Below, one piece after another: positions 1 through 64,000 of a stretch of 64,000 bases of DNA. The translations under genes and the position numbers were made by a program. Every line of letters starts with the position of its first letter. Positions within the stretch are counted from its first letter, which is position 1. The notes beneath the pieces were generated by a model. The model made no database searches. It was not told the DNA's origin and saw only the letters and a program-made list of their open reading frames with translations. Origin of the DNA: Candidatus Acidulodesulfobacterium ferriphilum (lineage in GTDB: Bacteria; SZUA-79; Acidulodesulfobacterales; Acidulodesulfobacteraceae); contig SGBD01000001.1 in assembly GCA_004195035.1 (NCBI GenBank), positions 62,001 through 126,000 of the forward strand. The letters are read 5' to 3'.

Positions 1-1013
1 ACGCAATATTCGGAACAATTATTTCTACTATTCTGTCCGGGCTGGCGCTTCATTATGTGTTCCGTATTCCCCTGAAGCAATCTCTGTTGTTCGGCGCAAT
101 AATAAGCCCAACCGACCCTTTATCTATAATGGCATTGCTAAAAAATAACGGGGGCAGGGAGAGCCGAGAGAACGGCGGCGAAAGCGGGGATAAACCAAGA
201 GCAAGAGCAAGTGAAGGGATTGAAACCGTTCTTGAAGGCGAAAGCCTTTTCAACGACGGCATAAGCTTAGTTTTATATGAACTATTTTTAACGATAAATT
301 TTAATAAAAACCCGGTTTTTATTATAGGAATGTCTTCTTTAAAGTTTCTATATACATTCCTTGGCGGGGCTATACTCGGCATAGCGCTCGGCTTTTTAAT
401 CTCGTTTATTCTTTCTTTTACTTATGATTATCTTACCGAAATAATGATTTCGATTTTACTTGCGTATATATCGATTATAGCGGCATATTATATAGGCGTA
501 TCGTTTATAATAACGATAATATTCAGCGGCATAATACTTGCAAATTATGGTTTCAAAAAAATGGTTTCGTCCCAAACAATACAAGTTTTTCCTATCGTAA
601 TAGAATTCCTGGCGTTTGTTTTGAATTCTTTAATATTTCTTTTAATAGGCATGGAGATGAATCTTTTTAAAATTTTAAATTTCTGGCTTGTTTCCGGTAT
701 TTTAATCGTTTTTGCCGTATTTTCCCGAGGTTTTTCGATATATATCCTTGCCCCGTTAATAAATTTTATTAAACAAAAATTTGAAATATTTTCAAAGGGT
801 GTTGCTATGAATAATATTTATAAAAATTTTATGATTTTTGGAGGACTGAGAGGCGCATTATCTATTGCAATGGCGTTGTCCCTGCCTTTACACCTGAAAA
901 TGCGCTCCGAAATTATAACTTATGTCTTTATAATCGTGTTGTTCTCGCTCACCGTTCAGGGGATAATCTTTGACATTTATGCAAAAAAAAGAATAAGCCA
1001 ATTTATATCTTAA
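1..1013 (+). CDS. CPA1-type Na+/H+ antiporter (5' partial)
   Basis: Inner-membrane cation/proton antiporter, C-terminal part only; the open frame continues off the left edge (codons in phase from base 3). The GTG at 57 is an internal valine, not a start. The motif IISPTDPLSI (transport-site TDP) and the signature LEGESLFNDG are typical of the NhaP/CPA1 family. Many hydrophobic segments follow, up to a last helix near the C-terminus, and there is no long cytosolic tail. An insertion rich in Gly, Arg and Glu (about residues 43-60 of the visible part) separates the TDP motif from GESLFNDG. It ends 14 nt before the next gene on the same strand, so co-transcription is likely. Ion preference (Na+ or K+) cannot be told from sequence. 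Confidence 0.9.
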   Translation, partial: AIFGTIISTILSGLALHYVFRIPLKQSLLFGAIISPTDPLSIMALLKNNGGRESRENGGESGDKPRARASEGIETVLEGESLFNDGISLVLYELFLTINFNKNPVFIIGMSSLKFLYTFLGGAILGIALGFLISFILSFTYDYLTEIMISILLAYISIIAAYYIGVSFIITIIFSGIILANYGFKKMVSSQTIQVFPIVIEFLAFVLNSLIFLLIGMEMNLFKILNFWLVSGILIVFAVFSRGFSIYILAPLINFIKQKFEIFSKGVAMNNIYKNFMIFGGLRGALSIAMALSLPLHLKMRSEIITYVFIIVLFSLTVQGIIFDIYAKKRISQFIS

Positions 1014-1027
1014 AAAATAAATGAAAT

Positions 1028-2401
1028 ATGGAAATAATAAAAATAGATTCCCTGGCATATAAAGGTTACGGCGTCGGAAGGGTTAATGACAAGGTTGTGT
1101 TTGTAGGTTGCGCCTGCCCGGGGGATACTTTAAAAATAGAAATTTACGATGAGCATAAAAATTACGCCTTCGGCAGAATCGTTGAAATTATAAACCCGTC
1201 GCAGAAAAGAATTGCCCCGATTTGCAAGCATTTCGGCATTTGTGGAGGATGCGACTACCTTCATATACCGTACGAAGAAGAACTTTACTGGAAAACGGAG
1301 ATTTTTAAAGCGGAATTTAACAAGACTTTTAAAGATTTCGGATTTAAAGATTTTGAAAATGTTAATTTAATAAAAGGTTTTAAAACTCAAAATTACCTTA
1401 ATTACAGGCAAAAGATAGGGTTGAAAATTTCCCCTCCTCTTATCGGGTTTTACAAAAAACTGTCCCATGATGTCGAGGGCATAGAGTATTGCCATCTTGC
1501 GAAAGAAGGGGTGAACGAATTGTTGAAAAATGCAAGGAATGTACTCTTAAGCGGCAATTACAGGGATAATTTTTTGAACGAAATATATTCCGTAACGCTG
1601 ACGGATACCGGATTAAAAAATATAACCTTTAGTTTAAAAAATCGTATCCCGAACCTGCGCCAAAATTATGATTTAACCTTTAAGGATATAATAGAAAGAA
1701 CGGGGGCAGATAATGTTTTTGTTGAGCTTAAACAGAAAAAAGGGAATAAGGAAGATAAAAAGATTATAAAATATAGCAGGGATAGGGATAAAAACGATAA
1801 CAATTTACGCGGCAAAGGGAATTACTTTATGCTAAAAGGCAAAAAATTTGCGTACGACCTCCCGTCTTTTATCCAAGTCAACAGAGAACAAAATGAAAAC
1901 ATAATAGAAAAGGTAACGGCGTATATTAAAAACCTTAATGAAAACAGGAGAATTTATTTTGATAACGCCCTCGATTTATTTTGCGGATACGGAAATATCA
2001 CTTTATTTCTGGCGGATTATGCGAAAATGGTTACGGGGGTTGAGGCAGACCCCTTTTCCGTGGAGCTTGGAGAAAAAAATCTTAAATTAAACGACATTAA
2101 AAATATTAACTTTGTAATGTCGAATGCGGGGGATTTTTTGGAAAAAGCGAAAAAAAGGGGAATAAATTATGACCTGATAGTCCTTGACCCTCCGAGGGCG
2201 GGAATTAAGGGATTAGCGCCAAAAGTAGCGGGCTTAAACCCGTCGTCCGTAATATATATATCGTGCGATTCCATGACGCTTTTAAGGGACTTAAGGGCGT
2301 TCGTCGAAACGGGATATTTGATAGAACAAATTAACCTGATAGATATGTTTCCAAGAACATATCACATGGAACACATTGCGTTTTTAAGCAGGAAACGGTA
2401 G
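1028..2401 (+). CDS. rlmD: TrmA/RlmD-family class I RNA (uracil-5-)-methyltransferase
   Basis: SAM-dependent methylation of a uracil C5 in RNA, probably 23S rRNA. Domain order: N-terminal TRAM OB-fold (about residues 1-60, YKGYGVGRVNDKVVFVG), a 4Fe-4S site (CKHFGICGGCDYLH), then a Rossmann methyltransferase with LDLFCGYGNITLFLA, LDPPRAG and the catalytic cysteine in YISCDSMTLLRDL. At 457 aa it has the usual family length. A lysine/aspartate-rich insertion near residues 235-265 (KKGNKEDKKI) looks like a surface loop. The start at 1028 is the first ATG in frame with the TRAM domain. Which uracil is modified (U1939 type or another) is not certain, so the symbol is a best guess. Confidence 0.85.
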   Translation: MEIIKIDSLAYKGYGVGRVNDKVVFVGCACPGDTLKIEIYDEHKNYAFGRIVEIINPSQKRIAPICKHFGICGGCDYLHIPYEEELYWKTEIFKAEFNKTFKDFGFKDFENVNLIKGFKTQNYLNYRQKIGLKISPPLIGFYKKLSHDVEGIEYCHLAKEGVNELLKNARNVLLSGNYRDNFLNEIYSVTLTDTGLKNITFSLKNRIPNLRQNYDLTFKDIIERTGADNVFVELKQKKGNKEDKKIIKYSRDRDKNDNNLRGKGNYFMLKGKKFAYDLPSFIQVNREQNENIIEKVTAYIKNLNENRRIYFDNALDLFCGYGNITLFLADYAKMVTGVEADPFSVELGEKNLKLNDIKNINFVMSNAGDFLEKAKKRGINYDLIVLDPPRAGIKGLAPKVAGLNPSSVIYISCDSMTLLRDLRAFVETGYLIEQINLIDMFPRTYHMEHIAFLSRKR

Positions 2402-2439
2402 AATTGCGTCTATATGTTATATGTATGGTTATATATGTG

Positions 2440-2631
2440 TTACGCGGCTTTTATGACCTTGCCCGCTTTCAGGCATTTTGCGCAAACCTTGATTCTTTTA
2501 TTGGAACCGTTAACGACGGCTTTAACTTCGTGCAAATTTGGATAAGACACCTTTTTTGTCTTATTGTTGGCATGTGAAACCTTATTGCCGTATTGAATGC
2601 CTTTTCCGCAGATACTGCAAACTCTTGACAT
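2440..2631 (-). CDS. rpmB: 50S ribosomal protein L28
   Basis: 63-aa structural protein of the large ribosomal subunit. The N-terminus [11 protein letters not shown] and the later CAKC pair form two CxxC motifs, the zinc-binding (C+) form of L28. The central [17 protein letters not shown] fits the family. The start at 2631 is preceded by an AGAGAGGACGT-type Shine-Dalgarno. It stands alone on the minus strand between the methyltransferase and the Uma2 gene, as is common for rpmB. Confidence 0.95.
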
Positions 2632-2734
2632 ATTACGTCCTCTCTATATTTTTTTAGTTTATATAATTTTAGGTTTGTTTAGTATATATTGAAATTCGCC
2701 GCTTGTCAATCAAAAAACTTTGCAATAATTTAGA

Positions 2735-3421
2735 TTAGATATCGGGCTTAAAAACCTCTTCTAAGTCTATTTTTAAATCTAAAGTTTTAATATGCAGCGT
2801 CTTATTTTCTTTTAAATCTATTTTATGACAGATAAAATTAGGCTTATTTTCAGGTTCGTTGCCGGTATTGTTATGTATGTTTTTATTTTCGGGTAAGAAT
2901 ACCGATACGGATTTTTCCATAGGGTTTACCATAATATATTCTTTTACGCCGCATCTTTCATAAACTCTTTGTTTGGCGCTTATATCATAACCCATAGTTG
3001 ACGGCGATGCGATTTCTATTACAAGGTCCGGCGCCCCCAGAATACCCTTATCTTCCATAATAAACTTATTATTATTAGATATAAAAATAATATCGGGTTG
3101 AAAGGCATTATTATCGTCAAGATACACATCTATCGGAGCATCGTAAACAAAACCTAAATTATTTTTCTTTACATGGTTTAAAATTAAAAATTCAAGATTT
3201 CTAGATATTGACTGATGGTGTCTTGTGGGTGCGGGTGTCATTATTAACTCTCCTTCTATAAGTTGATAGGGGCTTCCTTCCGGAAGAGCATAATAGTCCA
3301 ATACGGTATAATCGGTGCGAAGCGGAAGTGTTCCAAGCAATTGAACGGAGCATTCCTTCTTTGGTTCGCTGTTATTTGCAATATGTTCTTTATATCCTTG
3401 GGATAGAAATACTTTATTCAT
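2735..3421 (-). CDS. Uma2-family (DUF820) restriction-endonuclease-fold protein
   Basis: 228-aa protein with the PD-(D/E)XK nuclease-like fold of the Uma2 family. Visible family features are YQLIEGELIMTPAPTRHHQ near residue 55-70, FQPDIIFIS (catalytic-site Asp) and GAPDLVIEIASPST with the E-x-A/S core, then ERCGVKEYIMVNP. An N-terminal extension of about 35 residues precedes the usual domain start. No Shine-Dalgarno is visible at 3421. Uma2 proteins are numerous in cyanobacteria and some other phyla, and their role is unknown. Nothing nearby gives a partner, so no function is proposed. Confidence 0.8.
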   Translation of the reverse strand: MNKVFLSQGYKEHIANNSEPKKECSVQLLGTLPLRTDYTVLDYYALPEGSPYQLIEGELIMTPAPTRHHQSISRNLEFLILNHVKKNNLGFVYDAPIDVYLDDNNAFQPDIIFISNNNKFIMEDKGILGAPDLVIEIASPSTMGYDISAKQRVYERCGVKEYIMVNPMEKSVSVFLPENKNIHNNTGNEPENKPNFICHKIDLKENKTLHIKTLDLKIDLEEVFKPDI

Positions 3422-3539
3422 AATTTTATTTTAATTAATTCAAAAATTAGCGCAAATAAATAAAAACAAAATCAATCTGTATTAATCTAATCTGTATATA
3501 TTATATCACAAAATTATTATTATAAATCCTTAAAGAAAA

Positions 3540-3573
3540 AGCCCCTCGATTTATTTAATAAACCGAAGGGCTA
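3540..3573 (-). terminator. Rho-independent terminator of pstS
   Basis: On the minus strand a GC-rich stem (AGCCCCTTCG / CGAGGGGCT, one bulge) is followed by TTTTTCTTTAA. It sits about 40 nt after the pstS stop codon. Confidence 0.85.
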
Positions 3574-3611
3574 ATCTAATCATTGCAAGGTTGCGGTTGT
3601 CTATCGGTTGT

Positions 3612-4706
3612 CTATTCTACCTGCGCCAGAAGTTTTTTAACATTACCCATAACGGATTTCGGGAGCGGCGCAAAACCTGTTGTTACGGTATATTTTGACG
3701 CCTGTCCTGGTCCTAACGCCCAATTTACTAAATCCTTAATCGTTGCGGTGGTAGAAGGATCCGGCTGTTTTTTTCTAATCATCCAGAATTCAAAGTTTGA
3801 ATCGGGATAGGCATTTTTTGCCGAAACATTCCAGACTATAGATTTATCGAAATCAGCCGGAAAGTCGCCCTGTGCTAAGGCAGAATTAGCGGCTGCGGCA
3901 ATCGTTTCCACGGAACCCACGACATAATTACCCGCTTTGTTAAGCATAGCGGCGCTTGAAAGATGATATTCTAAAATCCATCCGAGGCCTACATAGCCGA
4001 TTGCTCCCGAGGTGCTTTTAACGGCGGCAACCACGGCGTCGCTTCCCAAGTATCCGCTTCCAACAGGCCATGAGGGGGATAGGCTTCTTCCGACTTTATT
4101 TGCCCATGTTTTGGAAGTATCGGTTAAAAGGCTCGTAAAATCAAATGTAGTTCCGCTCGCGTCAGCCCTGTGGACAACAAATATGTGCAGGTTTGGGAAT
4201 TTGTACTGCGGATTTAATTTTTTAAATATCGGATTGTCCCAATTATTAATCTTGCCCAAGTAAATATCCGCGACTAATTGAGGAGTCATCTTAAGATTGA
4301 CATCGTTCGGTATTCCCGGAATGTTGTAAATAACCTGCGCATCGTCAAGAGCGACGGGAACATTCACTAAGTTCGGATACCTCTTTTTAAACTCTTTCGT
4401 AAGGTAAGCATCGGATGCCCCGATAGTGATGTTGCCGTTAGCCGCGTTAGAAATACCGAAACCTGAACCGGTACCTGCGACGGAAACGGTAACATTCGGA
4501 TGAAGCTTGTGATACTCGACAGCCCAAACGGAATTTAACGGGTAAAGCATCGTGGAACCTGAAATCGTGATAGTCCCCGACGGACCTTTTGACTTCGCGC
4601 TTGGAGCTTTAGACTTTGCGCATCCTGCAACAAAAACCGATACGAGAAAAATAATACCGATTGCCGCCAGACCTCCAAAAAATTTTTTAAAATTTCTTTT
4701 TTCCAT
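3612..4706 (-). CDS. pstS: Phosphate ABC transporter substrate-binding lipoprotein PstS
   Basis: High-affinity phosphate binding in the periplasm, delivering to PstCAB. A lipoprotein signal peptide with lipobox VAGC (Cys29) is present. Phosphate-contact motifs of the PstS family are visible: SGSTMLYP, GTGSGFGI, a SDAY-type loop and the RADASGTTFDF loop. The length of 364 aa is normal. The start at 4706 has GGAGGAG five bases upstream. pstCAB and phoU are not adjacent, so pstS is a single-gene unit here, bounded by its own Pho-box promoter and terminator. Confidence 0.93.
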   Translation of the reverse strand: MEKRNFKKFFGGLAAIGIIFLVSVFVAGCAKSKAPSAKSKGPSGTITISGSTMLYPLNSVWAVEYHKLHPNVTVSVAGTGSGFGISNAANGNITIGASDAYLTKEFKKRYPNLVNVPVALDDAQVIYNIPGIPNDVNLKMTPQLVADIYLGKINNWDNPIFKKLNPQYKFPNLHIFVVHRADASGTTFDFTSLLTDTSKTWANKVGRSLSPSWPVGSGYLGSDAVVAAVKSTSGAIGYVGLGWILEYHLSSAAMLNKAGNYVVGSVETIAAAANSALAQGDFPADFDKSIVWNVSAKNAYPDSNFEFWMIRKKQPDPSTTATIKDLVNWALGPGQASKYTVTTGFAPLPKSVMGNVKKLLAQVE

Positions 4707-4812
4707 AAATCTCCTCCATAAATAAATAGATTTTTAGATTGTTAAATTGTTAAATTTGCCTTCATTTTTACAATGACGCTGTTTGCTTTCCATTTTAAAT
4801 TATTTTGACTTT

Positions 4813-4870
4813 ATTATAATAGCAAATTAATGTTACAGTTTTATTACAGTTTTGTTAAATTTTTGTTACA
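4813..4870 (-). promoter_or_regulatory. Pho box array and -10 element of pstS
   Basis: Read on the minus strand, four 7-mers lie 11 nt apart: TTGTAAC, ATTTAAC, CTGTAAT, CTGTAAC, each joined by AAAA. The last pair, CTGTAATAAAACTGTAAC (4849-4832), matches the PhoB consensus CTGTCATAAAACTGTCAT at 16 of 18 positions. A perfect TATAAT (4818-4813) follows 13 nt later, the usual layout in which the Pho box replaces the -35 element. Confidence 0.85.
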
Positions 4871-4978
4871 ATTTTACATTAGTTGAATTCCATGTCGTTT
4901 TTGCATATAATAATCAGATTATAAACTACGCAGGTTCGCTGTTTACAAATTAATTTATAAAAAAACGGAGGCAAATTT

Positions 4979-6139
4979 ATGGAATCTTTAAATATCAATG
5001 TTTTTAATCCGGTAAGAATCCATTTTGGAAACGGATTTATAAACAATACTGGAAAAATTGCCAAAAAATACTCAAATCTTGCAATGATAATTACGGGCAA
5101 AACCTCTATGCAAAAATCGGGCGTCCTTGACAGGCTTGTAAAGATTTTAAAAGATGAGGGGGTTAAGCAGGTAATATACGATAAAATAACTCCTAATCCA
5201 ACAATAGATGAAATAGACGAAGCTGCCCGCATCGCAAAAGAAAAGGGGGTCGGCTTGATTATCGGACTCGGCGGGGGGAGCCCCCTTGATTCCTCTAAGG
5301 CTATAGCGGTTGCCGCAAAGGGAAATATTCCCGTGTGGGATTATCTTAAAACACCGGCCGCGGCCGCCCTGCCTGTCATAACAATCGTGTCAACCTCGGG
5401 AACGGGAAGCGAGGTAAACAGATACTCCGTAATGACCAATCCGAAGACAAAGGAAAAACCGGGGTTCGGCTATGAATGCATGTATCCGAAAGAGGCAATA
5501 ATCGACCCCGAAATTATGACTTCTATGCCCCCTTATGTTACGGCAACCACCGGTTTCGATGTTTTTGTCCATGTTCTTGAGGCTTTTACGGGCAAAATGA
5601 GAAACGCCTTTTCCTCTGCTTACTGCATGCAGGCTTTTTATCTTTTAAAGGATAACTTGATTAAGGCTTATAATGAACCGAATAATCCGGAGGCAAGGGG
5701 AAATATGGCTTTAGCCTCCGCTCTTGCGGGTCTTGCAATCGACTTATCGGGCGTAGGCATAATTCATGCGCTGGAGCACCCCGTTTCAGGCAATTACCCG
5801 AATGTCGCCCACGGAGCAGGTCTTGCCGCATTAACGGTAGAATCCATGAAATACAACCTTGAAGCATGCAAAAGGGATTTTATGCTCATAGCCCATCATC
5901 TCGGCGTTAAAAGGGCAGGGAAAAGCGACGACGAATACGCCTATGCTTTAATAGAAAAAATAGAGGAAATTTTAAAATCGATTAATTTAAATGTCCGCTT
6001 AAAGGATTTAGGGGTCGAAAAAGACAGACTGCCTAAAATGGCTAAAGAAGCTTTTGCCACTATGGGATTTGCCGCACAAAACAACCCAAAGGATGTTGAT
6101 GAAAAGGCGGCTTTGAGGCTGCTGGAATTAAGTTATTAA
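4979..6139 (+). CDS. Iron-containing alcohol dehydrogenase (group III)
   Basis: NAD(P)-dependent alcohol/aldehyde oxidoreductase, 386 aa, cytosolic. The nucleotide-binding loop is GGGSPLDSSKAIA. TSGTGSEVN is the family signature, and the Fe ligands are expected in FDVFVHVLEAFTG and in HALEHPVSGNYPNVAHGAG. The Shine-Dalgarno ACGGAGG lies 7 nt before the ATG. The substrate is not readable; butanol- or 1,3-propanediol-dehydrogenase relatives are the closest by motif. In Desulfovibrio an alcohol dehydrogenase is encoded next to flx-hdr. Here the two are 40 kb apart, so a link is only a possibility. Confidence 0.88.
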   Translation: MESLNINVFNPVRIHFGNGFINNTGKIAKKYSNLAMIITGKTSMQKSGVLDRLVKILKDEGVKQVIYDKITPNPTIDEIDEAARIAKEKGVGLIIGLGGGSPLDSSKAIAVAAKGNIPVWDYLKTPAAAALPVITIVSTSGTGSEVNRYSVMTNPKTKEKPGFGYECMYPKEAIIDPEIMTSMPPYVTATTGFDVFVHVLEAFTGKMRNAFSSAYCMQAFYLLKDNLIKAYNEPNNPEARGNMALASALAGLAIDLSGVGIIHALEHPVSGNYPNVAHGAGLAALTVESMKYNLEACKRDFMLIAHHLGVKRAGKSDDEYAYALIEKIEEILKSINLNVRLKDLGVEKDRLPKMAKEAFATMGFAAQNNPKDVDEKAALRLLELSY

Positions 6140-6192
6140 GATACTAAAAACGCGGAAAACAAATCGGACCTTTTTTCTTTTCTTCAAAATAT

Positions 6193-6224
6193 AAAAAAGC
6201 CCTCTTAAAAAAAGAGGGCTTTTC
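6193..6224. terminator. Bidirectional Rho-independent terminator
   Basis: Hairpin GCCCTC / GAGGGC with an A-rich loop, flanked by A-run on the left and TTTT on the right. It lies between the convergent alcohol dehydrogenase and symporter genes and serves both. Confidence 0.85.
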
Positions 6225-6247
6225 ATTTACTATATTCCCTTTTTTAT

Positions 6248-7750
6248 TTATTTTCGAACCTTAACCGCATTTGCCGCCGCCGACCATACCGTCGTTACTA
6301 TAAGGTTAAGGACGAGGGCTATAAGCGCAACATACAAAAGCCCAAACGGCGTGTGCATAAAAGTAGTAACGATTGCATGCCCCGCGTTTGCCTCCATAAC
6401 GAAATAAAGTCCCGATGCCGTTCCGACAAGCCAGCCTGCGATAAGGGCATTCTTGTTCAGCCACTTAGTGTAAAGCCCTATAAATATGGGCGGCAGCGTT
6501 TGAACTATCAGTATTCCGCCAAGAAGCTGAAGCTGTATGGAGTATGTTTCGGGAACAAGAAAGACAAACCCCAGCGCAAGAAATTTAAATACGACGGATG
6601 ACCATTTTGCTATATCTGCCTCTGCTTTGGGGTCAAGGTCCGGTTTAAACTCCTTTATTATATTTCTGGTTAGAAGATTTGCCTGCGATATTGCCATTAT
6701 GGCTGCAGGAACCAAACCCCCGATGAATATGCCGAGAAACGCGAAACCCGTAAACCACGGCGGCATAGTCTTTTCTATTAAAGTAGGAACGACTAATATT
6801 CCGTTCCCTCCCACCGCTTTAAGAGCCGAAGGCACGGCATAGATTAATACTCCGAACATTGCAAGAAATGCCAGTCCTATACCGTAGATGGGAAGAAGGG
6901 CGGTGCTTAGCCTGACGCTTTTTGCGCTTTTAGCGCTGAGAACCCCGTTAATGGCATGGGGATAAAGATACAGGGCAAGCGCGCTTAATATAAAAAGGCT
7001 TATATAACCGTTGACTAATAAAGGCGGCAATGTAACATAATCGACGGGCGGAGTTTTTCCCGCTCCAAGATTTTTTGCGGCGGCGAAGGCATGATGAAAT
7101 CCCCCGTATGATAACGGCACTAAAATTATAATAGCCACTACCGTAATTAAAATAATCGCATCCTTCATCACCGCCGTCAGAACCGCGCCTCTCAGCCCGC
7201 TCCAGAATGTGAATACGGCAAGTATTATAAAAGATACTAAAAGAGCAATTTCACTGATTACCTTAGCGTCTCCAAACGAAAGAAGCATAACCTGAAGCAC
7301 CGCTTTCATTCCGACTATTTGGAGGGCAATATAAGGCAGTTCGGCAACTATTCCCGTTAATGCGATTAATATTGCCAGCGTCCTGCTGTTAAACTTATCC
7401 CTCACGAAATCTACGGCAGTCACATATCCCTTATCTTTGGATACTTTCCAGAGGCTCGGCATTACCACCATTGCAATTCCGAAAGTAGCCATAACATAAG
7501 GAACGGCAAAAAAGAATAGACTTCCTTTTGCGAACACGCCCGATGGGACGGCAATAAAGGTATATGCCGTATATATATCGGCTCCCACGAGAAACCACAT
7601 CAGGAATGTGCCGATTTTATTGCCTGCTAATGCCCATTCATGCAAATGGTTAAGATCCCCTGCCCGCCATTTCGACGCCCAGAAGCCGATTATCGTAAAT
7701 AACAAAAAAAGGGCGATAAAAACTATTATCGTTACCTGAATATTGGACAT
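6248..7750 (-). CDS. Sodium:solute symporter (SSS family)
   Basis: 500-aa inner-membrane symporter with about 13 hydrophobic segments, beginning VTIIVFIALFLLFTIIGFWA. The WALAGNKIG and MWFLVGADIYTAYTFIAVP stretches match the acetate/monocarboxylate (ActP/MctP/YhjB-like) branch. Later the G-x-I-x-A-A-IMAIS segment (GLVPAAIMAISQANLLTRNI) is the conserved TM8-9 region. It overlaps the stop of the upstream DUF3311 gene by one base (TAATG), so the two are translationally coupled. Substrate is unknown; a short-chain carboxylate is the likeliest guess. Confidence 0.87.
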   Translation of the reverse strand: MSNIQVTIIVFIALFLLFTIIGFWASKWRAGDLNHLHEWALAGNKIGTFLMWFLVGADIYTAYTFIAVPSGVFAKGSLFFFAVPYVMATFGIAMVVMPSLWKVSKDKGYVTAVDFVRDKFNSRTLAILIALTGIVAELPYIALQIVGMKAVLQVMLLSFGDAKVISEIALLVSFIILAVFTFWSGLRGAVLTAVMKDAIILITVVAIIILVPLSYGGFHHAFAAAKNLGAGKTPPVDYVTLPPLLVNGYISLFILSALALYLYPHAINGVLSAKSAKSVRLSTALLPIYGIGLAFLAMFGVLIYAVPSALKAVGGNGILVVPTLIEKTMPPWFTGFAFLGIFIGGLVPAAIMAISQANLLTRNIIKEFKPDLDPKAEADIAKWSSVVFKFLALGFVFLVPETYSIQLQLLGGILIVQTLPPIFIGLYTKWLNKNALIAGWLVGTASGLYFVMEANAGHAIVTTFMHTPFGLLYVALIALVLNLIVTTVWSAAANAVKVRK

Positions 7751-7965
7751 TATTTATCACCTCCGCCTTTTACTTTAGAAATCAGTAATGAAGCAAAGGA
7801 ATAAAGAATGGTCGCTATAACGAGCCAGAGCGTCTGAAACCAGTAAAAAAACGGCAGGCCTAAAAAAGCCGGGTCAGAGTGGTTGTAAAGCGGCACAACG
7901 GCAAGAACGATAGTCGGGATTGCGATTAATATCCCGGCAACCGTAAACAAAAAATTCTTACTCAT
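7750..7965 (-). CDS. DUF3311 small membrane protein
   Basis: 71 aa with two predicted transmembrane helices (LFTVAGILIAIPTIVLAVVP and FFYWFQTLWLVIATILYSFA). Small DUF3311 proteins are typically encoded directly before SSS symporters and are thought to be an accessory subunit. The Shine-Dalgarno GGGGAGG lies 7 nt before the ATG. Its stop overlaps the symporter start. Confidence 0.85.
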   Translation of the reverse strand: MSKNFLFTVAGILIAIPTIVLAVVPLYNHSDPAFLGLPFFYWFQTLWLVIATILYSFASLLISKVKGGGDK

Positions 7966-8105
7966 AAATTAACCTCCCCTAAAGCAATGTTAGAAAAATA
8001 TATCTAATTTAAAATCGGATATATATTTCTAAAGATTAAATTATCATTTATCGGTTTATTATATAATAATATAAAATTAACTCAATCATTTTTATTAATA
8101 ATTCT

Positions 8106-8129
8106 GGGGGGTAATTCGGCGGAAAAATT
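8106..8129. repeat. Dispersed 24-bp repeat (copy 1)
   Basis: GGGGGTAATTCGGCGGAAAA-type sequence, found again at 10078-10102. It is the only notable element in the upper part of the 343-bp gap 7966-8308, together with AT-rich promoter-like DNA of the symporter unit. The lower part holds an ATAAATCAGAC / GACACCTTTATTT motif (about 8178-8213) and the 59-bp direct repeat listed next. Confidence 0.7.
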
Positions 8130-8220
8130 GAATTTATCGGCAGCAACTACGAGACAAGATTTATGGGGGAGGGAAATAAATAAATCAGACCCTCTTATTT
8201 TGACACCTTTATTTTCTTTA

Positions 8221-8279
8221 GATACGTAGGCGGGCGCTTATAAAAGCGAAGCTTTTATGCCTGCCGGAGTGAAATAAAT
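8221..8279. repeat. 59-bp direct repeat, left copy (flanks VapBC)
   Basis: Identical by eye to 9128-9186. It contains the palindrome ATAAAAGC-GAA-GCTTTTAT inside an outer GGCGGGC / GCCTGCC stem, so it can fold as a long hairpin. The two copies lie just outside the VapBC module at 8309-8972. Confidence 0.9.
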
Positions 8280-8308
8280 ATGACATCTTTATTTTTTTTT
8301 ATTTTTTC

Positions 8309-8710
8309 TCAAGGCTCTATTCTTTTTATTTTTTCAATCTTATCAAAATCTGTATCGTAGCTATAAATCTCGGTCATATTATTTAATTTCATAATTGAAG
8401 CGTTAAAAGCATCGGCAAAAGATATATTTTTTTCCGCAAATAATTTAAGGGCAAAAATAAAGACATCTTTAAATTCTACGGCCAATCCTTCAAGATTAAT
8501 GATAGCCGCCGCCATTTCCTTAATATCTTTTCTTGGTACTTTATAAAATTTTTCAAGCGTGAAAATCAATTCAAAAATAACTAAAGGGCTTGTAATTATT
8601 TTTTCCTTGCCTTCTTCTACCCTTTTTAAAAGGAAGAATACCTTTTTAGCCTTTTCGGCATCATCGTTGGTAAGATAACGGAGAAAAATATTTGTATCCG
8701 CAAAGCGCAT
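8309..8710 (-). CDS. vapC: PIN-domain ribonuclease toxin (VapC family)
   Basis: 133-aa predicted Mg2+-dependent ribonuclease. Acidic residues of the PIN active site are visible: the N-terminal FADTNIFLRYL (Asp5), Glu in PLVIFELIFTLEKF, the third Asp in SFADAFNAS, and a C-terminal YDTDFDKI. It lies 4 nt downstream of its AbrB-type antitoxin gene, the usual order. RNA target unknown. The sequence is divergent from the PIN protein at 10101, so this is not a simple duplicate. Confidence 0.88.
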   Translation of the reverse strand: MRFADTNIFLRYLTNDDAEKAKKVFFLLKRVEEGKEKIITSPLVIFELIFTLEKFYKVPRKDIKEMAAAIINLEGLAVEFKDVFIFALKLFAEKNISFADAFNASIMKLNNMTEIYSYDTDFDKIEKIKRIEP

Positions 8711-8714
8711 AATA

Positions 8715-8972
8715 TTATTTTTTCAATCCCCCTGCAACGGCTTCTTCGAACTTCTCCCTTATTTTTTTAAAATCTTCAGGGCTTTCCTTCGGTTTTACCC
8801 TTCCAAAATATTTGCTTATATTTGAAGTAAACGGTATAATCTCGATAGAATTTTGCCTTACTCTAAATGTAACCGCATCGTTAGTTTTTAATTTCAACAT
8901 ATCCCTATATTTTTTTGGAATGGTTATCTGTCCTTTGCTGGTCACTGTTGTTTTTTCTATTATTCTTGGCAT
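8715..8972 (-). CDS. vapB: AbrB/SpoVT-family antitoxin (VapB type)
   Basis: 85-aa swapped-hairpin DNA-binding antitoxin. The motif VTSKGQITIPKKYRDML is the classic AbrB/MazE signature at residues 10-26. The C-terminal half (PEDFKKIREKFEEAVAG) would wrap the toxin. It likely autorepresses the operon with VapC. Confidence 0.88.
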   Translation of the reverse strand: MPRIIEKTTVTSKGQITIPKKYRDMLKLKTNDAVTFRVRQNSIEIIPFTSNISKYFGRVKPKESPEDFKKIREKFEEAVAGGLKK

Positions 8973-9127
8973 GTGTGCTCTCCTTCCGCTATAGTTTTAT
9001 AACACTTAAAATTTATGTATTACTTAAATTTATATCATACTAAAAATGCCTTGTCAACTTTAAAAAATGGTTTAAGAAATAAATAAATCAGACTTTATTT
9101 TATTTTATTTTACGCGGGCAGGAGTGA

Positions 9128-9186
9128 GATACGTAGGCGGGCGCTTATAAAAGCGAAGCTTTTATGCCTGCCGGAGTGAAATAAAT
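9128..9186. repeat. 59-bp direct repeat, right copy
   Basis: Second copy of the hairpin-forming repeat at 8221-8279. It separates VapBC from the DUF2283/DUF4258 pair. Confidence 0.9.
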
Positions 9187-9215
9187 CTTGTACACCTTTA
9201 ATTTAAATTTATACA

Positions 9216-9428
9216 TTACATAGCTTGCTTGATTTCTTTTAATTCATAAGAGATAAATTTAGGGTCTTTAACCTGCGCCGACGCGTCTAATAATTCCATG
9301 GAAACTACTTTTCCTTGGTCATCATAATCTAAAATCATACCCTCTTTTATTTCATCGCTTTCAGAAATTTTACCGTCATTAAAAATAAGCGTCAATGTAT
9401 CGGTTTCATCGTCATATATGACTTTCAT
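9216..9428 (-). CDS. DUF2283 protein, putative antitoxin
   Basis: About 70 aa; MKVIYDDETDTLTLIF is the DUF2283 signature, followed by DGMILDYD-like and VVSMELLDAS segments. I place the start at the ATG at 9428, because GAGGATTAAAAAT precedes it; a TTG at 9443 in the same frame would put the Shine-Dalgarno inside the gene. It lies 4 nt after the DUF4258 stop codon. DUF2283 genes commonly sit beside DUF4258 genes in TA-like pairs. A second paralogous pair is found at 11700-12396. Confidence 0.82.
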   Translation of the reverse strand: MKVIYDDETDTLTLIFNDGKISESDEIKEGMILDYDDQGKVVSMELLDASAQVKDPKFISYELKEIKQAM

Positions 9429-9432
9429 ATTT

Positions 9433-9699
9433 TTAATCCTCAACCCAATATTTTTTTATTTTAGAAGTTTTATAAACGGTTATTATTTTAACGATTTCCT
9501 GTTTAATCAATTCACATATGACTCTTAAAATCATTTTGGTTTGTGCATCGGCATCAAAAAATTTACTTTGAAATATAATCCTGTTATTTTTAGAATTTAT
9601 TTTTTGTCCCGCTTTTTTAATGACGCTTATTACAAGAGATTCTTTTATATTTCTTCTTTTCATTTCTAATTTAGCATGACTGGTAAAAATTATATTCAT
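9433..9699 (-). CDS. DUF4258 protein, putative toxin
   Basis: 88-aa protein beginning MNIIFTSHAKLEMKRRNI; the SHAKLEMKRR segment is the conserved start of DUF4258 (RelE/HigB-like fold). It ends with VKIITVYKTSKIKKYW, matching the family's last strand. It is the first gene of a two-gene unit with DUF2283, driven by the promoter at 9736-9764. Function as a ribonuclease is inferred from family context only. Confidence 0.78.
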   Translation of the reverse strand: MNIIFTSHAKLEMKRRNIKESLVISVIKKAGQKINSKNNRIIFQSKFFDADAQTKMILRVICELIKQEIVKIITVYKTSKIKKYWVED

Positions 9700-9722
9700 T
9701 TAAAAATTCAATATCATTATCC

Positions 9723-9767
9723 ATTATTTAATTTATTTATACATTAATTCCATAAAATAATCAAGTT
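9723..9767 (-). promoter_or_regulatory. Promoter of the first DUF4258/DUF2283 pair (45-bp repeat)
   Basis: On the minus strand, TTGATT (9764-9759), a 17-nt spacer and TATAAA (9741-9736). The same 45 bp recur at 12437-12481 in front of the second DUF4258 gene. Confidence 0.75.
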
Positions 9768-9777
9768 AACATAAGTG

Positions 9778-10062
9778 CCCAAAATTGCCGATAGAAATCT
9801 TTTAACAGGCTTTAAAGCTATATTAACACTGGATGAGCTTCGCTGTACTTCGTTTCCCGCCCACGCGGGAATGACACCCAACGGGTGAAACGATAAATCC
9901 TCTCAAAGTCATTCCTGCGTAGGCAGAAAAGTCCTTAAAAGGACTTCACATATCGAAGGCACGCGTTAAAGGACGCATGCCGCCCTTGCGTGCCGAAGAT
10001 GCTTGAAAAGCGAGAGCGAAGCGGGAATCCAGAAAATAAATTCCTAAATCCCAATTTGGCGT
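9778..10062. repeat. Composite dispersed palindromic element (R1)
   Basis: This accounts for the 400-bp gap 9700-10100. The left end is CCCAAAATTGCCGATAGAAA, followed by modules CCCGCCCACGCGGGAATGAC, CACCCAACGGGTG, AAGTCCTTAAAAGGACTT and a GGCACGCG...CGCGTGCC-like stem, then GCGGGAATCCAGAAAATAAA. The right end is a diverged version of the R2-type terminus. It belongs to the family described for 45028, 58511 and 61006, but is longer because extra hairpin modules are inserted. Confidence 0.75.
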
Positions 10063-10077
10063 TAATAATTTTTTTTT

Positions 10078-10102
10078 GGGGGGGTAATTCGGCGGAAAAA
10101 TT
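10078..10102. repeat. Dispersed 24-bp repeat (copy 2)
   Basis: Same GGGGTAATTCGGCGGAAAAA sequence as at 8106. It abuts the stop codon of the PIN gene at 10101. Confidence 0.7.
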
Positions 10103-10568
10103 AATTTTTTTTAGTCGCTTTAAAAATCAGGGGGATTATCCCGTCAATAAATTCCGAAGGATTTAATATTTGAAACGAATAATTTCCAAATATTTTAGGT
10201 TTTTTAAAATCCTTTTTATCGCCGGTAACAAGATAATCGGCTTTGCCGTTAATCGCCGAAACAGGCACCGGAATATCTTTGGCGGCGGTATGACCGGAAT
10301 ATTCATCAATTTCGGAGGCTGACGGCAATTTTATAATCTCTAGATTAACTTTGGGTAAATATTCTTTGTATAAATGCATTGCATCCGATATTTTCTTATT
10401 TATATTCCTTTCTATTTCTATGAGGTTGTATTCTCCCGTTATTCCTGTAACGAAAGAAGTTCTAAGACTCAATATATCCAGAATGATGCGAGGCGCGCCC
10501 TTATCCGAAATAATTCCGGAAAAGATTACATTTGAATCGAGAAAAACTCTGATAGTTTTTTCACCCAT
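10101..10568 (-). CDS. PIN-family toxin (TIGR00305-like)
   Basis: 155-aa predicted ribonuclease. The N-terminus IRVFLDSNVIFSGI with a following DKGAPR is the signature of the putative toxin, PIN family (COG1569-like), distinct from short VapC. A C-terminal YLVTGDKKDF supplies the last acidic residues. The start overlaps the antitoxin stop by 8 nt. About 20 residues follow the domain (IPLIFKATKKN end). RNA target unknown. Confidence 0.82.
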   Translation of the reverse strand: MGEKTIRVFLDSNVIFSGIISDKGAPRIILDILSLRTSFVTGITGEYNLIEIERNINKKISDAMHLYKEYLPKVNLEIIKLPSASEIDEYSGHTAAKDIPVPVSAINGKADYLVTGDKKDFKKPKIFGNYSFQILNPSEFIDGIIPLIFKATKKN

Positions 10569-10827
10569 ACAGTTCTTTATAGAGTTTTGCCCTTTCGTTT
10601 TTAAGCCCTTTCATTAATTCTTCAACGGAAAGCCCCGACCTTTTGATAATTTTTTTGATTTCCCTTCGCGCTTCATCTAATTCAAGCCTTTTAGGCGTGA
10701 CTATAATGGCGTCGCCCGCGGGAATAATTGAAACGACCTGCCCTTCGTCAAGATAACCCGCGTCCCTTATCTTTTTAGGTATGGTCAGTTGTCCCCGGGA
10801 TTTTATTTCTGCCGTAAACGGTTTCAT
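10561..10827 (-). CDS. AbrB-family antitoxin
   Basis: 88 aa with IKSRGQLTIPKKIRDAGYL near residues 8-26, the AbrB swapped-hairpin signature, and a helical C-terminus (ELDEARREIKKIIKRSG) expected to bind the PIN toxin. It is the upstream gene of the pair and the likely autorepressor. The following gene overlaps it, which ties toxin to antitoxin translation. Confidence 0.85.
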   Translation of the reverse strand: MKPFTAEIKSRGQLTIPKKIRDAGYLDEGQVVSIIPAGDAIIVTPKRLELDEARREIKKIIKRSGLSVEELMKGLKNERAKLYKELYG

Positions 10828-10934
10828 ATAACGTATTTAATCTCCTATTCTAAAGTATGATTTCATAATATCAGAATTCGGAAACAATTGCAATATTTTT
10901 TCTTTAATCTTGCTTAAGCTGTGCGAAGCATATT

Positions 10935-11192
10935 TTATTTTGTCTTACAGAGATCATATTTTGTCTGCAAATTCATCCAGAATTCGGGAGTAGTTTTAAA
11001 ATATTCCGATAGCTTTAAAGCCATTAAAGGACTAATACTTCTTTTCTCGTTTGCAAGTTCGTTTATTGTCCTAAACGTAACATTTAAATCCATAGCAAGT
11101 TTTGTCTGTTTTAGATTTAGAGGCTTCAAAAATTCCTCTCTCAAAACCTCTCCGGGATGCGTAGCGTCTCTTTTAAAATCAAAAATATTCAT
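10935..11192 (-). CDS. higA: HigA-family XRE antitoxin
   Basis: 85-aa helix-turn-helix protein. ATHPGEVLREEFLKPL is the hallmark N-terminus of HigA, followed by the HTH (TKLAMDLNVTFRTINELANE) and LSEYFKTTPEFWMNLQTKYD. It lies 9 nt after the HigB-like toxin gene, the toxin-first order typical of higBA. It should still repress its own promoter and may bind other HigB proteins even if the local toxin is damaged. Confidence 0.9.
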   Translation of the reverse strand: MNIFDFKRDATHPGEVLREEFLKPLNLKQTKLAMDLNVTFRTINELANEKRSISPLMALKLSEYFKTTPEFWMNLQTKYDLCKTK

Positions 11193-11201
11193 GTTATTGC
11201 C

Positions 11202-11492
11202 TCAATTATGATAATCCGTTATATATAAACATCTATAAACATCGTGTGCGTTTCCATTTTTAAATGTAAAAACTATCCTGTATTGGTCGTTAATTCTAAT
11301 ACTGTAAAATCCTTTCAAATCGCCTTTTAAGGCTTCAAGCCGGTTAGCCGGAGGAGCTTTTAAATCGTCCAATGTTCCTGCAGCGTCTATCATATCTAAT
11401 TTGCGAATCGCAATTTTTTGTATGTGTTGTGGAATCTTTTTACTAAAACCGTTTAGGTAAAGCTTTTCGGTTTCTATATTAATAAAATTCAG
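11202..11492 (-). pseudogene. higB: HigB/RelE-type toxin with a degenerate 5' end
   Basis: The frame is open from a TAA just upstream of 11492 to 11202 and reads NIETEKLYLNGFSKKIPQHI then PPANRLEALKGDLKGFYSI and DQYRIVFTF, a complete HigB body. Family members start MIKSFxxKETEK; here the bases in place of that start are ATT TAA CTG AAT TTT, so the ATG is gone and an in-frame stop stands near the expected second codon. The first ATG (11393) would remove about 33 residues including the first helix. A non-canonical CTG start at 11492 cannot be excluded. Probably inactive. Confidence 0.65.
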
Positions 11493-11504
11493 TTAAATGG
11501 CGGT

Positions 11505-11630
11505 AAAAAAACCCGAAGCAGTTAACTTCAAGGGTTTATTGTCAAGCTACTTATACTAAATCTAACGACTTTGCAAAGATTGAATAAATAAATCCGACAC
11601 ATTTAATTTTGGACACATTTAATTTTCTTG
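11505..11630. repeat. Terminator-containing repeat, copy C
   Basis: Diverged copy of the porin downstream region: an AAACCCGAAG / CTTCAAGGGTTT hairpin, then CTTATACTAAATCTAACGAC and ACTTTGCAAAGATTGAATAA. It matches 12500-12641 (B) and 13501-13607 (A). The following ATAAATCCGACACATTTAAT motif is also shared with B. The rest of the gap up to 11699 holds only a GC-rich patch near 11650-11680. Confidence 0.75.
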
Positions 11631-11699
11631 GGATGGAAAACGGGAAAATACCCCCCGCGCAGATTCAAGCGGGAGTGGGAGTGAGAAAATAAATTTATT

Positions 11700-11900
11700 T
11701 TAAGCAGTTTCGTATTGCAGTATCTTTAACTGTTCCGGATTTATCCTTAAACTTAAATTGAGCATTTCTACTCCAACCACTTTTCCATCTGAATTAAAAT
11801 CTAAAATAACACCCGGCTCAACCTCTTCAGATTCGACTATAGGCGATTCGTCTAACCTAAAATAAAGGGCGTCACTTTCTTCGTCCACTTTTAATTTCAT
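11700..11900 (-). CDS. DUF2283 protein, second copy
   Basis: 66 aa, MKLKVDEESDALYFRLDES then VEPGVILDFNSDGKVVGVEM, a textbook DUF2283 sequence. It is paralogous in position and family to 9216-9428. Its DUF4258 partner lies upstream at 12101-12396 but is separated by a 205-bp palindromic element and is frameshifted, so this antitoxin-like gene may now be an orphan. A weak Shine-Dalgarno (AAGGAG) precedes the ATG. Confidence 0.82.
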   Translation of the reverse strand: MKLKVDEESDALYFRLDESPIVESEEVEPGVILDFNSDGKVVGVEMLNLSLRINPEQLKILQYETA

Positions 11901-11919
11901 TTTTACTCCTTAGTCCCCA

Positions 11920-12124
11920 AATCCCGATTTAGGATTTTATATTCTGGATTATCGCTTCGCTCTCGGCTTTCAGCCTCGTGAAGTTTCAAAGAAACTTTCC
12001 TGCTTACGCAGGAATGACAATTATGGAATTTAGCCTTTCACCCAATGGGTGTCCCAACCCGCTTCAGCGGGAATCCAGAATTACTTAATGTTGGAATATC
12101 TTAAATATTTTCTAAATCGGGATT
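11920..12124. repeat. Dispersed palindromic element R2 with 13-bp terminal inverted repeats
   Basis: Left end AATCCCGATTTAG and right end CTAAATCGGGATT are perfect inverted repeats. Inside are TTCTGGATTATCGCTTCGCT, a CTTTCAGCC...GAAGTTTC part, CCTGCTTACGCAGGAATGAC, CACCCAATGGGTG and CCCGCTTCAGCGGGAATCCA. The right end overlaps the 3' end of the broken DUF4258 gene. Confidence 0.85.
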
Positions 12125-12396
12125 AGGGTTAGTCTCGACTTGTTTAATTCTCTTATATTTTCTGTCAAAATATACCGTAACTATTCTTTTCGGGGACGCA
12201 TTATGGTTGACCACAACATGTATAAAACCCTTCCGTTATTTTCCGAGATATTTTTAAAATAGTGCAAGTTTCCATCCTCTTTAACAATATTCCAATCAGG
12301 ATTATTTAAAGCATCGGAAATCCATTTTTCGGAAATTTTACGTTCTTTAATAACATCATTTGCATGTATGCTAAATTCAAAATCGTTTAATAGCAT
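12101..12396 (-). pseudogene. DUF4258 gene, frameshifted
   Basis: The frame from ATG 12396 reads a good DUF4258 N-terminus (MLLNDFEFSIHANDVIKERK, then NLHYFKNIS...GRVLY) but meets a stop at 12181. The expected C-terminus HVVVNHNASPKRIVTVYFDR follows in another frame, from about 12205 down to a stop at 12101. Removing two bases (TA) at TTA-TA-CAT, near 12224, would restore GRVL-H-VVVNHN. The last ten residues of the restored frame are encoded by the R2 repeat end. Unless it is recoded, the product is truncated. Confidence 0.78.
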
Positions 12397-12436
12397 AAAT
12401 TATTAACTTAGGAATAAATATGATATCTTTATTAGC

Positions 12437-12481
12437 ATTATTTAATTTATTTATACATTAATTCCATAAAATAATCAAGTT
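12437..12481 (-). promoter_or_regulatory. Promoter of the second DUF4258 gene (45-bp repeat)
   Basis: 45 bp identical by eye to 9723-9767, with -35 TTGATT at 12478-12473 and -10 TATAAA at 12455-12450 on the minus strand, spacer 17. Confidence 0.75.
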
Positions 12482-12499
12482 GGCGTAATTGGATATTAT

Positions 12500-12641
12500 A
12501 GGAAAGAGGAATGAGGGGGATGAAGATAAGAAATGCAAAACCCCCGAAGCGATTAGTTTCGGGGGTTTTATTGTTAAACTGCTTATACTAAATCTAACGA
12601 CTTTGCAAAGATTGAATAAATAAATCCGACACATTTAATTT
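12500..12641. repeat. Terminator-containing repeat, copy B
   Basis: Near-identical copy of the segment after the porin gene (13501-13607), with hairpin AAAACCCCCGAAGC / TTTCGGGGGTTTT and the tail TTGTTAAACTGCTTATACTA. It fills most of the 450-bp gene-free stretch 12397-12846. The rest holds the 45-bp promoter repeat, a short GC patch (12730-12745) and the hicBA terminator. Confidence 0.85.
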
Positions 12642-12751
12642 TTGTTGTCAACGATAAATTTATCCAAGTCTTCAAGCCTGAAACAGTACTGTCTGTCCGA
12701 ATAGTTTTACAAAAGATATTTGCTTAAATGGGGTGGGGTGTCAAAGTCAGG

Positions 12752-12789
12752 GAAAAAAAGGACTTATTGCATAAATGCCAATAAGTCCT
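12752..12789 (-). terminator. Rho-independent terminator of the hicAB unit
   Basis: Perfect 11-bp stem AGGACTTATTG (12759-12769) / CAATAAGTCCT (12779-12789); on the minus strand it is followed by a run of seven T (complement of the A-run 12753-12759). Confidence 0.9.
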
Positions 12790-12846
12790 GAAATGCAGAT
12801 TTGACAAGGGTTTAAGAGATTAAATAATATAGTTGACTTTAATTCT

Positions 12847-13056
12847 TTATATAGTTAGGTATTCTGCAAAAGAAACAGATTCCGGAATATTTATTCCGTC
12901 TTCTATTAATCCGTCAATGTGCATTTTAATGGCTTCAGCCATGTTTTTTTTTGTTTCTTCTTTGGTTTTTCCTGTAGAAATAACACCCGGCAGGTCAGGC
13001 GAATAACACGAATAATTATTGCCCGCCTTTTCAATTACAATAAGTAATTTATGCAT
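12847..13056 (-). CDS. hicB: HicB-family antitoxin
   Basis: 69-aa HicB partial RNase-H-fold domain: MHKLLIVIEKAGNNYSCYSP then DLPGVISTGKTKEETKKNMAEAI. It lacks a long C-terminal HTH/RHH domain, so DNA binding would need the complex or another factor. It lies 5 nt after hicA, the usual hicA-hicB order. Confidence 0.9.
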   Translation of the reverse strand: MHKLLIVIEKAGNNYSCYSPDLPGVISTGKTKEETKKNMAEAIKMHIDGLIEDGINIPESVSFAEYLTI

Positions 13057-13061
13057 ATATT

Positions 13062-13256
13062 CTATTTGTTCTCCTTTAATTTTGCCTGTTTTAAAATGCT
13101 GTTTAATGTTCCTGCTGCTATATCGTCATTAGGGTGTCCTGCAATAGTTACCCTGCCCGTTTTATTAGAATGCTTATATTGTCTATGACTGCCTTTTATC
13201 GCAATAAGAACCCAGCCGTCTTTTTCTAATATTTTTATTATATCACGAATTTTCAT
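13062..13256 (-). CDS. hicA: HicA-family mRNA interferase toxin
   Basis: 64-aa dsRBD-fold toxin. The catalytic histidine lies in GSHRQYKH, and the family end VTIAGHPNDDIAAGTLNSIL is present. It is complete in length and motifs, so this module looks functional. The 3' neighbour hicB and a strong terminator close the unit. Confidence 0.92.
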   Translation of the reverse strand: MKIRDIIKILEKDGWVLIAIKGSHRQYKHSNKTGRVTIAGHPNDDIAAGTLNSILKQAKLKENK

Positions 13257-13500
13257 TTTTTATATTTGTATTTTAACACTAAAAATTTACAAATAACATT
13301 ACATTTATAAATACATTGTTATTGTTTATGTTTGTATTATATGACATTAATAAATAAAAATTAACTCTAAAATTAAAAGATATTTTAAGTTGATATAATA
13401 AAAAATTATTGGGCAAGCGACTGCGGCAGATGCAGTCGGGAGTAAGGGAATAAATAAATCTGACACCTTTATTTTTAACATAACAACGAATTATGGGAGA

Positions 13501-13607
13501 GGAAAGGAATGGGGGGGGATGGAGATAAGAAATGCAAAACCCCCGAAGCGATTAGTTTCGGGGGTTTTATTGTTAAACTGCTTATACTAAATCTAACGAC
13601 TTTGCAA
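13501..13607 (-). terminator. Porin terminator and repeat copy A
   Basis: Hairpin AAAACCCCCGAAGC-GATTAG-TTTCGGGGGTTTT (about 13536-13568) directly follows the porin stop codon at 13611 and is a strong terminator. The surrounding 107 bp also occur at 12500 and, diverged, at 11505, where no porin gene is present. The gap 13257-13500 otherwise holds AT-rich hicA upstream DNA and a GACACCTTTATTTTTAAC motif near 13460. Confidence 0.85.
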
Positions 13608-13610
13608 ATC

Positions 13611-15248
13611 TTAGAAGTTCCAGATAATGGCAGTTCCAATAGCCGTAATATCTTTATGCGAGGCATTGGCAAAGTTGTTGGAACCCTGATTTGGAGCAAA
13701 CCAATTACCCGGGACTTGTTTAACAGGATTAGGAGCAGGAGTAGTGGCAGACTCAACACCGCTTCCCGTCCATACATAAGCGCCCCATGCCTGCCATGCA
13801 AGCGTTTTTGTAAAGTGATGCGTGAAATTAAGGTCAAATTCGGTTCCTATATCGTTGCCGCCAAACATATCAGTTCCGTTTATAGATTTTTTTAACCATG
13901 CGGCATGAATTAACGATTCCTGTAAATCGTTCATTCCAGTAAAATGTTCCGTTGCATCTACCATAATCGTATATCTGTTGGCTAAATTTGTGCCCATGGC
14001 TTCGCCGGGAGCATTGTAAAATAAATCTATTCCGGGAGCGGAAAGTTGAATTGACTGCCAGTTATTACCAATGACATCGCCAAATAATGTTCTCGTATTT
14101 TGAATTTGAGAATAATATGTCATATCCAAATGTTGATAGGAAATAGGACCGCCTATGCCGAATTTTAAACCGACGGTTGTGGGAGTGGAAGTGTTTAACA
14201 ACTGGGAACCCGTTAAATAAAGGTCATAGCTTCCAATCTTTGTCCTGTCATCCGTGGTCGCATTGTTGTAAAAAGCATAAGGAGAATTCATTATATCCCC
14301 TCTGAAATAGTCAAACTCTCCCGCAACATTAGTTCCTTTATTTGCGTATGTCGCGCTTAACCCGCCGTAAGTTATGTTGGCGGAGGCACTCTCACTGAGT
14401 AATGATTGGGAGCCCGGAGAAGGGGGAGTAGGCGAAAGAGCAGCATTAGCAGCAAGAAAAGAAGAAAGAACAGCGCCAAACTGATTTAAATGTGCCTCTG
14501 TTAACCAAGCGCTCCATGAAACATCGTTCATCGGCTTTAAGCTCATGACCTCTAATGTCGGAATAGTGCCGCTCTGAATGTGAGAATAGCCATAAAGAGC
14601 AGGAGGAAGAGCGCCTATCGGGGTTGGTGTATTTCCATTATTCCATGCGGTTGTTTCGTTGCCGAATAAGTTCCCGACAAATACCCCTACATTGCCCAAC
14701 GGGATAAAATCGCCTACACCGTCCGCATTAGTGTTGACGGCAACGCCGAGACCGAACTTAACAGGCATACGACCGAACATAATAGCGCCGATAGGGGTAA
14801 TAAACCTGATGTAAGCCTGCCTTAAGCCGAAAGTGTTAAAATCGTGGTTAAAACCCGTCGGCACGGTGGTGTACCCTAATGCCTGCCAGCCGTTTGTTCC
14901 ATAACCGTTTGTAACGCCGTTATAAGCGTTAGTAAGGTCAAACTGTGTAAAAATAGCGGCAAGCGGCATGCCGTGAGCTAACTTATCGTAGCTTATAGAA
15001 CCGTTCATTCTTAATCTTTGAAGAAATACTTCAAAGGAATTTGAATTAGGATACGCACCTGTAGTAGTAAACAGCTGAGACTGATTCTGAGACCAGAAAG
15101 CCTTGCCGATGTACTGCCCGCTCATTGAAAAGCTGACGCCGGCCTTATTTGCCTGAGAAGCGGCAAACGACGGTGAAGCCGTTGTTAGTGCTAAAAAACC
15201 GGCAATTGCAATCGTGAGCAATGCCAGCAATGAAATTTTTCTTTTCAT
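13611..15248 (-). CDS. Outer-membrane porin-like beta-barrel protein
   Basis: About 545 aa with a Sec signal peptide (KRKISLLALLTIAIAGFLAL...SFAASQA). The mature protein is rich in aromatic and polar alternation and ends in ...TAIIWNF with a terminal Phe, the usual signal for BAM insertion. Motifs such as LRQAYIRFITPIGAIMFGRM resemble general porin/alginate-export-type barrels. The start is the ATG at 15248, because GGAGGTAAAG lies directly upstream; a further ATG at 15260 would bury that site. A TTGACA element is found upstream (near 15350). The substrate is unknown. It is followed by a strong terminator, so likely monocistronic and well expressed. Confidence 0.78.
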   Translation of the reverse strand: MKRKISLLALLTIAIAGFLALTTASPSFAASQANKAGVSFSMSGQYIGKAFWSQNQSQLFTTTGAYPNSNSFEVFLQRLRMNGSISYDKLAHGMPLAAIFTQFDLTNAYNGVTNGYGTNGWQALGYTTVPTGFNHDFNTFGLRQAYIRFITPIGAIMFGRMPVKFGLGVAVNTNADGVGDFIPLGNVGVFVGNLFGNETTAWNNGNTPTPIGALPPALYGYSHIQSGTIPTLEVMSLKPMNDVSWSAWLTEAHLNQFGAVLSSFLAANAALSPTPPSPGSQSLLSESASANITYGGLSATYANKGTNVAGEFDYFRGDIMNSPYAFYNNATTDDRTKIGSYDLYLTGSQLLNTSTPTTVGLKFGIGGPISYQHLDMTYYSQIQNTRTLFGDVIGNNWQSIQLSAPGIDLFYNAPGEAMGTNLANRYTIMVDATEHFTGMNDLQESLIHAAWLKKSINGTDMFGGNDIGTEFDLNFTHHFTKTLAWQAWGAYVWTGSGVESATTPAPNPVKQVPGNWFAPNQGSNNFANASHKDITAIGTAIIWNF

Positions 15249-15460
15249 CTTTACCTCCATATTAAATTAAATTTTAAAAATTAAAAAACTTGGAACATCC
15301 CCCTATAGCAGTAGTTTTAATAAAACTTATCATATATCGAGTTGGCTTGTCAAGCATAAATAAATATTTTAAAAAATTATTAATTTATTATAAAAGTCAG
15401 GTTTATTCTAATATATGAATATGCTTATATGCTAATTACAGTATTGCGCCGCCTCCGATA

Positions 15461-16486
15461 TTACGCGAACTGGGCTGCGCCGGCATTTGGGACTGCCGCC
15501 TGTTTCTCCTGTTCCGCTTGTATCCCGCCTTTTAGTTTTGAGTCATTTAAAAAACCGTTTATCTTCTTTACTAATTTAGAATTTATATCGTGGCCGGTCT
15601 TTTTTGCAACGACCCTGCCTTTAATCCTGTAACCGGAAAGATATAAGTCGCCGATTAAATCCAGTACTTTATGCCTTATGAACTCGTCTTTATATCTGAG
15701 CCCTTCTTTGTTAAGAACCGAGGTTTCATCCAGCACTAAAGCATTATCCAAGCTTCCGCCCAGCGCAAGCCCGTTCTTTTTTAAATATTCGACATCCTTT
15801 AAGAAACCGAATGTCCTTGCCTTCGAAATCTCCTTATGAAAGTTAAACCCGTCAATTTTCAAATCGATTGAGCCGGAATTTACTAACGGGTGATTAAAGT
15901 CCATAATATAAGATATTTCGAAGCCGTTTGCGGGATATACGGCAATGCTTACCTCGCCCTCGTTTGCGCTTTGCTCCCCCGCATGCTTTTCCGAATAAAT
16001 ATCCCCGCTCTTTAATATTATCGGTTTAAATACTTCTATATACCTTCTGTTTGCATTCAGTTCTTTAATGCCGCTTTCGTAAAACGCTTCGTAAAAGACT
16101 CTTGCGCTGCCGTCCATAGCCGGAATCTCGTCTCCGTAAACCTCTATAACGGCATTGTCGATACCCGCACCCCATAAAGCCGACATTAAATGTTCGACGG
16201 TAGAAATGCACCCTGTGCCGCTTTTGCCGCTTCCAGCCTCTTTACCTGCCCTTCCTATGCTGGTTCTTAATGTCGTGGAACAGATATTGCCCGCATCGGC
16301 CTTAATTATAACATTCGGCTTTAAGTCCTTTCGTACGAAAGTAATGCCCGAACCTGCTTTTGCCGGTTTAACCGCAATGGACGACTCTTTGCCCGTGTGC
16401 AAACCGATTCCTTTAAAGAAAAGCATATTGGCTACAGTGCATTGAAATTCGTCTTTTTCTTCTTTTAATATCGCAAATTTTTCCAT
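15461..16486 (-). CDS. lpxC: UDP-3-O-acyl-N-acetylglucosamine deacetylase LpxC
   Basis: Zn-dependent deacetylase, first committed step of lipid A synthesis, cytosolic. MLFFKGIGLHTGK is the N-terminal signature. Zn ligands are expected in EHLMSALWGAGID and in IRHKVLDLIGDLYLSG. SKARTFGFLKDVEYLKKNGL and ALGGSLDNALVLD are conserved. It has a longer C-terminus than usual (LKGGIQAEQEKQAAVPNAGA), a low-complexity Ala/Gln/Pro tail. 341 aa in total. Proves an outer membrane with lipid A. Confidence 0.93.
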   Translation of the reverse strand: MEKFAILKEEKDEFQCTVANMLFFKGIGLHTGKESSIAVKPAKAGSGITFVRKDLKPNVIIKADAGNICSTTLRTSIGRAGKEAGSGKSGTGCISTVEHLMSALWGAGIDNAVIEVYGDEIPAMDGSARVFYEAFYESGIKELNANRRYIEVFKPIILKSGDIYSEKHAGEQSANEGEVSIAVYPANGFEISYIMDFNHPLVNSGSIDLKIDGFNFHKEISKARTFGFLKDVEYLKKNGLALGGSLDNALVLDETSVLNKEGLRYKDEFIRHKVLDLIGDLYLSGYRIKGRVVAKKTGHDINSKLVKKINGFLNDSKLKGGIQAEQEKQAAVPNAGAAQFA

Positions 16487-16502
16487 CGTAATAGTTTACC
16501 TC

Positions 16503-16570
16503 TAAACCCTTCTGGATTACCGCTTCGGCGAAGCGGGTTGGAATATCTTAATCCCGCCTTTGCCGTAACG
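16503..16570. repeat. Fragment of the dispersed palindromic family
   Basis: CTTCTGGATTACCGCTTCGG followed by CGAAGCGGGTTGGAATATCT and a degraded CCCGCC...GGC stem, just upstream of lpxC. Partial copy without clear terminal repeats. Confidence 0.65.
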
Positions 16571-16702
16571 GCAATTATTTATAGTTTTATGTGCAAAAAA
16601 TGTGCCAATGACGATATAAATGATTTAAATAGATAAAAATTAAGAAAATCAAGCGGTTATACTACGGCTACAAAACGAGCTTTCTTGAGGTTGGGTTAAA
16701 TA

Positions 16703-16739
16703 CGAATTTTTGTTCGCATTATGGTGCGAACTAAAATTC
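16703..16739. repeat. Inverted repeat at the queH 3' end
   Basis: GAATTTTTGTTCGCA-TTATGG-TGCGAACTAAAATTC is a long hairpin directly after the queH stop codon. There is no T-run on the minus strand, so it is not a standard terminator; it may stabilise the mRNA end. Confidence 0.6.
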
Positions 16740-17283
16740 ATGGTTTATAAAACCTTTCTTTTTCGCTGTAAATGCACCCGCAGTAATTCTGGCGGTATAA
16801 GCCGTATTCGTAAGACAGTTTCACTCCTTCCTTATAGCCCAGCCTGAAGTCTTCATAATAAAAATTAACGCCGTATTTTTTTTGCAGGTTAAAACCGACC
16901 TCTTTGAGGTAATCGTGTTTTTGATGTTTGCTGTATAAAAGAGTGGTCGAAAAATGGGTAAATTTGGAGGATTTGGCAAGGGAAGCGGTTTTTTCAAGCC
17001 TTTTGCTTAAGCAGTAATAGCAGCGGTTTTCTTCCCTGAATGCGACATTTCTAATAAACTCCTCCATATCGTAATTTTTTTCGCAGATAACCTTAAGGCC
17101 GGCTTTTTCCGCAAATTTCTTTAGCGACTCCTCCCGCCTCGAATATTCACTGTAAGGATGTATGTTCGGATTGTAAAAATAACCTATAACGGTATCGAAT
17201 TTTTTATCGACGACGGTATAAGGATACATCAGGCAAGGAGAGCAACAGATGTGGAGCAAAAGTTTATTTTCCATTTTTTTCAT
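16738..17283 (-). CDS. queH: Epoxyqueuosine reductase QueH
   Basis: 181-aa Fe-S enzyme for the last step of queuosine synthesis (epoxyqueuosine to queuosine in tRNA). Cys motifs HICCSPC near the N-terminus, RCYYCLSKRLEKTA, and C-terminal YCGCIYSE match QueH (formerly DUF208), the non-cobalamin alternative to QueG. The ATG directly follows the ruvB stop codon (TAA-ATG), so it is the last gene of a yebC-ruvC-ruvA-ruvB-queH run. Confidence 0.88.
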   Translation of the reverse strand: MKKMENKLLLHICCSPCLMYPYTVVDKKFDTVIGYFYNPNIHPYSEYSRREESLKKFAEKAGLKVICEKNYDMEEFIRNVAFREENRCYYCLSKRLEKTASLAKSSKFTHFSTTLLYSKHQKHDYLKEVGFNLQKKYGVNFYYEDFRLGYKEGVKLSYEYGLYRQNYCGCIYSEKERFYKP

Positions 17284-18366
17284 TTAAAACAACGAGTCTT
17301 CTTTTGTCAGCCCAAAATGCTTGTAAGCAAGTTCCGTGGCAATCCTGCCCTTTTTTGTCCGCAATATAAACCCGCAAGACACAAGGTAAGGCTCGATTAC
17401 ATCCTCAAGGGTATCTTTTTCGTCGTTCATTGCCTGCGCAATCGTTTCTATGCCCACCGGTCCGCCGCCAAATTTGTCTATTATCATTCTTAAAAAAAGT
17501 TTGTCGTTAGCATCAAGCCCTAATTCGTCAATCCCGAGGCTTTCAATGCCGAATTTTGCAACGCTTATGTCAACGGCATCTTTCTTTAAATGAACCATAT
17601 AATCCCTCAGCCTCCTTAAAAGTCTGTTTGCAATCCTTGGCGTTCCCCTTGAACGGCGCGCAATTTCAAAAGCGGCCTTATTGTCTATCTTAATGCCGTA
17701 AAGGGATGCGCTTCTTATAACAATCCTTGCAAGGTCACCCGGTTCATAATATTCAAGTCTCGAAGAAAACCCGAACCTGTCCCGAAGCGGAGACGGAATA
17801 AGCCCTGCCCTTGTGGTTGCGCCGATAAGCGTAAACCTCGGCAGACTGATTCTTATGGATTTTGCCGTTGCGCCCTCGCCTATTATAATATCGAGTTTAA
17901 AATCCTCCATGGCGGGATAAAGCATCTCGGCGGCCGGCTTCGGCAGCCTGTGTATCTCGTCGATAAATATAATATCGCCGTTGCCTGCGGAAGATAAAAG
18001 CGCCGCAATATCGCCCGCCTTTTCGATTGAAGGCCCTGAGGTTATTTTTATATTAACCCCGAGTTCATGGGATATGATACTTGCAAGCGTGGTTTTGCCA
18101 AGCCCCGGCGGCCCAAAAAATAAAAGGTGGTCTAAATCGTGATGCCCCAGAGTAGAACTTCTTTTTTTAGAAGCATTTATAAAAATTAAAAGATTTTCTT
18201 TGAGTTGGGTTTGACCGATATATTCGTCGAAACTGGTGGGTCTTACAGGGTTGTCAAATTCGTTACCCTCTTCATTTAATAAACCTTCCGCTTCGCTCCC
18301 GTGAAGTTCCTTATTATCGATATTTTTATCGTCTTCATCCGTAAAATCTTTTTTAAAAGAACTCAT
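17284..18366 (-). CDS. ruvB: Holliday junction branch-migration helicase RuvB
   Basis: AAA+ motor acting with RuvA on Holliday junctions. Walker A GPPGLGKTTLA, Walker B FIDEIHRL, sensor TLIGATTRAGLIPSPLRDRFG region and a C-terminal winged helix (RRLRDYMVHLKKDAV...TELAYKHFGL). 360 aa with an acidic N-terminal extension of about 40 residues before VRPTSFDEYIGQ. Part of that extension (bases 18287-18311, CCGCTTCGCTCCCGTGAAGT) resembles a module of the dispersed palindromic repeat. Confidence 0.95.
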   Translation of the reverse strand: MSSFKKDFTDEDDKNIDNKELHGSEAEGLLNEEGNEFDNPVRPTSFDEYIGQTQLKENLLIFINASKKRSSTLGHHDLDHLLFFGPPGLGKTTLASIISHELGVNIKITSGPSIEKAGDIAALLSSAGNGDIIFIDEIHRLPKPAAEMLYPAMEDFKLDIIIGEGATAKSIRISLPRFTLIGATTRAGLIPSPLRDRFGFSSRLEYYEPGDLARIVIRSASLYGIKIDNKAAFEIARRSRGTPRIANRLLRRLRDYMVHLKKDAVDISVAKFGIESLGIDELGLDANDKLFLRMIIDKFGGGPVGIETIAQAMNDEKDTLEDVIEPYLVSCGFILRTKKGRIATELAYKHFGLTKEDSLF

Positions 18367-18436
18367 ATATTATCCTATATTCTATATCATATATTATATA
18401 ATAATTTGCAGGACGAAACATCTAAGGCAATTATAA

Positions 18437-19258
18437 TTAAATATTTTTTAACGAGTATATATACCTCAAACACTCCTTTGTCAATATTTCGGTGTCGATA
18501 TTCGTTATTCCCCCGCCTTTTATAATATTTGTATAAACCTTGCTTGCAAGATTAAAAGACTCTAATTTTGAATATCCCAACGCCTCTAAAGCACATGAAG
18601 ATTCAAGAATAATACTGGAGGCATCGGTAAAATTTAAATTATTATCCATAGCGCCTCTCTGGATTACCGCTTCGCTCTCGCACTCCGTGCTCGTGAAGTC
18701 CCGTAGGGACTTTCCCGCTGTAGCGGGCGGGACATGCGGGGTTGGGGCATCAACGGAATTTAAATTATTATCCAAACCTGCGCCGCCGTGTTTGTTTTCG
18801 CCAATATCCTTATAATTATAATTGCAAATATCTTCAGCCTTTATATCGCTGATTAAAGCGGGTTTTTTAAGGATTTTATTTTTAAGCTCCATAATGATGC
18901 GTTCGGCTTTAGCTTTGCCTATGCCTTTAATTTGCGATAGCGCGGATATGTCCTGCGTGGTTAAAATATTTAAAAAGTTATTGGAGTCGATTCCCGAAAG
19001 AACTGTTACGGCAAGCTTTGGTCCGACATCTTTAACTTCCAGAAGAAGGCTGAATATTTCTCTTTGCAGGGAGGTACGAAACCCGTAAAGCGTAATACGG
19101 TCTTCCCTGATATATGTGTAAATAAAAAGGCTTAGGCTGCCGGAGGTTTCCGACCGCTCCGCCATAAAAACCTCATATCCGACCCCGTTGACTTCCAGTA
19201 TTATAGAGGATTTTTCGTTATCCCTGTAAATTACCCTTCCTTTTAAATAGGCGATCAT
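18437..19258 (-). CDS. ruvA: Holliday junction protein RuvA with an in-frame repeat insertion
   Basis: RuvA binds four-way junctions and recruits RuvB. N-terminal OB domain (MIAYLKGRVIYRDNEKSSII), two helix-hairpin-helix motifs (LEVKDVGPKLAVTVLSG and LSQIKGIGKAKAERIIMEL) and the C-terminal domain III (ALEALGYSKLESFNLASKVY) are all present. The protein is 273 aa, against about 200 for the family. The extra length is in the flexible linker and includes a 126-bp direct-repeat unit that carries a palindromic element. Reading frame and all functional domains are kept, so it is probably active. Confidence 0.93.
   Translation of the reverse strand: MIAYLKGRVIYRDNEKSSIILEVNGVGYEVFMAERSETSGSLSLFIYTYIREDRITLYGFRTSLQREIFSLLLEVKDVGPKLAVTVLSGIDSNNFLNILTTQDISALSQIKGIGKAKAERIIMELKNKILKKPALISDIKAEDICNYNYKDIGENKHGGAGLDNNLNSVDAPTPHVPPATAGKSLRDFTSTECESEAVIQRGAMDNNLNFTDASSIILESSCALEALGYSKLESFNLASKVYTNIIKGGGITNIDTEILTKECLRYIYSLKNI
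18649..18756. repeat. Dispersed palindromic element inside ruvA
   Basis: Contains CTCTGGATTACCGCTTCGCT, CGTGAAGTCCCGTAGGGACT and CCCGCTGTAGCGGGCGGGAC. It is bracketed by direct repeats AATTTAAATTATTATCCA at 18631-18648 and 18757-18774, each preceded by GGCATC. Repeat period 126 bp, exactly 42 codons. Confidence 0.85.
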
Positions 19259-19276
19259 TTCCCATTTTTAAGATTT

Positions 19277-19795
19277 TTAAGAATAAATAAAGTTCGACAT
19301 ATCGGTGGCGCAGCAAACCGCTATTGCAAGAGCGTCCGATATGTTGCTGTCCATATTATCGTTTAAAAAAGCCTTAATGTTGGAACTTTTAGAAGCGCAT
19401 ATTATATTTAATGCCTCTTTCATCTGCTGTTTATTTGCATCCCCATAACCTGCGATACTCTTTTTTACGAACCTCGGCGAATATTCCTTTAATTTTATGT
19501 TGAAAACGGATGATAAAAGACATATAACCCCCCTTGCCTGAGAAAGTTTAATTAAAGAAGCGGGATTTACTCCTGAAAACACAGATTCCAAAGACATTAT
19601 GCCCGGCGAATATTCCTTCATAACCTCTCTTAGTTCCTCGTAAATTTTACCCAAATTGGAAGGAAATTCTTTATTTTTTGCATCTATTAACCCGCAGGAT
19701 ATTAAATTAAAAGTCCTTCCGAAAGACGGTAAATCCAAAACCGCCCAACCTGTCAGCCTTGAACCCGGGTCAACTCCCAAAATCCTGTAACTCAT
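19277..19795 (-). CDS. ruvC: Holliday junction resolvase RuvC
   Basis: Endonuclease that cuts Holliday junctions. RILGVDPGSRLTGWAVL holds the first catalytic Asp, LESVFSGVN the Glu, and SNISDALAIAVCC the C-terminal acidic residues. I place the start at ATG 19795 (MSYRILGVDPG), the family start; GGAGG overlaps the end of yebC 15 nt upstream. A longer in-frame ATG at 19840 lies inside yebC and would add 15 basic residues absent from the family. Confidence 0.93.
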   Translation of the reverse strand: MSYRILGVDPGSRLTGWAVLDLPSFGRTFNLISCGLIDAKNKEFPSNLGKIYEELREVMKEYSPGIMSLESVFSGVNPASLIKLSQARGVICLLSSVFNIKLKEYSPRFVKKSIAGYGDANKQQMKEALNIICASKSSNIKAFLNDNMDSNISDALAIAVCCATDMSNFIYS

Positions 19796-19805
19796 AAAGG
19801 AAAAA

Positions 19806-20540
19806 TTAAGCCTCCGCTTCTTGTATATCAAAGTTCGCATAAATGTTTTGAATGCCTTCTATCTCTTCCAGCGCGTCCATAAGTTTAACCATCTGGTCTG
19901 CCTCTTTTCCTTTAAGCTCGATATTTGTCTGTGGTATATAAGAAAGTTCGGAAAACTTTTCTTTCATTCCCTTAGACTCGAATGCGGATTTAACGGCCTC
20001 GAAGTCTTTTATGTCCGTATAGACCAATACCTCGTCATCTTCGGTTTTTATGTCTTCGGCTCCCGCCTCGAGCGCCGCTTCCATAACCGTGTCTTCAGGA
20101 TAGAGGCTTGCATCGAACCCTATAACGCCCTTTTTGTTAAACATCCACATAACGCAGCCCGATTCTCCAAGACTGCCGCCATGCCTCGACAGCGCATGCC
20201 TAACCTCTGAAACGGTTCTATTTCTATTATCGGTTAAAGTCTCGATAAGTAAAGCCACCCCCGCTGGACCGTATCCCTCATATATTATTTCCTCGTAAGT
20301 CTCGCCTTCAAGCTCTCCCGCCCCCTTTTTCATAGCCCTTTCGATATTATCTTTGGGCATATTGGCGGCTTTAGCTTCCTCGATGGCGAGCCTTAATCTC
20401 GGGTTAGTGGACGCATCTTTCCCGCCTATTCTGGTGCTTGTGATAATCTCGCGGATGATGTTGGTAAAAATCCTGCCCCTCTTTGCGTCCAAAGCCCCCT
20501 TTTTTCTTTTAATGGTGCTCCATTTACTGTGACCGGACAT
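19806..20540 (-). CDS. yebC: YebC/PmpR-family regulator or translation factor
   Basis: About 244 aa, starting MSGHSKWSTIKRKKGALDAK, the invariant N-terminus of the family; the ATG at 20540 has GGGGG five bases upstream. YebC proteins were described as transcription regulators; some relieve ribosome stalling. Gene order yebC-ruvC-ruvA-ruvB is common. Internal DNIERAMKKGAGE and YEGYGPAGVALLIE match the family. Confidence 0.93.
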   Translation of the reverse strand: MSGHSKWSTIKRKKGALDAKRGRIFTNIIREIITSTRIGGKDASTNPRLRLAIEEAKAANMPKDNIERAMKKGAGELEGETYEEIIYEGYGPAGVALLIETLTDNRNRTVSEVRHALSRHGGSLGESGCVMWMFNKKGVIGFDASLYPEDTVMEAALEAGAEDIKTEDDEVLVYTDIKDFEAVKSAFESKGMKEKFSELSYIPQTNIELKGKEADQMVKLMDALEEIEGIQNIYANFDIQEAEA

Positions 20541-20596
20541 AAAAACCCCCAAATAATGAAATAATAAATAAAATCGGCTAAAAAATTATAATGATA

Positions 20597-20681
20597 TGGT
20601 GCGAAAGGGGGGACTCGAACCCCCAAGGATTGCTCCGCTGGATTCTAAGTCCAGTGCGTATACCAGTTTCGCCACTCTCGC
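20597..20681 (-). tRNA. tRNA-Leu (anticodon UAG)
   Basis: 85 nt on the minus strand, starting GCGAGAGTGGCGAAACTGGT and ending with an encoded CCA. Acceptor stem GCGAGAG / CTTTCGC; anticodon loop CTTAGAA inside stem CTGGA / TCCAG gives UAG. A long variable arm (class II) and the T arm GGGGGTTCGAGTCCCCC support leucine. Confidence 0.95.
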
Positions 20682-20712
20682 AAAGATAATAAAGCAATAC
20701 TTATACTTATTT

Positions 20713-21114
20713 TTAGGCCTTTAATAATTTAATTTTTATAAAATTTTTTATCTCGCTAAAATGCTTGTCTAAAGTATATATTGCGCAGTTATTCTCCATA
20801 GCCATAATAGATATATAACAATCTATAAGATTTACCGTTTTCCCGTTCTGTTTCATAGTAAAAGATAATTTTCCGGCTTTTATCCATGTGCTGCCTGCAT
20901 TATCTATAATATAAAATGCATCTAAAAATTCCTCTATAACCAAGACCTCTCTTTCCGATTTCGAACCCTGTATAAGCTCGGCTATCACCACTTTAGGCAC
21001 GTAAATATCGTTTTTGGCAAGAATTAAATCCATAACCTCAACGACAGCGGCATTTTGTTTTTTAAAATAATCTATCCAGATGGAAGTGTCTATTAAGATT
21101 TTTTCATCTTTCAT
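20713..21114 (-). CDS. vapC: PIN-domain ribonuclease toxin (VapC)
   Basis: 133 aa, ILIDTSIWIDYFKKQN at the N-terminus (first Asp), VAELIQGSKSERE (Glu) and LIDCYISIMAMENNCAIYTLDKHF (later Asp residues): a standard VapC. The start overlaps the RHH antitoxin stop by 11 nt. It differs in partner class from the two AbrB-paired PIN genes at 8.3 and 10.1 kb. Confidence 0.9.
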   Translation of the reverse strand: MKDEKILIDTSIWIDYFKKQNAAVVEVMDLILAKNDIYVPKVVIAELIQGSKSEREVLVIEEFLDAFYIIDNAGSTWIKAGKLSFTMKQNGKTVNLIDCYISIMAMENNCAIYTLDKHFSEIKNFIKIKLLKA

Positions 21115-21301
21115 AATGCCTTATTTCGTCCGCGGTCATATCGAATTCAAGTTTGCCTTTTAAAGATTGAATTTTCTCTATTTTCTTTTTTTTAAGATAA
21201 GACTCGATGGCTATTTTCACGGCAGAGGCTTTGCTTTTTACATGAGTTTCCCTAATTAAGTCATCTATTATATCTTTATCTATCGTGATTGTTGTGCGCA
21301 T
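21104..21301 (-). CDS. vapB: Ribbon-helix-helix antitoxin (VapB, DUF2191-like)
   Basis: 65 aa from ATG 21301: MRTTITIDKDIIDDLIRETH, the RHH strand and first helix, then SKASAVKIAIESYLKKKKIE. A longer frame from 21355 adds 18 residues with no family match and overlaps the operator, so it is rejected. Autorepressor of the pair. Confidence 0.88.
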   Translation of the reverse strand: MRTTITIDKDIIDDLIRETHVKSKASAVKIAIESYLKKKKIEKIQSLKGKLEFDMTADEIRHYER

Positions 21302-21341
21302 TACTATATACCTTATACATTTACTTGTTTTATAAAATATG

Positions 21342-21386
21342 CATAATACATGCACAATTATAAATTATTTTTTGTGCAAATGTCAA
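21342..21386 (-). promoter_or_regulatory. VapBC promoter with palindromic operator
   Basis: On the minus strand: TTGACA (21386-21381), 18-nt spacer, TATAAT (21362-21357), then the palindrome TGCATGTATTATGCA over the predicted start of transcription. This layout suits RHH autorepression. Confidence 0.75.
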
Positions 21387-21428
21387 TAGCGCGCAATATT
21401 TGTAAACGATTTTTTAAATGCAGAGTTT

Positions 21429-23432
21429 TTAAAAAGAAAAAGGGACAGGATCAGTAAGTTTATTCGTAGCGCCGACGAGGCTTTTCTTTTTTAATTTAAA
21501 GGGTCTATTAACCGTCCAGAAGTATTTTCTGTCCGCCTTGTGTTCCTTGCTTTGATATAGCGCGTCGTCGGCATACCGCAGGAGAGTGTCGGCTGTAACG
21601 TCATTATCTATATGGCAAATATGTACACCCATGCTCAGGCCTATCGTAACGGTTTTACTTTCCGAAAGCGCAACCGGAACGCGGACGCTTTCTTCGATTT
21701 TATTAAATATGGGAATTAAGGATTTAATATTTTTACAGTCTTCTATTATAACAGCAAATTCATCTCCCCCGATTCTTGCAATGAAGTCGGTTTTGCGCAA
21801 AGAGTCCCTTAACCGCTTTCCTATAATCTGAAGAACGGTATCGCCGGCTTCATGTCCATAGGTGTCGTTTACGGGTTTGAAACCGTCCAAATCTATCATT
21901 CCTACCGCAGTCTGCCAGTTCTGCCGCATAGCCCTTGCTATAGTTTTTTCCAGTTCGTCTGTGAGGGCGCGGCGGTTTGGCAAACCGGTAAGCGCGTCGT
22001 AAAACGCCGCAATCCTGAGTTTTTCCTGACGTATAAGCATATTCCGCTGGGACTCTATTTTTTCTAATGCGTAAGCAACGTCTAACTGAATTTCTTCGAG
22101 AAGGTTCATGCGTTCTTCCCCTGCGCCGACCCTTATGCCGCCCCAGTGTTTTCCGTCTATGAATACAGGAACGCCGATATCGCTCATAACCTCGCCGGTA
22201 TCCCTCTCATAAGTCTGGATGATAAACCTGTCCGTATTTTTCGCCGCCGCCAAACCGACAGGATCATCGAAAATCCTCATCGAACGGTTGCCATAAAGGT
22301 CTTTTTTGTAATCGCCGGTTAAAGGCTGGTCGTTAATACCGTTGTGCGCGGCAACATAGCCGTTGTTATCCGTTAAAACGAAAAACCTGAAATTAGGGTT
22401 CATCCTTAAATATTTATCTTCTATAGGCTGGATCCGATTTTTAACGAAGGAACTGAAACGGGTTTTATATTTCTGAGGATTAGTATCGCGGACGGGAATA
22501 TAATTTCTGTCCCATATATAGGAAGAAGATATTTCTCCGGAGTTTATAGCCGTTTTTATTACGCTTGAAATCTCTTCGGCGCATAAATTTGCAAGTTCTA
22601 TTATCTCGTCTATTTTGTTTTCGCTGGACACATTCTGCATGGAATCCATAAGCAAAAATATATATTCAACTTTATCGTTTTTTAAAATCGGTATCGAACA
22701 GACGGAGTTTATATTAAATCTTTCGTAATAATCGTGCAATGCTCTTGAAGCAGAGTCTTTCGACGCGCCGGAGACAAGGCTGATTTTTTTGCTTGCATAG
22801 GCTCTTGCTACCGAACCTTTACCGTAAGGCGTATCCGGATTTACCCCTATGATAAGAGACATTATACCGTCTTCATGTTCTTTAGTTTTAGCCTTTGCGT
22901 ATTTTTGTTTAAAAAGGTTAAAATCGTCGACGCATCCTACGACTGCGGCATCGTATCCGACGATATCTACAAAAATATCGCATATTTTGCGCAGAAGAGT
23001 TCCTTCGTCGGACACCCTGACTATTATCTGGTTTATTTGGCTTGTAAAAAGAAAGAGCCTTTCGTAAAGTTTCTCTTGTGCTTTGTCTATTCCAATCGCA
23101 AGCCCAGCCGGTTTATTTTCGTAAAAAACCGTGTAAGTCGACACAGAAATAGGTATTAATGAATTTTTTTTTGTTTTAAAAATATAATATGCGTCTTCTC
23201 TTGTGAATTCTTCCCCGTTAAGCCGCCTAGATATATAAGATTGAATTTTTTCTTCGGGATTTAATATAAAATCTATAAAATTTTTGCCGATAAGTTCTTT
23301 AGCGTCATATCCTAAAATTTCCGCAAAATGCCGATTTATATAAATTATTCTGCCTCCTTCGCCGTATACAAAATATCCAAAATACATGGAACTACTTAAT
23401 ATTTCAAGCAGAGAATCGGAAGAATTTAGCAT
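21429..23432 (-). CDS. PAS-GAF-(MCP-type sensor)-GGDEF diguanylate cyclase
   Basis: 667-aa soluble protein predicted to make cyclic di-GMP. Order: PAS (about 5-115, GYFVYGEGGRIIYINRHFAE), GAF (about 125-285), a module starting [20 protein letters not shown] and ending KHWGGIRVGAG that is known from the C-termini of chemoreceptors (a Cache-like output partner), then GGDEF with DALTGLPNRRAL, active-site RIGGDEFAVI and an RKTD five residues before GGDEF, which fits the RxxD inhibitory site. It is therefore likely an active, product-inhibited cyclase. It is divergent from the polysaccharide locus that begins 380 bp away, which suggests a regulatory link. No transmembrane segment is seen. Confidence 0.88.
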   Translation of the reverse strand: MLNSSDSLLEILSSSMYFGYFVYGEGGRIIYINRHFAEILGYDAKELIGKNFIDFILNPEEKIQSYISRRLNGEEFTREDAYYIFKTKKNSLIPISVSTYTVFYENKPAGLAIGIDKAQEKLYERLFLFTSQINQIIVRVSDEGTLLRKICDIFVDIVGYDAAVVGCVDDFNLFKQKYAKAKTKEHEDGIMSLIIGVNPDTPYGKGSVARAYASKKISLVSGASKDSASRALHDYYERFNINSVCSIPILKNDKVEYIFLLMDSMQNVSSENKIDEIIELANLCAEEISSVIKTAINSGEISSSYIWDRNYIPVRDTNPQKYKTRFSSFVKNRIQPIEDKYLRMNPNFRFFVLTDNNGYVAAHNGINDQPLTGDYKKDLYGNRSMRIFDDPVGLAAAKNTDRFIIQTYERDTGEVMSDIGVPVFIDGKHWGGIRVGAGEERMNLLEEIQLDVAYALEKIESQRNMLIRQEKLRIAAFYDALTGLPNRRALTDELEKTIARAMRQNWQTAVGMIDLDGFKPVNDTYGHEAGDTVLQIIGKRLRDSLRKTDFIARIGGDEFAVIIEDCKNIKSLIPIFNKIEESVRVPVALSESKTVTIGLSMGVHICHIDNDVTADTLLRYADDALYQSKEHKADRKYFWTVNRPFKLKKKSLVGATNKLTDPVPFSF

Positions 23433-23813
23433 AAAAATACCTTTTATAAATAATTATTTAATATTTTTACTCAGATTAAAATTATTCGAATACCTATATT
23501 ATTAAAGTAAAGCAACTCCCGTGCCATGGAAGGACGCGGGGCACGGGCGAGGAAAATAAAGGCGGAAACGGCAATATTGTAATATTCAATGATGGAAGGG
23601 CTACACCGACTACTGCCAACGATGTTGGCATCAGTGCCAACTTTGTTCCTGTATCGCCAACTTATCTGCCGGTTTTTTCAGTATTGATTTTTATTTCCAA
23701 CCCCGTTTATATCCCATGACAGCCTTAGAATAAAAGGAAACTCCGAAAAATTTATATGATGGCATTAAAATTGCTGTAGTATATGATAAAAAGACAGAGA
23801 AAAAAAATAAAAC
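23433..23813. promoter_or_regulatory. Divergent control region with GTTGGCA operator repeats
   Basis: 380-bp gap between the GGDEF gene and the polysaccharide locus. It contains an inverted repeat CCCGTGCC...GGCACGGG (about 23519-23548) and a cluster of TGCCAAC/GTTGGCA heptamers: 23614-23620, 23624-23630, 23635-23641 and CGCCAAC 23655-23661. Adjacent units form palindromes (GCCAAC-GAT-GTTGGC; GTTGGCA-TCAG-TGCCAAC), and two same-strand copies lie exactly 20 nt apart. Confidence 0.6.
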
Positions 23814-24146
23814 ATGAAAAATATAGAACAAATATTAAAAAAATTATTTTATAGAAAAGAGGTGGCCGAGCTGTTAGATAATACTGCGAATGTTTTAGAT
23901 GCCCGTTTATTAATATTAGGCGATAAAGGTAATATTTTAGCAAATATTGGAAGAACCGGTTTAGGGGCGGATATTTGTATGGGTTATCCTGTAGTGGTAA
24001 ACGGCGAACGGATAGCGTTGATTAAAGGAAATAAAAATGCGGCCGTTGTCGCAAATTTTATAAATTATATTGTCGGAATGGAGTTCGACAAAAGAGATTT
24101 GATAGGCGAAACCCTAAAGAGGTATAAGGAAATAAATCTTTTTTAA
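23814..24146 (+). CDS. Stand-alone N-terminal sensor domain related to the enhancer-binding protein at 38365
   Basis: 110 aa, soluble. Its whole length aligns with residues 1-110 of the regulator at 38365-40194: LKKLFYRKEVAELLDNTANV against LKKFFKKKENSALLDSIINL, then VVVNGERIALIKG against IKIDGEEIGRVSG, and the shared end ETLKRYKEINL against EILQKYKEYDL. It stops exactly where the GAF domain would begin, and the bases after the stop show no GAF sequence. It could be a free ligand-sensing domain or the remnant of a regulator. It is the first gene of the polysaccharide locus. No strong Shine-Dalgarno is visible. Confidence 0.7.
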   Translation: MKNIEQILKKLFYRKEVAELLDNTANVLDARLLILGDKGNILANIGRTGLGADICMGYPVVVNGERIALIKGNKNAAVVANFINYIVGMEFDKRDLIGETLKRYKEINLF

Positions 24147-24204
24147 GATTATCTTAAAAAGATACAGGATGTTAAAGGGGATTAAAAATTAAAAAGGATA
24201 GAAA

Positions 24205-25098
24205 ATGAAAGGATTAATAGCTTTTAATAGAAAGGAGACTTGTATTATACCGGTCATTGAAAAATATTTGACGATAAAATTTAAATTTACAGGTTTGGTA
24301 ATTGCGCTGTTCATCATTATTTTTTCTATGTTTTCGTTTTCCAAAACTGTTTTTGCCGGCAAAGTTTCATCCGATAATCAAAGGATCGACGTGGGCGCTT
24401 CTTACTATTTTCTCGAGCCGCATGGAATCTATGGTTCATGGTACATCGGCACCGTGAAGTATTATAATAATTCTATTAAAAAATTCAATTATTTTATCGA
24501 AGCGGACGGATTTTCAAGAACAATAGAGGGTAAAGGCTTACTTGGAACAATCGGCGCTTACACGATTTGGACGCCCTGGCTTTACACATACTCCGATATT
24601 TCAAGCGGTACCAATTATCTTTATTTGCCTGAGTTTAGAGCAGACAATAATTTTAATTTTAAACTCGGCAAAAATAAAAATATTGTTTGGGAAATAGGCG
24701 GGTCATACATAAAATATAACGATAATAATTTAAATCTGATAGCTTCCACCGGGCTTACCTATTATTATAAGCGATGGATAGCAAGCTACCGCTTGTTCAG
24801 GGTTATCAGCGATCCTGGCAATGTTGTTTCATGGTCTCATCTTTATTCCATAGGTTACGGAAAACGTTATTGGGAGAGGACATACCTTAATGTAACTACC
24901 GGAAACGAGGCATATTTAACGACATACCTGCCGGTACGGTATCAAAGCGCCGTAAATTATAATGCTCTGAATATAGAAATACGCCAAAGGATATGGCTAA
25001 AAAAAGATTTTGGAATTATAGGAAAATTGGACTATTTTATTCTTCAAGGTAATTATAGAGCTTACGGAATAAGTATAGGTATTTTTAAAAACTTCTGA
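24205..25098 (+). CDS. YaiO-like outer-membrane beta-barrel protein
   Basis: 297 aa. A long basic N-region and a hydrophobic helix end in TVFAGKV, a signal-peptidase-like site. The mature part alternates hydrophobic and polar residues and is rich in Tyr/Trp (GSWYIGTVKYYNNS, YYKRWIASYRLF, RTYLNVTTGNEAYL) and ends with a terminal Phe after IGIFKN, as barrels do. It resembles the YaiO family, which is found beside polysaccharide synthases; this is judged from motif texture, not an alignment. Likely role: a barrel for polymer exit or anchoring. Shine-Dalgarno AAAGGATAGAAA precedes the ATG. Confidence 0.6.
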   Translation: MKGLIAFNRKETCIIPVIEKYLTIKFKFTGLVIALFIIIFSMFSFSKTVFAGKVSSDNQRIDVGASYYFLEPHGIYGSWYIGTVKYYNNSIKKFNYFIEADGFSRTIEGKGLLGTIGAYTIWTPWLYTYSDISSGTNYLYLPEFRADNNFNFKLGKNKNIVWEIGGSYIKYNDNNLNLIASTGLTYYYKRWIASYRLFRVISDPGNVVSWSHLYSIGYGKRYWERTYLNVTTGNEAYLTTYLPVRYQSAVNYNALNIEIRQRIWLKKDFGIIGKLDYFILQGNYRAYGISIGIFKNF

Positions 25099-25138
25099 TT
25101 AATATTAATAGTTAATAATAGATGAATAATAAACAGAC

Positions 25139-25927
25139 ATGAAAACAGACACGATAAAAGATACTATTTACTACCACAGGGCATACAGAAAGGAAACGTT
25201 TTCCAAAAAAAAAGTTTTTTGGGAAAGCATAGGTCTTTTATCGCCTGTTTTATTGGTGCTATTTCTTTATCCAGCCATAACCCTTTATATATGTAGGTTT
25301 TCTATATTTATTCTTTCCAAATACTTTATCAATGGAAAAATTGGGATATTAAAAAGCCATTATATTTTCTCAAGCTTATATATAGTTTCTATGTATTCGC
25401 TCTTTCATTCGCCGCTATTTTATTTAGTGTTTTTTTTATTTTCTATTTTAGCTCTCTTAATTATGTTTCTTTTTATAAAGACGCATATTTTTAAGCCGGT
25501 TTTTTTATATTTAATGTATATATTATTAATAAACGCGATATCTTCGGCGTTTTTTGTCCTTGTCCCGTTCAAATTTCCATATGACCTTACGACATTTTCA
25601 GATTTATACATAAAAACTGAAGTGGCAATATGGTTTTTTATACCTGTTATTCTTGCGATGGCATTAGTTCCTTTACCGTCCAATTTTTTCATAAAATTTT
25701 TAGTTTCCATTGCCGTATTAATTTATTCCGTGATATTTGGCGTTATTCGGTATATTTTATTTTTATATATACTGCAAAAATTTTCTTTTGTATTTATGGC
25801 GGCGCTTTTTTTTGCTTTTGGTCCATTAGTTGATTTTTTATATATAGTAGGCATCTATTCTTATTATTTTAGTACGGTAGCAGAAAAAAATAAAAACTAT
25901 GCAGGAGAAGGACAATGGTTGTACTAA
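25139..25927 (+). CDS. Polytopic inner-membrane protein of unknown function
   Basis: 262 aa with about seven or eight hydrophobic segments (SPVLLVLFLYPAITLYI, LYIVSMYSLFHSPLFYLVFF, AIWFFIPVILAMALVPLP, VSIAVLIYSVIFGVIRYILF and others) and short charged loops. I recognise no family motif. It ends 13 nt inside the glycosyltransferase gene, so the two are coupled, which suggests a membrane partner of the synthase, for example a pore or export component. Confidence 0.7.
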   Translation: MKTDTIKDTIYYHRAYRKETFSKKKVFWESIGLLSPVLLVLFLYPAITLYICRFSIFILSKYFINGKIGILKSHYIFSSLYIVSMYSLFHSPLFYLVFFLFSILALLIMFLFIKTHIFKPVFLYLMYILLINAISSAFFVLVPFKFPYDLTTFSDLYIKTEVAIWFFIPVILAMALVPLPSNFFIKFLVSIAVLIYSVIFGVIRYILFLYILQKFSFVFMAALFFAFGPLVDFLYIVGIYSYYFSTVAEKNKNYAGEGQWLY

Positions 25928-27198
25928 TTATTGCGTTAAAAATTTATATGTTATTTGTGATATTTGTTATGGTGATTTATGCATTAAGGCATAACTTTTT
26001 TACGTTTAACAGGGTGTTCGGCGAACAAAAGATGTATTATCAGGATATAATAGATTCCGAATTTACGATGATATCCGTTATGATTCCTATGTATAACGAG
26101 GAAAAGACGGCATCCCATATATTAGATCTATTAATAAAATCGGATTATCCTATGTCAAAAATAGAGATAATACCTATAGATGACCGCTCTACCGATAAAA
26201 CAAAAGAAATAATCGATTCTTACGCTTTAAAATATCCATTTATAAAGCCGATTCACAGGGAAAGCGAAAATAGGGGTAAGGTGCCGGCCATTAACGAAGC
26301 ATTGAATATAGCAAAGGGTGAAATAATACTGGTTTTTGATGCGGATTATCTTCCAGGGAAAGGCTTATTAAAGGATTTAACGGCCGCTTTTAAAGACCCT
26401 AAAGTCTGCGGTGTAATGGGGAGGGTGATGCTTATCAATACCGGCAAAAATTTGCTTACCCGCATGCTCGATTTGGAGAGAACAGGCGGTTACCAGGTGG
26501 ACCAGCAGGCAAGGTATAATCTTGGTCTTATCCCGCAATACGGCGGAACCGTAGGAGGTTTCAGAAGAGAATTAGTAATTTCTATAGGCGGATTTGACGA
26601 AAAAATTCTTGCGGAAGACACTGAGCTTACATTTAATTTATTTATTAAGGGATGGGATGTAGCTTACGCCAATCGTTTGGAATGTTATGAAGAAGCGCCG
26701 GAGGAATGGAGGACAAGGGCAAATCAGATTAAAAGGTGGTCAAGGGGGCATAACAGGGTTATGTTTAAATATCTTATACCGGTTATAACAACAAAACATT
26801 TGAATTTTTATCAAAAGTTAGACGGGGTTCTTTTGCTTTTCGTATATTTTATTCCGGTTATTTTTTTATTGGGTATATTAGATTCTATCGTATTATTTTT
26901 TATGGGCGAAATGAATATAACAAACTATGCAATTATATATTTATTAGTAGGCGGGTATGTAACTTTTGGAAGCTTTGCTCCTTTTTACGAGATAGGAATC
27001 GGCGCTTTTTTAGATAGAACCTCATACAGAATGCGCCTATTGCCTTTTTTCTTTTTTATTTTTGTTTTTAATGTGTGGTTTATCTCGCAGGGTTTTATAG
27101 AATCGGTTATCGATGTTATAAGCTTAAGAAAAGTTACATGGCATAAAACAAAACGCTACAGAAAAGAGCCATCGGTGCAGGAGGCGGCAGCAAAATGA
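25915..27198 (+). CDS. Processive family 2 glycosyltransferase (polysaccharide synthase)
   Basis: 427-aa inner-membrane synthase. GT2 motifs in order: VMIPMYNEEKTASHIL, IPIDDRSTDKTKEI (nucleotide-sugar Asp), VFDADYLPG (DxD-like), GGFDEKILAEDTELTF (catalytic base ED) and QIKRWSRGHNRVM (Q-x-x-RW of processive enzymes). One N-terminal helix and three C-terminal helix regions (LDGVLLLFVYFIPVIFLLG onward) fit a PgaC/BcsA-like layout. No PilZ domain, so cyclic di-GMP would have to act through another protein. UDP-HexNAc is a reasonable donor because a UDP-GlcNAc 2-epimerase lies in the locus, but this is inference. Confidence 0.88.
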   Translation: MVVLIIALKIYMLFVIFVMVIYALRHNFFTFNRVFGEQKMYYQDIIDSEFTMISVMIPMYNEEKTASHILDLLIKSDYPMSKIEIIPIDDRSTDKTKEIIDSYALKYPFIKPIHRESENRGKVPAINEALNIAKGEIILVFDADYLPGKGLLKDLTAAFKDPKVCGVMGRVMLINTGKNLLTRMLDLERTGGYQVDQQARYNLGLIPQYGGTVGGFRRELVISIGGFDEKILAEDTELTFNLFIKGWDVAYANRLECYEEAPEEWRTRANQIKRWSRGHNRVMFKYLIPVITTKHLNFYQKLDGVLLLFVYFIPVIFLLGILDSIVLFFMGEMNITNYAIIYLLVGGYVTFGSFAPFYEIGIGAFLDRTSYRMRLLPFFFFIFVFNVWFISQGFIESVIDVISLRKVTWHKTKRYRKEPSVQEAAAK

Positions 27199-28235
27199 AT
27201 TTTATCATATTAATTTTAATATTTGCGTTTTTTATCTTTTTACCTTTTCTTCCCGGCATTATAGAGCTTTTAGCGCCGTTGGACAATAAACCTCTGCCCG
27301 TAAAAATGGACTACTCCAGAGACGCACGGTATTTTGGCAGGTCGTTCAAGAAAATCTTGAAAGATTCGCTTAAAAAAGCGGGGTTTCAAAAAGGTACGGC
27401 GGAAATAAAATTATCTTCCGGTTTAGAAAAAATCGAAATGATATACTCCGATTTTAATTCCGATAAAAAAAATTTAGACCGCATTCTGTTAATATCCGGC
27501 AATTTAATTACCGGACACGCTGATAATTTTAATAAAGAAATTTTCGTGGAAGGCAATGCGTCGTTCGGAAATAATAGCATTATTCGTGCGGCAGCGGTAA
27601 CTAAAGATGTAGAAATAGACGATAACTCAAAAATAATGAGGTGGCTTGATGCTAACGGCAGAATTAGAGCCTGTGAAAACACTTATCTTGGAATAAGCGC
27701 CACTTGCGGAGAAGAGTTTCAATTGTCTAAAGGCTGTAAATTCAGACGGCTTCTCGGCAATCCCATTTTAACGTTGAAAGACCCATCCTCCGTTGATCAC
27801 GGCTTAGCGGACAACGGAAGGTTTGACATTAACAACGCGTCCATTTCAACTACTTTAAATGAAATAATAAATGAGGACATGAGATACGATGAACCTGTCT
27901 TGATAAACGGGAACCTTATAATAAACGGGAACCTTGATATAAATAGCGAATTCACCATTAATGGGGATATAAAGGCAAGCGGAAATATAACTATAAAAAC
28001 TTTAAAAAATGTTAATATTTTAGGAAATATAATATCCGATAGCATAATAACAATGGCGGGCAATATAAAAGTCGGCGGGAACATATTTTCCCAGGAAGAG
28101 GTTTACCTGGAAGGCGTGGATGTAGGAGATATTAATAAACTAAAGTCGGTAATAGCAAAAAAGAAATTGAACCTTGGCAATAATGTTACGATTTACGGTT
28201 TTGTTCTTACGGAAGGGATAGGGACCGTCGTGTAG
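27195..28235 (+). CDS. Membrane-anchored bactofilin-like beta-helix protein
   Basis: 346 aa. A single N-terminal membrane helix (FIILILIFAFFIFLPFLPGI) is followed by two polymer-forming regions: about residues 90-140 (LLISGNLITGHADNFNKEIF) and 220-346 with repeating short strands LINGNLIINGNLDINSEF, GDIKASGNITIKTL, GNIISDSIITMAGNIKVGGN. Such G-N/I-x-x-G repeats form the right-handed beta helix of bactofilins and polymer-forming cytoskeletal proteins. Starts in ATGA overlap with the glycosyltransferase stop. A membrane-tethered scaffold that positions the synthase is a reasonable inference. No known family is a full-length match in my reading. Confidence 0.68.
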   Translation: MNFIILILIFAFFIFLPFLPGIIELLAPLDNKPLPVKMDYSRDARYFGRSFKKILKDSLKKAGFQKGTAEIKLSSGLEKIEMIYSDFNSDKKNLDRILLISGNLITGHADNFNKEIFVEGNASFGNNSIIRAAAVTKDVEIDDNSKIMRWLDANGRIRACENTYLGISATCGEEFQLSKGCKFRRLLGNPILTLKDPSSVDHGLADNGRFDINNASISTTLNEIINEDMRYDEPVLINGNLIINGNLDINSEFTINGDIKASGNITIKTLKNVNILGNIISDSIITMAGNIKVGGNIFSQEEVYLEGVDVGDINKLKSVIAKKKLNLGNNVTIYGFVLTEGIGTVV

Positions 28236-28356
28236 TTATCTGCTTGCTTGTTTGCCAAAAAATTAAATTATTACCGTGCAGGATATAACAGGATATAAAT
28301 ATGCGGCGGTAGTCGAAAAAATACTTTTAAAATTGTTTTGAGCAGAGGAAAAAGGA

Positions 28357-30306
28357 ATGAAAAAGATAACTGTTATATTAATCTTCATTTTAACGATATT
28401 GATCGCGGCGCCCATCATTTATTACGGCTATAATCGGGTTGAAAAATACAAAATCTTTTCCACGGATAAGAATATAAAGGTCTTTTTGGTATATGGCAAC
28501 AAGTCCAAAAATGCATACGATTTATCTATTTTATCCGCTTATAAGAGCGCTTTAAAAATAGAAGGAGTTCCTTGCAGGACGATAAGTTATTCCGACCTCA
28601 TATCTTTCGACCCGCTTTCATTAAGTAAAAATATGCCTGCGGTTATATTTCCGGATGCGGCAGACGAAGAACTCCCTTCCTCAATGGAATTTTGGGTAGA
28701 GAACTATTTAAAAAATGGCGGAAATGTCGCAGTTATTTTTAATGCAGGAATAAAAACCAAAGAAGGCCTATATCTAAAAAAGGGTCTGTTCTCAAAGATT
28801 ATCGGTTTGAATTATGAGCTATACGGCAAAATGAGGGGTAAGTCATATGTAGTTTCTTTGTTAAGATTTAAGAATATGGATAGTATTAATTTTTTTAATA
28901 TATTGGAAGGAAATACAATGGACAATTTTCTGAGCGGGTATATGTACGGGCCGCTCTATTTCCCTGTGGCGTATACCGCGGCAGGACCAAGGTTAAAGGC
29001 TAAAAACATATATGCTTACGGTATAGAACGCAACGATAAAAAAACGCTTAAATTTCCTTCTTACCGGCAAATAAACGATACATATATCACAAAAAACAAC
29101 ATAAAAAAATTCCCCGCAATTGTTTTAAAAAAATATGGCAGAGGACATATTTTATATATTGATATGCAACTAGGCTATCTGAAAGCATATGCCTCAAATG
29201 GATCTTTAATGCGGGCTTTTATCAGGACATTCCTGTTTAAGATAGTAAAGATGCCTCACTTGGTTTACACGCCTTACGGAAAAGGCGGATTGATCGTAAA
29301 CTGGCATATAGAAAACTATCTTGTCAGCAAAAGCATTCCATATATGATAAAAAACCGTATTCTTAGAAAAAACCTGAAATATTCGTTTGATATATCGGCA
29401 GGAAGTTTCGAAGATCGCCCCGGGGATGGAAGAGGCGTAGGCGCGTGCGGGAAAAATAGGCCTTATATTAAGATGTTATTACCCTACGGAACAATAGGCA
29501 CGGACGGCGGGTGGACACATAACTATTGGTATAAGCGTGTTTTAAGCGGAAAATTTGGCGAAAAGCAGATGTATCATCTTATCAAAAAAAACAATAATTG
29601 TTTACAAAGCATATCCGGTTATAAGATAACAGAATATATGCCCGCTCAAGGAGTTTTTCCTCAGCCGGTATCGACCGAAATCTTATCGAAGTTAAGAATG
29701 ATAGCAAATTATTACACTGGAAGCATTGGTTCCGGACCAACGAGGGTTTTCTGGAACGGCAAGATGGTTTCCCGTAAAGTTATAGCGTTTCCGGTATCGA
29801 TAGACGGAAATATAGCATCTCTTTATGAATTAAGGCGCTACGGCCATATGTCAAATGCGGAAGTATTAAACTGGCAGAAAGGCTTAGTAAATCACTGCAT
29901 TAGAAATAAAGATATCAGGCTATGGTATTCACATCCTTACGATATACATATGTATCATTACTTGAAAGATATGAAGGCTTTTACCGATTATATAGAAAAA
30001 AAGCAAAATGAAGGCAAGCTGATTGTCAGACCTATGGCCTATTTTGCCAAGTTTATATTGAGATTTTTAAAAACCAAATATTCTTTTATGTCCTCAAAGA
30101 ACGGCTCTATTACTTTATTCATAAAAAACAAGGAAGGACTAAAAGGAATTACGGTTGCCCTACCGAAGAATTTAGTTAGAAAACCGGCCGACAGTAACGC
30201 TTATAAAATTGACGAAGGAAAGAATTATTATTATTTAGCTTTTACGGGAGATTTAAATGAAGATATTGTTCATTTTAGGCATATTAGCGGCACTGACGGT
30301 TCTTAA
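28357..30306 (+). CDS. Membrane-anchored polysaccharide-deacetylase-like protein
   Basis: 649 aa. Residues 1-25 form a membrane anchor or signal (KKITVILIFILTILIAAPII). Residues about 45-300 look like a glutamine-amidotransferase-like/flavodoxin-like layer (VFLVYGNKSKNAYDLSILSA, AVIFPDAADEE, GRGHILYIDMQLGYLKA). About 310-560 resembles a diverged deacetylase barrel: GGLIVNWHIENYL, LPYGTIGTDGGWTHNYW and WYSHPYDIHMYHYL with His/Asp pairs, as in CE4 or DUF2194-type proteins. A small beta domain ends the protein. PgaB- or PelA-like trimming of the polymer in the periplasm is inferred. Good Shine-Dalgarno (GAGGAAAAAGG). Confidence 0.6.
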   Translation: MKKITVILIFILTILIAAPIIYYGYNRVEKYKIFSTDKNIKVFLVYGNKSKNAYDLSILSAYKSALKIEGVPCRTISYSDLISFDPLSLSKNMPAVIFPDAADEELPSSMEFWVENYLKNGGNVAVIFNAGIKTKEGLYLKKGLFSKIIGLNYELYGKMRGKSYVVSLLRFKNMDSINFFNILEGNTMDNFLSGYMYGPLYFPVAYTAAGPRLKAKNIYAYGIERNDKKTLKFPSYRQINDTYITKNNIKKFPAIVLKKYGRGHILYIDMQLGYLKAYASNGSLMRAFIRTFLFKIVKMPHLVYTPYGKGGLIVNWHIENYLVSKSIPYMIKNRILRKNLKYSFDISAGSFEDRPGDGRGVGACGKNRPYIKMLLPYGTIGTDGGWTHNYWYKRVLSGKFGEKQMYHLIKKNNNCLQSISGYKITEYMPAQGVFPQPVSTEILSKLRMIANYYTGSIGSGPTRVFWNGKMVSRKVIAFPVSIDGNIASLYELRRYGHMSNAEVLNWQKGLVNHCIRNKDIRLWYSHPYDIHMYHYLKDMKAFTDYIEKKQNEGKLIVRPMAYFAKFILRFLKTKYSFMSSKNGSITLFIKNKEGLKGITVALPKNLVRKPADSNAYKIDEGKNYYYLAFTGDLNEDIVHFRHISGTDGS

Positions 30307-31186
30307 TTTGGGTTTAGTTTCCGGGCGTGCGGCAGCCGCCTCCTGCAATAACCCTGCTTTGACGTTATGGAGCAGGTTTTATAATGTAAAAATAAAAAGC
30401 AACAAAAAATATTATATTGATCCATACACCGACAATGTAATAGCGTTATATTTCCTAAAAAAAAATAAAAATACCGGAATTATAAAAGACTATATACTAT
30501 GGTACTTTAAACATCTTAACTATCCCGATAAATTTGGTCTTACAGGAACAATGTACGATTATATTATATCTAAATCGGGATGCATTGAAAGACCTGCAAA
30601 TACTTACGATTCGGCGGACAGTTATGCCGCAACTTATATTATGGCGGTTTATAAATATTATAAAAAAACCAAAGATATCAAGATGCTTAAATACATATCG
30701 TCAAAATTAAAAGATGTCGCTTATATTATCCCTTATTTGCAGACCTCTAACAACGGACTTATAAAAGCTTTGCCGGATAAAGACGAAGAATACCTTATGG
30801 ATAACTGCGAAGATTACGGAGGCGTGAAAGCATATCTTGGCCTTTTGGAAATAACAGGGGAAAAATCCGGTAAAGAATTTAATTATTACGAAAAACTAAA
30901 AAAATCAATAAAAGCGGCTATCATAAAAAATCTTTATAACCGCCGCAGAAATAACTTTGACTGGGCTATTATAAAAGGCAGGAAACGTTATTCGAACTGG
31001 TTAGTTTATTATCCCGATGCGCTTGCCCAATTATTTCCCATTTTATACGGCATTACGGATCAATCTACCGTATCGGCAAAATTTTTGTGGAATAAGTTTA
31101 AATCTATTTATAGGAAAAAAACAGGACCGTTTCCTGCCGAACAGAAGGCCTTATATTTTTTAACCAAAGAAAAAATAAATAAATAA
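30257..31186 (+). CDS. Secreted alpha/alpha-barrel (GH8/GH88-like) putative glycosidase
   Basis: 309 aa with a Sec signal (ILFILGILAALTVLNLGLVS...AAAASCNN). The mature part is helical with aromatic and acidic motifs spaced as in six-hairpin glycosidases: YIDPYTDNVIALYF, DSADSYAATYIMAVYKYY, MDNCEDYGGVKAYLGLLE and NWLVYYPDALAQLFPIL. The start overlaps the previous gene by 50 nt with GGGAG upstream, so the two products are made together. By analogy with BcsZ (GH8) a polymer-cleaving role is likely. Family membership is not certain. Confidence 0.6.
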   Translation: MKILFILGILAALTVLNLGLVSGRAAAASCNNPALTLWSRFYNVKIKSNKKYYIDPYTDNVIALYFLKKNKNTGIIKDYILWYFKHLNYPDKFGLTGTMYDYIISKSGCIERPANTYDSADSYAATYIMAVYKYYKKTKDIKMLKYISSKLKDVAYIIPYLQTSNNGLIKALPDKDEEYLMDNCEDYGGVKAYLGLLEITGEKSGKEFNYYEKLKKSIKAAIIKNLYNRRRNNFDWAIIKGRKRYSNWLVYYPDALAQLFPILYGITDQSTVSAKFLWNKFKSIYRKKTGPFPAEQKALYFLTKEKINK

Positions 31187-31234
31187 ATAAAATTTTATAA
31201 ATAATATATCAAAGATATATTAAAGGAGGATTAA

Positions 31235-32413
31235 TTGCCAACAAAATTATTATTTATTTTAGGCACCCGTCCCGAAGCTATTAAATTAGCACCGCTAATA
31301 CTCAAATCAAAAGAAGACGATTGTTTCGATGTAAAAGTATGCATAACCGGACAGCATAAACAAATGCTTGAACAAGTTATAAACTTTTTTAATATAAAAA
31401 TAGACCATGATTTTGAATTGATGAAACCCAATCAATCGCTTTTTAATATAAGCGCGGATATTTTAAAAGCTATCGAACCTTTAATAGAAAATGAAAAACC
31501 GGACTTTATAATTGTTCAGGGAGATACTACAACAGCGTTTATCGGAGCGATAGCCGGATTTTATAAAAAAATAAGGGTAATTCATTTAGAAGCCGGTTTA
31601 AGAAGCCATGATAAATATTCTCCATTTCCGGAAGAGATGAACAGGATATTAATAAGCCAAATCGCAAATTACCATTTTGCGCCAACTAAAAAAGCAAGCG
31701 ATAATTTATTCGACGAGGGGATAAAAGACAACGTTTATATAGTCGGCAATACCGCCATAGATGCCCTATTGTTAGGCCTTGATTTAATAAGAGAAAAAGG
31801 TGATAAAATATATAAGGAGTTTTTTAATTTTTTAGATTTTTCTAAAAAAATAATTTTGGTAACGGGGCACAGAAGGGAAAGTTTCGGAAAAGGGATTGAG
31901 AATATATGCGAAGCCTTAAAAGAAATAGCAATCCAGCGCAAAGATATTCAAATAGTATATCCGGTTCATCTTAATCCTAATGTAAGCGGTCCGGTATATG
32001 ATGCATTGAAAAACGTTGCAGGCGTATTTTTAATGGAACCCTTGGAGTATCAATATTTAATATGGCTTATGAATAAATCGTTTTTAGTGCTGACGGATAG
32101 CGGCGGCATACAGGAAGAGGCGCCTTTTTTAGGAAAACCGGTTATCGTCATGAGGGATTCAACGGAACGTATCGAAGCCGTAGAAGCCGGCGTATCGGTG
32201 CTTTCCGGTGCTCATAAAGATATAATAGTGGAAGAAACTGTTGACTTGCTTGACAATAAATTAAGATATAGAAAAATGGGAAGGCAGGTTAATATATATG
32301 GAGACGGTAAATCTTCAGAAAAAATAATCAGTATTTTAAAAGAAAAACATAATTGCATATTGGAAAAATCTTTTTTGAAGCCCCAACATGTATCTTTAAT
32401 CCAGCGATTTTGA
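31235..32413 (+). CDS. wecB: UDP-N-acetylglucosamine 2-epimerase (non-hydrolysing)
   Basis: 392-aa cytosolic enzyme that makes UDP-ManNAc from UDP-GlcNAc. The start is TTG at 31235 with AAAGGAGG seven bases upstream. Motifs: [61 protein letters not shown] and [17 protein letters not shown]. The last 20 or so residues ([15 protein letters not shown] end) go beyond the usual C-terminus and abut a decayed chemoreceptor gene on the opposite strand, so they may be of rearrangement origin. Last gene of the polysaccharide locus; it may supply ManNAc for the polymer. Confidence 0.92.
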
Positions 32414-32979
32414 AACTGTGGTTTATTCCAAGGTATTTATCTTCTATCGGCTGAATCCGCCTTTTTACAAAATCGGTAAATTTTGTTTTGTATTTCTGGG
32501 GATTAGTGTTTGCTACGGGAATATAATTTCTGTCTCAGAGGTCGGAAGACGAAATATCGCCGCTTTTAATATAATCTTCGATTGTGCTAACTATTTCTCT
32601 TACCCCGTCCTCCGCAAGTCTCGCAACTTTTTCGATATGCGCTCCGACTTTGCGGAATCGTTCATAACGGATACTATCGCTTCGAAATTGTTTCTGATTT
32701 CTTTCATTTCTTCCGTGGTATTGCCTATCTCGTATTGGTAAAATCATATTTGTCTGCCCCCGATATATTTTTAAATTCGTCGTCTAATTCTTTAACATGC
32801 TTAAACAGGTTGAGATAAAAATAAACCGAGTTTACGGCGGCGAAAAATAGCGAAAATACTGTAAAAACCGGCAGAAAATGATTTAGGGTAAAACTCTTCA
32901 AAAATATATACAGCAAAATAAACCCGAAGAGATAAACAAAAAAACTAATTCCCGTAAAATACATTAATTTTTTAACCAT
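32414..32979 (-). pseudogene. Decayed methyl-accepting chemotaxis protein
   Basis: Read on the minus strand from 32979: an intact start with two membrane helices (MYFTGISFFVYLFGFILLYI and FLPVFTVFSLFFAAVNSVYF), then VKELDDEFKNISGADKYDFT, after which the frame breaks at about 32727. MKEIRNNFEAIVSVMNDS continues in another frame. It changes frame again to VGAHIEKVARLAEDGVREI, then SGDISSSDL meets TGA where the homologue at 21429 has Trp. After it [20 protein letters not shown] and [11 protein letters not shown] continue until the wecB stop cuts the gene off. So there are at least two frameshifts, one nonsense codon and one truncation. Confidence 0.82.
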
Positions 32980-33078
32980 TTAAATCATCTCCACTCTTAA
33001 AAAGAATTATATTTTTATAAATAATATTAATTATATAGAACCTGTTTTGCCGCCGCCTTTTCGCATTTCCTTTTATAT

Positions 33079-34632
33079 TTAGTTTTGGGTTTCGCTACCC
33101 AGCAGTCCGTTAACTTCGTTCAATAACTGCGGGTATTCCGCCCCTTTAATAAGGTACCTTTCCACGCCTATTTTAAATCCTGTTTCTTTGTCTTCGACGA
33201 CGGATAAAATTATAATCGGAATATCCATAGTATCGGGACTGTTTTTTAAAATCCTGGCTACGTCGAATCCGTTTAAGCCCGGCATCATAACGTCTAATAT
33301 AATAAGGTCGTATTTTTTATGCTTTATTTTATTTAAAGCTTCTAATCCCTCGGCGGCTTCGTCGGTAATATAGCCGGCATATTCGAGTTCCTGCCTTAGA
33401 AGCCTTCTTATGCTCCCGTCGTCGTCCACTATCAATATGTTTTTGGAAACCCCGCTATAGATTAACGCAGGAGGAGCAGAGTTTTTAAGCTGTTCTATAA
33501 AATCTTTTATACGCGCCGTACCGGTTTTACCTAAATAGCGCGGAGCGGTAAAATAAAAAGTACTTCCTTTGCCTTCCATGCTTTCCGCCCATATCTTTCC
33601 TCCGTAATGTTCCACAATCTGCCTGCATATGGGAAGTCCGAGTCCGGTGCCTTCAGGCTTATCGGTAAGGGTATCGCCGACCTGCTTAAACTTTTCGAAT
33701 ACCTTGTTTAGATTTTCTTTGCTTATGCCTATGCCGTTATCCGAAACGCTTATTAACACAAAATCTTTATCTGATTTTGCCCTTACGGTTATATCTCCTT
33801 TATCGGTAAACTTTACGGCATTGGATAAAAGATTTATGACGACCTGGATAAACCTGTCCTTGTCGGCATGTATCTCGGAAAGTCCGTCTTCTATGTCGGT
33901 TATTATGCCGAGACCTTTTGCCTGAAAAAGGTAAGAGGTTGCCGATACGGCATGCTCTATCGCATATTGCGCGGTAAAACGCTCGTCCTTCCATTCTATC
34001 TTGCCCGCTTCCATTTTGGCTATGTCCAAGACATCGTTTATAAGGAAAGTAAGCCTCCGCCCTTCGGATATTATTATATTTAAGTTACTTTCTATCTGGT
34101 CTGCGGTTTTCTTAGTTTTTTTATCCTCTGTATTAAGCGCGGGATATATTGTATCTTTAAATTTCTTGCTTATGATGTTCGCAAAGCCGAGAATGGAAGT
34201 AAGAGGCGTCCTTAATTCGTGGGATACCGTGGATATGAAATCGGTCTTCATCATATCTACCTCTTTTTCCTTGGTGATGTCCTGACAAATCCAGACCGAA
34301 TCGGCGCCGCTTGCCTCGCCGGGGTTGACCGATTTTCCCGTCAAGAGGCACCAGAACTCAGAGCCGTCTTTTCTTTTTCCTATAAATTCAAGTTTTGTTT
34401 CTTTTCCTTTGGCAAGATCCGAATATATTATTCTGCCTGATTCTTCAAAATCGGCTTCCGAGCGGTAAAGTATTCTAGTCGTATTGCCGAGCATTTCTTC
34501 CAGCGCATCGTATCCGAACAATTCGGCCATTTTTTTGTTTGTCAAAATTATATGCCTTTTCTGCAGAAGAACTATGCCGACCAGCGAATTATCCAAAATA
34601 ACCCTGTAGATAGAAGTCGCCAGATTATCCAT
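33079..34632 (-). CDS. Soluble PAS hybrid histidine kinase (HisKA-HATPase-REC)
   Basis: 517 aa, no membrane helix. PAS at about 8-120 (YRVILDNSLVGIVLLQKRHI, GSEFWCLLTGKSV), HisKA with DFISTVSHELRTPLTS (phospho-His), HATPase with LLSNAVKFTDKGDI, VSDNGIGIS and GTGLGLPICRQIV, then a receiver with ILIVDDDGSIRRLL and LIILDVMMPGLNG (phospho-Asp). The whole part from DITKEKEVDMMKTDF to the end is encoded by DNA that is repeated at 36219-37407. No DNA-binding output; phosphotransfer to the lone receiver at 34874 is a natural guess. Confidence 0.92.
   Translation of the reverse strand: MDNLATSIYRVILDNSLVGIVLLQKRHIILTNKKMAELFGYDALEEMLGNTTRILYRSEADFEESGRIIYSDLAKGKETKLEFIGKRKDGSEFWCLLTGKSVNPGEASGADSVWICQDITKEKEVDMMKTDFISTVSHELRTPLTSILGFANIISKKFKDTIYPALNTEDKKTKKTADQIESNLNIIISEGRRLTFLINDVLDIAKMEAGKIEWKDERFTAQYAIEHAVSATSYLFQAKGLGIITDIEDGLSEIHADKDRFIQVVINLLSNAVKFTDKGDITVRAKSDKDFVLISVSDNGIGISKENLNKVFEKFKQVGDTLTDKPEGTGLGLPICRQIVEHYGGKIWAESMEGKGSTFYFTAPRYLGKTGTARIKDFIEQLKNSAPPALIYSGVSKNILIVDDDGSIRRLLRQELEYAGYITDEAAEGLEALNKIKHKKYDLIILDVMMPGLNGFDVARILKNSPDTMDIPIIILSVVEDKETGFKIGVERYLIKGAEYPQLLNEVNGLLGSETQN
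33093..34281. repeat. 1.19-kb direct repeat, copy 1
   Basis: From CGCTACCCAGCAGTCCGTTA to TTTTTCCTTGGTGATGTC; corresponds base for base with 36219-37407 (offset 3126) as far as I compared. Identical translations in all frames I checked support near or full identity. Confidence 0.93.
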
Positions 34633-34819
34633 ATATAAATCCTCCGTAAATTATTTAATCTCAATTAAGTCTTAATGTAAGATATATGCAATTTACGTAC
34701 CATAACGAAAAATTAGGTTATCTTTATCGATTTGTTAGAAATAACGGCTATGTGTAGACTTGCATAACCAACCGGCACGAAACGAAAAAGGAATTATTTA
34801 ATTAAAATTGCGCAATAAA

Positions 34820-34855
34820 GTTGGCAAAATGAAAATAAAGTTGGCACAAAGTTGG
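34820..34855 (+). promoter_or_regulatory. GTTGGCA repeats upstream of the hybrid kinase
   Basis: GTTGGCA at 34820-34826 and 34840-34846 (20-nt spacing), then GTTGG at 34851. The same heptamer with the same spacing occurs near 23635-23661. It sits between the receiver and kinase genes, in a 240-bp gap that is otherwise AT-rich. Confidence 0.5.
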
Positions 34856-34873
34856 AAATATAAGGATAAATGT

Positions 34874-35242
34874 TTATAAAATTTCGCGGACTTTCTTTAC
34901 GATGTCGTCTGGATTGAAAGGCTTGGTTATATACATATCGGCTCCAGATTCCATTCCTTTTAATTTATCGGTTTCCTGTCCTTTCGCGGTTAGAAGGACT
35001 ATGCATATATCTTGGATTTTTAAGTTGTTTTTTACTTCCGCACATACCTCGAACCCGTTCATCTTAGGCATCATAACGTCAAGAAAAACCATGTCCGGCT
35101 TGTTTTCCCTGATAACTTCGAGGGCTTCGGCACCGTTTTCGGCGACGAGTATTTCTAAACCTTCGTCTTCTAGGTCCTCGAGGGTCTGTTCTAAAAGCAG
35201 CCTTATATGCGGTTCGTCGTCGGCGATAAGAACTTTAGGCAT
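34874..35242 (-). CDS. Single-domain response regulator (CheY-like receiver)
   Basis: About 122 aa starting MPKVLIADDEPHIRLLLE; the ATG at 35242 has AAGGAAAGG upstream. The phospho-acceptor is in PDMVFLDVMMPKMNG, the conserved Thr/Lys in LLTAKGQETDKL and ADMYITKPFNPDD. A frame extending to 35335 adds 31 residues with no receiver features and is rejected. It has no output domain, so it acts by protein contact or as a phosphorelay intermediate; it sits directly upstream of the hybrid kinase at 33079. Confidence 0.9.
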   Translation of the reverse strand: MPKVLIADDEPHIRLLLEQTLEDLEDEGLEILVAENGAEALEVIRENKPDMVFLDVMMPKMNGFEVCAEVKNNLKIQDICIVLLTAKGQETDKLKGMESGADMYITKPFNPDDIVKKVREIL

Positions 35243-35428
35243 TGTACCTTTCCTTGAATAATATTTAATACAACAATAATTTTGAAAAAGCTTCACGTTT
35301 TTGCACGCATAAATATGCCCGCAATTAAGCAACAAAGCTTATTTATATTGTTAATATAAAATATACGGCGGCTAATGTCAAGCAAAATTCTTTATGCCCA
35401 ATCCTTTATGCTTCAATGCTACAAATTA

Positions 35429-35463
35429 TTGACATTATATATTAATTGCATTATAATTGACTC
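35429..35463 (+). promoter_or_regulatory. Consensus promoter giving a leaderless transcript
   Basis: TTGACA (35429-35434), spacer of exactly 17 nt, TATAAT (35452-35457). The ATG of the next gene begins 7 nt after the -10, at the expected transcription start, and there is no room for a Shine-Dalgarno. Confidence 0.8.
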
Positions 35464-35778
35464 ATGGAATTTAAATGGGATGAGGCTAAAAATAACTTAT
35501 TAAAATATACTAGAGATGTTTGTTTCGAGGATATTATACTTGCTATAAATCAAGGCGGCTTACTCGATATTATACGGCATAAAAACCAACGTAAGTATCC
35601 GGACCAACTAATTTTTGTCGTAGAAATTAATGAATATGCCTATTTAGTTCCCTTTGAAATAGAAGATAATTTAACTGAAAATAACAAATGTGCAATCGTT
35701 TTTTTAAAGACGGTAATTCCAAGTAGAAAAGCTACAAATAAATATTTAAGAGGAAATAAAAATGAGAAAGAAAAATAG
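35464..35778 (+). CDS. BrnT-like toxin
   Basis: 104 aa beginning MEFKWDEAKNNLLKYTRDVC, like the F-x-W-D-x-x-K-x-x-x-N start of BrnT (RelE-fold ribonuclease toxins), and ending in VFLKTVIPSRKATNKYLRG, comparable to the IISARKA-x-K end of BrnT. The antitoxin gene starts 17 nt before its stop. It might instead belong to a sister family of toxins paired with CopG-type antitoxins. It is probably translated from a leaderless mRNA. Confidence 0.62.
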   Translation: MEFKWDEAKNNLLKYTRDVCFEDIILAINQGGLLDIIRHKNQRKYPDQLIFVVEINEYAYLVPFEIEDNLTENNKCAIVFLKTVIPSRKATNKYLRGNKNEKEK

Positions 35779-36064
35779 CAAGTTAGCCGGCTTGATTGAC
35801 CTTGACGAGTATGAAAAAAAAATCCTGGAAGATTACGAAAACGATAAATATGAAAGCGTTGAAAATTTGTCCCGCGAAAAAGCCAGATTTAAAAAATTAG
35901 CCTCCGGCTTTATACAAAAGAAAGCAAATATAAGCATCAGGATTTCTAAGCAAGATATCCTGAAAATAAAACGCAAAAGCCTTGAGACCGGCATTCCTTA
36001 TCAGACGCTTATATCGTCCGTTCTGCATCAATTTGCCCAGAATAAAATAACTATCAAGACTTAA
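35762..36064 (+). CDS. CopG/BrnA-type ribbon-helix-helix antitoxin
   Basis: 100 aa. The C-terminal RHH is ANISIRISKQDILKIKRKSL followed by GIPYQTLISSVLHQF, the usual form in antitoxins of this class. The N-terminal half (DLDEYEKKILEDYENDKYES) is acidic and should neutralise the toxin. Shine-Dalgarno AAGAGGAAATAAAA lies in the toxin's 3' end. Confidence 0.82.
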   Translation: MRKKNSKLAGLIDLDEYEKKILEDYENDKYESVENLSREKARFKKLASGFIQKKANISIRISKQDILKIKRKSLETGIPYQTLISSVLHQFAQNKITIKT

Positions 36065-36204
36065 TGAAAAAATAGGATAAAAATATTATTAATAAATACA
36101 GGCAAAGAATATGCGGTATTTTCCGTTTATGTTTATCAAAGTATATTTTTGATGCGAACCAAAATACCGTAAGAATAATTTTCTATCGACAATTTGGGTA
36201 TATG

Positions 36205-38346
36205 CTATTTAAAATTGCCGCTACCCAGCAGTCCGTTAACTTCGTTCAATAACTGCGGGTATTCCGCCCCTTTAATAAGGTACCTTTCCACGCCTATTTT
36301 AAATCCTGTTTCTTTGTCTTCGACGACGGATAAAATTATAATCGGAATATCCATAGTATCGGGACTGTTTTTTAAAATCCTGGCTACGTCGAATCCGTTT
36401 AAGCCCGGCATCATAACGTCTAATATAATAAGGTCGTATTTTTTATGCTTTATTTTATTTAAAGCTTCTAATCCCTCGGCGGCTTCGTCGGTAATATAGC
36501 CGGCATATTCGAGTTCCTGCCTTAGAAGCCTTCTTATGCTCCCGTCGTCGTCCACTATCAATATGTTTTTGGAAACCCCGCTATAGATTAACGCAGGAGG
36601 AGCAGAGTTTTTAAGCTGTTCTATAAAATCTTTTATACGCGCCGTACCGGTTTTACCTAAATAGCGCGGAGCGGTAAAATAAAAAGTACTTCCTTTGCCT
36701 TCCATGCTTTCCGCCCATATCTTTCCTCCGTAATGTTCCACAATCTGCCTGCATATGGGAAGTCCGAGTCCGGTGCCTTCAGGCTTATCGGTAAGGGTAT
36801 CGCCGACCTGCTTAAACTTTTCGAATACCTTGTTTAGATTTTCTTTGCTTATGCCTATGCCGTTATCCGAAACGCTTATTAACACAAAATCTTTATCTGA
36901 TTTTGCCCTTACGGTTATATCTCCTTTATCGGTAAACTTTACGGCATTGGATAAAAGATTTATGACGACCTGGATAAACCTGTCCTTGTCGGCATGTATC
37001 TCGGAAAGTCCGTCTTCTATGTCGGTTATTATGCCGAGACCTTTTGCCTGAAAAAGGTAAGAGGTTGCCGATACGGCATGCTCTATCGCATATTGCGCGG
37101 TAAAACGCTCGTCCTTCCATTCTATCTTGCCCGCTTCCATTTTGGCTATGTCCAAGACATCGTTTATAAGGAAAGTAAGCCTCCGCCCTTCGGATATTAT
37201 TATATTTAAGTTACTTTCTATCTGGTCTGCGGTTTTCTTAGTTTTTTTATCCTCTGTATTAAGCGCGGGATATATTGTATCTTTAAATTTCTTGCTTATG
37301 ATGTTCGCAAAGCCGAGAATGGAAGTAAGAGGCGTCCTTAATTCGTGGGATACCGTGGATATGAAATCGGTCTTCATCATATCTACCTCTTTTTCCTTGG
37401 TGATGTCTCTTACGGTAACGACCACGCCTATAAAAGCATCTGCGGCATAATCGTCTTTGGACAGGCTGCTTTCGATGTCTAAATACATCGATGACGCCGT
37501 AGCCCTGCAGATTCTGTTTCCGCTGAGACCAATTTCATCCGTATAAATATTTTTTTTATTTATATCCCCATTTAGAAATACTTTATCTACCAAGGCATTT
37601 ATTTTTGGGTCAAAAAGGCGGGATAAATCGTCTCCTATGTCGTTTTCGTTAAAACCGAACATGGATAAAAAAGCAAAATTATAAGCCGATATTTTTTTAT
37701 GCTTATTTACGACGAACAAGGCATCCACTAAGCTTGAAACAATAACAGACGACTGGCTTTCCTGTCTTTTTCTCTCGTCTATATCCTGAAACACCCAAAC
37801 CGAATCGGCGTTATCGACCTCGTCCGGGCTGACCGATTTTCCGGTAAGCAGAGCCCAAAATTCCGAACCGTCTTTTCTCTTGGCTATGTATTCCACCTTA
37901 TATTCCAAACCGGCTTTTACGGTCGAGTATGCGCTTTTGCCTATTTCTTCGAAATCTCGGTCGGAACGGTAGCATATTCTGGAAATTTTTCCTATAACTT
38001 CTTCCGGCGAATTATATCCGAACATTTCGGCCATTTTTTTATTTACTAAAACAAAATGCCTATTCCGCACAAGCGTAATACCGACCGAAGAATTATTCAA
38101 CATGGCTTCGTAAGTTCTCTTAATCTGCGACACTTTATTTTCCGATTCCGCAAGACTGCGTGCGTAATCTTCGATTCTTACCAGCGAGTTTATGTACCCG
38201 GAGGCAAGCGATTTAATAGATTCTACAAGTTCGGAGTCTGTCAAACCGATTTCGGACGCAGATTCGAATTCGTGGTTTAGGACCTTTTTTATATATGCGA
38301 GGATATCTGCCAATTCTTTTTCGATATCATTCTTATTATTTTCCAT
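36205..38346 (-). CDS. Soluble two-PAS hybrid histidine kinase (HisKA-HATPase-REC)
   Basis: 713 aa without membrane helices. An N-terminal helical region of about 75 residues is followed by PAS1 (LNNSSVGITLVRNRHFVLVN, GSEFWALLTGKSV), PAS2 (about 200-310, DALFVVNKHKKISAYNFAFL), HisKA with the same VSHELRTPLTS H-box, HATPase and a receiver. From DITKEKEVDMMKTDF to LLNEVNGLLGS it is identical to the kinase at 33079; the sensor halves differ. The two kinases should therefore feed the same partners in response to different signals. It lies 18 nt downstream of the enhancer-binding protein gene and is probably co-transcribed with it. Confidence 0.92.
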   Translation of the reverse strand: MENNKNDIEKELADILAYIKKVLNHEFESASEIGLTDSELVESIKSLASGYINSLVRIEDYARSLAESENKVSQIKRTYEAMLNNSSVGITLVRNRHFVLVNKKMAEMFGYNSPEEVIGKISRICYRSDRDFEEIGKSAYSTVKAGLEYKVEYIAKRKDGSEFWALLTGKSVSPDEVDNADSVWVFQDIDERKRQESQSSVIVSSLVDALFVVNKHKKISAYNFAFLSMFGFNENDIGDDLSRLFDPKINALVDKVFLNGDINKKNIYTDEIGLSGNRICRATASSMYLDIESSLSKDDYAADAFIGVVVTVRDITKEKEVDMMKTDFISTVSHELRTPLTSILGFANIISKKFKDTIYPALNTEDKKTKKTADQIESNLNIIISEGRRLTFLINDVLDIAKMEAGKIEWKDERFTAQYAIEHAVSATSYLFQAKGLGIITDIEDGLSEIHADKDRFIQVVINLLSNAVKFTDKGDITVRAKSDKDFVLISVSDNGIGISKENLNKVFEKFKQVGDTLTDKPEGTGLGLPICRQIVEHYGGKIWAESMEGKGSTFYFTAPRYLGKTGTARIKDFIEQLKNSAPPALIYSGVSKNILIVDDDGSIRRLLRQELEYAGYITDEAAEGLEALNKIKHKKYDLIILDVMMPGLNGFDVARILKNSPDTMDIPIIILSVVEDKETGFKIGVERYLIKGAEYPQLLNEVNGLLGSGNFK
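36219..37407. repeat. 1.19-kb direct repeat, copy 2
   Basis: Partner of 33093-34281. The right boundary falls inside the codons of DITKEKEVDMM, the linker between sensor and kinase core. Confidence 0.93.
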
Positions 38347-38364
38347 AATTTCTATGCATAGAAT

Positions 38365-40194
38365 TCATACTCCGAGCCTTATCATCTTTTTTCTTAAACC
38401 TTCCCTCGTTATACCCAGCATTTTCGCGGCGGCGGTTTTATTCCAGCGCGATTTTTCCAACGCCTTCCTGATTAAAACAGTTTCGTTCTCTTCTATATTC
38501 GCCATTTGTTCATCCTCGGCATTATTATTACCGTTAGGTGAATTATATTTTCTGATATTGCCGGACAAATCTTCAAACGTAATTTTTCCCGAAATGTTTA
38601 ATGCTACTGCCCTTTCTATTTCATTTTCTAGTTCCCTTATGTTTCCCGGCCAGTCGTAATTTGTCAGCACATCCATTGCATCCGGGGTAAACTGCATACT
38701 CCGCCTTTCCAATCTTACAGCGTTATTTTTTAAAAAATAATTTGCAAGAACGGCTATGTCTTCCTTTCTGTCCCGGAGAGGAGGCATATCGATATTTATT
38801 ACATTCAGCCTGTAAAACAAATCTTTCCTGAAATTTCCGTCCGTTATTTCCTTTTTTAAATTTTTATTGGTTGCGGCTATTATCCTTGCATCGAAAGGCG
38901 CCGGCTTAGACCCCCCTACCGGAATTACTTCCCTATCCTGAATCATCCTCAATACTTTAGCCTGTCCCGATAACGGCATATCGCCGATTTCATCCAGAAA
39001 AAGCGTACCTTTATCCGCGTCAAGCACCCTGCCTCTGCGTTTATCGACGCCGGTAGCTACTCCTTTTTCTATGCCGAACAGCTCGCTTTCAAAAATAGAT
39101 TCGGGTATAGCAGAACAGTTAACGGCGACAAAAGGCTTTTCCGCCCTTGCGCTAGAGTAATGAATAGCTTTGGCCGCAAGCTCTTTCCCCGTTCCGCTTT
39201 CTCCAGTTATAAGGACATTGGAAGAGATATCGGCTATCTTATCTATTTTGTCCAATAAATTTTTAACCTGTCCGCTTATGCCCAGTATTTTTTTAGGAGA
39301 AAATTTCTGCCTTAAATTTTGCTTCAGATTTATATTTTCATTGGCTATAATATCTTTTACCGTATTAAGCTCTTTATTTTTTTTCTGAAGTTTATCGGCG
39401 CGTTCTTTTTCGATGTTATAAAGCCTTGTAATTTCTATGGAATTTGCGGCATAAGAAGCAATAGTAGATAAAATTTTAAAGTCCGAAGCAATATAATACG
39501 TCGCCTCTTTAAAAGAACATACGTTTATTAGTCCGATAATTTTACCTTTTGTTTTTAAAGGAATTGACATAAAAGAATAGCCATCTCTGTCGGAAATTAT
39601 TTTAGCTTTTTTTCTTCCGCCCCAGTCTTTTTCGATATTTTCGTTGATAATTTCGCCTTTGCCGCTCTTAAAAACCTTGATGTTGATTTTTTCTATATTC
39701 TTTTTATAACCGGCGCCGTCGTAATTTTTACCGAATGAAGAAAGAATATCTAAGGTTTTATCCGCCTCGTTAAAAATTATTATCGAGGCATATTCGAATC
39801 GTATGAGCCTTAAAAGTTCGCCTATAATAAAATCTGCGATTTCCGCGGATTTAGGACACAACGACATCCGGTCGTTAATATTATACAGCAAATCGTATTC
39901 TTTATATTTTTGGAGTATTTCTTCCGCAAGCGACCTCTGCACTAACCGCGACCTTATGAAATGCGACATAATAGCCGCCGCTTCTGCTCCGGGTTTTCCA
40001 GAAACCCTGCCGATTTCTTCCCCGTCTATTTTTATAGGGAAAAAAGAGGTTTTTGCGGCAGAGGGCTCGCCGGCAATTCGATTGCCGTTATTATCGAAAA
40101 CGGAAACCGGTTCGGAGGAAAGATTTATGATACTATCCAATAAAGCAGAATTTTCCTTTTTTTTAAAAAATTTTTTTAGATTAAATTCTTTCAT
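38365..40194 (-). CDS. Sigma-54-type enhancer-binding regulator with a GVATGV loop
   Basis: 609 aa: N-terminal sensor domain (1-110, shared with the protein at 23814), GAF (about 115-265), coiled linker, AAA+ domain with Walker A GESGTGKE (near 335) and Walker B GTLFLDEIGDM (near 400), then a Fis-type HTH (SRWNKTAAAKMLGITREGLR). The loop that contacts sigma-54, normally GAFTGA, here reads GIEKGVATGVDKRRG. All ATPase residues are kept, so it hydrolyses ATP, but sigma-54 contact may be changed or lost. The hybrid kinase follows 18 nt later. Confidence 0.88.
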   Translation of the reverse strand: MKEFNLKKFFKKKENSALLDSIINLSSEPVSVFDNNGNRIAGEPSAAKTSFFPIKIDGEEIGRVSGKPGAEAAAIMSHFIRSRLVQRSLAEEILQKYKEYDLLYNINDRMSLCPKSAEIADFIIGELLRLIRFEYASIIIFNEADKTLDILSSFGKNYDGAGYKKNIEKINIKVFKSGKGEIINENIEKDWGGRKKAKIISDRDGYSFMSIPLKTKGKIIGLINVCSFKEATYYIASDFKILSTIASYAANSIEITRLYNIEKERADKLQKKNKELNTVKDIIANENINLKQNLRQKFSPKKILGISGQVKNLLDKIDKIADISSNVLITGESGTGKELAAKAIHYSSARAEKPFVAVNCSAIPESIFESELFGIEKGVATGVDKRRGRVLDADKGTLFLDEIGDMPLSGQAKVLRMIQDREVIPVGGSKPAPFDARIIAATNKNLKKEITDGNFRKDLFYRLNVINIDMPPLRDRKEDIAVLANYFLKNNAVRLERRSMQFTPDAMDVLTNYDWPGNIRELENEIERAVALNISGKITFEDLSGNIRKYNSPNGNNNAEDEQMANIEENETVLIRKALEKSRWNKTAAAKMLGITREGLRKKMIRLGV

Positions 40195-40277
40195 TTGTTT
40201 ACAATTCGTGTATTCTTAAATACTTAAGCCCGGCATTGCGGAAGCTGCCTCTTCTGCAATATTCTTATCTTTGGTCT

Positions 40278-40293
40278 TGCAGGAATACCTGCA
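40278..40293. promoter_or_regulatory. Palindrome in the regulator leader
   Basis: TGCAGG-AATA-CCTGCA lies in the 170-nt leader between the operator array and the ATG of the gene at 38365-40194. It could be a second operator or a small hairpin. Confidence 0.45.
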
Positions 40294-40377
40294 TCGCTTT
40301 TTATCGACTATGAACTCGCATCGGTAAGTTTGTCCGCTCTTAAAAATATTCATAAATTGTGAGGGTTTTACGTTAAA

Positions 40378-40426
40378 AATTAACTAATTTTAACTAAAAT
40401 TTACCAAATTTAACTAAGTCTGTCAA
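40378..40426 (-). promoter_or_regulatory. Promoter with four phased TTAGTTAA repeats
   Basis: On the minus strand TTGACA (40426-40421) is followed by TTAGTTAAA, TTGGTAAA, TTAGTTAA and TTAGTTAA at 9-10-nt steps, overlapping the presumed -10 (TAAATT, 40403-40398). One helical turn per repeat suggests a co-operative repressor. Confidence 0.6.
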
Positions 40427-40469
40427 GAGGAATTTTCTTTAGGAAAGGCTTAAATACTGCGGTTTTAAG

Positions 40470-40546
40470 TGGCGGGGCCGACGGGGATCGAACCCGCGAC
40501 CTCCGGCGTGACAGGCCGGCGTTCTAACCGTCTGAACTACAGCCCC
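40470..40546 (-). tRNA. tRNA-Asp (anticodon GUC)
   Basis: 77 nt on the minus strand, GGGGCTGTAGTTCAGACGGT at the 5' end, encoded CCA at the 3' end. Anticodon loop CTGTCAC gives GUC. Acceptor GGGGCTG / CGGCCCC pairs fully with one G-U. Confidence 0.96.
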
Positions 40547-40603
40547 GTTTATGTAAGTAAGTATGAGATGAAACGATACGATACGATAATTAAAGCTTAT
40601 ATT

Positions 40604-40891
40604 TTAATGCAAAAATTTAATTACGGTTAAAACAATGCCGACCGTAACGCCAATCTGAACAATGAACAATCCGGCAAACCATTTAATAAGCCTGATTTCC
40701 AGTTGATTCATCTTGATATCTATTCTTGCTTCCAGTTCTTTTAAATCTGCTTTTGTAGCTACGGAATCCAATAAACTTTTCGACAGAATATCAGCCTGAG
40801 CCTCGGCAATAGCTTTAGCCTGTTTTTCAGGCATTCCGGCGCTTGTTAATTTTTCCGCGTAAGCCAGCGTATCAAAAATAAAGGTTTCCAT
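40604..40891 (-). CDS. Small coiled-coil membrane protein (DUF1640-like)
   Basis: 95 aa from ATG 40891: METFIFDTLAYAEKLTSAGM then PEKQAKAIAEAQADILSKSL, an amphipathic helix, a DLKELEARIDIKMNQLEI coiled coil and a C-terminal membrane helix WFAGLFIVQIGVTVGIVLTV. This is the layout of DUF1640-type proteins (mitochondrial MCUR1-like fold in bacteria), role unknown. A longer frame up to 41068 runs through tRNA-Val and is not real. It lies between tRNA-Asp and tRNA-Val on the same strand. Confidence 0.75.
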   Translation of the reverse strand: METFIFDTLAYAEKLTSAGMPEKQAKAIAEAQADILSKSLLDSVATKADLKELEARIDIKMNQLEIRLIKWFAGLFIVQIGVTVGIVLTVIKFLH

Positions 40892-40979
40892 AGTTTTACA
40901 ATAATAAACGGTTAAGAAGAAAAAGTCAAGAAAATTAAAACGGCGAACGGAAAAATATTCCTGAGTGCGCAGACGAAAA

Positions 40980-41056
40980 TGGTAGGCGGAACAGGGTTCG
41001 AACCTGTGACCCCCGGCTTGTAAAGCCGATGCTCTAACCTGCTGAGCTATCCGCCC
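40980..41056 (-). tRNA. tRNA-Val (anticodon UAC)
   Basis: 77 nt on the minus strand, GGGCGGATAGCTCAGCAGGT at the 5' end, encoded CCA. Anticodon loop TTTACAA gives UAC. Confidence 0.96.
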
Positions 41057-41133
41057 ATAAAAACACAACTGCCCCCGCCTTTAATAAATTTTAAAAACGA
41101 GAGCAGCAAATAAAAATTGCGCGTAATCAGAAA

Positions 41134-41418
41134 TTACCACTTTCCTGTGTTGACAGCCTCTTTAAAAGATTTGCCGGCTTTAAACTTTGGAGATTTAGAA
41201 GCCTTAATTTGAATCTCCTTTCCGGTTTGGGGATTTCTCCCTTTTCTTGCGGCTCTTTTCGCAACTTCAAATGTGCCAAAACCGACAAGCCTCACGGCAT
41301 CGCCTTTTTTTAAAGCGTTAATAATAGCGTCAACCGTTGCGCCAAGGGCTTTCTCGCTATCAGCTTTGGTAAGCTTAGACAGCTTTGCAATTGCATCAAC
41401 TAATTCTGCTTTTGTCAT
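41134..41418 (-). CDS. hup: HU-family DNA-binding protein
   Basis: 94-aa nucleoid protein. MTKAELVDAIAKLSKLTKAD, then VRLVGFGTFEVAKRAARKGR and NPQTGKEIQIKASKSPKFKA: the full HU signature, with the beta-arm Arg/Lys/Pro tip. Good Shine-Dalgarno (GGAGGAAG). Monocistronic in appearance. Confidence 0.95.
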   Translation of the reverse strand: MTKAELVDAIAKLSKLTKADSEKALGATVDAIINALKKGDAVRLVGFGTFEVAKRAARKGRNPQTGKEIQIKASKSPKFKAGKSFKEAVNTGKW

Positions 41419-41689
41419 ACTTAACTTCCTCCTTTACATTTTAAAGGTTTTAATGGTTAACTTTTAAACCGCCGTACTTAATATCCAATGTTTACAAGGG
41501 TTCTGATAAAACATACTTAATATATATATGTTTTTAATATATATGTCAACAAAAAAATGTATATTTTATCTACTTTATAAAAAAATAATCTGTTTTTCCC
41601 TATGAATTTATTAGCAGGCACGCCTGTCAACCATCGTCAAACCGCCGCTACAAAAGAGTTTGACTCCTTAAATCGTCATTAAGCCCCTA

Positions 41690-43018
41690 TCAATTAGATT
41701 TAGCATGAGCATCCTTTTCGTAAAGAAGGATAGGCAACCCATTATTTATAATTACATCGTCATTTATAACGCATTCCTTAATTGTCGGATCCGTCGGTAT
41801 TTCGTACATAACATCAAGCATTATAGATTCGAGGATAGTTCTTAATCCTCTTGCTCCCGAACCATACTTTATAGCCTTTTTTGTAATTTCTTTAATCGCG
41901 GAATCGGTAAATCGTAAATTCACATCTTCTAACTCAAACAATTTTTGATACTGCTTGACTAAGGCGTTTTTAGGTTTCGTTAAAATTTCTATAAGGGCTT
42001 TTTCATCCAATTCTTCAAGCGTGGCTATAACGGGAAGCCTTCCGATAAATTCGGGAATAAGCCCGAATTTTAATAAATCCTGCGTTTCAACCTGTTTTAT
42101 TATTTCATAAGGATTATTAGATTTATTGGGCTTGGCGCTTGTGTTAAAACCTATAGGCTGAGAATGGACCCTCCTTTCGATAATCCTGTCTAAGCCGTTA
42201 AAAGCGCCTCCGCATATAAACAGGATATTGCTTGTGTCAATCTTTAAAAATTCTTGATGGGGATGCTTTCTGCCCCCTTTCGGAGGAACATTTGCAACCG
42301 TTCCTTCGATTATTTTTAAAAGCGCCTGCTGAACGCCTTCCCCCGATACATCTCTTGTTATGGAAACATTATCCGATTTTTTTGCTATCTTATCGATTTC
42401 ATCGACATATATAATGCCCTTTTGAGCCCTTTCGATATCATAATCGGCATTTTGTAAAAGGGAAAGAAGAATGCTTTCGACATCTTCGCCTACATAGCCT
42501 GCTTCAGTAAGCGTCGTGGCATCGGCTATAGTGAAAGGCAAATCAAGCATGCGGGCAAGTGTTTGAGCTAAAAGAGTTTTACCGCTGCCCGTGGGTCCGA
42601 TTATCAAAATGTTGCTTTTTTGCATCTCGACATCCGCACTATTATATTTATCTTTTGGATTATGAGTCGCATTGTTATGCCCGATACTTTTAACGGAAAG
42701 GTTGTGTTCTATCCTTTTATAGTGATTATAAACGGCAACGGAAAGGATCTTTTTTGCTCTTTCCTGTCCTATTACATACTGATCCAAAAAATTTTTGATT
42801 TCTACCGGCTTATAAAGATAGTTTTTAGCTTTGATGTCCGGCTCGGCAGGCTGCTTGCTTTCTTCCGATATAATTTCGTTGCAAAGATTAATGCACTCGT
42901 CGCAAATATAAACGGACGGTCCTGCAATCAGTTTCCTGACCTCATCCTGTGATTTACCGCAAAAGGAACAGTAAAGCTCTCTACCCGAATTATCATTATT
43001 ATTACTTTTTCTTGCCAT
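41690..43018 (-). CDS. clpX: ATP-dependent Clp protease ATPase subunit ClpX
   Basis: 442-aa AAA+ unfoldase that feeds ClpP. N-terminal zinc domain ([24 protein letters not shown]), Walker [14 protein letters not shown], Walker [12 protein letters not shown], pore loop region [12 protein letters not shown], sensor and [10 protein letters not shown]. Length and motifs are standard; a stretch [12 protein letters not shown] before Walker A is a small lineage-specific loop. Confidence 0.97.
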
Positions 43019-43070
43019 ATTAATTACCTCTTTTGCTTATACTTATAATATTTGGAAAATATCGATAAAA

Positions 43071-43670
43071 CTATTTTACGCTTTTAATATCTTTCTTGTC
43101 CACGACCTTGTCGATAATGCCGTATTTAGCGGACTCAGCGCCGCTCATATAAAAATCTCTCTCGGTATCCACCTGAATCTTATCTATAGGCTGAGAGGTA
43201 TGAAAAGCTAAAATCTGATTTAGCTCCTCCCTCATCCTGAGAATTTCCCTTGCCTGTATATCGATATCCGTGGCCTGCCCCTGAAATCCGCCGGCAGGCT
43301 GATGTATCATAATCCGGGAATGAGGAAGGGCAAACCTCTTTCCTTTTGTGCCTGCGGCTAAAAGCACTGCCCCCATGCTTGCCGCCTGCCCCATGCACAG
43401 CGTAGAAACATCCGGTTTTATATATTGCATAGTATCGTAAATTGCAAGCCCGGAGGTTATAATGCCGCCGGGGGAATTGATATAAATATTTATATCTTTT
43501 TCCGGGTCTTCGGATTCGAGAAAAAGCAGCTGCGCTATTATAAGATTGGCAAAGTTGTCGTCTATCGCATCTCCGACAAATATGATTCTATCCTTTAAAA
43601 GACGGGAATATATATCGTAAGCCCTCTCCCCTCGGTGTGTTTGCTCGACGACTATCGGAACAAGTGACAT
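43071..43670 (-). CDS. clpP: ATP-dependent Clp protease proteolytic subunit ClpP
   Basis: 199-aa serine protease. Catalytic triad visible: Ser in [13 protein letters not shown], His in [11 protein letters not shown], Asp in [10 protein letters not shown]. Order tig-clpP-clpX is the classical arrangement. AAGGAG precedes the start. Confidence 0.97.
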
Positions 43671-43736
43671 TTTTATTATTCTCCTTAAAGTTTTCTAAAT
43701 TTTATTTATACAGGCTATACGCTAATTCGCATATAT

Positions 43737-44975
43737 CTATATATATGATACCTTACTTGCGGTAAGAAAATCAAATATCTTATCTTCGAGCAAGGCTTGT
43801 TTAAGATTATTGCGGGCCTCGCCTGTAGCATAGAAGCTCTTTACTTCGTCTTCTTTCAAGCCTGACTCTCCCGCCGTTTTTTTATAAAATTCTTCAAAAT
43901 CGCTTTCGTCTATTTTAATATTTTCCGTTTTGGAAATTTCGGAAAGCAAAAGGTATAATACCAGCTCCCGTTTTGCCATAAGCTTAAGCATATTTAATAA
44001 ATCGCCCTTTTGCTTTTCGTCAATATCTTTATATTTGCCCTGTTTTTTTAAATCCTCTAATCTTGCCAAAGCGTCTTCCTCTATGACGCTTTCGGGCAAA
44101 TCGACAGGGTTAAGATTGACAAGTTCGTCCGATATTAATGACCTGATAGATTCTTTATATCTTTTATCCTCATATTCTTTAAGGCTTTTTTTGACATATT
44201 CCTTAAACTCATCGACATCTTTGAAATTGCCGAAATTTTTAATCGTTTCGGCATTAAGTTCGGGCAGTATTTTTTTATCTATTTCCTTAATAACGCCCTT
44301 TACCTTAACATTTCTTTCTCTGTCGTCATATTCAAAGTTATCGCCCTTCTTTTTGCCGATAAAAACGGATTCAAAAGACTTATCGATAATGTTTGAATTA
44401 AGGCTTATTAAATAGTCCTTTGCGTTATCTATCTCTTTGCCTGCTTCATCTTCCGTAATGTAATCTATCTTAACAAAATACCTGTCGCTATTGTTTATGG
44501 GGCTTAAGTCATCCTGTTTTTCGCTATCCGCAGTCCTTTCAAGCAGGAAATTAATTTCGTCTTTAATAACTTCGTCCGTAATATCCCTTTTCTTAACCTC
44601 TTTAATTTTTAAATCCAAATTTAAATTTTTCACGGAGGGCATAACTTCAAAATATACGGTGTATTCTTTATCGCCCTTTTTTTCCATTCTTGGAGTTCCA
44701 ACCACGAAAAGGTCTTTTTCGGCTAATATTTTTTTAAAATCTTCATTTAAAATCTCGACTGCCGCTTCTTCAAGAAGTTCCGCCTCATAAAATTTTTTTA
44801 TAATGGATAACGGGGCTTTCCCTGGCCTGAAACCTTTGATATTTGACTGCTTAGCCGCTGTCTCTAATTTCTTTTTTAAAAGCTCGCCCGTCCTCAGGTC
44901 GTCTAATTTTAAATTGACCCTTTTTTTTACCGAGGTTTCATCCTCTATAACAAAACCATTCACTGCGTTATCCAT
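43737..44975 (-). CDS. tig: Trigger factor (ribosome-associated chaperone)
   Basis: 412-aa chaperone at the ribosome exit tunnel. The ribosome-binding domain carries IKGFRPGKAPLSIIKKFY, the signature loop (family: GFRxGKxP). The middle PPIase-like domain (residues about 145-235) is diverged (DRYFVKIDYITEDEAGKEI) and the C-terminal helical domain holds EDKRYKESIRSLISDELV. First gene of tig-clpP-clpX. Confidence 0.93.
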   Translation of the reverse strand: MDNAVNGFVIEDETSVKKRVNLKLDDLRTGELLKKKLETAAKQSNIKGFRPGKAPLSIIKKFYEAELLEEAAVEILNEDFKKILAEKDLFVVGTPRMEKKGDKEYTVYFEVMPSVKNLNLDLKIKEVKKRDITDEVIKDEINFLLERTADSEKQDDLSPINNSDRYFVKIDYITEDEAGKEIDNAKDYLISLNSNIIDKSFESVFIGKKKGDNFEYDDRERNVKVKGVIKEIDKKILPELNAETIKNFGNFKDVDEFKEYVKKSLKEYEDKRYKESIRSLISDELVNLNPVDLPESVIEEDALARLEDLKKQGKYKDIDEKQKGDLLNMLKLMAKRELVLYLLLSEISKTENIKIDESDFEEFYKKTAGESGLKEDEVKSFYATGEARNNLKQALLEDKIFDFLTASKVSYI

Positions 44976-45027
44976 TAAAATCCCCTTGTAAATTTAATTT
45001 ATATGTCGCAAAATTAAAGTAAATCCT

Positions 45028-45186
45028 TAATCCTGCACTAGAAGTTACATTATATATCAAAAGCTATGTTAAATCTGGATTCCCGCCTACGCGGGAATGA
45101 CGACTGTTGAGTTAAAACCTTAATCTCCGAATAGTCATTCCCGCGTAGGCGGGAATCCAGAAAATAAAATTTCTAATGCAGGATTA
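45028..45186. repeat. Dispersed palindromic element R3 with 16-bp terminal inverted repeats
   Basis: Ends TAATCCTGCACTAGAA and TTCTAATGCAGGATTA pair with one mismatch. Two inner hairpins of GGATTCCCGCCTACGCGGGA type, in opposite orientation, lie between. It occupies the 252-bp gap between thrS and tig. Confidence 0.9.
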
Positions 45187-45227
45187 AGGTAAATTATACC
45201 GATAATTAAAGTATATAATATATTTAA

Positions 45228-47141
45228 TCAGCCGACAAATATAGGCCTCTTTGAAACCATATCGGGAAGTATTAAGTTTCTGTACGGCATATTTTTGGTT
45301 CCGCCTTTAATTTCCTTTATTAACTCTTCCTCGTTAAGATTGAAATTCTTTCTTTCCTTATACCTGTTTCTAACCGGCAAAACCCCCCCTTCCGCCTCTT
45401 TATGCCCCACGACGACGATATACGGAACCCATTCTTCCTCCGCAAACATAATCTTTTTGCCGAGGCTGAAATCCCTGTCGTCGATGTCAACCCTGATACC
45501 TGAGCTAAAAAGTTTTTCCTTAAGTTTAACCGCAAAATCCAGAAATTTATCGGATACCGGAATAATTCTTACCTGCGTTATGCTGAGCCATAAAGGCAAA
45601 ACAGGAATATTTTTTTTAAGAGCCTCTTCCAAAATGAGATACATCCATCTTTCTATTGCGCCGACGGAAGAATGGCAGATTATGCATCCCTCCTTTTCGC
45701 CGTTTTCGTTAACAAAATTTATGCCGTATCTTTTGGCATCCTCGACATCGAGCTGGACGGTCGAAAGCTGGCAGGAACCGTTCACGGAATCCACGCCCTG
45801 AAATTCATGCTTAAGCGCCCAATAGTGCTTCATTTTCGACAATGTTTCTATAAGAGCCGGCTTCTTTGAATATTTTAAAAGTTCGATAATCTTATCTTTA
45901 TATTTATCATAATACTCTTTAACTATTCTAAAAACAACGGCATATTCAATTTTTGCGGCCTCGGCTAAATCGGCATATTGTTTGTAAAGCACCTGATACT
46001 CGTTGAATCCTTCTTCTAAATTAAGGCAAAAGCTGTGAATATCGGGCATCGTAAAACCCCTTAATCTCCTTAAACCCGATAACTCCCCGCTTTTTTCGTA
46101 TCTAAAGCTTTTCGAAAACTCGTAAAATCTCAGCGGTAGCTGTTTATAACTAATCTTTGCGTCTTTAAGCATCGAAAAAAGCCCAAAATCGCCCGCAAAC
46201 CTTAAGACAAACTCCTTGCCTTTTGCAAATCCCCCGCTTTCGCTTTTTTCGTCGGGCACAAAAACGGAATAATGCCGTTCATGAAAAGATTCCCCCTGCC
46301 CCTTAATTTCGGGCTTGTTCCAGTTATATATCAAAGGAGTTTCAATCTCCATGCATTTTAACCTGTTTAAGGCGATATCTTCCGCCCAATCGGATAAAAG
46401 TTTGTATAACAGCGTCCCTTTCGGATAAAGCCTCAAATGTCCCGAATCAGAGTTTTCCTCATGGTCGGCAATTTCAAGCCGCCTCATAGCCGCAACGGAT
46501 GGGGGGGTTGCGCCGTCTTTAATTTTAAATTCCTCGAAGGCGATAACTTTTCTTAAGGATGGAAAGTCTTTGAGGGTATCGCCGGCTAATATGTTTTTAT
46601 CGTTTAAATTTATTTTAGTCTCTGCACCGGTATAATCCAATATAAAAAATTCGCTTTCCACATCTTTTACGACATCTTCCCTTGTCTTATGGATAGCCTG
46701 ATTCGGGGCTGATTCGCTTACTATATGGCGGGACGACTCGCTTAAAGGGTGTCCCTTGCAGGATATTTTAAAGCTTTTATACCAGCCGAAAGGCGCCCTG
46801 TAAACCCCTGCGATAGATTCTAATTCCGTTTTTAAGCTATTTAAGGTCTTAACTGCAAAAGACGGTTCGGCAAGACTGTTTGACAGGTGGGCGTAAGGAT
46901 ATAAAACTATAATCCGGGGTTTTAATTTTTCTGAAATACCTTTTATCTCATAAAAAGCCTTTTTAACGATTGCGTACGCATCCGAGGCGTCGCCTTTTTC
47001 TACGGTGCAAAAAACCACTAACGGATCTTTAAACGAAACCTCGGACTCTTTAACGGAATTTACATCGATTTCTTCGGCAACAGGCGTCTTTCCTGTTAAA
47101 GCATAACTAAAGGTATCGGCATGAATGATTAATAATTGCAT
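45228..47141 (-). CDS. thrS: Threonyl-tRNA synthetase, archaeal type
   Basis: 637 aa. Residues 1-145 are the archaeal editing domain (D-aminoacyl-tRNA-deacylase-like): MQLLIIHADTFSYAL, YPYAHLSNSLA, and APFGWYKSFKISCKGHPLSE at 116-135. Bacterial ThrRS has TGS plus a different editing domain (N2 with HxxxH), absent here. The class II core has FRYEKSGELSGLRRLRGFTM (motif 2) and an EGCIICHSSVGAIERWMYLI motif 3 region. The anticodon domain ends DMVSKRPIFVG, as in archaea. It starts 3 nt after the flxA stop codon, outside the usual thrS-infC-rpmI-rplT context. Best explained by transfer from an archaeon. Confidence 0.92.
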   Translation of the reverse strand: MQLLIIHADTFSYALTGKTPVAEEIDVNSVKESEVSFKDPLVVFCTVEKGDASDAYAIVKKAFYEIKGISEKLKPRIIVLYPYAHLSNSLAEPSFAVKTLNSLKTELESIAGVYRAPFGWYKSFKISCKGHPLSESSRHIVSESAPNQAIHKTREDVVKDVESEFFILDYTGAETKINLNDKNILAGDTLKDFPSLRKVIAFEEFKIKDGATPPSVAAMRRLEIADHEENSDSGHLRLYPKGTLLYKLLSDWAEDIALNRLKCMEIETPLIYNWNKPEIKGQGESFHERHYSVFVPDEKSESGGFAKGKEFVLRFAGDFGLFSMLKDAKISYKQLPLRFYEFSKSFRYEKSGELSGLRRLRGFTMPDIHSFCLNLEEGFNEYQVLYKQYADLAEAAKIEYAVVFRIVKEYYDKYKDKIIELLKYSKKPALIETLSKMKHYWALKHEFQGVDSVNGSCQLSTVQLDVEDAKRYGINFVNENGEKEGCIICHSSVGAIERWMYLILEEALKKNIPVLPLWLSITQVRIIPVSDKFLDFAVKLKEKLFSSGIRVDIDDRDFSLGKKIMFAEEEWVPYIVVVGHKEAEGGVLPVRNRYKERKNFNLNEEELIKEIKGGTKNMPYRNLILPDMVSKRPIFVG

Positions 47142-47144
47142 ATA

Positions 47145-47969
47145 TTAAAAGTCGTTAGGAAGGCTCTCGAGTTCCCTTGCCGTAAAAACGGGACCGTCTT
47201 TGCAAACATAAACGCTTCCGACATTGCACCTCCCGCATTTGCCCAGCCCGCATTTCATTCTATTTTCAAGAGTCGTAATAATATTTTCTTTGTCAAAACC
47301 CATCTTTTCTTCTAAGGACTTTAAGGCAAATTTTATCATAATCGGAGGCCCGCAAACGACGGCAATGCTATTTTCACCTTTAAGGGGGAGCTGTTCGAGA
47401 ATAGTAGGAACAAAACCGACTTTCCCCGTCCAATCCGGAGTTTCGCCGCCCGGATCGACGGTAATAACCACCTCTGTATTTTTATATTTTTTCCAGCCGT
47501 CAAAAACATTTCTATACAAAAGGTCGTTCACGGTTCTTGCGCCGTATAAAACGGTTATTTTGCCGTAATCATCCCTTTCGTCGAAACAGTATTCCAGAAT
47601 TGATTTTACGGGCGCCATACCGATACCGCCGCCGATGAAAACGAGGTCTTTGCCTTTCATTTTGGCCGTATCGAAATAGTTTCCGTATGGACCCCTAAAG
47701 GATAGTTTGTCCCCGGGATTTAATCCGTTTATACCGGTGGTTGCCCTGCCGGAGGTTCTGAAACTAAATTCAAAAAATTCTTTTCTTAGAGGAGACGACG
47801 AAAACCCAAAGGTCGATTCCCCTTCCCCTACAACCGAAAACTCTCCAAACTGACCCGGCAAAAAATCGATACTGCCGCCGTTTATGGCAAGGCGGATTGT
47901 TTTGGTATCGTTGGTTTCCTGAATAATTTCCTTTATTTCCGCTAACTTAGGTAAGTAAATATTTTCCAT
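47145..47969 (-). CDS. flxA: FlxA-type FAD/NAD(P)-binding oxidoreductase subunit
   Basis: 274 aa, AsrB/hydrogenase-gamma type. FAD domain with GRATTGINGLNPGDKL and FRGPYGNYF, NAD(P) domain with FIGGGIGMAPVKSILEY and VCGPPIMIKF, then a C-terminal [2Fe-2S] site in RMKCGLGKCGRCNVG and YVCKDGPVF. In Desulfovibrio-type Flx-Hdr it is the NADH entry point. It could be read as anaerobic sulfite reductase B, but flxB-D and hdrABC beside it favour Flx. Confidence 0.85.
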   Translation of the reverse strand: MENIYLPKLAEIKEIIQETNDTKTIRLAINGGSIDFLPGQFGEFSVVGEGESTFGFSSSPLRKEFFEFSFRTSGRATTGINGLNPGDKLSFRGPYGNYFDTAKMKGKDLVFIGGGIGMAPVKSILEYCFDERDDYGKITVLYGARTVNDLLYRNVFDGWKKYKNTEVVITVDPGGETPDWTGKVGFVPTILEQLPLKGENSIAVVCGPPIMIKFALKSLEEKMGFDKENIITTLENRMKCGLGKCGRCNVGSVYVCKDGPVFTARELESLPNDF

Positions 47970-47994
47970 TAACTATCTGCTCCCTGCTATATGT

Positions 47995-48180
47995 TAAAAA
48001 TTTTATCAATTACGGTCATTATCTGCCGCCTTTCGACTGGATTCCCGCTTTCGCGGGAATGACAAACCAGTTTTAACCGTTTTCATTTATCATTATGACC
48101 TTATTTATTTGCAGTTTGTCCCAACCCGCTTCAGCGGGAATCCAGTTTTCCCGTCATTCCGTCATAATGACAAATAACAA
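47995..48180. repeat. Palindromic family copies between flxA and flxB
   Basis: GGATTCCCGCTTTCGCGGGA near 48041, and CCCAACCCGCTTCAGCGGGA then ATCCAG near 48120-48145, in a 217-bp gap inside the hdr-flx operon. No clear terminal repeats. Confidence 0.75.
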
Positions 48181-48186
48181 TAATTA

Positions 48187-49209
48187 TTAAATTAACCCCG
48201 CCAGATCCCTTGCCACTTCCTTGATATCTATATCCTCGGGACAATTTCTCGAACACCTGCCGCACCCGACGCATAAATACTTGTTAAATTTCTCGCTGTA
48301 TATTTTAAATTTGTGCATAAGCCTCTGCCTGTACCTGTCGCCCTGCGTAACCCTTGGATTATGTCCCGATGTATGAAGCGTAAATATTGCAAACTGGCAG
48401 GAATCCCAGTTTCTAATCCTTCTGCCTTCTTTTAAATTCCCCTCATCCTGAATGTCAAAGCAATGGCATGTCGGGCATGTATAAGTACAAATCCCGCAGC
48501 CGATGCAGGATAAAAACCTGTCCTGAAAATAGTTATGTTCAAAATTTTTATCCAAAAACCCCTTTGTCTTTTCGATTTCAAAAACCTTTTTCCAGTCCTT
48601 ATCTGCAGGAATCTGAGCCTTCGTTATTTCTTTAAACAGGCTTAAGTATGGGGTTATAAGCTCCAACCCCTTTTCGCTTACCACGGTAGCAAAATATTTA
48701 TTATCCTCCTTTTTAAGGAGTATATCCGAACCGTAAGAACTTTCGGGAGAAAGCTGCATATCCGTGCAAAAACAATAATTGTCGGGCTTTTTGCAGGCTA
48801 TAGAAATTATGGTTAAATTCTTAAATCTTTCGTTAAAAAATTCGTCCCTGTAATCCCAGTTAAAAACTTTTTCCATTATGGGACCGGCGGCGGCATCGCA
48901 CGGCCTTCCGCCAAAAATAACCCTTTTTTTGTTTTCGCCCGTAACCGCTCCAAGACCGTCTTTTATATCGACATCCACTCCCGAAACTGAATATTCGAAA
49001 AGAGTTTCGGTTTTGGGAAGAAGATATTCTTTATAAGACATCTTCGGCAAAAGAATACCCAGATTTGCTTCGTCAAATTTATCTATTTTTCCGTAAAATG
49101 TGTCCCCATCTTTGTCTTTTGGGGCTATAACATTAAAATTATCCGATATTAAAGAATTAACAAATTTTTTTAAATCTTCGGCTAAGATTTCAAAATATTT
49201 TTCTTCCAT
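48187..49209 (-). CDS. flxB: FlxB-type 4Fe-4S dicluster protein
   Basis: 340 aa, AsrA/hydrogenase-beta type. C-terminal ferredoxin cores CIGCGICTYTCPTCHC and CVGCGRCSRNCPEDID (the second with an ED after the fourth Cys), a middle GRPCDA motif and NWDSCQFAIFTLHTSGHNPR. Transfers electrons from FlxA toward the other subunits. The middle region from about residue 90 (RVIFGGRPCDAAAGPI) is conserved in the family. Confidence 0.85.
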   Translation of the reverse strand: MEEKYFEILAEDLKKFVNSLISDNFNVIAPKDKDGDTFYGKIDKFDEANLGILLPKMSYKEYLLPKTETLFEYSVSGVDVDIKDGLGAVTGENKKRVIFGGRPCDAAAGPIMEKVFNWDYRDEFFNERFKNLTIISIACKKPDNYCFCTDMQLSPESSYGSDILLKKEDNKYFATVVSEKGLELITPYLSLFKEITKAQIPADKDWKKVFEIEKTKGFLDKNFEHNYFQDRFLSCIGCGICTYTCPTCHCFDIQDEGNLKEGRRIRNWDSCQFAIFTLHTSGHNPRVTQGDRYRQRLMHKFKIYSEKFNKYLCVGCGRCSRNCPEDIDIKEVARDLAGLI

Positions 49210-49229
49210 TCTATAGGCTCTCCCGCATC

Positions 49230-50129
49230 TTACTTTATAAACTCGTTAAAATCACTTTCGCTAAACACTCCGAACACCGGTTTGGCATTAATATCGAGTC
49301 CCGATTTATAGCCAAAAAGATTGTTGACATCCCTTGCCATTTTTTCATTAATCAACATAAGAGGAATATTTACGGGACAGGCGCGCTCACATTCGCCGCA
49401 TCCGATGCACCTACCAGAAAGATGATAAGCCCTGATTAAGTTCCACTGGGCATTGCCTGTCTCTTCGAGATTTGTGTCTATCCATTGAGGCATATTCTTT
49501 TCGACGATACACCTTGAACAATAACATAACGGACAGGCCTGTCTGCATGCATAACATTTTATGCATTTGTCGAATTCTTTTTCCCAGAAGGAATTTTTTT
49601 CTTCGGGGCTCATAGAATCCAGCTCTTCTATCTTTGCATAAGGCTTCAGATTACCTGATAAATTAAGCTTCGGGGCTTCGGAAGGGACAAGGTAGTCATA
49701 TAATACAGGCGTATGTTCATTGCAGATGAGGCATTTATCGTAAACGGAGGCTTCGGAAACAGCCGTTTCACCTTTGTCGGCAAGATTTTGCCTGATGACG
49801 CCGTTACATTCGACGCCTATAATCTTTATATTATCCCTTGAAACCTGATACTCCTGTATCAATGCGTTAACGGCCTTTTCGTCGCATCCTTTAACGACTA
49901 TGCCTATTTTGCCAAATTTTTTAACCTCCGGCTTTTTTAAAAATACCGCCAAATCTTGAACGGCATGATGATTAAAAGACAGCCTATCCGCATCCTCCGC
50001 CTTTGTAATAAATACCGGACGCATCCTCTGGGGGTTTGAGCCTTTGGTATAGCCGATTACTAAGCTAACCTCCCCGCTTTCCAAAAGGTCTTTTGCTATC
50101 TTTTGCAGCTTTTCATCTGTATTTGCCAT
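49230..50129 (-). CDS. flxC: FlxC-type 4Fe-4S protein
   Basis: 299 aa. Residues 1-150 resemble the CoB-CoM hydrogenase-beta/FdhB-like NTD (VIGYTKGSNPQRMRPVFITK, VVKGCDEKAVNALIQE, VECNGV). It ends in two clusters, CIKCYACRQACPLCYCSRC and CIGCGECERACPVNIP. Flx-C genes of sulfate reducers have this form. It abuts flxB (21-nt gap). Confidence 0.82.
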   Translation of the reverse strand: MANTDEKLQKIAKDLLESGEVSLVIGYTKGSNPQRMRPVFITKAEDADRLSFNHHAVQDLAVFLKKPEVKKFGKIGIVVKGCDEKAVNALIQEYQVSRDNIKIIGVECNGVIRQNLADKGETAVSEASVYDKCLICNEHTPVLYDYLVPSEAPKLNLSGNLKPYAKIEELDSMSPEEKNSFWEKEFDKCIKCYACRQACPLCYCSRCIVEKNMPQWIDTNLEETGNAQWNLIRAYHLSGRCIGCGECERACPVNIPLMLINEKMARDVNNLFGYKSGLDINAKPVFGVFSESDFNEFIK

Positions 50130-50164
50130 ATATTATATCCTAAAAGTTAAATTTAAATCAGTTA

Positions 50165-50205
50165 TATTATAGAATAGATTACCGCTGAAGCGGGTTGGGA
50201 CATAT
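50165..50205. repeat. Partial palindromic repeat
   Basis: GATTACCGCTGAAGCGGGTT then GGGACA, a short half-copy of the dispersed family between flxC and flxD. Confidence 0.6.
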
Positions 50206-50229
50206 GAATTATTATTTAGTTTTATTTAA

Positions 50230-50688
50230 TTATTTTTTAAATATATCGCTTGAATTATCATTCAGCGACTTAATCTTATCGGTAAATTCATTAATTACGG
50301 AAACCCATTTATTACCCTCCGAGGCGCTAATCCATGAAAATTCAATCCTGTTTAAATCTACGCCCAAAAAACCCAGTAAATCTCTGAAAGCCGCGTATTT
50401 TCTTCTTGAATGATAATTGCCGCTGATATAATGGCAGTCTCCGGGATGGCATCCCGAAACCAATACGCCCTTTGCCCCTTTCTTAAACGCCTCGACAATG
50501 AACAAGGGGTCTATTCTTCCCGAACAGGGGAGTTTTATTACTCTTACATTGTCCGAATATTTCATTCTGCTTGTTCCCGCAAGGTCCGCTCCGCTGTAGG
50601 TACACCAGTTGCAAACAAATGCGATAATTCTGGGGTCGCTCACATTGTTTCCGCCGGATTTCACGGGCTTTTCTTTTTTATCTTCCAT
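50230..50688 (-). CDS. flxD: MvhD/FlxD-type [2Fe-2S] subunit
   Basis: 152 aa. Conserved Cys in IIAFVCNWCTYSGADLAG, VIKLPCSGRIDPLFIVEAF and LVSGCHPGDCHYISGNY, the [2Fe-2S] subunit that passes electrons to HdrA. It lies 43 nt downstream of hdrA. Confidence 0.92.
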   Translation of the reverse strand: MEDKKEKPVKSGGNNVSDPRIIAFVCNWCTYSGADLAGTSRMKYSDNVRVIKLPCSGRIDPLFIVEAFKKGAKGVLVSGCHPGDCHYISGNYHSRRKYAAFRDLLGFLGVDLNRIEFSWISASEGNKWVSVINEFTDKIKSLNDNSSDIFKK

Positions 50689-50731
50689 CTAAAAACAGGC
50701 TCCTTTTTTGTTTTAATATTATCAGGGATAT

Positions 50732-52714
50732 TTAAATTGCTAAAGACCTAATCTCCGCATATATCTGGTCATCCATAAATCCTTTGACATCTATCGACTT
50801 CGAGAAACAGGCATTGACGCATGCGCCGCAGCCGGTGCAAAGTCCGGGATTGACGCTGGCAACAACCTTTATAACCTTGCCGCTTCTATCCTTAATCTCC
50901 TTCCTGCTAATCGCGCTAAAACCGCAAACCCTCTGGCAGTAAAAGCAGGCAACGCAGGTAGCTTCATTAACATTGGCAATCGTTCCTTCAACCTCGTATT
51001 CGTTCTTTGAAAACAGCCCCAGTATTTTAGATGCGGCGGCGGAACCGGAAACAACAGACTCGGGAATATCCCTCGGACCCTGCGCCATGCCCGCAAGATA
51101 AATCCCTGCCGTAGAGGATTCCGCGGGACGGAGCTTCGGATGAGACTCCGTAAAAAATCCGTATTTATCGTAAGATATGCCGAGCATTTGCGCCGTCTTG
51201 TCGGAACCCTTTTTAGGTATGACGCCGGTTGCAAGAACCACCATATCTGCGGCAATCTCAACCTGATTTCCCGAAAGCGTATCGGCGCCCTTAACGATAA
51301 GTTTGCCGTTATCTTCGTAAATCTTCGAGACCCTGCCCCTTAGATATACCGCTCCGTCCTGCTCCATCGTCCCCCTGACAAACTCTTCGTATCCCTTGCT
51401 TGTCGCCCTTATGTCTATATAAAAAACATAGCTCTGTGAACCGTGAACCTTATGCGCAAATAATTTTGCATGTTTTGCGGTGTACATACAGCAAACCTTC
51501 GAGCAATAAGGAACGCCTTTTTCGGGGTCTCTTGAACCTACGCATTGAATAAACACGATTGTCTGCGGAGTTGTCCCGTCGGAGGGTCTTTTAATCACGC
51601 CTTCGGTCGGGCCGGATGCCGATAAAAGCCGTTCAAACTGTAAACCTGATACTACATCCTTATATTTGCCGTAGCCATACTCGCCGTAAAGGGAATTATC
51701 CATAAGGTCGTATCCTGTCGAGGCAACGATTGCGCCGACCGTTTCTTCGATAATCTCGTCCTTCATATCAAAATCTATGCACTTTGGTCCGCATGCCTCA
51801 TAGCATTTGACGCATTTTCCGCCTTTTTTAAAGTGAAGACAGACCGACCTGTCCAATACGGGAACAAGCGGAACGGCTTGAGGAAAAGGAACATATATCG
51901 CAGTCCTTTCGGACAAATTCATATTAAATTCGCTTTTGACATTTTTATGCATCGGACAGGCATTCCAGCAGTCGCCGCAACCTGTGCAGTCATGCTCGAC
52001 AACGCTTCTTGCCTTTTTCTTGATTTTTACCTTAAAATTTCCGATATATCCCGAAACATCTTCGACTTCGGAATAAGTATATAGCTTTATGTTTGGATGC
52101 TGGTTTACCTCAACCATTTTCGGCGTCATTATGCAGCTTGAGCAGTCCAATGTGGGAAATGTTTCGTCAAGCTGAATCATTCTTCCGCCGATGGACGGCT
52201 CTTTTTCCACAAGCAAGACCTCTACTCCCCCGTTTGCAATATCTAATGCCGCTTGAATGCCCGATATTCCTCCGCCGATAACAAGCGCTTTTTTGTTTAA
52301 AGGAACCCTGACATCTTCGATGGGTCTGTCTCTTTTTACCTTTTCCACCATCATTTTCATTAAATCTACGGCTTTTTGCGTAGCCCTTTCTTTATCCTCA
52401 TGAACCCATGAAACCTGTTCTCTTATATTGGCAATCTCGACAAAATACGGATTTAAACCCTCTTTAACGGCAGCTTTTCTAAATGTGTTTTCATGCATAT
52501 GCGGAGAGCATGCCGCAAGAACAACCCCCGTTAATTTTTGTTCTTTAATCATGTTTCTCAAGCTGTTTTGTCCCGGGTCGGAACACATATATTTGTAGTC
52601 AACGGCGGTTACGACGCCCGGAACTTTCTTCGCCTCCTCGGTAACCTTAGCGACATCGACGGTTCCTGCAATGTTCGAACCGCACCAACAAACAAAAACT
52701 CCTATTCTTGCCAT
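50732..52714 (-). CDS. hdrA: Heterodisulfide reductase subunit A (flavin-bifurcating)
   Basis: 660 aa. N-terminal domain (RIGVFVCWCGSNIAGTVD, AACSPHMHENTFRKAA), FAD site VIGGGISGIQAALDIANGG (145-163), EPSIGGRMIQLDETFPTLDC, a first cluster region CTGCGDCWNACPM, then CVKCYEACGPKC, and C-terminal clusters CVACFYCQRVCGFSAIS and LCTGCGACVNACFSKSID. Full-length HdrA with all Cys motifs, predicted to bifurcate electrons between a low-potential ferredoxin and the HdrB disulfide site. Confidence 0.95.
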   Translation of the reverse strand: MARIGVFVCWCGSNIAGTVDVAKVTEEAKKVPGVVTAVDYKYMCSDPGQNSLRNMIKEQKLTGVVLAACSPHMHENTFRKAAVKEGLNPYFVEIANIREQVSWVHEDKERATQKAVDLMKMMVEKVKRDRPIEDVRVPLNKKALVIGGGISGIQAALDIANGGVEVLLVEKEPSIGGRMIQLDETFPTLDCSSCIMTPKMVEVNQHPNIKLYTYSEVEDVSGYIGNFKVKIKKKARSVVEHDCTGCGDCWNACPMHKNVKSEFNMNLSERTAIYVPFPQAVPLVPVLDRSVCLHFKKGGKCVKCYEACGPKCIDFDMKDEIIEETVGAIVASTGYDLMDNSLYGEYGYGKYKDVVSGLQFERLLSASGPTEGVIKRPSDGTTPQTIVFIQCVGSRDPEKGVPYCSKVCCMYTAKHAKLFAHKVHGSQSYVFYIDIRATSKGYEEFVRGTMEQDGAVYLRGRVSKIYEDNGKLIVKGADTLSGNQVEIAADMVVLATGVIPKKGSDKTAQMLGISYDKYGFFTESHPKLRPAESSTAGIYLAGMAQGPRDIPESVVSGSAAASKILGLFSKNEYEVEGTIANVNEATCVACFYCQRVCGFSAISRKEIKDRSGKVIKVVASVNPGLCTGCGACVNACFSKSIDVKGFMDDQIYAEIRSLAI

Positions 52715-52756
52715 AATATATACCTCTATATATGCAAACTTAAATAAATAATAATC

Positions 52757-53635
52757 TTAATTTTTTAATCCTTCTATCTTTCTTAAAACCCTGTCCGCCG
52801 CAACCATATGTCCTTCTATTGCAAGGTCTTTCGGAGCTATGCCGAAAGAAAGCCCCAGAAGCTCGGTTATAAAAAGCACCGGCAGTCCTATTTTTTCCGA
52901 GTATTTTCTCTCGATTTCCCTCTGCCTGACGTCTAAATTTGAATGGCACAGGGGGCAGGCAACAACCACAAGGTCTGCTCCATGTTTTTTAATATCGTAT
53001 AAGACATTGCCCGTTAAAGCCATTACGACATCCGGCTTGGAAAGCGAGTTAATGGCGCCGCAGCACTCGGTTTTATAAGAATAATCGACGGTCTCCGCCC
53101 CCGTAAGACCGACTAATTCATCCATCGACACCGGGTTTTCAGGGTCATCAAACTGCATAATCTTTGGGGGTCTGACTAAAAGACAGCCGTAATAAGAGGC
53201 AACCTTGAGTCCCGACAAAGGCTTTTTAACCATGGATTTTATCTTGTCTTTACCGACAATCTTAATCAGAAATTCAAGCATATTATTTATTTCCATATCC
53301 GCATTGTAGGGCATCTCTAATGAGTCGGTTATCTTCTTTTTAAGAATCTCATCCGATTTAAGTTCGTGATGGGCGGTTTTAAGCCTGTTAGAGCATGCGG
53401 CGCAAGGGGCAAGAACGGACTCGTATCCCTCCCCTTCCGCTATTGCAAGGTTTCTTGCCGGAAGCGCTATTGAAAGATTGTGATTTATGCTGTGAGCCGC
53501 CGAAGCCCCGCAGCAATTCCAATCTGGTATTTCTTTAATTTCTATATTTAACGCCTCGAGTATTTTTAACAGCGACACTTCGTATTCAAACGATGTCCCC
53601 TTAAGCGAGCATCCCGGATAATATGCTAATTTCAT
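52757..53635 (-). CDS. hdrB: Heterodisulfide reductase subunit B
   Basis: About 292 aa from ATG 53635 (MKLAYYPGCSLKGTSFEYE); a TTG six codons upstream would bury the GGGAG site. Two CCG motifs: DWNCCGASAAHS with LAPCAACSNRLKTAH, and YKTECCGAINSLS with VVACPLCHSNLD. These bind the noncubane clusters that reduce the disulfide. The substrate in sulfate reducers is thought to be DsrC trisulfide or a small thiol, not CoM-S-S-CoB. Confidence 0.93.
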   Translation of the reverse strand: MKLAYYPGCSLKGTSFEYEVSLLKILEALNIEIKEIPDWNCCGASAAHSINHNLSIALPARNLAIAEGEGYESVLAPCAACSNRLKTAHHELKSDEILKKKITDSLEMPYNADMEINNMLEFLIKIVGKDKIKSMVKKPLSGLKVASYYGCLLVRPPKIMQFDDPENPVSMDELVGLTGAETVDYSYKTECCGAINSLSKPDVVMALTGNVLYDIKKHGADLVVVACPLCHSNLDVRQREIERKYSEKIGLPVLFITELLGLSFGIAPKDLAIEGHMVAADRVLRKIEGLKN

Positions 53636-53664
53636 ATATATAATTTCTCCCAATAGTTTTAAAT

Positions 53665-54213
53665 TTACTCAAAGTCCTTAAAAATTTTGGCTATTTGATT
53701 TAAATCCGAAATCTTTTCCCCGAGCATTTTAAGCTTGCCCTTTTCAAGCATTTTTGGGGCCAAAAACATATCCCTGAACAGATGCCTTGTTTTAAATTTG
53801 TACTTTCCTACAAGCTCAAGTTCAAATATTCTTCCGTTGGATTTAACATTGTCCAAAAAGACTTCGTGAAACATCTGAACCTCTTTTTCGGCTTTTGCCG
53901 TTATGCCTCTTTTTTCGGCTATTTCTCTCAAAACATCCATAATCCCTGTAACCTCAAAACCCTTTGGACAGCGGGTAGAACAGGTATTGCAGGAAACGCA
54001 AAGCCAGATGGTCTTAGAATTTAAAACCTTATCGTCCATACCGAGTTCCGTCATTTTTATAATCTGGTTCGGGGTATAATCCATCTCGAAGTTGACGGGA
54101 CAGCCTGCGGAACACTTTCCGCACTGATAACATTTGGAAAGCTTATCGTGAAGCATCGCCTCCACCTGCGAAACAAAGTTCCTTCTGTTCTGTTCGTTTA
54201 TAACCGTTTTCAT
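53665..54213 (-). CDS. hdrC: Heterodisulfide reductase subunit C
   Basis: 182 aa with two 4Fe-4S motifs: CYQCGKCSAGCPVNFEMDYT and CVSCNTCSTRCPKGFEVTG. Carries electrons between HdrA and HdrB. First gene of the operon hdrC-hdrB-hdrA-flxD-flxC-flxB-flxA-thrS; 30 nt before hdrB. Confidence 0.93.
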   Translation of the reverse strand: MKTVINEQNRRNFVSQVEAMLHDKLSKCYQCGKCSAGCPVNFEMDYTPNQIIKMTELGMDDKVLNSKTIWLCVSCNTCSTRCPKGFEVTGIMDVLREIAEKRGITAKAEKEVQMFHEVFLDNVKSNGRIFELELVGKYKFKTRHLFRDMFLAPKMLEKGKLKMLGEKISDLNQIAKIFKDFE

Positions 54214-54321
54214 GTTAATATCCTAAAAAATTTTTATTTTTTAAATTTAAATAAAATTATAAATGCAGTCTTTTTATTTTAGTTTATTTTGAACTTTTAG
54301 TCAAGCAAATTTCCGACTTTT

Positions 54322-55638
54322 TTATTTACAATTTGCATATAAATCATAGTCTTTGAATTTTAAGACATTAACGGGCACAAGACCGTCATAACCTTGAAGA
54401 CTTTCATCTTTTATGTCTTCAAGGTATAAATATGTGCAGCCGTCGATATCGGGAGATTGAAAGGGGGTTCTTGCCTTAACCGTCCTGTTGCCGATCCCGT
54501 CAACGATAGCATTATAAGTCCTGCCGATGTGCTTGGACAATATCTCAGGCAAAAGGTTTCTCTGAGTTTCCATTAATATTTTATACCTTTCGTTTCTAAT
54601 TCCGGCTCTAATCTTTCCCCGATATTTAAAAGAGTCCGCCCCCCTTTCGTCCGAATATTTAAAAACCCCCAGATTATCGAATTTAACATCTTTAATAAAC
54701 CCTAAAAGTTCCTCGAAATCCTTATCGGTTTCGCACGGGAAACCCGTTATAAGAGATGTCCTTAAGGCAACATCCCGAATATTATTTTTTAATTTTTGAA
54801 TTAATTCTATAATATCTTTTTTTGTTTCACCCCGCTTCATGAGTTTTAAAACATTGCCGCTTATGTGTTGAACGGGCATATCGATATACTTCAATATCTT
54901 TTCTTCGTTTTTCATAAGGCTTATTAAATCGGCGTTAAATAATCTCTTTGACGGGTAAAGATATAAAAGCCTTATCCATTCTATGCCTTTAATCTTCACG
55001 AGTTCCTTTAAAAGTTTATATAAACCGTTTTTGATATTTAAATCTAAACCGTAGTAAGATGTGTCCTGCGATATTACTATTAACTCCTTAACCCCTGTTT
55101 GCGCCAGACCGGCCGCCTCCTGCTTTATTTCATCCACGGACCTCGATTTATAGCTCCCCCTGATGGACGGAATAGTACAGAAAGAACAGGTTCTATCGCA
55201 TCCCTCGGAAATTTTAATATACGCGGTCCTCTTCAGATTAAAATGCTCCCTGCCTGCGTTTTCGCAAGACTTCAAATTTTTATTCGTTACGATGCCGAGT
55301 TCGCTAACTATTTTATCTTCGTCGAATGTTGACAAAAACAGATCTACCTCGGGTAATTCGTCTTTTAAGCTTTTCAAATTGTTATTGACTAAACAACCCG
55401 TAACGACGATATATTTCGGACGCCCCTCTTCCCTTTTTCGAATTACTTCCATAATGACATCTATGGACTCTTTTCTTGCCGCCTCTATAAACCCGCAGGT
55501 ATTAATCACGCAAACATCGCAATCGTCCAGATTATATGTAAATTCAACGCCGGAGGTTTTGAGACGGGTAAACATTACCTCGGAATCCACCTGATTTTTT
55601 GGACATCCTAAACTGATAAGATTAAAACGAAGGGACAT
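54322..55638 (-). CDS. rimO: Ribosomal protein S12 methylthiotransferase RimO
   Basis: About 438 aa. UPF0004 domain with SLGCPKNQVDSEVM, NTCGFIEAARKESID and VTGCLVN (auxiliary cluster Cys), radical-SAM CDRTCSFCTIPSIRGSYKSR, and a C-terminal TRAM domain. LGCPKNQVD identifies RimO against MiaB. The start is ATG 55638 (MSLRFNLIS); a further start at 55659 adds seven residues without support. No clear Shine-Dalgarno for either. Confidence 0.92.
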   Translation of the reverse strand: MSLRFNLISLGCPKNQVDSEVMFTRLKTSGVEFTYNLDDCDVCVINTCGFIEAARKESIDVIMEVIRKREEGRPKYIVVTGCLVNNNLKSLKDELPEVDLFLSTFDEDKIVSELGIVTNKNLKSCENAGREHFNLKRTAYIKISEGCDRTCSFCTIPSIRGSYKSRSVDEIKQEAAGLAQTGVKELIVISQDTSYYGLDLNIKNGLYKLLKELVKIKGIEWIRLLYLYPSKRLFNADLISLMKNEEKILKYIDMPVQHISGNVLKLMKRGETKKDIIELIQKLKNNIRDVALRTSLITGFPCETDKDFEELLGFIKDVKFDNLGVFKYSDERGADSFKYRGKIRAGIRNERYKILMETQRNLLPEILSKHIGRTYNAIVDGIGNRTVKARTPFQSPDIDGCTYLYLEDIKDESLQGYDGLVPVNVLKFKDYDLYANCK

Positions 55639-55788
55639 GGCAATAAAATAACTTGACAAATGACTATAAAGTCATTACAATCATATTTAAGTATCGTAAT
55701 AATATTTTAACCATAAAATTTATAATTAAAATTATAAGGTTATAATATAATATAAAATGTTTTTTTATGCTATTAAAAATTTAAAATC

Positions 55789-57240
55789 ATGCCAAATTTT
55801 AAATCTTTTATTAAATCCTTAATATTTTTATTTTTTATACCGTTTTCTTTAATTTTAATTTCAAACCATTCTTCTTATGCGTCTTCTTATTCGGCAAAAA
55901 AATCAAACAAGACAAACCCTGATTTATTAACATTTAACGCGTATAACAACGCGCCTGAAACCGATGAAAACATTCCCGCCGCAATAAGTTTGAAAACGGC
56001 TTTAGAAATTGCCCTCAAACATTATCCCGGAATAATGGCATCCAAATACTCTTATGTATCATCCATATACGCCAAAAATCAATCTCTTTATCTGTATTAT
56101 CCGCAAATTTCCGGAAATGCGGGGTTTTCTAAGAATTCGGTTATGGATGTCAATAACAGCGGCATAACTACAGTTAACGGGCAAGTATATCAGACAGGTA
56201 CAAGGGGAATAAATTATTCTTTAAACAATTACTCGGGAAGCATTAACGCAACTTATATGTTATACTCGTTCGGCTCCCGTTATTACAATTATCTCAGCGC
56301 AAATTATAACATGAAGGGGGCTAAAGCCGGTTACAGCCTCACGATAAATAACGACCTCTACAATGTAATCCTTAATTTTGCCACATATTTTGCGGACAAG
56401 GAATTAATGAAAGCCGATAAGGAAAATCTAAAAAACAGCGAAATCCAGTATAAAGCCGCCGGCGCATTTTACAGGGTCGGAACGGGGAACCTCTTAGACG
56501 CCGAAACGGCAAGGGCAACGATGGAAACGGCAAGGGCAGCTTATATAAACTCGATATACATTGTAAAAATTGCAAGACTGGCGCTGCTCAACTCGATAGG
56601 GCTTCCTCCTTCAAAACAATACCATTTTGTTAATACGCTTAAATTTAAACCTTTTAATTTAGCATTAGATAAACTTATAAAAAAGGCATTAAAATTTAAC
56701 CCCCAGCTAAAAGAATCCTTATATGCGGTTAAATCCTCGGAGTCATCCGTGAGGGCGGCAACAAGCGGATACTTTCCTACTTTTAACGCCGATTTCTCAT
56801 ATACGGGGCAAAACTCTTCGTTTCCGCTAAACAGAAATTATTCAGCCGGTCTTTCCGTTTCCATACCTATCTTTAACGGGTTTTTAACCCAAAATAAAAT
56901 CGAATATTCCAGGGCTATATTAAACAGTAATATATGGAACAGGCGGCTTACCGAAGATAATCTTGTTTACGGCGTCTCCGGCGATTATTACGCTATTTTA
57001 AATCAGTATTCAACGGTAAAGGCGCTCAAATCATCGGCGGATGCCTCAAAACTCGCATATCAGCTTGCGCTAAAAAGTTATGAGGTCGGGGTGGGCTCTA
57101 TGGTTCAGCTTGTAACGGCAAACGCCCAGTATATATCCGGCATAACAAGTTACATAAACGCCAAGTTTACCTATTTTTACCAAAAGGCCAAGCTTTATTC
57201 CGACCTGGGTTTGATGTTGGAACATTATATAAAACGATAA
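55789..57240 (+). CDS. TolC-family outer-membrane efflux protein
   Basis: 483 aa with a signal peptide (FIKSLIFLFFIPFSLILISN to about residue 31). Two outer-membrane efflux repeats: ISLKTALEIALKHYPGIMAS and LIKKALKFNPQLKESLYAVK, with GYFPTFNADFSYTG and SAGLSVSIPIFNGF in the second. First gene of an exporter operon with the membrane-fusion protein, ATPase and permease. Confidence 0.92.
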   Translation: MPNFKSFIKSLIFLFFIPFSLILISNHSSYASSYSAKKSNKTNPDLLTFNAYNNAPETDENIPAAISLKTALEIALKHYPGIMASKYSYVSSIYAKNQSLYLYYPQISGNAGFSKNSVMDVNNSGITTVNGQVYQTGTRGINYSLNNYSGSINATYMLYSFGSRYYNYLSANYNMKGAKAGYSLTINNDLYNVILNFATYFADKELMKADKENLKNSEIQYKAAGAFYRVGTGNLLDAETARATMETARAAYINSIYIVKIARLALLNSIGLPPSKQYHFVNTLKFKPFNLALDKLIKKALKFNPQLKESLYAVKSSESSVRAATSGYFPTFNADFSYTGQNSSFPLNRNYSAGLSVSIPIFNGFLTQNKIEYSRAILNSNIWNRRLTEDNLVYGVSGDYYAILNQYSTVKALKSSADASKLAYQLALKSYEVGVGSMVQLVTANAQYISGITSYINAKFTYFYQKAKLYSDLGLMLEHYIKR

Positions 57241-57321
57241 AGAACTGGATGAGCCGTCTAAATGCCGGCGGCTTTAAAACATACCTGCCGCAGCCGGCTG
57301 GGATAAAATTAAGGTGAAAAA

Positions 57322-58512
57322 ATGGGGAAAAATAAAAAAATTATTTTAATAATCGCAGTTATTCTGATTATAATATCGGCTATTTCTTATTTTATAATAA
57401 AATCGGGGTCAAAGCATCCTGTTTACGAGCTTTACGCCGTCAAGCCCATGACGATACAAAAATATGTTACGACATCGGGAACCGCAAATCCAATCAATAC
57501 AATAAATGTAGGGGCTCAGGTATCGGGAAGATTTTCAAAACTTTATGTCTGGTATAACTCCGTCGTAAAAAAGGGACAGCTTCTTGCCGAAATAGACCCT
57601 ACTCCTTTTATTCAAAAAGTTGACCAGGATAAAGCAAATCTTGCATCCGCAAGAGCAAATGTTTTAAAGCAAAAAGCCCTTCTGGCATACGACAAACTTA
57701 CATACATCAGGGATAAAAAATTATGGGAAGAAAATCTCATAGCCCACGCCACGGAGCAAAATGCGTACAGCATATATCTTCAGGACAAAGCCCAGCTTAA
57801 ATTCTTAGAGGATGCCGCTAATGCCGTTAAATCCCAGCTTGCTCAGGATGAAACCAATCTTTCATACACAAAGATATACTCACCCGTAAACGGCGTTATT
57901 ATAAATGTAAGCGTCGTAGTCGGGCAGACCGTCGCTTCAACCTTCCAGACCCCGAGCCTTTTTACTATAGGAGAGGACCTTAAGGAAATGGAAATATATA
58001 CTACGACAAATGAAGCGGATCTCGGCGGCATAAAAAAGGGGGACAGGGCATCGTTCACCGTATATGCCTATCCCGATAAGACATTTTGGGGATATGTTCA
58101 CAACATAAGGATAAACCCGACAACAGTTTCGGGAGTGGTAAGCTATAATGTTACGATATACTTTAAAAATCCGGACGGGTTAATCCTTCCGGGGATGACG
58201 GCAATTCCTAAAATTTATGTTTCGGAAAAAAAAGGCGTTCTCGGCGTGCCTAATGCTGCCTTAAGATTCATTCCGCAGGACGAAAACAAAGAGATTTTAG
58301 ACAACTTATCCAAAAAACTGAAGGTCGGCGAGGGCGTCGTATGGGTATTGAAAAACAAAATGCCGGAACCGGTAATAGTAAATCTCGGCATAAACAACGA
58401 CAGCGACACCGAGATTATTTCCAAAGATATTAAAGTGGGAACGGAAATAATAACGGGCTTAAAATCGAATTATCAGGCTACCGGGACGCCGGGAAGAAGA
58501 CTCTTTTTCTAA
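57322..58512 (+). CDS. macA: Periplasmic adaptor (MacA/HlyD family)
   Basis: 396 aa. One N-terminal membrane helix (KKIILIIAVILIIISAISYF), lipoyl domain halves around VGAQVSGRFSKLYVWYNSVV and IYSPVNGVIINVSVVVGQTV, a coiled-coil hairpin of about 75 residues between, then beta-barrel domain and C-terminal membrane-proximal part. MacA-type (TSGTANPINTINVGAQVSG). The stop codon is the first base of an R4 palindromic element. Confidence 0.9.
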   Translation: MGKNKKIILIIAVILIIISAISYFIIKSGSKHPVYELYAVKPMTIQKYVTTSGTANPINTINVGAQVSGRFSKLYVWYNSVVKKGQLLAEIDPTPFIQKVDQDKANLASARANVLKQKALLAYDKLTYIRDKKLWEENLIAHATEQNAYSIYLQDKAQLKFLEDAANAVKSQLAQDETNLSYTKIYSPVNGVIINVSVVVGQTVASTFQTPSLFTIGEDLKEMEIYTTTNEADLGGIKKGDRASFTVYAYPDKTFWGYVHNIRINPTTVSGVVSYNVTIYFKNPDGLILPGMTAIPKIYVSEKKGVLGVPNAALRFIPQDENKEILDNLSKKLKVGEGVVWVLKNKMPEPVIVNLGINNDSDTEIISKDIKVGTEIITGLKSNYQATGTPGRRLFF

Positions 58513-58680
58513 CCCAAAATTGCCGATGGAGATTGTTAAATATATCGCAATGCATTAAAAACACTGGATTCCTGCTTACGCAGGAATGACTTTGCAGATT
58601 TTTAAGTTTTCACCCAACGGGTGTCATTCCTGCGTAAGCAGGAATCCAGAAAATAAAATCTCTATCGGCAATTTTGGGTT
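58511..58680. repeat. Dispersed palindromic element R4 with 23-bp terminal inverted repeats
   Basis: Left AACCCAAAATTGCCGATGGA + GAT and right ATC + TCTATCGGCAATTTTGGGTT pair with one mismatch. Inside are CTGGATTCCTGCTTACGCAG, CACCCAACGGGTG and TGCGTAAGCAGGAATCCAGA. It is the cleanest member of the family and fills the gap between macA and macB-ATPase genes. Confidence 0.93.
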
Positions 58681-58698
58681 CTAAGTAAGGTATTAACT

Positions 58699-59427
58699 AT
58701 GAATATGGACTATGATATTCCGGGCGGCAATTCCCCTCTAATAAGGCTTGAAAATATCGGTATGATTTATAAAATCGGGGATATTTCTTATGAGGTGCTA
58801 AAAGGTATAAATCTTATTGTCGAAAACGGTGAATTTGTCTCCATAATGGGGGCATCAGGCTCGGGAAAATCCACTCTTATGAACATATTGGGATGCCTTG
58901 ACAGACCCACCGCCGGAAAATATTTTCTTGAGGGCAGGGATGTTTCTAATTTAACTTCCGATGAACTTGCCGAGATAAGAAACAAAAAAATAGGGTTTGT
59001 TTTTCAGGGTTTCAATCTTATCCAGCGGCTTTCGATCGTCGAAAATGTCGAACTGCCCCTGTATTATTCGGGCATGCATTCGAAGGAAGCGACGGAGATG
59101 GCAATGGAAGCGTTAAAACTCGTTGACCTTGCGGATAAAGAAAACAAATTTCCTAACCAGATATCCGGAGGGGAACAGCAAAGGGTCGCTATAGCAAGGG
59201 CGATAGTAAACAACGCTCCTATTATTATGGCGGACGAACCGACAGGCAACCTTGATTCCGTGAGGGGAGCGGATGTAATGAGATTTTTCAAAAAAATTAA
59301 CGAAGAAAGAGGGGCAACGATTATTCTTGTATCGCACGATAAAAACATAGCTAATTACGGAAAAAGACTTATAACCGTTAAAGACGGGGTAATTATATCT
59401 TCGGCTATATCTGAGGCAAAACTATGA
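58699..59427 (+). CDS. MacB-type ABC transporter ATPase
   Basis: 242-aa ABC ATPase (LolD/MacB class). Walker A MGASGSGKSTLMNILG, Q-loop FVFQGFNLIQRL, signature ISGGEQQRVAIARA, Walker B IIMADEPTGNLDSV and H-loop LVSHD. Here ATPase and permease are separate genes, unlike E. coli MacB, which is a fusion. It overlaps the permease by 4 nt (ATGA). Confidence 0.94.
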   Translation: MNMDYDIPGGNSPLIRLENIGMIYKIGDISYEVLKGINLIVENGEFVSIMGASGSGKSTLMNILGCLDRPTAGKYFLEGRDVSNLTSDELAEIRNKKIGFVFQGFNLIQRLSIVENVELPLYYSGMHSKEATEMAMEALKLVDLADKENKFPNQISGGEQQRVAIARAIVNNAPIIMADEPTGNLDSVRGADVMRFFKKINEERGATIILVSHDKNIANYGKRLITVKDGVIISSAISEAKL

Positions 59428-60653
59428 AACGGGTAAAATTTGCATTTTTTCTTGACTTGAAATCGGCTTACAAAACGCTTCTTAGAAATAAAATAAGGTC
59501 TCTTTTAACGATACTCGGAATAATTATAGGGGTAGGCTCGGTTATCGCAACCGTCAGCATAGGACAGGGGGCTTCGGAAGCTATCCAGAGCACGATAAAT
59601 TCTATGGGTTCCAATATGCTTATAATCCTTCCTGGTTCATCTTCGTTAGGGGGCGTTCACACAGGCTTCGGAATATTGCCGACGCTGACCCTGGACGATG
59701 CCTACGCAATAAGGAAACTCCCCGCCGTAAAAACCGATTCGGGAAATCTCGGCATGGCTCAGCAGGTTATATGGCGCGGCAATAACTGGTCAACACTTAT
59801 AATGGGCGCAAGTTCGACATTTCCTGAAATTAGAGACTGGCCTGTCGCCAAAGGAACGTTTTTTGACCATCAGCAGGTCGTATCGGCGGCAAATGTCGCC
59901 GTTATCGGCAATACCGCGGCAACGGAGCTTTTTGGACTTATTAATCCTATCGGACACATTATACTCATACATAATGTCCCGTTCACGGTAATCGGCATTT
60001 TATCGGTCAAAGGCTTTAACGCATTCGGCCAGGATCAGGACGACACGGTAGTAATACCTATAACTACGATGCTGGAAAAAATCGCCGGAACTACATGGGT
60101 ACATGCCATAGCGGTATCGGCAAAATCAAAGGAGGATACCGTTATAGCCCAGTCGGAAATTACCGCCCTTTTAAGACAAAGACATCATATCCCGCTGCAC
60201 AAGCCAAATGACTTTTTTGTAAGAAACCTTACCGAAATCGCACAGGCCGCAAATTCCAGCGCCAACACATTTACTATTCTTCTGGCAAGCATAGCCGCCG
60301 TTTCTTTGCTTGTAGGAGGCATAGGGATAATGAATATAATGCTGGTTTCGGTTACGGAAAGAACAAAAGAAATAGGAATCAGATTGGCGGTAGGCGCTAA
60401 AAAGAAAGATATTCTCAAGCAGTTTCTTATAGAATCTTCGGTGTTGAGTCTTTTCGGAGGAATACTGGGCATAGCCGCCGGAATAGGCATTTCAAACTCG
60501 ATATCGGCTTTTTCCCCGCTTAAAACCATCGTTACGACGGAACCTATAATAATATCGTTAGTATTTTCTCTGTGCGTAGGAATATTTTTCGGTTTTTATC
60601 CGGCTTTTAAAGCCTCGCGAATGAACCCCGTGGAAGCGCTAAGGTATGAATAA
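59424..60653 (+). CDS. MacB-type ABC transporter permease
   Basis: 409 aa. N-terminal helix with RNKIRSLLTILGIIIGVGSV, periplasmic MacB_PCD domain (MAQQVIWRGNNWSTLIMGAS), then three C-terminal FtsX helices with IGGIGIMNIMLVSVTERTKE and the typical end ASRMNPVEALRYE. With the upstream genes it forms a TolC-dependent exporter (substrate unknown: peptides, siderophores or lipids are typical). Confidence 0.93.
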   Translation: MKRVKFAFFLDLKSAYKTLLRNKIRSLLTILGIIIGVGSVIATVSIGQGASEAIQSTINSMGSNMLIILPGSSSLGGVHTGFGILPTLTLDDAYAIRKLPAVKTDSGNLGMAQQVIWRGNNWSTLIMGASSTFPEIRDWPVAKGTFFDHQQVVSAANVAVIGNTAATELFGLINPIGHIILIHNVPFTVIGILSVKGFNAFGQDQDDTVVIPITTMLEKIAGTTWVHAIAVSAKSKEDTVIAQSEITALLRQRHHIPLHKPNDFFVRNLTEIAQAANSSANTFTILLASIAAVSLLVGGIGIMNIMLVSVTERTKEIGIRLAVGAKKKDILKQFLIESSVLSLFGGILGIAAGIGISNSISAFSPLKTIVTTEPIIISLVFSLCVGIFFGFYPAFKASRMNPVEALRYE

Positions 60654-60974
60654 TCAGGACAGGCATTTTTCGATTACCTCGTCAAATGCGGTTGAGGTCG
60701 GACTTACCCCTTCATAAGGCACTGCGCCCGCCTCTTTTAGCGCATTAATAAAATCCTCGCCGGAAACATATATCGTATTTGACGGTTCTACAACCTTTCC
60801 TTTGATTATAACGCAAGGGCCGGCGGGATCGTTTTTGTCTTTAAAATCCTCCGGAATTATCGAAATCTTGACATTTCTAAAGGTGGAAATAATAAGCCAC
60901 ACGATAGACGAATACATTTTACACCGGCCGTGCGGGGGACATTTCGTAATAATTTTTACTTCGACCTGCTCCAT
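60654..60974 (-). CDS. Small thioredoxin-fold-like protein with CPPHGRC
   Basis: 106 aa, soluble: MEQVEVKIITKCPPHGRCKM, a first strand followed by a C-x5-C, then IVWLIISTFRNVKISIIPED, GPCVIIKGKVVEPSNTIYVS and a C-terminal helix. The order strand-CxnC-helix-strand-strand-helix and the cis-Pro-like position before CVII suggest a thioredoxin-fold redox or metal protein; the motif is not a standard CxxC. Convergent with the permease, whose stop codon directly adjoins. Good Shine-Dalgarno GGAGGCAAA. Function unknown. Confidence 0.65.
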   Translation of the reverse strand: MEQVEVKIITKCPPHGRCKMYSSIVWLIISTFRNVKISIIPEDFKDKNDPAGPCVIIKGKVVEPSNTIYVSGEDFINALKEAGAVPYEGVSPTSTAFDEVIEKCLS

Positions 60975-61005
60975 TTTGCCTCCTTTTTTATTTTGCCTTC
61001 CTCCT

Positions 61006-61163
61006 TAATCCTGTAATAGAAATTTTATTTTCTGGATTCCCGCTTTCGCGGGAATGACAATGCGGGAATTTAACTTTTAACCCAAAGGGTGTCATTCCCG
61101 CGAAAGCGGGAATCCAGAATTACTTAATATTGGAATATCTTAAATATTTTCTAAATCGGGATT
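61006..61163. repeat. Hybrid palindromic element R5
   Basis: Left end TAATCCTGTAATAGAAATTT is of R3 type; right end CTAAATCGGGATT is of R2 type. Core GGATTCCCGCTTTCGCGGGA twice plus ACCCAAAGGGTGTC. It shows that the ends are exchangeable. Together with AT-rich promoter DNA of cysE it fills the 312-bp gap 60975-61287. Confidence 0.85.
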
Positions 61164-61287
61164 CGTGTTCCTATTTCCGCTTACTATTTCAAATTAGTTA
61201 AATTTCTGTTATTATATTAATAAGATATGAGATTACGGTGGATTCATTATAACATAAAATAAAATTAAATAAAAAATATCATATTCG

Positions 61288-61986
61288 ATGTTTAAAACAT
61301 TAAAAGAAAACATAAATTCGGTTTACGAAAGAGATCCTGCGGCAAGAAGCACGTTAGAGGTATTATTGTGTTATCCCGGCCTTCATGCCGTTTACTTTCA
61401 TAAATTATCCCATTTTTTATGGGAACATAAGCTGCGGCTTTTGGCCAGATTGGTATCTCAATTTGCAAGGTTTATAACAGGCATAGAAATTCATCCGGGG
61501 GCTAAGATCGGCAAAAGGTTTTTTATAGACCACGGAATGGGAGTCGTTATCGGCGAAACAGCCGAAATAGGGGATGATGTTACCATATACCACGGAGTTA
61601 CTCTTGGAGGAACGAGCTGGAAAAAGGAAAAAAGGCACCCCACAATCGAAAATAATGTTATGATAGGAGTAGGGGCTAAAATATTAGGGCCTCTGACGGT
61701 TGGGCATGACAGTAAAATAGGGGCTAATTCGGTGGTCGTAAACGGAGTTCCTCCTCATTCCACGGTTGTCGGGATACCGGCAAAATCGGCAAAAAGGGAC
61801 GAATCGGAGGTTCATGACCATATCGACCTTGAACATAACAGGTTATTCGACCCCGCTTTTTACGAGATTTCGCTTTTAAAGTCTAAAATATCTGAGCTTG
61901 AAAAAAGGATTCAAGGAATTGAAGCAGGAGACAGGCACGGTTCAAACCTGCAAAGCGGGACTGCGGGAAAAAATTCGCCGCAATAA
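61288..61986 (+). CDS. cysE: Serine O-acetyltransferase
   Basis: 232 aa; makes O-acetylserine for cysteine synthesis. [14 protein letters not shown] and the left-handed helix repeats [40 protein letters not shown], ending [13 protein letters not shown]. The catalytic His/Asp are in [11 protein letters not shown]. The C-terminal tail is longer than in enteric CysE. First gene of a cysE-rrf2-iscS-mnmA group. Confidence 0.95.
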
Positions 61987-62033
61987 ATTAAAATTATAAA
62001 TATTTGCAATTTGCAAAGAGGTGTTAAAATAAC

Positions 62034-62510
62034 ATGAGGCTTTCATCAAAGGGACAATATGCGGTAAGGGCTATAATCGATTTATCGTATTATTCTAAAA
62101 ATAACCTTATACCCATCAGTTTAAAAGATATAGCCGAAAGAGAATCGATTTCTATCCACTACCTGGAGCAGATATTTTTTACATTAAAAAAAGCGGGCAT
62201 CGTTAGAAGTTTAAGAGGGCCGAATGGGGGATATGTGCTTAACAAGAAACCATCGGATATCCTGATAGGCGACATAATAGCTTCCGTAGAACCCATTGAA
62301 ATAATCAGCTGTATAAGTAAAGCTAAAAATAAAAAAGAATGCGAGAGAAAATCTATCTGCCTTGCTTTCGATATGTGGAATTCAATTTCTACCAAAATAA
62401 CCGGGTTTTTAAATTCGATTACGATAGAAGATGTTATAAATGAATATAAGCAAAAATCTAATAGGAAATTACTGGAAAAACCCGCAAAGATTAGCGCAAA
62501 AAATTGCTGA
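62034..62510 (+). CDS. Rrf2-family regulator (IscR/CymR-like)
   Basis: 158 aa. Winged HTH: MRLSSKGQYAVRAIIDLSYY, ERESISIHYLEQIFFTLKKA and VRSLRGPNGGYVL. Three Cys in CISKAKNKKECERKSICLAF: spacing C-x10-C-x5-C, longer than the C-x5-C-x5-C of IscR. Fe-S binding is possible. Its place between cysE and iscS suggests control of cysteine or Fe-S supply. Confidence 0.9.
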   Translation: MRLSSKGQYAVRAIIDLSYYSKNNLIPISLKDIAERESISIHYLEQIFFTLKKAGIVRSLRGPNGGYVLNKKPSDILIGDIIASVEPIEIISCISKAKNKKECERKSICLAFDMWNSISTKITGFLNSITIEDVINEYKQKSNRKLLEKPAKISAKNC

Positions 62511-62585
62511 ATATGCTTATTAAATTAGGTGCCGTCCGAATACTTTAACGAATAAAGGGTTGATATTTATTTAAAATTTTAATAG

Positions 62586-63755
62586 ATGCCGAGAATTTAT
62601 TTAGATTATAATGCTACAACGCCGTTAGACCCGATAGTTTTGGAAGAGGTGATTAATACATTAAAAAACTTTCAGGGGAATCCCTCAAGCGTATATGAAG
62701 AGGGAAGGGCCGCAAGGATTTTAATAGAAGATTCGAGGGATTTCGTTAAATCTTTTTTGGATGCGGGCGGGGAGGGTGAAATAGTTTTTACCTCATCCGG
62801 TTCGGAATCGATTAATCTTGCAATCATCGGAGCGGTTTACGCATATAAAAGGCTTAATAAAAATAAAACTCCCCATATAATTACATCTCAGGTAGAGCAT
62901 CACGCGGTGCTTAATACATTTAAATTTCTGGAAACCCAGGGGGTCGAGACAAGCTACATCGGCATTAACGAATTTGGCGAACTCATTATAAACGACCTTA
63001 TTTCAAGTATCAAAGAAAACACTATTTTGGTTTCCGTTATGGGGGCGAATAATGAAACCGGCACAATATTCCCTTTAAAACAGATACTTAAAGCGGTAAA
63101 AAATGCAAAAGATAATATCTTATTTCACAGCGACCTGGTTCAAATTATCGGAAAAAGCGGTTTTAGCCTGAAAGATATTCCTCTCGATTTATGCAGTTTC
63201 TCGGGACATAAATTTTATGCGCTCAAAGGGTGCGGGGCATTGTACATAAAAAAGGGGGTAAAAATAGACCCTGTAATATACGGCGGACATCAGGAAAGAG
63301 GCTTAAGGGCCGGAACGGAAAACACGGCAGGGATTGTTTCCATTGCGAAAGGGCTCGGCGTTTTTAAAAACGGCATGGATGATGAACTAAAAAGGATAAG
63401 CGTTTTCGGAGGCATTTTCTTAGACAAACTTTTTTCGGCTATAGAAGGAATCAAGTTAAACGGCCATCCGGTAAACAGGCTCAAAAATACCGTAAATGTC
63501 TCTTTTGACGGCGTTAAAGCAGAGTCTTTATTATTTAACCTCGACCTTTACGGAATAAGCGCATCGGCGGGTTCTGCCTGTAATGCGGGGGCTATTTCTT
63601 TGTCCCATGTTTTAAGAGCGCACGGCTATGATATAAAAAGAATAGAATCGGCCATTAGATTCAGTATAGGGAGATTTACGACTATGGATGACATAGATTA
63701 CGCGATAAGCGCAATAAAAAAGGGGGTATTAAAACTTAGGGCAAATCCCGTATAA
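62586..63755 (+). CDS. iscS: Cysteine desulfurase (NifS/IscS)
   Basis: 389-aa PLP enzyme that removes sulfur from cysteine. IYLDYNATTPLDPIV at the N-terminus, GSESINLAIIGA, PLP-lysine in CSFSGHKFYALKGCG, and the catalytic cysteine in SASAGSACNAGAISLSHVL. ERGLRAGTENTAGI is conserved. No iscU follows; mnmA comes directly after, so direct sulfur transfer for tRNA 2-thiouridine is likely. Confidence 0.94.
   Translation: MPRIYLDYNATTPLDPIVLEEVINTLKNFQGNPSSVYEEGRAARILIEDSRDFVKSFLDAGGEGEIVFTSSGSESINLAIIGAVYAYKRLNKNKTPHIITSQVEHHAVLNTFKFLETQGVETSYIGINEFGELIINDLISSIKENTILVSVMGANNETGTIFPLKQILKAVKNAKDNILFHSDLVQIIGKSGFSLKDIPLDLCSFSGHKFYALKGCGALYIKKGVKIDPVIYGGHQERGLRAGTENTAGIVSIAKGLGVFKNGMDDELKRISVFGGIFLDKLFSAIEGIKLNGHPVNRLKNTVNVSFDGVKAESLLFNLDLYGISASAGSACNAGAISLSHVLRAHGYDIKRIESAIRFSIGRFTTMDDIDYAISAIKKGVLKLRANPV

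Positions 63756-64000
<245 letters not shown>

Follow-up and report, generated by a model that had tools for sequence, protein, structure and literature searches.

A conserved candidate operon for a synthase-dependent exopolysaccharide in two-membrane bacteria

The list of synthase-dependent exopolysaccharides was reportedly extended in 2021, when the Nfr glycan was added to it. A survey published in 2020 had counted five such polymers (PMC7112194), and in Escherichia coli the NfrB-NfrA-YbcH proteins, together with WecB, make the NGR exopolysaccharide, the receptor of phage N4 (PMC8669469, PMC8669472). E. coli also has the yaiS-yaiP-yaiX-yaiO locus, for which no characterisation was found in the literature searched. 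An earlier note on the DNA studied here mentioned neither this locus nor NfrB/NfrA/WecB, the closest functional parallel. In this work, we analyzed a locus within a 64-kb window (the whole stretch of DNA examined) of Candidatus Acidulodesulfobacterium ferriphilum, which the same note had described as eight same-strand genes with overlaps of 13, 4 and 50 nt that form one unit. The coordinates, which match the ORF calls exactly, and the overlaps are as described; seven of the eight ORFs constitute one system, but the first gene (23814-24146, + strand) is not a conserved member of it.

The loci were collected by a scan of genome contigs with the deacetylase-like protein as query, which yielded 56 loci across about a dozen phyla, and gene-presence counts were restricted to the 25 loci with sufficient flank. 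The polytopic membrane protein, the GT2 glycosyltransferase, the beta-helix protein and the deacetylase-like protein are each present in 25/25 of these loci, in the last case by construction, the deacetylase being the scan query. The YaiO barrel adjoins this core in 23 of the 25, the alpha/alpha-barrel protein is found in 20 (six of them distant homologues), and wecB is linked in 14 and unlinked in 11. Recurrence on one strand in distant phyla puts the grouping far outside what chance would produce, and a complete set was also found on a Cupriavidus megaplasmid. Furthermore, the partner distances of the five core proteins are correlated (r 0.82-0.91; permutation test 0/200; uncorrected for kinship), and among the loci of the contig scan no further neighbour beyond the seven genes recurs across phyla. 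Neither a name nor a description of the gene set was found in the profile libraries and literature searched, the latter including work on poly-ManNAc polymers and on bactofilin and exopolysaccharide operons, and in defence-system models the GT2 gave only a weak, spurious match. Taken together, these results make it probable that we are dealing with a conserved synthase-dependent exopolysaccharide system of two-membrane bacteria, its product deacetylated and probably ManNAc-based, that is undescribed in the libraries and literature searched. The original proposal of such a system, made of parts that belong to no named one, thus withstood every test made, and its treatment of the set as one unit is borne out by the neighbourhood conservation.

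The first ORF had been taken as a free sensor domain and part of the system. Its product matches residues 1-115 (42% identity) of a 461-aa HD-GYP protein encoded upstream of YaiO in locus L009, which carries the motif HHERHDGKGYP, and this GAF-HD-GYP protein is full length at the corresponding place in two sister genomes. The stand-alone N-terminal module in the window is therefore probably the remnant of a truncated HD-GYP regulator and lies outside the system; as a candidate conserved part it was also discarded, its profile having drifted to unrelated sensor proteins. The divergent gene at 21429-23432 (- strand) does encode, as claimed, a GGDEF protein, a PAS-GAF-GGDEF diguanylate cyclase with an intact GGDEF motif (PF00990, 146.9 bits), but few other loci carry one. 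It was not retained as a conserved neighbour and is a possible regulator.

The GT2 glycosyltransferase (25915-27198, + strand; 427 aa) matches PF00535 with 99 bits, has hydrophobic segments at both ends and shows the motifs DAD142, AED (ED at about 233-234) and QIKRW271. The processive motifs DxD, ED and QxxRW occur in 56/56 system members, in agreement with the processive synthase proposed at the outset, and we propose that this protein is the polymerase. Of the named models among its 30 NCBIfam matches, that of the PNAG synthase, PgaC_IcaA (TIGR03937), scores best, at 137 bits against a cut-off of 422; the score for CelA/BcsA (TIGR03030) is 70 bits against 699. The system GT2s form a distinct subfamily. 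In a tree with eight outgroup rows, limited by the bad placement of two of them (L082 and L085), the remaining six cluster (96/98) apart from the system, and the system GT2s may have a single origin. The preceding gene (25139-25927, + strand; 262 aa) encodes a polytopic inner-membrane protein with hydrophobic segments and no Pfam or NCBIfam match, which is always beside the core and is proposed to be the synthase partner. The product of the following gene (27195-28235, + strand; 346 aa) combines an N-terminal membrane helix with a beta helix, and to this extent the description as a membrane-anchored, bactofilin-like beta helix was correct. Bactofilin identity was nevertheless rejected: PF04519 reaches 18.0 bits (22.2 bits for a Cupriavidus relative) against a cut-off of 27.9, and the profile matches bactofilin 6ria (E 0.014) less well than other beta-helix proteins in the PDB, namely LpxD, GlmU and acetyltransferases (E 1.8e-5 to 1e-3). 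YaiX was likewise rejected as a homologue, the similarity being weak and of repeat type (hhalign probability 76). The protein is probably cytoplasmic, and a role as scaffold of the synthase is proposed.

The last gene (31235-32413, + strand; TTG start) encodes the UDP-GlcNAc 2-epimerase WecB, an identity confirmed by TIGR00236 (450 bits, cut-off 210). It is the sole copy in this 97%-complete genome, and 20 of the 21 system genomes without a linked wecB carry one elsewhere, the exception being the MAG G115. UDP-ManNAc is therefore the likely donor sugar nucleotide, as has been proposed for E. coli NfrB (PMC8669469, PMC8669472). For comparison, wecB was found in 37/69 sampled genomes of other families that lack the system (binomial p 4e-5 relative to the 20/21), and within the family it occurs in 4/6 genomes with the system and in 2/24 without (Fisher p 0.007), both tests being uncorrected for kinship. 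WecB also supplies other glycans. In a first alternative, the system would polymerise UDP-GlcNAc into a PNAG-like or chitin-like chain, and WecB, although often encoded nearby, would supply another glycan or let the cell adjust precursor levels. PgaC_IcaA as the nearest named synthase model, the 28% identity to PgaC (blastp) and the 11 loci with unlinked wecB speak for this; the score stays far below the PgaC cut-off, however, and wecB, linked in the other 14 loci and present as a sole copy here, occurs in the unlinked genomes well above background. We consider polymerisation of UDP-GlcNAc rather unlikely, though it deserves more weight than any other alternative.

Two further enzymes are expected to act on the product. 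The 649-aa protein encoded at 28357-30306 (+ strand) yielded no direct match to PF01522 or any other Pfam model, but its AlphaFold model (pLDDT 90.5) resembles ArnD over the deacetylase part (Foldseek, 8t0j, E 2.1e-10, TM(target) 0.66) and gives GH42/GH164 matches over the rest. It is thus predicted to be an ArnD/NodB-type deacetylase fused to a GATase/GH42-trimerisation-like domain, probably membrane-anchored and periplasmic, which upholds at the level of predicted fold the deacetylase-like role suggested earlier. In addition, a Chromobacterium relative (L068) passes PF01522 (25.1 bits, cut-off 23.1), and the candidate metal-binding and catalytic residues H317, D/E319, H/D383, H388 and H526 are each kept in 42/43 sequences, D383 of the window protein replacing a histidine of most relatives. 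The next gene (30257-31186, + strand; 309 aa) encodes a protein with a signal peptide, several relatives of which carry a lipobox. Its model (pLDDT 92.6) is a predicted (alpha/alpha)6 barrel, closest to the invertase InvA (Foldseek, 5gop, E 2.6e-5, TM(query) 0.58) and then to GH78, GH116, GH94 and epimerases, and this fold, together with the invariant D118, D121, N183 and E185, supports the hydrolase-like role it had been given. No GH family could be assigned by Pfam search, relatives included, and DUF2194, GH8 and GH88, which had been suggested for a check, gave no Pfam match at E <= 1. The alpha/alpha-barrel protein is accessory, since it is missing from several loci that are complete in all other respects (Sulfurovum, Calescibacterium-like, Holophagae).

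The YaiO-family outer-membrane beta-barrel (24205-25098, + strand; 297 aa) scores well above both family cut-offs, as the earlier assignment had implied (TIGR04390, 91.6 bits against 32; PF19413, 80.5 against 23.9), and no TPR was matched in Pfam or NCBIfam. We propose that it is the export pore; to our knowledge, no export role or pore function has been proven for YaiO. The family is present in nearly all E. coli, and the system gives this uncharacterised barrel a first working context. In two Negativicutes loci without YaiO, its place is taken by another protein with the appearance of a coiled coil plus barrel. The unproven pore function bears on a second alternative, in which the product of the locus would be a modified glycolipid or lipid-linked sugar, the GT2 adding one or a few sugars, the ArnD-like enzyme deacylating and the barrel being an outer-membrane enzyme. 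ArnD, the best fold match, does act on an undecaprenyl-linked sugar, and GT2 enzymes of similar membrane layout act on lipids; nonetheless, the universal ED and QxxRW motifs, the PNAG synthase at the top of the NCBIfam matches, and a separate periplasmic glycosidase-like protein with an outer-membrane barrel suit a polymer better, and we regard a glycolipid pathway as improbable.

Returning to the polymer, WecB would convert UDP-GlcNAc to UDP-ManNAc, and the GT2 with its polytopic partner, held by the anchored beta-helix protein, would polymerise the sugar at the inner membrane into the periplasm, where the anchored NodB/ArnD-type enzyme would strip N-acetyl groups, the (alpha/alpha)6-barrel protein might trim or clear chains, and the polymer would exit through the YaiO barrel. 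We infer a secreted polymer, ManNAc as its sugar, the direction of each enzyme step and the roles of the beta-helix and polytopic proteins. In its most specific form, which we put forward tentatively, the system would secrete a partly de-N-acetylated poly-N-acetylmannosamine, a mannosamine polymer of cationic character; a beta-helix scaffold in the cytoplasm would hold the synthase, and a small, TPR-less YaiO barrel would let the chain out. If this is true, it represents a further class of synthase-dependent polymer with its own families of synthase, deacetylase and trimming enzyme. The operon would add a synthase-dependent exopolysaccharide that occurs both in culturable bacteria, among them the carriers Sporomusa malonica, Phascolarctobacterium faecium and Chromobacterium haemolyticum, and in many lineages that are deep-branching or environmental, and it defines deacetylase and glycosidase-like families that are possible tools against biofilm polymers.

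That the locus is a diverged form of pga, bcs, pel, alginate or nfr is very hard to credit: although its roles parallel pga and nfr, the GT2 falls below every equivalog cut-off (PgaC_IcaA, CelA and NodC included) and resembles NfrB at the fold only, the deacetylase has no profile similarity to PgaB, the membrane protein none to PgaD or YbcH and YaiO none to NfrA, and no TPR, PilZ or MshEN domain was found. With Nfr, the system shares a membrane GT2 with DxD/TED/QxxRW motifs and an outer-membrane partner. A likely further parallel is the dependence on UDP-ManNAc from WecB, and another is that wecB is operon-linked where the genome has no other copy; system genomes carry it linked or elsewhere, with G115 as the one exception. 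In contrast, NfrB carries MshEN and can be aligned to the system GT2 only at fold level, NfrA consists of TPR plus NfrA_C and YbcH belongs to DUF4434, and Nfr is devoid of the deacetylase, the beta-helix protein and the alpha/alpha-barrel protein. The yaiS-yaiP-yaiX-yaiO locus likewise places a YaiO barrel beside a GT2, a PIG-L type deacetylase and a hexapeptide beta-helix protein. However, YaiP is 26% identical to the system GT2 over 213 residues only, YaiX is a hexapeptide transferase weakly similar to the beta-helix protein, the two YaiO proteins have no blastp match and only the family model in common, the deacetylase is of another type, and the membrane protein, the alpha/alpha-barrel protein and wecB are absent. 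The likeness to pgaABCD (PNAG) lies in the GT2, a small partner in the membrane, predicted deacetylase and hydrolase activities in the periplasm and an outer-membrane barrel; here, these two activities would be split between two proteins, neither of them similar in sequence to PgaB, the YaiO barrel lacks the TPR of PgaA (a TPR-barrel), the membrane partner is unlike PgaD, and the beta-helix protein and WecB are added. Finally, bcsABZC and Pel share the general logic of synthase, membrane partner, periplasmic glycosidase and outer-membrane pore, whereas PilZ, BcsB, GH8, PelF and PelA gave no match here (Pfam, NCBIfam).

The locus at window positions 23814-32413 (forward strand), which the earlier note had proposed to be an undescribed synthase-dependent exopolysaccharide system, retains that reading with strong support from its conserved gene set and from the families and folds of its parts. 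We further consider, with moderate confidence, that the polymer is probably ManNAc-based, and probably partly deacetylated. The eight reading frames proved exact in position and their overlaps of 13, 4 and 50 nt were confirmed. Seven, all on the forward strand, are taken as the system: a YaiO-family barrel (24205-25098) and WecB (31235-32413), both above their family cut-offs (Pfam/NCBIfam); the polytopic membrane protein MP (25139-25927), the probably periplasmic deacetylase-like DAC (28357-30306) and the periplasmic (alpha/alpha)-barrel protein AAB (30257-31186), none of which matched a family in Pfam or NCBIfam; a GT2 enzyme (25915-27198), whose best named model, PNAG synthase, scored 137 bits against a cut-off of 422; and BHX (27195-28235), a beta-helix protein with an N-terminal membrane helix, which scored under the Pfam bactofilin cut-off. 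The eighth gene (23814-24146) is not the standalone free sensor once supposed: it corresponds to residues 1-115 of a GAF-HD-GYP protein whose HHERHDGxGYP motif is intact and which is full-length upstream of YaiO in two sister genomes (L009, L010). The window copy ends at YKEINLF, with only a short trace beyond. Together with the divergent GGDEF gene, this remnant hints at regulation by c-di-GMP, confined to this family. Also in the window are a VapB/VapC toxin-antitoxin pair (20713-21355, reverse strand; PF09957, PF01850) and, at 35464-36064 on the forward strand, a small gene that precedes one for a CopG/BrnA-like antitoxin; each scores just under cut-off, and together they look like a BrnT/BrnA pair.

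DAC was found in seven carriers among 99 related genomes; one of the seven belongs to a distant family, and its DAC gene has the same neighbours. Scanning genome contigs with a five-row DAC alignment yielded 56 loci, assigned by record title (mostly metagenome bins, so that individual assignments may be wrong, with several isolates) to Aquificota, Sulfurovum, Elusimicrobia, Firestonebacteria, Nitrospirota, Zixibacteria, Cloacimonadota, Acidobacteria/Holophagae, Aminicenantes, Dictyoglomus, Eremiobacterota, Negativicutes (Sporomusa malonica, Phascolarctobacterium faecium) and Betaproteobacteria (Chromobacterium, Aquitalea). With profiles built from these loci, the order was MP-GT2-BHX-DAC-AAB, preceded or followed by YaiO and, in many cases, WecB. 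MP, GT2, BHX and DAC occurred together in all 25 loci with enough flank (for DAC, the bait, by construction), YaiO in 23, and AAB and WecB in 14 each, a distant homologue taking the place of AAB in six betaproteobacterial loci; one of the 25 held an opposite-strand gene. All seven genes are present on megaplasmid pMTS1 of Cupriavidus P-10, additional carriers from whole genomes were consistent with the set (one rearranged), and no further gene recurred beside the seven across phyla. Pairwise distances correlated among the five core proteins (r 0.82-0.91) and between these and WecB (r 0.62-0.78), with 0/200 permutations as high in either case. In a 386-genome sample, DAC was present in 6/30 genomes of the family to which the window belongs and in about 1.4% outside it (5/~356). 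Seven loci (L026, L028, L032, L036, L037, L043 and L048; Firestonebacteria, Aminicenantes, Cloacimonadota) hold a tandem pair of deacetylase-like genes, and in L048 the deacetylase and alpha/alpha-barrel pair is present twice. Three members are out of place in the GT2 tree (L020, L044, L055), one from Nitrospiraceae grouping within Negativicutes and two bins, of Thermodesulfovibrionales and Dictyoglomus, grouping with Aquificaceae, likely reflecting operon transfer between phyla or mis-binned contigs.

The GT2 enzyme has hydrophobic stretches at both ends, and DxD, ED and QxxRW were present in 56/56 members; because scores drop from 716 bits for system members to 123 for all else (61 genomes), it forms a distinct subfamily. 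In the AlphaFold model of DAC (pLDDT 90.5), as we read the order of its domains, the C-terminal part resembles a further deacetylase as well as ArnD (E 2.1e-10, TM of target 0.66), and the N-terminal part the trimerisation domain of GH42/GH164 enzymes. H317, D/E319, H/D383 (Asp in the window), H388 and H526 are each conserved in 42/43 sequences, and the Chromobacterium member, unlike that of the window, exceeds the polysaccharide deacetylase model cut-off. AAB (pLDDT 92.6) folds in its model as an (alpha/alpha)6 barrel similar to GH100 invertases, GH78, GH116, GH94 and sugar epimerases, with D118, D121, N183 and E185 invariant and a signal peptide at its N-terminus, several relatives having a lipobox in the alignment; its putative enzymatic role in the system is tentative. 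BHX resembles many beta-helix proteins about equally well and might tentatively serve as a scaffold. Two Negativicutes/Acidaminococcales loci without YaiO encode, directly after AAB, a 600-aa protein with no family match (L046:12629-14425; L048:7814-9664), in which a coiled-coil region seems by eye to lead into a barrel; such a replacement would fit a need for an exit through the outer membrane.

The donor is most likely UDP-ManNAc, given that the locus WecB is the only one in the genome, that WecB co-occurs with the system, and that NfrB offers a precedent. Treating genomes without regard to relatedness, wecB lay elsewhere in the genome in 20/21 carriers lacking it on the locus contig, compared with 37/69 sampled other-family genomes without the system (binomial p 4e-5) that have one. 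Within the family, WecB is present in 4/6 carriers versus 2/24 non-carriers (p 0.007); in the two WecB-less carriers the contig breaks off ahead of the position where wecB would lie. Junkermeier and Hengge applied the same argument to E. coli NfrB (PMC8669469), for which, of the ECA pathway, only WecB is required (Sellner et al., PMC8669472). These tests are also compatible with a mixed polymer, which the system may produce, and a branch to ManNAcA may exist, as the genome has a single nucleotide-sugar dehydrogenase gene, unlinked to the locus.

No description of this operon was found in the open-licence literature, and one elsewhere is possible; a 2020 survey, which treats five polymers made by synthase-dependent systems, mentions neither YaiO nor bactofilin in its text. 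No part of the locus scored above cut-off (Pfam, NCBIfam) for bcs or pel. The roles resemble those of pga, whereas the parts differ; nfr shares the substrate logic, but its synthase, barrel and auxiliary protein belong to other families. A search of open-licence papers retrieved no functional study of E. coli yaiS-yaiP-yaiX-yaiO, which in K-12 (L072:3570-8117) resembles a smaller GT2/beta-helix/deacetylase/YaiO system. In MG1655 an IS2 element splits yaiX; strain FORC_041 has an unbroken yaiX but a truncated yaiS. The yai genes place GT2, deacetylase, beta-helix protein and YaiO side by side, and E. coli YaiO is linked to that of the locus through the family profile only.
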